Shown here piece by piece: positions 1-5,667 of a stretch of 5,667 nucleotides of DNA. The stretch comes from Acidimicrobiaceae bacterium (GTDB lineage: Bacteria > Actinomycetota > Acidimicrobiia > Acidimicrobiales > RAAP-2), in the NCBI GenBank assembly GCA_003157945.1, contig PMFY01000065.1:1-5667 (forward strand), read 5' to 3'. Positions within the stretch are counted from its first letter, which is position 1. Each line of letters opens with the position of its first letter. The notes beneath the pieces were generated by a model, which worked only from the letters and a program-made list of their open reading frames with translations, did no database searches and was not told where the DNA came from. The translations under genes and the position numbers were made by a program.

Positions 1-165
1 GACCTCGGTGCGCAGGCACGTCGACAGGAGGACCGCCTCGGACAGGTTCGGCTGGTCACGCAGTCGGCCGAGCGCCTTCGGGGTGTCCGACTCGGTGACC
101 GACACCCGGTCCAGCAGGTCGAGCGGCGCGCGCTTCTGCTCCAGGCCGACGACGATCACCGACAC
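1..165 (-). CDS. hemA: Glutamyl-tRNA reductase, N-terminal fragment (cut by window edge)
   Basis: Only the first 55 codons are present; the gene runs off the left edge. HemA reduces glutamyl-tRNA to glutamate-1-semialdehyde with NADPH, the first committed step of the C5 route to tetrapyrroles, in the cytoplasm. The visible part is the start of the catalytic domain: VSVIVVGLEQKRAPLDLL, then LLSTCLRTEV. Cys50 is the expected catalytic cysteine and has the same number as in E. coli HemA. The residue after it is Leu (codon CTG) where most HemA proteins have Asn (STCNR). The GTG start is chosen because it places the first beta strand correctly and has GAGG 10 nt upstream; no closer ATG exists. It lies downstream of rex in the same direction, as in the Streptomyces rex-hemACD operon, but 222 nt away, so it may have its own promoter. 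Confidence 0.9.
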   Translation of the reverse strand, partial: MSVIVVGLEQKRAPLDLLDRVSVTESDTPKALGRLRDQPNLSEAVLLSTCLRTEV

Positions 166-245
166 GGGACGGCCGCCTCGCTCGTTGCCTGGTCGTCTCG
201 GTGGGTCACGTCACACTGCCTCGGTGTCTGGGCGTCGGCGGCCAC

Positions 246-272
246 GGTGCGGCGCCCGGTTCGGCGCACACC
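246..272 (-). promoter_or_regulatory. Candidate hairpin in the hemA leader
   Basis: GGTGTGCGCC and GGCGCCGCACC (minus strand) can pair around a six-base loop GAACCG, giving nine pairs with one mismatch and one bulged base. It lies about 74 nt upstream of the hemA GTG. If transcription starts just below the TAGGGT at 294-289, the hairpin falls near the 5' end of the leader. In DNA this GC-rich such pairings arise easily by chance, so a role is only suggested. Confidence 0.2.
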
Positions 273-288
273 CGTTCCCCGGTCCACC

Positions 289-294
289 ACCCTA
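289..294 (-). promoter_or_regulatory. Candidate -10 element for hemA (TAGGGT)
   Basis: The minus strand reads TAGGGT, matching the actinobacterial TANNNT -10 pattern. A start 6 to 7 nt downstream would give a hemA leader of roughly 116 nt. No recognisable -35 hexamer sits 16 to 18 nt upstream. It is a single weak match and could be fortuitous. Confidence 0.22.
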
Positions 295-351
295 CCGATC
301 GGGGGCGACCGGCCGGGCGGAGTGCACGCACGGGGGGCCAGCTTCGCGGCT

Positions 352-381
352 CCCGGGGGCGGGCCGCCAGTCGCCTCCGGG
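352..381 (-). terminator. Stem-loop just after rex, possible terminator or attenuator
   Basis: Arms 352-361 (CCCGGGGGCG) and 372-381 (CGCCTCCGGG) pair over ten positions with one mismatch around a ten-base loop. The structure begins 6 nt past the rex stop codon on the transcribed strand. There is no T-tract after it, so it is not a classical intrinsic terminator. Actinobacteria often have GC-rich hairpins without a U-run at gene ends, but how well these terminate varies. It could equally stabilise the rex mRNA 3' end. Confidence 0.3.
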
Positions 382-387
382 GACGGG

Positions 388-1137
388 TCAGCCGTGGCCG
401 CCCGACGACAGACCCACCGACCGGATGATCGGCATCCGCTCGCCGGCCTCGAGGTCCATGCGGCGGGCCTGGTAGAAGCTCATCACCTGGAGCTCCATGC
501 TGAGGTCGACGTAGCGGAGGAAGACGTCGGCGGGCACGTCGAGGACCCGGGGTGCGAAGTTGAGCAGCGACCGGACCCCGGCCTCGATCAGCAGATCGGC
601 CACCCGTTGGGCGACCGGGGCCGGTGTGGTGATCACGCCGATGGCCAGGGGCATCGAGGCGGCGATCGTCGGCAGGTCGTCGGGATGGCGGACCTCGACG
701 CCGTCGATCCGTTCCCCGATGACGGCCGGGTCGGTGTCGACGAGGGCGACGACCTCGAAGTTGCGGGAGGCGAACCCCTGGCTGCGGGCCAGGGCCCGAC
801 CCAGGTTGCCCACGCCGGCGATGGCCACCGTCCAGTCACGGTCGAGGCCCAGCTGGTGGTCGATCTGCTCGACCAGGAAGGCCACGTCGTAGCCGGCGCC
901 GCGGGTCCCGAACGAGCCCAGCAGCGACAGGTCCTTGCGCACCTTGGCCGCATTGACCTGGGCGGCCGCACCCAGCAGCTCCGAGGACACCGTCGACGTG
1001 CCGGACCGCAGCAGCTCCTCGAGGATCCGTTGGTAGACCGGCAACCGGGCCACGGTGGCCTCGGGGATCCGGCGCTCGGCGGTACCGCCCGGGCCCGACG
1101 GCTGGGCTCTGCTCGGACGGGGGGCGTAGGGCGGCAC
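388..1137 (-). CDS. rex: Redox-sensing transcriptional repressor Rex
   Basis: Rex senses the NADH/NAD+ ratio: the protein binds operator DNA when NAD+ dominates and leaves when NADH binds, derepressing respiratory and fermentative genes. The 249-residue protein has a winged-helix N-terminal domain (about 25-88) with IPEATVARLPVYQRIL and LSLLGSFGTRGAGYDV, then a Rossmann fold with GVGNLG at 108-113 and Asp134 ending the second strand (ALVDTDP). The family block NFAPRVLDVP followed by VDLSMELQVMSFYQ (about 193-223) is the C-terminal dimerisation region. The GTG start gives an N-terminal extension before IPEATVARLP like that of Streptomyces Rex, and a TACGAT lies 7 nt upstream with no clear Shine-Dalgarno. 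It follows proC by 52 nt and precedes hemA, as in Streptomyces. The tail after residue 225 is short and not recognised. Confidence 0.95.
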   Translation of the reverse strand: MPPYAPRPSRAQPSGPGGTAERRIPEATVARLPVYQRILEELLRSGTSTVSSELLGAAAQVNAAKVRKDLSLLGSFGTRGAGYDVAFLVEQIDHQLGLDRDWTVAIAGVGNLGRALARSQGFASRNFEVVALVDTDPAVIGERIDGVEVRHPDDLPTIAASMPLAIGVITTPAPVAQRVADLLIEAGVRSLLNFAPRVLDVPADVFLRYVDLSMELQVMSFYQARRMDLEAGERMPIIRSVGLSSGGHG

Positions 1138-1144
1138 GGCCAGG

Positions 1145-1150
1145 ATCGTA
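1145..1150 (-). promoter_or_regulatory. Candidate -10 element for rex (TACGAT), leaderless geometry
   Basis: The minus strand reads TACGAT 7 nt before the rex GTG, so transcription would begin at or within a base of the start codon. There is no clear Shine-Dalgarno, which fits a leaderless mRNA. No -35 hexamer is obvious; the palindrome at 1158-1173 occupies the spacer and -35 zone. Confidence 0.42.
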
Positions 1151-1157
1151 GGGCGAC

Positions 1158-1173
1158 GGACGGGTGCCCGTCC
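1158..1173. promoter_or_regulatory. Perfect 16-bp inverted repeat upstream of rex, possible operator
   Basis: GGACGGGTGCCCGTCC has two perfect 7-bp arms around a 2-bp centre. It lies in the 52-nt proC-rex gap, just upstream of the TACGAT hexamer, where a dimeric repressor would block RNA polymerase. It does not resemble the AT-flanked Rex operator known from Streptomyces (TTGTGAA-N4-TTCACAA). It also starts 16 nt past the proC stop and could fold as a small hairpin (six pairs, four-base loop), so a weak terminator or processing signal is an alternative. Confidence 0.35.
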
Positions 1174-1189
1174 TGTCCGACCCGCCCGC

Positions 1190-1981
1190 CTACCGGCCGA
1201 GCTGGCGCGAGCGCTCGACGGCGGCGGCCACCGCCTCGATGAACGCCGAGCGCACGGCCTTGAACTCGAGGGTGCGGACGGCGGCCGCCGTGGTGCCGCC
1301 GGGCGACGTGACGGCGGCCCGAAGCTCGGCGGGGTCCTGCCCCGTCTCGTCCATCATCCGGGAGGCGCCGAGCAGGGTCCCGACCACCAGGGTGCGGCTG
1401 ACGTCGCGGCTGAGCCCGGCGGTCACCCCGGCCTCGATCATGGCCTCGGCCATGAGGAAGACGTAGGCCGGGCCCGAGCCGGAGATGCCGGTCACGGCGT
1501 CGAGCTGGCGTTCGGGCACCCGCACCACCGTGCCCACCGCCGACAGGATCCCCTCCGCCCAGTCGAGGTCGGCCGCGGTGGCCCCGATCCCGCCCGACAG
1601 GCCCGCCACGCCGGCTCCGACCAGGGACGGGGTGTTGGGCATGGCCCGGACGACCACCGAACCGGGGGGCAGCGCCGCCTCGAGCCGGTCGGACGAGATG
1701 CCGGCCACGATCGACAGCACCCGGCGCGGACCGGTGGCGCCGAGGGTGCGCAGCACGGCCTCGGCCACGTCGGGCTTCACGGCCAGGAGGACGTCGGCGG
1801 CCTCGACCGGCCCGTCGACCACCGTCAGGCCGGGATGGGCCTCGGCCAGCCGGGCCCGTTGGGCCGGGTCGGTCTCGCTGACGGCGAGGTCGCCGAGGGG
1901 GGCCCATCCGGCGGCCACCAGGCCACTGAGCAGGGCGGAGCCCATCTTTCCGCCGCCGACCAGGAGGAGTGTGGGTGCCAT
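1190..1981 (-). CDS. proC: Pyrroline-5-carboxylate reductase
   Basis: ProC catalyses the last step of proline synthesis, reducing pyrroline-5-carboxylate to proline with NAD(P)H in the cytoplasm. The 263-residue product has normal family length. The N-terminal Rossmann domain shows GGGKMG at 9-14, AVKP at 67-70 and MPNTP at 114-118. The C-terminal helical dimerisation domain shows GISGSGPAYV at 165-174. The signature from Pro217 to Glu239 (DPAELRAAVTSPGG, then T, AAAVRTLE) satisfies the PROSITE P5CR pattern when read by eye. The ATG at 1981 places the GGGKMG loop correctly; there is no strong Shine-Dalgarno, but TAGCGT sits 6 nt upstream. It follows the ybjN-like gene by 44 nt and precedes rex. 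Nothing in the sequence is damaged. Confidence 0.96.
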   Translation of the reverse strand: MAPTLLLVGGGKMGSALLSGLVAAGWAPLGDLAVSETDPAQRARLAEAHPGLTVVDGPVEAADVLLAVKPDVAEAVLRTLGATGPRRVLSIVAGISSDRLEAALPPGSVVVRAMPNTPSLVGAGVAGLSGGIGATAADLDWAEGILSAVGTVVRVPERQLDAVTGISGSGPAYVFLMAEAMIEAGVTAGLSRDVSRTLVVGTLLGASRMMDETGQDPAELRAAVTSPGGTTAAAVRTLEFKAVRSAFIEAVAAAVERSRQLGR

Positions 1982-1987
1982 GCCCGA

Positions 1988-1993
1988 ACGCTA
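1988..1993 (-). promoter_or_regulatory. Candidate -10 element for proC (TAGCGT), leaderless geometry
   Basis: The minus strand reads TAGCGT with exactly 6 nt between it and the proC ATG, placing the expected transcription start on the A of ATG. There is no Shine-Dalgarno in this gap. No clear -35 was found at 16 to 18 nt. Confidence 0.42.
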
Positions 1994-2025
1994 CCAGCGG
2001 CCCTGCGGGGCCCCGGTGGGGGGTG

Positions 2026-2532
2026 TCAGCGCTGCGACGGGGGCCGGCGGCGGTAGCGGCCCTCGTAGCCCAGGGCCATGGCCGTCGGGAAGCACTCGTC
2101 GGTGTAGGCCAGCGACGCGCCGATGATCCGGTCGAGCTCGAAGTCGTCGACCCGGGACACCGGCACCCGGCCGACCAGGTAGACGGCGTCCTCGTCACCC
2201 AGGGCGAAGGCCATCCCGAGGAGGTCGGCGTTGCGGGTCAGGAGGTAGCGCCACGTCGCCTCGATGTTGGTCTCCGGAGCCGGCATGAACTGGCACTCGT
2301 GGCGGAGGGTGCGCTGGCGGAGCGTCAGCCAGACGGTGACGAACTCCTTCTCGTCGCCCTTCAGCCGCAGGTACCAGCGCGGTGCCCCGGTGATCGGGTC
2401 GCCCCCCGCCTGGCGGTCCACCGCCACCAGGGCCCCCCCGGTGGCCAGCTCGCGGGCGCTCCAGGAGTCGATGCGGGCGCAGACCGCATCGCGCTCGGCG
2501 GGTCCGAGGATGCCCGCCCAGTCGTCGGTCAC
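2026..2532 (-). CDS. YbjN-family protein of unknown function
   Basis: A 168-residue soluble protein without signal peptide or membrane segment. It resembles the YbjN (PF10722-type) family of alpha/beta proteins, related in fold to type III secretion chaperones, whose biochemical role is unsettled. Visible family-like blocks are WYLRLKGDEKEFVTVWLTLR at about 53-72, the strand FMPAPE at 82-87 and the acidic-hydrophobic C-terminal helix near DELDRIIG-like residues 131-138. I chose the GTG at 2532 because it overlaps the mshA stop as GTGA, typical of coupled genes; a second GTG two codons upstream is also possible. A ybjN-like gene directly after mshA is also found in mycobacteria (Rv0486-Rv0487, from memory), which supports the call and hints at a role tied to mycothiol or stress. 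The C-terminus is a basic RRRPPSQR tail. Confidence 0.8.
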   Translation of the reverse strand: MTDDWAGILGPAERDAVCARIDSWSARELATGGALVAVDRQAGGDPITGAPRWYLRLKGDEKEFVTVWLTLRQRTLRHECQFMPAPETNIEATWRYLLTRNADLLGMAFALGDEDAVYLVGRVPVSRVDDFELDRIIGASLAYTDECFPTAMALGYEGRYRRRPPSQR

Positions 2533-3791
2533 GTGCACTCGACGAGGCGCCCGGCCGTGAGGTCCGCGTAGATGTCCACCAGCAGGTGGGCGGCGCGGGT
2601 CCACGTGTAGCGCCGGGCCCGCAGCACCGAGCCGGTGCTCAGCCGTTCGGCCAGCAGCGGCTCGGCCAGGATCTGGCGCACCCAGGCGGCGTAGGCCTCG
2701 GGGTCGGCGTCCTCCACCAGGTAGCCGGTCCGCCCGTGGTCGACGAGGCTGCGCAGCCCGCCCACGTCGGACGCCACCACCGGGGTGCCGCACGCCGCGG
2801 CCTCCAGGGCCACCAGTCCGAACGACTCCGACCGGCTCGGCACCAGGCACACGTCGGCGGCCCGGTAGTAGGTCGACAGCAGCTCGTGCGGGCGGGGCGG
2901 GACGAACAGGACCTTGTCGGCCAGGCCGAGCGCGTCGACCAGCCCGGTGATGCGCTCCACCTCCTCGTCGCCGTGGGGCCCGCTCGGGCCGCCCACGATG
3001 ACCAGACGGGCGTCGGGCTCGTCCCGCACCACCGAGGCCAGGGTGGCCACGGCCACGGCCACGCCCTTCAGCGGCTGGATCCGCCCCACGAACAGCAGCA
3101 GCGGACCGTCGGCCGGGAGCTCGAGGGCCCGCCGGGCCTGGGCCCGGTCACCCGGTCCGAAGAAGGCGTGGTCGACTCCGGGGGCGACGATCCGGATGCG
3201 CGACGGGTCCGCACCGTAGAGGTCGGAGATCTGGGCCGCCTCGACCGAGCAGGACGCCAGCACCGTGTCCGAGCAGCGGATGATGGCGGCCTCGGCCTCG
3301 GCCCGCAGGTGGGAGGAGTGGGCTTCCACCTCCTCGGGGCTGGCCTCGGCCTTGACGCGGTCCAGCGTGTGGAACGTCGAGACCAGCGGCAGGTTGAGCT
3401 GGTGCTTGATGGTGTGGCCGGCGATCCCGCTGAGCCAGTAGTTGGCGTGCACCGCGTCGAAGGGCAGGTCGTCGTCGGAGGCGAGCGTCCCGGCCGTGGT
3501 CATGGACTTGAGCACCCCGTCGGTGAACTCGTCGACCACGCCCAGGAGGGCTTCCTTGGCGAGGGGTGCCGGCGGCCCGGCGGCCACGTGGTGCACGCGG
3601 AATCCGGGCTCGATGTCGAGGGTCGGGGCCAGGTCGTCCGACCAGGCCCGGGTGTACACGTCGCAGATGACGCCGGCCCGGGCCAGTGCGGAGGAGAGCT
3701 CGCGCACGTAGACGTTCATGCCGCCGCCGTCCCCGGTGCCCGGTTGGGCGAGGGGCGAGGTGTGGAGGGAAAGGACGGCGAGTCGCCTCAT
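2529..3791 (-). CDS. mshA: D-inositol-3-phosphate glycosyltransferase MshA
   Basis: MshA starts mycothiol synthesis by transferring N-acetylglucosamine from UDP-GlcNAc to 1L-myo-inositol-1-phosphate. Mycothiol is the main low-molecular-weight thiol of actinobacteria. The 420-residue protein is a GT4-family GT-B enzyme. The N-terminal domain begins with LSLHTSPLAQPGTGDGGGMN (8-26), the glycine-rich acceptor/donor loop typical of MshA, and has HANYWLSG at 115-122. The C-terminal domain has GRIQPLKG (236-243), with Arg237 and Lys242 expected to contact UDP-GlcNAc phosphates, and the EX7E element ESFGLVALE (322-330). The ATG at 3791 is 29 nt after the xre stop; AGGA is about 11 nt upstream, rather far, and overlaps the TAGGAT hexamer. 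The 3' end overlaps the ybjN-like gene by 4 nt. All expected motifs are intact. Confidence 0.95.
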   Translation of the reverse strand: MRRLAVLSLHTSPLAQPGTGDGGGMNVYVRELSSALARAGVICDVYTRAWSDDLAPTLDIEPGFRVHHVAAGPPAPLAKEALLGVVDEFTDGVLKSMTTAGTLASDDDLPFDAVHANYWLSGIAGHTIKHQLNLPLVSTFHTLDRVKAEASPEEVEAHSSHLRAEAEAAIIRCSDTVLASCSVEAAQISDLYGADPSRIRIVAPGVDHAFFGPGDRAQARRALELPADGPLLLFVGRIQPLKGVAVAVATLASVVRDEPDARLVIVGGPSGPHGDEEVERITGLVDALGLADKVLFVPPRPHELLSTYYRAADVCLVPSRSESFGLVALEAAACGTPVVASDVGGLRSLVDHGRTGYLVEDADPEAYAAWVRQILAEPLLAERLSTGSVLRARRYTWTRAAHLLVDIYADLTAGRLVECT

Positions 3792-3800
3792 GCCCGGACG

Positions 3801-3806
3801 ATCCTA
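3801..3806 (-). promoter_or_regulatory. Candidate -10 element for mshA (TAGGAT), near-leaderless
   Basis: The minus strand reads TAGGAT, a strong match to TANNNT, with 9 nt to the mshA ATG. Expected transcription would leave a 2 to 3 nt leader. The same bases include AGGA, which at 11 nt could be a poor Shine-Dalgarno on a longer transcript from the xre side. No -35 was recognised. Confidence 0.4.
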
Positions 3807-3820
3807 CCGGGAGGGGCGCG

Positions 3821-4297
3821 TCAGCCGGCAGCCGCGGTGGTGTCGGCGGGCTCGGGGCCGTCGGGGGCCACGTCGGCCGGGGCGGCCTCCGTCCGGGGAG
3901 CGCCGTCGGACTGGTCCTCGTTCTCGTGCCGGAACGACAGGTAGATCCGCATCAGGGCCTGCCGCTGCTCCTCGGTGAGGTGCTGGTCGGCGAAGATGTG
4001 CCGGGACAGGTCCGTGTCGCCGTCGGGGCGCTCGAGGATGCCGGCCTGGACGTAGAGGGTCTCGGCCGAGATCCGCAGTGCCTTGGCGATCTGCTGGAGG
4101 ATCTCGGCGGACGGTCGGCGCAGGCCCCGCTCGATCTGGCTCAGGTAGGGGTTGGAGATGCCGGCGAGCTCCGACAGGCGCCGCAGCGACAGTCGGGCCG
4201 AGCTCCGCTGCTCCCGGATGAACGACCCCAGCTCGTTGAAGCGTTCCGGCAGCTCCTTGACGAACCGGTCGCCGTCGTGGCCGACCGGGTCGGTCAT
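3821..4297 (-). CDS. XRE-family helix-turn-helix transcriptional regulator
   Basis: A 158-residue cytoplasmic DNA-binding protein. A Cro/C1-type HTH spans about 21-82: FIREQRSSARLSLRRLSELA leads into the recognition-helix region GISNPYLSQIERGLRRPS (46-63), then LQQIAKALRISAETLYVQAG. A short conserved-looking helical segment (LTEEQRQALMRIYLSF, 107-122) follows and may serve dimerisation. The last 30 residues are an Ala/Pro/Asp/Gly-rich, probably disordered tail. The SNPYLSQIERG...SADILQQIAKALRISAE-type signature recalls a widespread actinobacterial regulator of unknown targets, including M. tuberculosis Rv0474 from memory. The ATG overlaps the rsiG stop as ATGA, and no Shine-Dalgarno is visible, so translation probably depends on rsiG. 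Its operator and ligand, if any, are not apparent. Confidence 0.9.
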   Translation of the reverse strand: MTDPVGHDGDRFVKELPERFNELGSFIREQRSSARLSLRRLSELAGISNPYLSQIERGLRRPSAEILQQIAKALRISAETLYVQAGILERPDGDTDLSRHIFADQHLTEEQRQALMRIYLSFRHENEDQSDGAPRTEAAPADVAPDGPEPADTTAAAG

Positions 4298-4836
4298 GTC
4301 AGGAGACCGTCCAGCGAGGCGGTCCCGCTCTTGTGCCGCTCGACCAGCTCGGCCTGCAGGGTGTCGATCCGCTCGTGGAGGCCCCGACGTTCGGCGGACA
4401 CACGGTTCTCGAGGTCACGCAGCCGGCCGGCCAGCTCCGCCAGGGCGGCGTCGTCGAATCCGGCGAGGTTGGCGACGTCGTCGGCGCCCAGGATGGTGTC
4501 GAGCTCCACCGTGAGCTCCGCCATCTCGTCGGTGTCCGGCGAATAGAGGACGGGGTTGCGGCTCGGTCCGGTCGACCGACCGGGACCGGCCAGGATGCCG
4601 GCCAGGTTCTCCACCACGCTCGACAGGTCGGGGGCCGCCGAGCCCTCGGGCCGCTCCATGTAGGCGTGCACGATGTCCAGCCGGCCCTGGATGAGGCGGC
4701 GCAGGTAGGACAGGGATGCCTCGGCTTCCTGGCACTCGGCGCGCATCCGTCGGATGTCGTCGAGCGACAGCCCGGGGACGTCGGCGAGGTAGCCCGGTTC
4801 GAGGAGTCGGGCGAGGTCTTCCTGGGAGCTCGGCAT
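4294..4836 (-). CDS. rsiG: RsiG-type anti-sigma factor homologue with two c-di-GMP-binding motifs
   Basis: A 180-residue soluble, charged, largely helical protein. In Streptomyces, RsiG sequesters the sporulation sigma factor WhiG when loaded with cyclic-di-GMP; the two-helix antiparallel coiled coil binds the nucleotide through E-x3-S-x2-R-x3-Q-x3-D motifs. The first motif is exact here: EASLSYLRRLIQGRLD, with Glu39, Ser43, Arg46, Gln50 and Asp54. The second helix has ENRVSAERRGLHERID: Glu143, Ser147, Arg150, His154 and Asp158, with His (CAC) in place of Gln. The helices are joined by about 90 residues. No WhiG gene is in the window, so the partner is unknown. The ATG shares one base with the sodX stop (TGATG) and the stop overlaps the xre start (ATGA). 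The identification rests on motif spacing rather than overall similarity; the function is inferred. Confidence 0.8.
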   Translation of the reverse strand: MPSSQEDLARLLEPGYLADVPGLSLDDIRRMRAECQEAEASLSYLRRLIQGRLDIVHAYMERPEGSAAPDLSSVVENLAGILAGPGRSTGPSRNPVLYSPDTDEMAELTVELDTILGADDVANLAGFDDAALAELAGRLRDLENRVSAERRGLHERIDTLQAELVERHKSGTASLDGLLT

Positions 4837-5312
4837 CAGGTCCGATGGTACTCCGTGGGCCGGCCCAGAGGGCCAGAGCGGCCGGGCGGCCCGTATCGGT
4901 AGACGGCCCGGCCCGCCACCGAGGCCAGCGGAACGGGCCCGAACGTCCGGCTGTCGGTGCTCCGGTCCGGCGCATCCCCCCGCACCTCGACCGTGCCCCG
5001 GGACCGGTCCACCCCGGCGACCCGCTTCACCAGCAGGCGCCCGGGAGACCGGGGGTCGGGTACGGCGACGACGTCACCGGGTGCCGGGGCCCCGGGCCAC
5101 GGCGGCGCGACCACGAGCAGGCGGTCGCCCTCGAGGAGGGCGGGGGCCATCGAGTCACCCGTCACCTCCACCCGGCGGACGCAGCGGGCCAGCACCAGCG
5201 CGGCCAGCGTCGCCACCACGGCCGCGACCCCTCCCCTCCGGCCCCACGACCTCGTCCGGCACCCCGGATGGGTGGCGCCCGAGGTGGGTAAGGTGGCGCC
5301 GTCGGGGTCCAT
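4836..5312 (-). CDS. sodX: Nickel superoxide dismutase maturation protease SodX (S26 signal-peptidase-like)
   Basis: SodX removes the N-terminal propeptide of Ni-SOD so that the mature His1 can bind nickel. The 158-residue protein has one membrane segment (GGVAAVVATLAALVLA, 27-42), preceded by an Arg-rich stretch. A signal-peptidase fold follows: box B GDSMAPALLEGD (52-63) with catalytic Ser54, box D LVKRVAG (94-100) with catalytic Lys96, and the late block GDAPDRSTDSRTFGPV (112-127). The ATG at 5312 is preferred: the longer frame to 5480 would run through the whole intergenic region into sodN, and its upstream residues are unlike a protein. The upstream Shine-Dalgarno is poor (GGGGG directly before ATG); an in-frame GTG five codons upstream is possible. 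It is divergent from sodN, whereas Streptomyces has the pair in tandem. An ordinary type I signal peptidase is less likely given the short length and the sodN neighbour. Confidence 0.92.
   Translation of the reverse strand: MDPDGATLPTSGATHPGCRTRSWGRRGGVAAVVATLAALVLARCVRRVEVTGDSMAPALLEGDRLLVVAPPWPGAPAPGDVVAVPDPRSPGRLLVKRVAGVDRSRGTVEVRGDAPDRSTDSRTFGPVPLASVAGRAVYRYGPPGRSGPLGRPTEYHRT
4845..4850 (-). promoter_or_regulatory. Candidate internal -10 element for rsiG (TACCAT)
   Basis: The minus strand reads TACCAT with 8 nt to the rsiG ATG, inside the last codons of sodX. It would give a leader of only 1 to 2 nt and let rsiG-xre be expressed apart from sodX. The bases are also constrained by sodX coding, so this may be coincidence. 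Confidence 0.3.
5289..5294 (+). promoter_or_regulatory. Candidate -10 element toward sodN (TAAGGT)
   Basis: TAAGGT matches TANNNT and lies inside the start of sodX. The 140 nt between the sodX and sodN starts contain no TA dinucleotide at all, so no canonical -10 can exist there on either strand, and this is the nearest one pointing at sodN. A start near 5301 would give a leader of about 150 nt overlapping the sodX 5' end. No -35 was seen. Confidence 0.22.
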
Positions 5313-5403
5313 GCCCCCACTCTGCACCAGACGGGCCCGGCGGGAGCCGTGCCCGGGCCGGGCGGGCCCACGGGTCGGCCCGGCACCAGGAATCCACCCC
5401 CAT

Positions 5404-5440
5404 CCCGGGAACCCAACCCGGGAACCCAACCCAGGAACAA
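5404..5440 (+). repeat. 13-bp tandem repeat in the sodN leader
   Basis: Two perfect copies of CCCGGGAACCCAA lie head to tail at 5404-5416 and 5417-5429, followed by a degraded 11-nt copy CCCAGGAACAA at 5430-5440. The array ends 2 nt before the sodN ribosome-binding site. Each full copy contains the palindrome CCCGGG. It may be a regulator-binding array, a leader element or simply slippage. Confidence 0.75.
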
Positions 5441-5441
5441 C

Positions 5442-5447
5442 AAGGAG
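5442..5447 (+). promoter_or_regulatory. Strong ribosome-binding site of sodN
   Basis: AAGGAG lies 5 nt before the sodN ATG in an unusually A-rich context for this genome. It fixes the start codon and is the only strong Shine-Dalgarno in the window, in keeping with abundant production of Ni-SOD. Confidence 0.85.
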
Positions 5448-5452
5448 CTCCC

Positions 5453-5667
5453 ATGCGCATCGCAGCCCACCTGCTCGCACTCGTCGACCGGGTGTCGCCC
5501 CCGTCGGTCGTCCACGCCCACTGCGACCTGCCGTGCGGGGTCTACGACCCGGCCCAGGCCCGCATCGAGGCCGAGTCGGTGAAGGCCACCATCGAGAAGT
5601 CCAACGCCTCCGACGACGAGTCGTTCAAGATCCGGGCCGCCATCATCAAGGAGGAGCGGGCCGACCT
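5453..5667 (+). CDS. sodN: Nickel superoxide dismutase precursor, N-terminal part (cut by window edge)
   Basis: Ni-SOD disproportionates superoxide to oxygen and hydrogen peroxide as a cytoplasmic homohexamer of four-helix bundles. The first 71 codons are present; the gene leaves the right edge. Residues 23-33 are HCDLPCGVYDP, the nickel hook: after cleavage His23 becomes His1, and Cys24 and Cys28 become the Cys2 and Cys6 ligands. The next residues (AQARIEAESVKA) match Streptomyces Ni-SOD closely from memory, followed by the helix IRAAIIKEERAD. The propeptide MRIAAHLLALVDRVSPPSVVHA is 22 residues, longer than the 14 I recall for Streptomyces, and is not a classical Sec signal. The ATG is fixed by AAGGAG 5 nt upstream. 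The cognate protease gene sodX lies divergently 140 nt away. Confidence 0.97.
   Translation, partial: MRIAAHLLALVDRVSPPSVVHAHCDLPCGVYDPAQARIEAESVKATIEKSNASDDESFKIRAAIIKEERAD

Follow-up and report, generated by a model that had tools for sequence, protein, structure and literature searches.

The window, by which we mean the whole stretch of 5,667 nucleotides analyzed here (contig PMFY01000065.1 of an Acidimicrobiaceae bacterium), carries a gene for a protein that, as judged from its sequence, is the RsiG of Acidimicrobiia. The gene and its features are listed in Table 1. The original prediction had left the strand of this open reading frame unstated; rsiG lies on the minus strand, and the plus-strand reading of positions 4294-4836 is not the protein. 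The genes around it are tightly packed, as the stop codon of the sodX-like gene shares one base with the rsiG ATG, and the xre ATG overlaps the rsiG stop (ATGA), a four-base overlap. The sodX-like product scores 62.3, slightly below the NCBIfam cut-off of 63.25. Its start codon is uncertain, with the longest sodX reading frame running over the sodN start, and within positions 4836-5667 this minus-strand protease gene is divergent from a nickel SOD gene on the plus strand that is truncated at the window end. On the other side, xre is followed on the same strand (388-3791, minus) by mshA, a YbjN-domain gene, proC and rex, an order retained from xre onwards in many related loci. The xre gene is a conserved neighbor, which may or may not have a role in the RsiG switch.

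Table 1. Features of the rsiG locus in the window.
Feature	Position	Strand	Basis
rsiG, 180-aa twin-motif RsiG-family anti-sigma factor (assigned by sequence)	4294..4836	-	ORF, motifs, PF22802, fold match
Motif 1, residues 39-54, E-x3-S-x2-R-x3-Q-x3-D, predicted helix 25-60	4675..4722	-	
Motif 2, residues 143-158, E-x3-S-x2-R-x3-H-x3-D, predicted helix 129-169	4363..4410	-	
His154 codon CAC	4375..4377	-	read from window sequence
xre, 158-aa HTH_3 regulator	3821..4297	-	conserved neighbor
sodX-like nickel-SOD maturation protease / S26 peptidase	4836..5480	-	neighbor only

The protein had been proposed to be a two-motif, one-chain RsiG outside Streptomyces, a description now supported by its motifs, its Pfam match and its sequence and fold matches. 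Residues E39, S43, R46, Q50 and D54 make up an exact first motif, and the motif recurs at E143, S147, R150, H154 and D158 with His in place of Gln, both as originally read. A profile search matched the Pfam RsiG family PF22802 in two stretches with 98.4 bits, against a cut-off of 27 (1.8e-28), and NCBIfam gave no match to the protein. The best sequence match in the PDB is Streptomyces venezuelae RsiG (6pfj, 4.1e-17), over residues 19-179 and with both motifs aligned, so that, together with the Pfam match, the twin motif is not a matter of chance. S. venezuelae RsiG (6pfj, 6pfv), the anti-sigma factor of WhiG, is also the best fold match. It is likewise a single chain with two motifs and two long helices, is of similar length, and shares 32-34% identity with the window protein in the fold alignments, which agree with the antiparallel two-helix coiled coil originally predicted. 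The twin-motif form, with the motif in both helices, is thus present, although motif 2 has Gln in S. venezuelae RsiG and His in the window protein; by the alignment, His154 takes the guanine-stacking position of motif 2. Moreover, the motif 1 region matches RsiG of Rubrobacter radiotolerans (7lq2, 7lq3, 7lq4) at about 1e-5, but that protein has a single motif and works as a homodimer, in contrast to the two motifs in one chain found here. The window RsiG would be expected to bind both c-di-GMP and WhiG.

The motif positions are well kept in homologues. The comparison took in 121 sequences, namely the query and 120 listed matches out of 408; one of these 120, P0012, is the window's own protein in a shorter reading. 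Of the ten positions of the two motifs, nine are constant or almost so: positions 39, 43, 46 and 54 have a gap in one sequence and no change in the other 120; position 50 is Q in 119, H in one and a gap in one; positions 143, 147 and 158 are unchanged in all 121, and position 150 in 120. Position 154 is H in 116 and F in five. A separate scan of loci relied on a pair of peptide patterns; since one demands Gln in motif 1, the scan is biased at position 50. In that scan, the E-S-R-x-D pattern occurred at least twice in 72 of 76 loci, once in L039 and L049, and not at all in L028 and L061 (L070 and L078 were excluded from this count and from the neighbor count given below).

We then looked at the presumed partner in related genomes. 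Of 50 rsiG-bearing genomes searched, 44 contain a FliA_WhiG match that passes the cut-off of the family. A further 197 genomes were drawn from the class, with a 90% completeness filter requested, although completeness values do not appear in the resulting tables. Of these, 128 combine rsiG with a strong FliA_WhiG match (≤1e-65), two have rsiG alone, eight the sigma factor alone and 59 neither; hence, 128 of 130 rsiG genomes carry the strong match. Several rsiG genomes have a strong and a weaker FliA_WhiG match together, and G143, G146, G216, G238 and others have a weaker one (about 1e-46 to 1e-60) and no rsiG; these weaker matches may represent a distinct flagellar sigma factor that does not depend on RsiG. 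The WhiG of the nearest relative (L099), the single one to which NCBIfam model NF004935 was applied, scores 356.7 bits against a cut-off of 343. It aligns with S. venezuelae WhiG at 3e-91, with K57, G61 and R62 aligned and kept, and these contact residues of S. venezuelae WhiG are also present in the WhiG relative of related genomes: over 48 WhiG loci from 46 genomes (G018 and G021 counted twice), the c-di-GMP contacts are K in 48, G in 43 (S in three, A and T in one each) and R in 48. In the nearest relative, whiG adjoins rpsB, tsf, pyrH and frr (reading frames named by eye), which we take to be the same neighbor order as around Streptomyces whiG. Overall, the window's own genome presumably carries WhiG, together with the promoters described next.

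Promoters were searched with the flagellar-type consensus TAAA and GCCGATAA (PMC8325347, in the parts covered). With spacers of 14-16 and no mismatches, the consensus gave three sites in 20 genomes and none with the reversed control, and all three have a spacer of 16 and read TAAAG. The form TAAAG-N15-GCCGATAA, with at most one mismatch, gave 36 sites against six for the reversed pattern in the 16 near genomes (G001-G013 and G015-G017; G014 has no strong FliA_WhiG match and was excluded), a count that is weak on its own, as the form was chosen after the three exact sites had been seen. The tests on GGDEF genes, permuted motifs and pilins reported below are separate from it. In 11 class genomes without FliA_WhiG at 1e-40, the pattern occurred four times against six in the control, as expected when the sigma factor is absent. 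A further 36 genomes of the class that carry rsiG gave only 33 sites against 20, so that the regulon is supported for the near relatives of the window and not for the class as a whole. The published consensus points to WhiG, rather than another sigma factor, as the likely reader of these sites.

Several candidates were set aside. TAAA-N15-GCCGATAA (15-base spacer, at most one mismatch) gave four sites against 16 reversed in 12 genomes. The consensus with spacers of 14-16 and up to two mismatches gave 12 against nine (each box reversed) in 15 type IV pilus regions, and three against four in 28 other loci. A recurrent TCAA...GCCGATGA before a shared start codon in four pilus regions proved, by eye, to be in-frame, conserved coding sequence. 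In L139, the exact site is flanked by convergent genes and, by eye, includes an inverted repeat, and thus looks like a terminator region. The exact site in L137, with a similar site and a similar downstream reading, was handled in the same way without an ORF list. Both are nevertheless within the 32 sites of the next test, scored as sites without a GGDEF domain.

In 12 genomes with 139 GGDEF domains, 15 of the 32 sites are followed within 3 kb by a GGDEF domain on their own strand, where 0.17 would be expected; orthologous sites are not independent in this comparison. When one GGDEF gene was picked per genome, by a match of the same shape as at the exact site, a site with 0-3 mismatches ended seven bases before the GTG of that gene in 12 of 12 near genomes, while 40 permuted motifs reached at most one of 12. 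Between genomes, the promoter core is 85% identical and the spacer 32%. The N-termini of these genes look orthologous in most cases, those of L245, L246 and L249 being more diverged. The distance of seven bases to the GTG fits a leaderless transcript. Both GGEEF and an RxxD inhibition site are present in the encoded protein of 11 of the 12 genomes, the exception being L245, which lacks GGEEF. Likewise, in the five genomes fully read, a site stands 7-9 bases ahead of the start of a second gene, of about 1000 aa; the product of this gene has an EAL motif in all five, and PAS, GGDEF and EAL domains in both of those tested (L278, L279). The same promoter type was also seen 7-8 bases before an ATG in L266 (G004:C288), L271 (G007:C326) and L252 (G007:C86), with small ORFs in the first two and a GGDEF domain about 1.5 kb further on in L252; these three are possible extra leaderless WhiG targets.

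Regarding pili, pilin motifs were found in six of 15 type IV pilus regions, at eight places. Five of the eight have an upstream site, scoring 13.0-21.2 and so below the training minimum of 23.0, and in three genomes the site stands 132-133 bases before the motif. Sites scoring at least 13 numbered eight in 238 kb of pilus regions against three in 349 kb of other loci. One PilM gene is also preceded by a site.

Altogether, we propose that, in the lineage of the window, RsiG and WhiG form a c-di-GMP switch whose output comprises GGDEF/EAL genes and type IV pilin. We give this reading a probability of about 0.8, on the grounds of family membership, motifs, fold match, WhiG co-occurrence and promoter conservation in near relatives. 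A single RsiG chain would fold into an antiparallel two-helix coiled coil and, through its two motifs, bind a dimer of c-di-GMP, with Gln50 and His154 stacking onto guanine bases. Loaded with c-di-GMP, RsiG would clamp WhiG and keep it away from RNA polymerase; a drop in c-di-GMP would free WhiG to act at TAAAG-N15-GCCGATAA promoters of the GGDEF protein with intact GGEEF, the PAS-GGDEF-EAL protein and the type IV pilin gene. The switch would in this way feed back on c-di-GMP turnover, in a direction that we infer, and set pilus expression rather than sporulation. In Streptomyces, the GGDEF-EAL protein RmdB is reported to bind WhiG and displace RsiG (PMC13232838, in the parts covered), and by analogy the PAS-GGDEF-EAL protein might act back on WhiG as well.

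One objection to this switch is that His154 marks a defective second motif, with c-di-GMP bound on one side or not at all, as motif 2 of S. venezuelae RsiG has Gln. The class draw gave 130 RsiG matches, of which the 90 with the highest scores bear directly on this; they come from a profile search rather than from the locus scan, and their tally leans to closer relatives, as the 40 lowest-scoring matches are outside it. Outside the stacking positions, position 39 is E in 64, D in 25 and A in one; position 54 is D in 85 and E in five; position 143 is E in 89 and D in one; and position 158 is D in 83, E in four, N in two and G in one. All eight E/S/R/D positions are kept in only 57 of the 90, a looseness that could favor a defect, but no sequence departs from Ser and Arg in either motif (90/90). 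The stacking position is Q in 54 and H in 36 in motif 1, and H in 52, F in 20, Q in nine and Y in nine in motif 2, with none of the 90 having Gln at both; every residue seen there is planar, which fits a stacking role. Hence, His154 is ordinary for the class, H being the commonest residue at its position, and the asymmetry that had been predicted is real without being anything special. The covered parts of PMC8325347 name helix 1 as the sole exception to Gln, a statement that does not suit Acidimicrobiia, where helix 2 departs from Gln more often. The same parts describe His at the helix 1 position as frequent and suited to the same stacking, and report that a single-motif C. woesei RsiG with the equivalent His binds a c-di-GMP probe with a Kd of 25 uM. 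On the class tally, we rejected a defective motif 2, which is very improbable.

The neighboring genes, in turn, had led to the idea that RsiG may have a different client sigma factor or output. In a wider form, the client could be another sigma factor or another protein, with an output tied to nickel SOD, the XRE regulator or mycothiol. The sodX-rsiG-xre-mshA order is indeed conserved. Among 52 loci (L001-L051 and L053, named as Acidimicrobiales, -aceae or -iia, Microthrix, Aciditerrimonas or unresolved actinobacteria), xre lies at most 150 bases downstream of rsiG in 36 and at most 1700 in 43, mshA at most 2100 bases away in 45, and rsiG is directly preceded by a sodX relative in 26; moreover, the four-base rsiG/xre overlap suggests translational coupling. 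In the remaining 24 loci, the same four counts are 0, 1, 0 and 0, the sole exception being the Streptomycetaceae locus L055, where xre (+978) and mshA (+5405) share the strand of rsiG. The block is thus the common place of rsiG in its lineage, and as such it says nothing about another client. Against one stand the close co-occurrence of rsiG and WhiG across the class, the c-di-GMP contacts retained by WhiG, and the fact that xre and mshA also occur together outside the lineage, at most 8 kb apart on the same strand in nine of 12 genomes (Streptomycetaceae, Kineococcus/Kineosporiaceae, Frankiales). In addition, the window holds no convincing WhiG-type promoter, with one three-mismatch site (0.20 expected) and none in the score scan. 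We therefore consider another client unlikely. The expectation of a different output fared better, drawing support from the promoter sites, which point away from sporulation, and none from the neighboring genes. A flagellar or sporulation-like output of the RsiG-WhiG switch, in place of c-di-GMP enzymes and type IV pili, could be argued from the place of WhiG in the flagellar sigma clade, from a 2013 review in which most of the simple actinobacteria with WhiG are described as motile (PMC4255298, in the parts covered), and from a 2023 survey that puts flagellar genes in 41-91% of species of basal classes including Acidimicrobiia (PMC10746217, likewise in part). Flagellin was also found in five of 16 more distant genomes, which have PilT in 11. 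In the 16 near genomes, however, flagellin is absent from all at E ≤ 1e-8 and PilT is present in 15, and the promoter-like sites sit ahead of GGDEF and pilin genes, so that an output of this kind appears improbable. The RsiG-WhiG output in the lineage of the window is probably c-di-GMP enzymes and pili, and not sporulation as in S. venezuelae.

Part of this picture is already published. The covered parts of PMC8325347 report twin-motif RsiG in three of four Acidimicrobiales species and in several other families, proteins with the same architecture as the window RsiG and most likely of the same lineage, as well as the substitution of His for Gln. They also link WhiG to pili and c-di-GMP enzymes in Rubrobacter, where type IV pilus genes account for three of 12 predicted WhiG target promoters and DGC/PDE genes for five, the same target classes as those of the sites found here. 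Those parts contain no Acidimicrobiales target promoters, and WhiG targets in Acidimicrobiia did not appear in the titles or abstract starts among the matches listed for open-access PMC. Not found in print were the class-wide variation of motif 2 and the prediction that a twin-motif switch has pili and c-di-GMP enzymes as its output.

RsiG-WhiG is a model for the re-use of a c-di-GMP switch, with a dimeric RsiG linked to pili in Rubrobacter and a monomeric RsiG linked to sporulation in Streptomyces. We somewhat favor the fuller view that in Acidimicrobiia a monomeric RsiG-WhiG pair governs leaderless GGDEF and PAS-GGDEF-EAL transcripts and a pilin gene with an ordinary promoter, with c-di-GMP feedback, and that duplication preceded recruitment to sporulation. 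The predicted starts, at which 7-9 bases separate the -10 box from the start codon, make the pilus and c-di-GMP-enzyme output directly testable. If true, a monomeric RsiG running pili and c-di-GMP enzymes would mean that the changes in architecture and in output were separate steps, and that the intragenic duplication behind the twin-motif form came before, and apart from, the recruitment of the switch to sporulation in Streptomyces.
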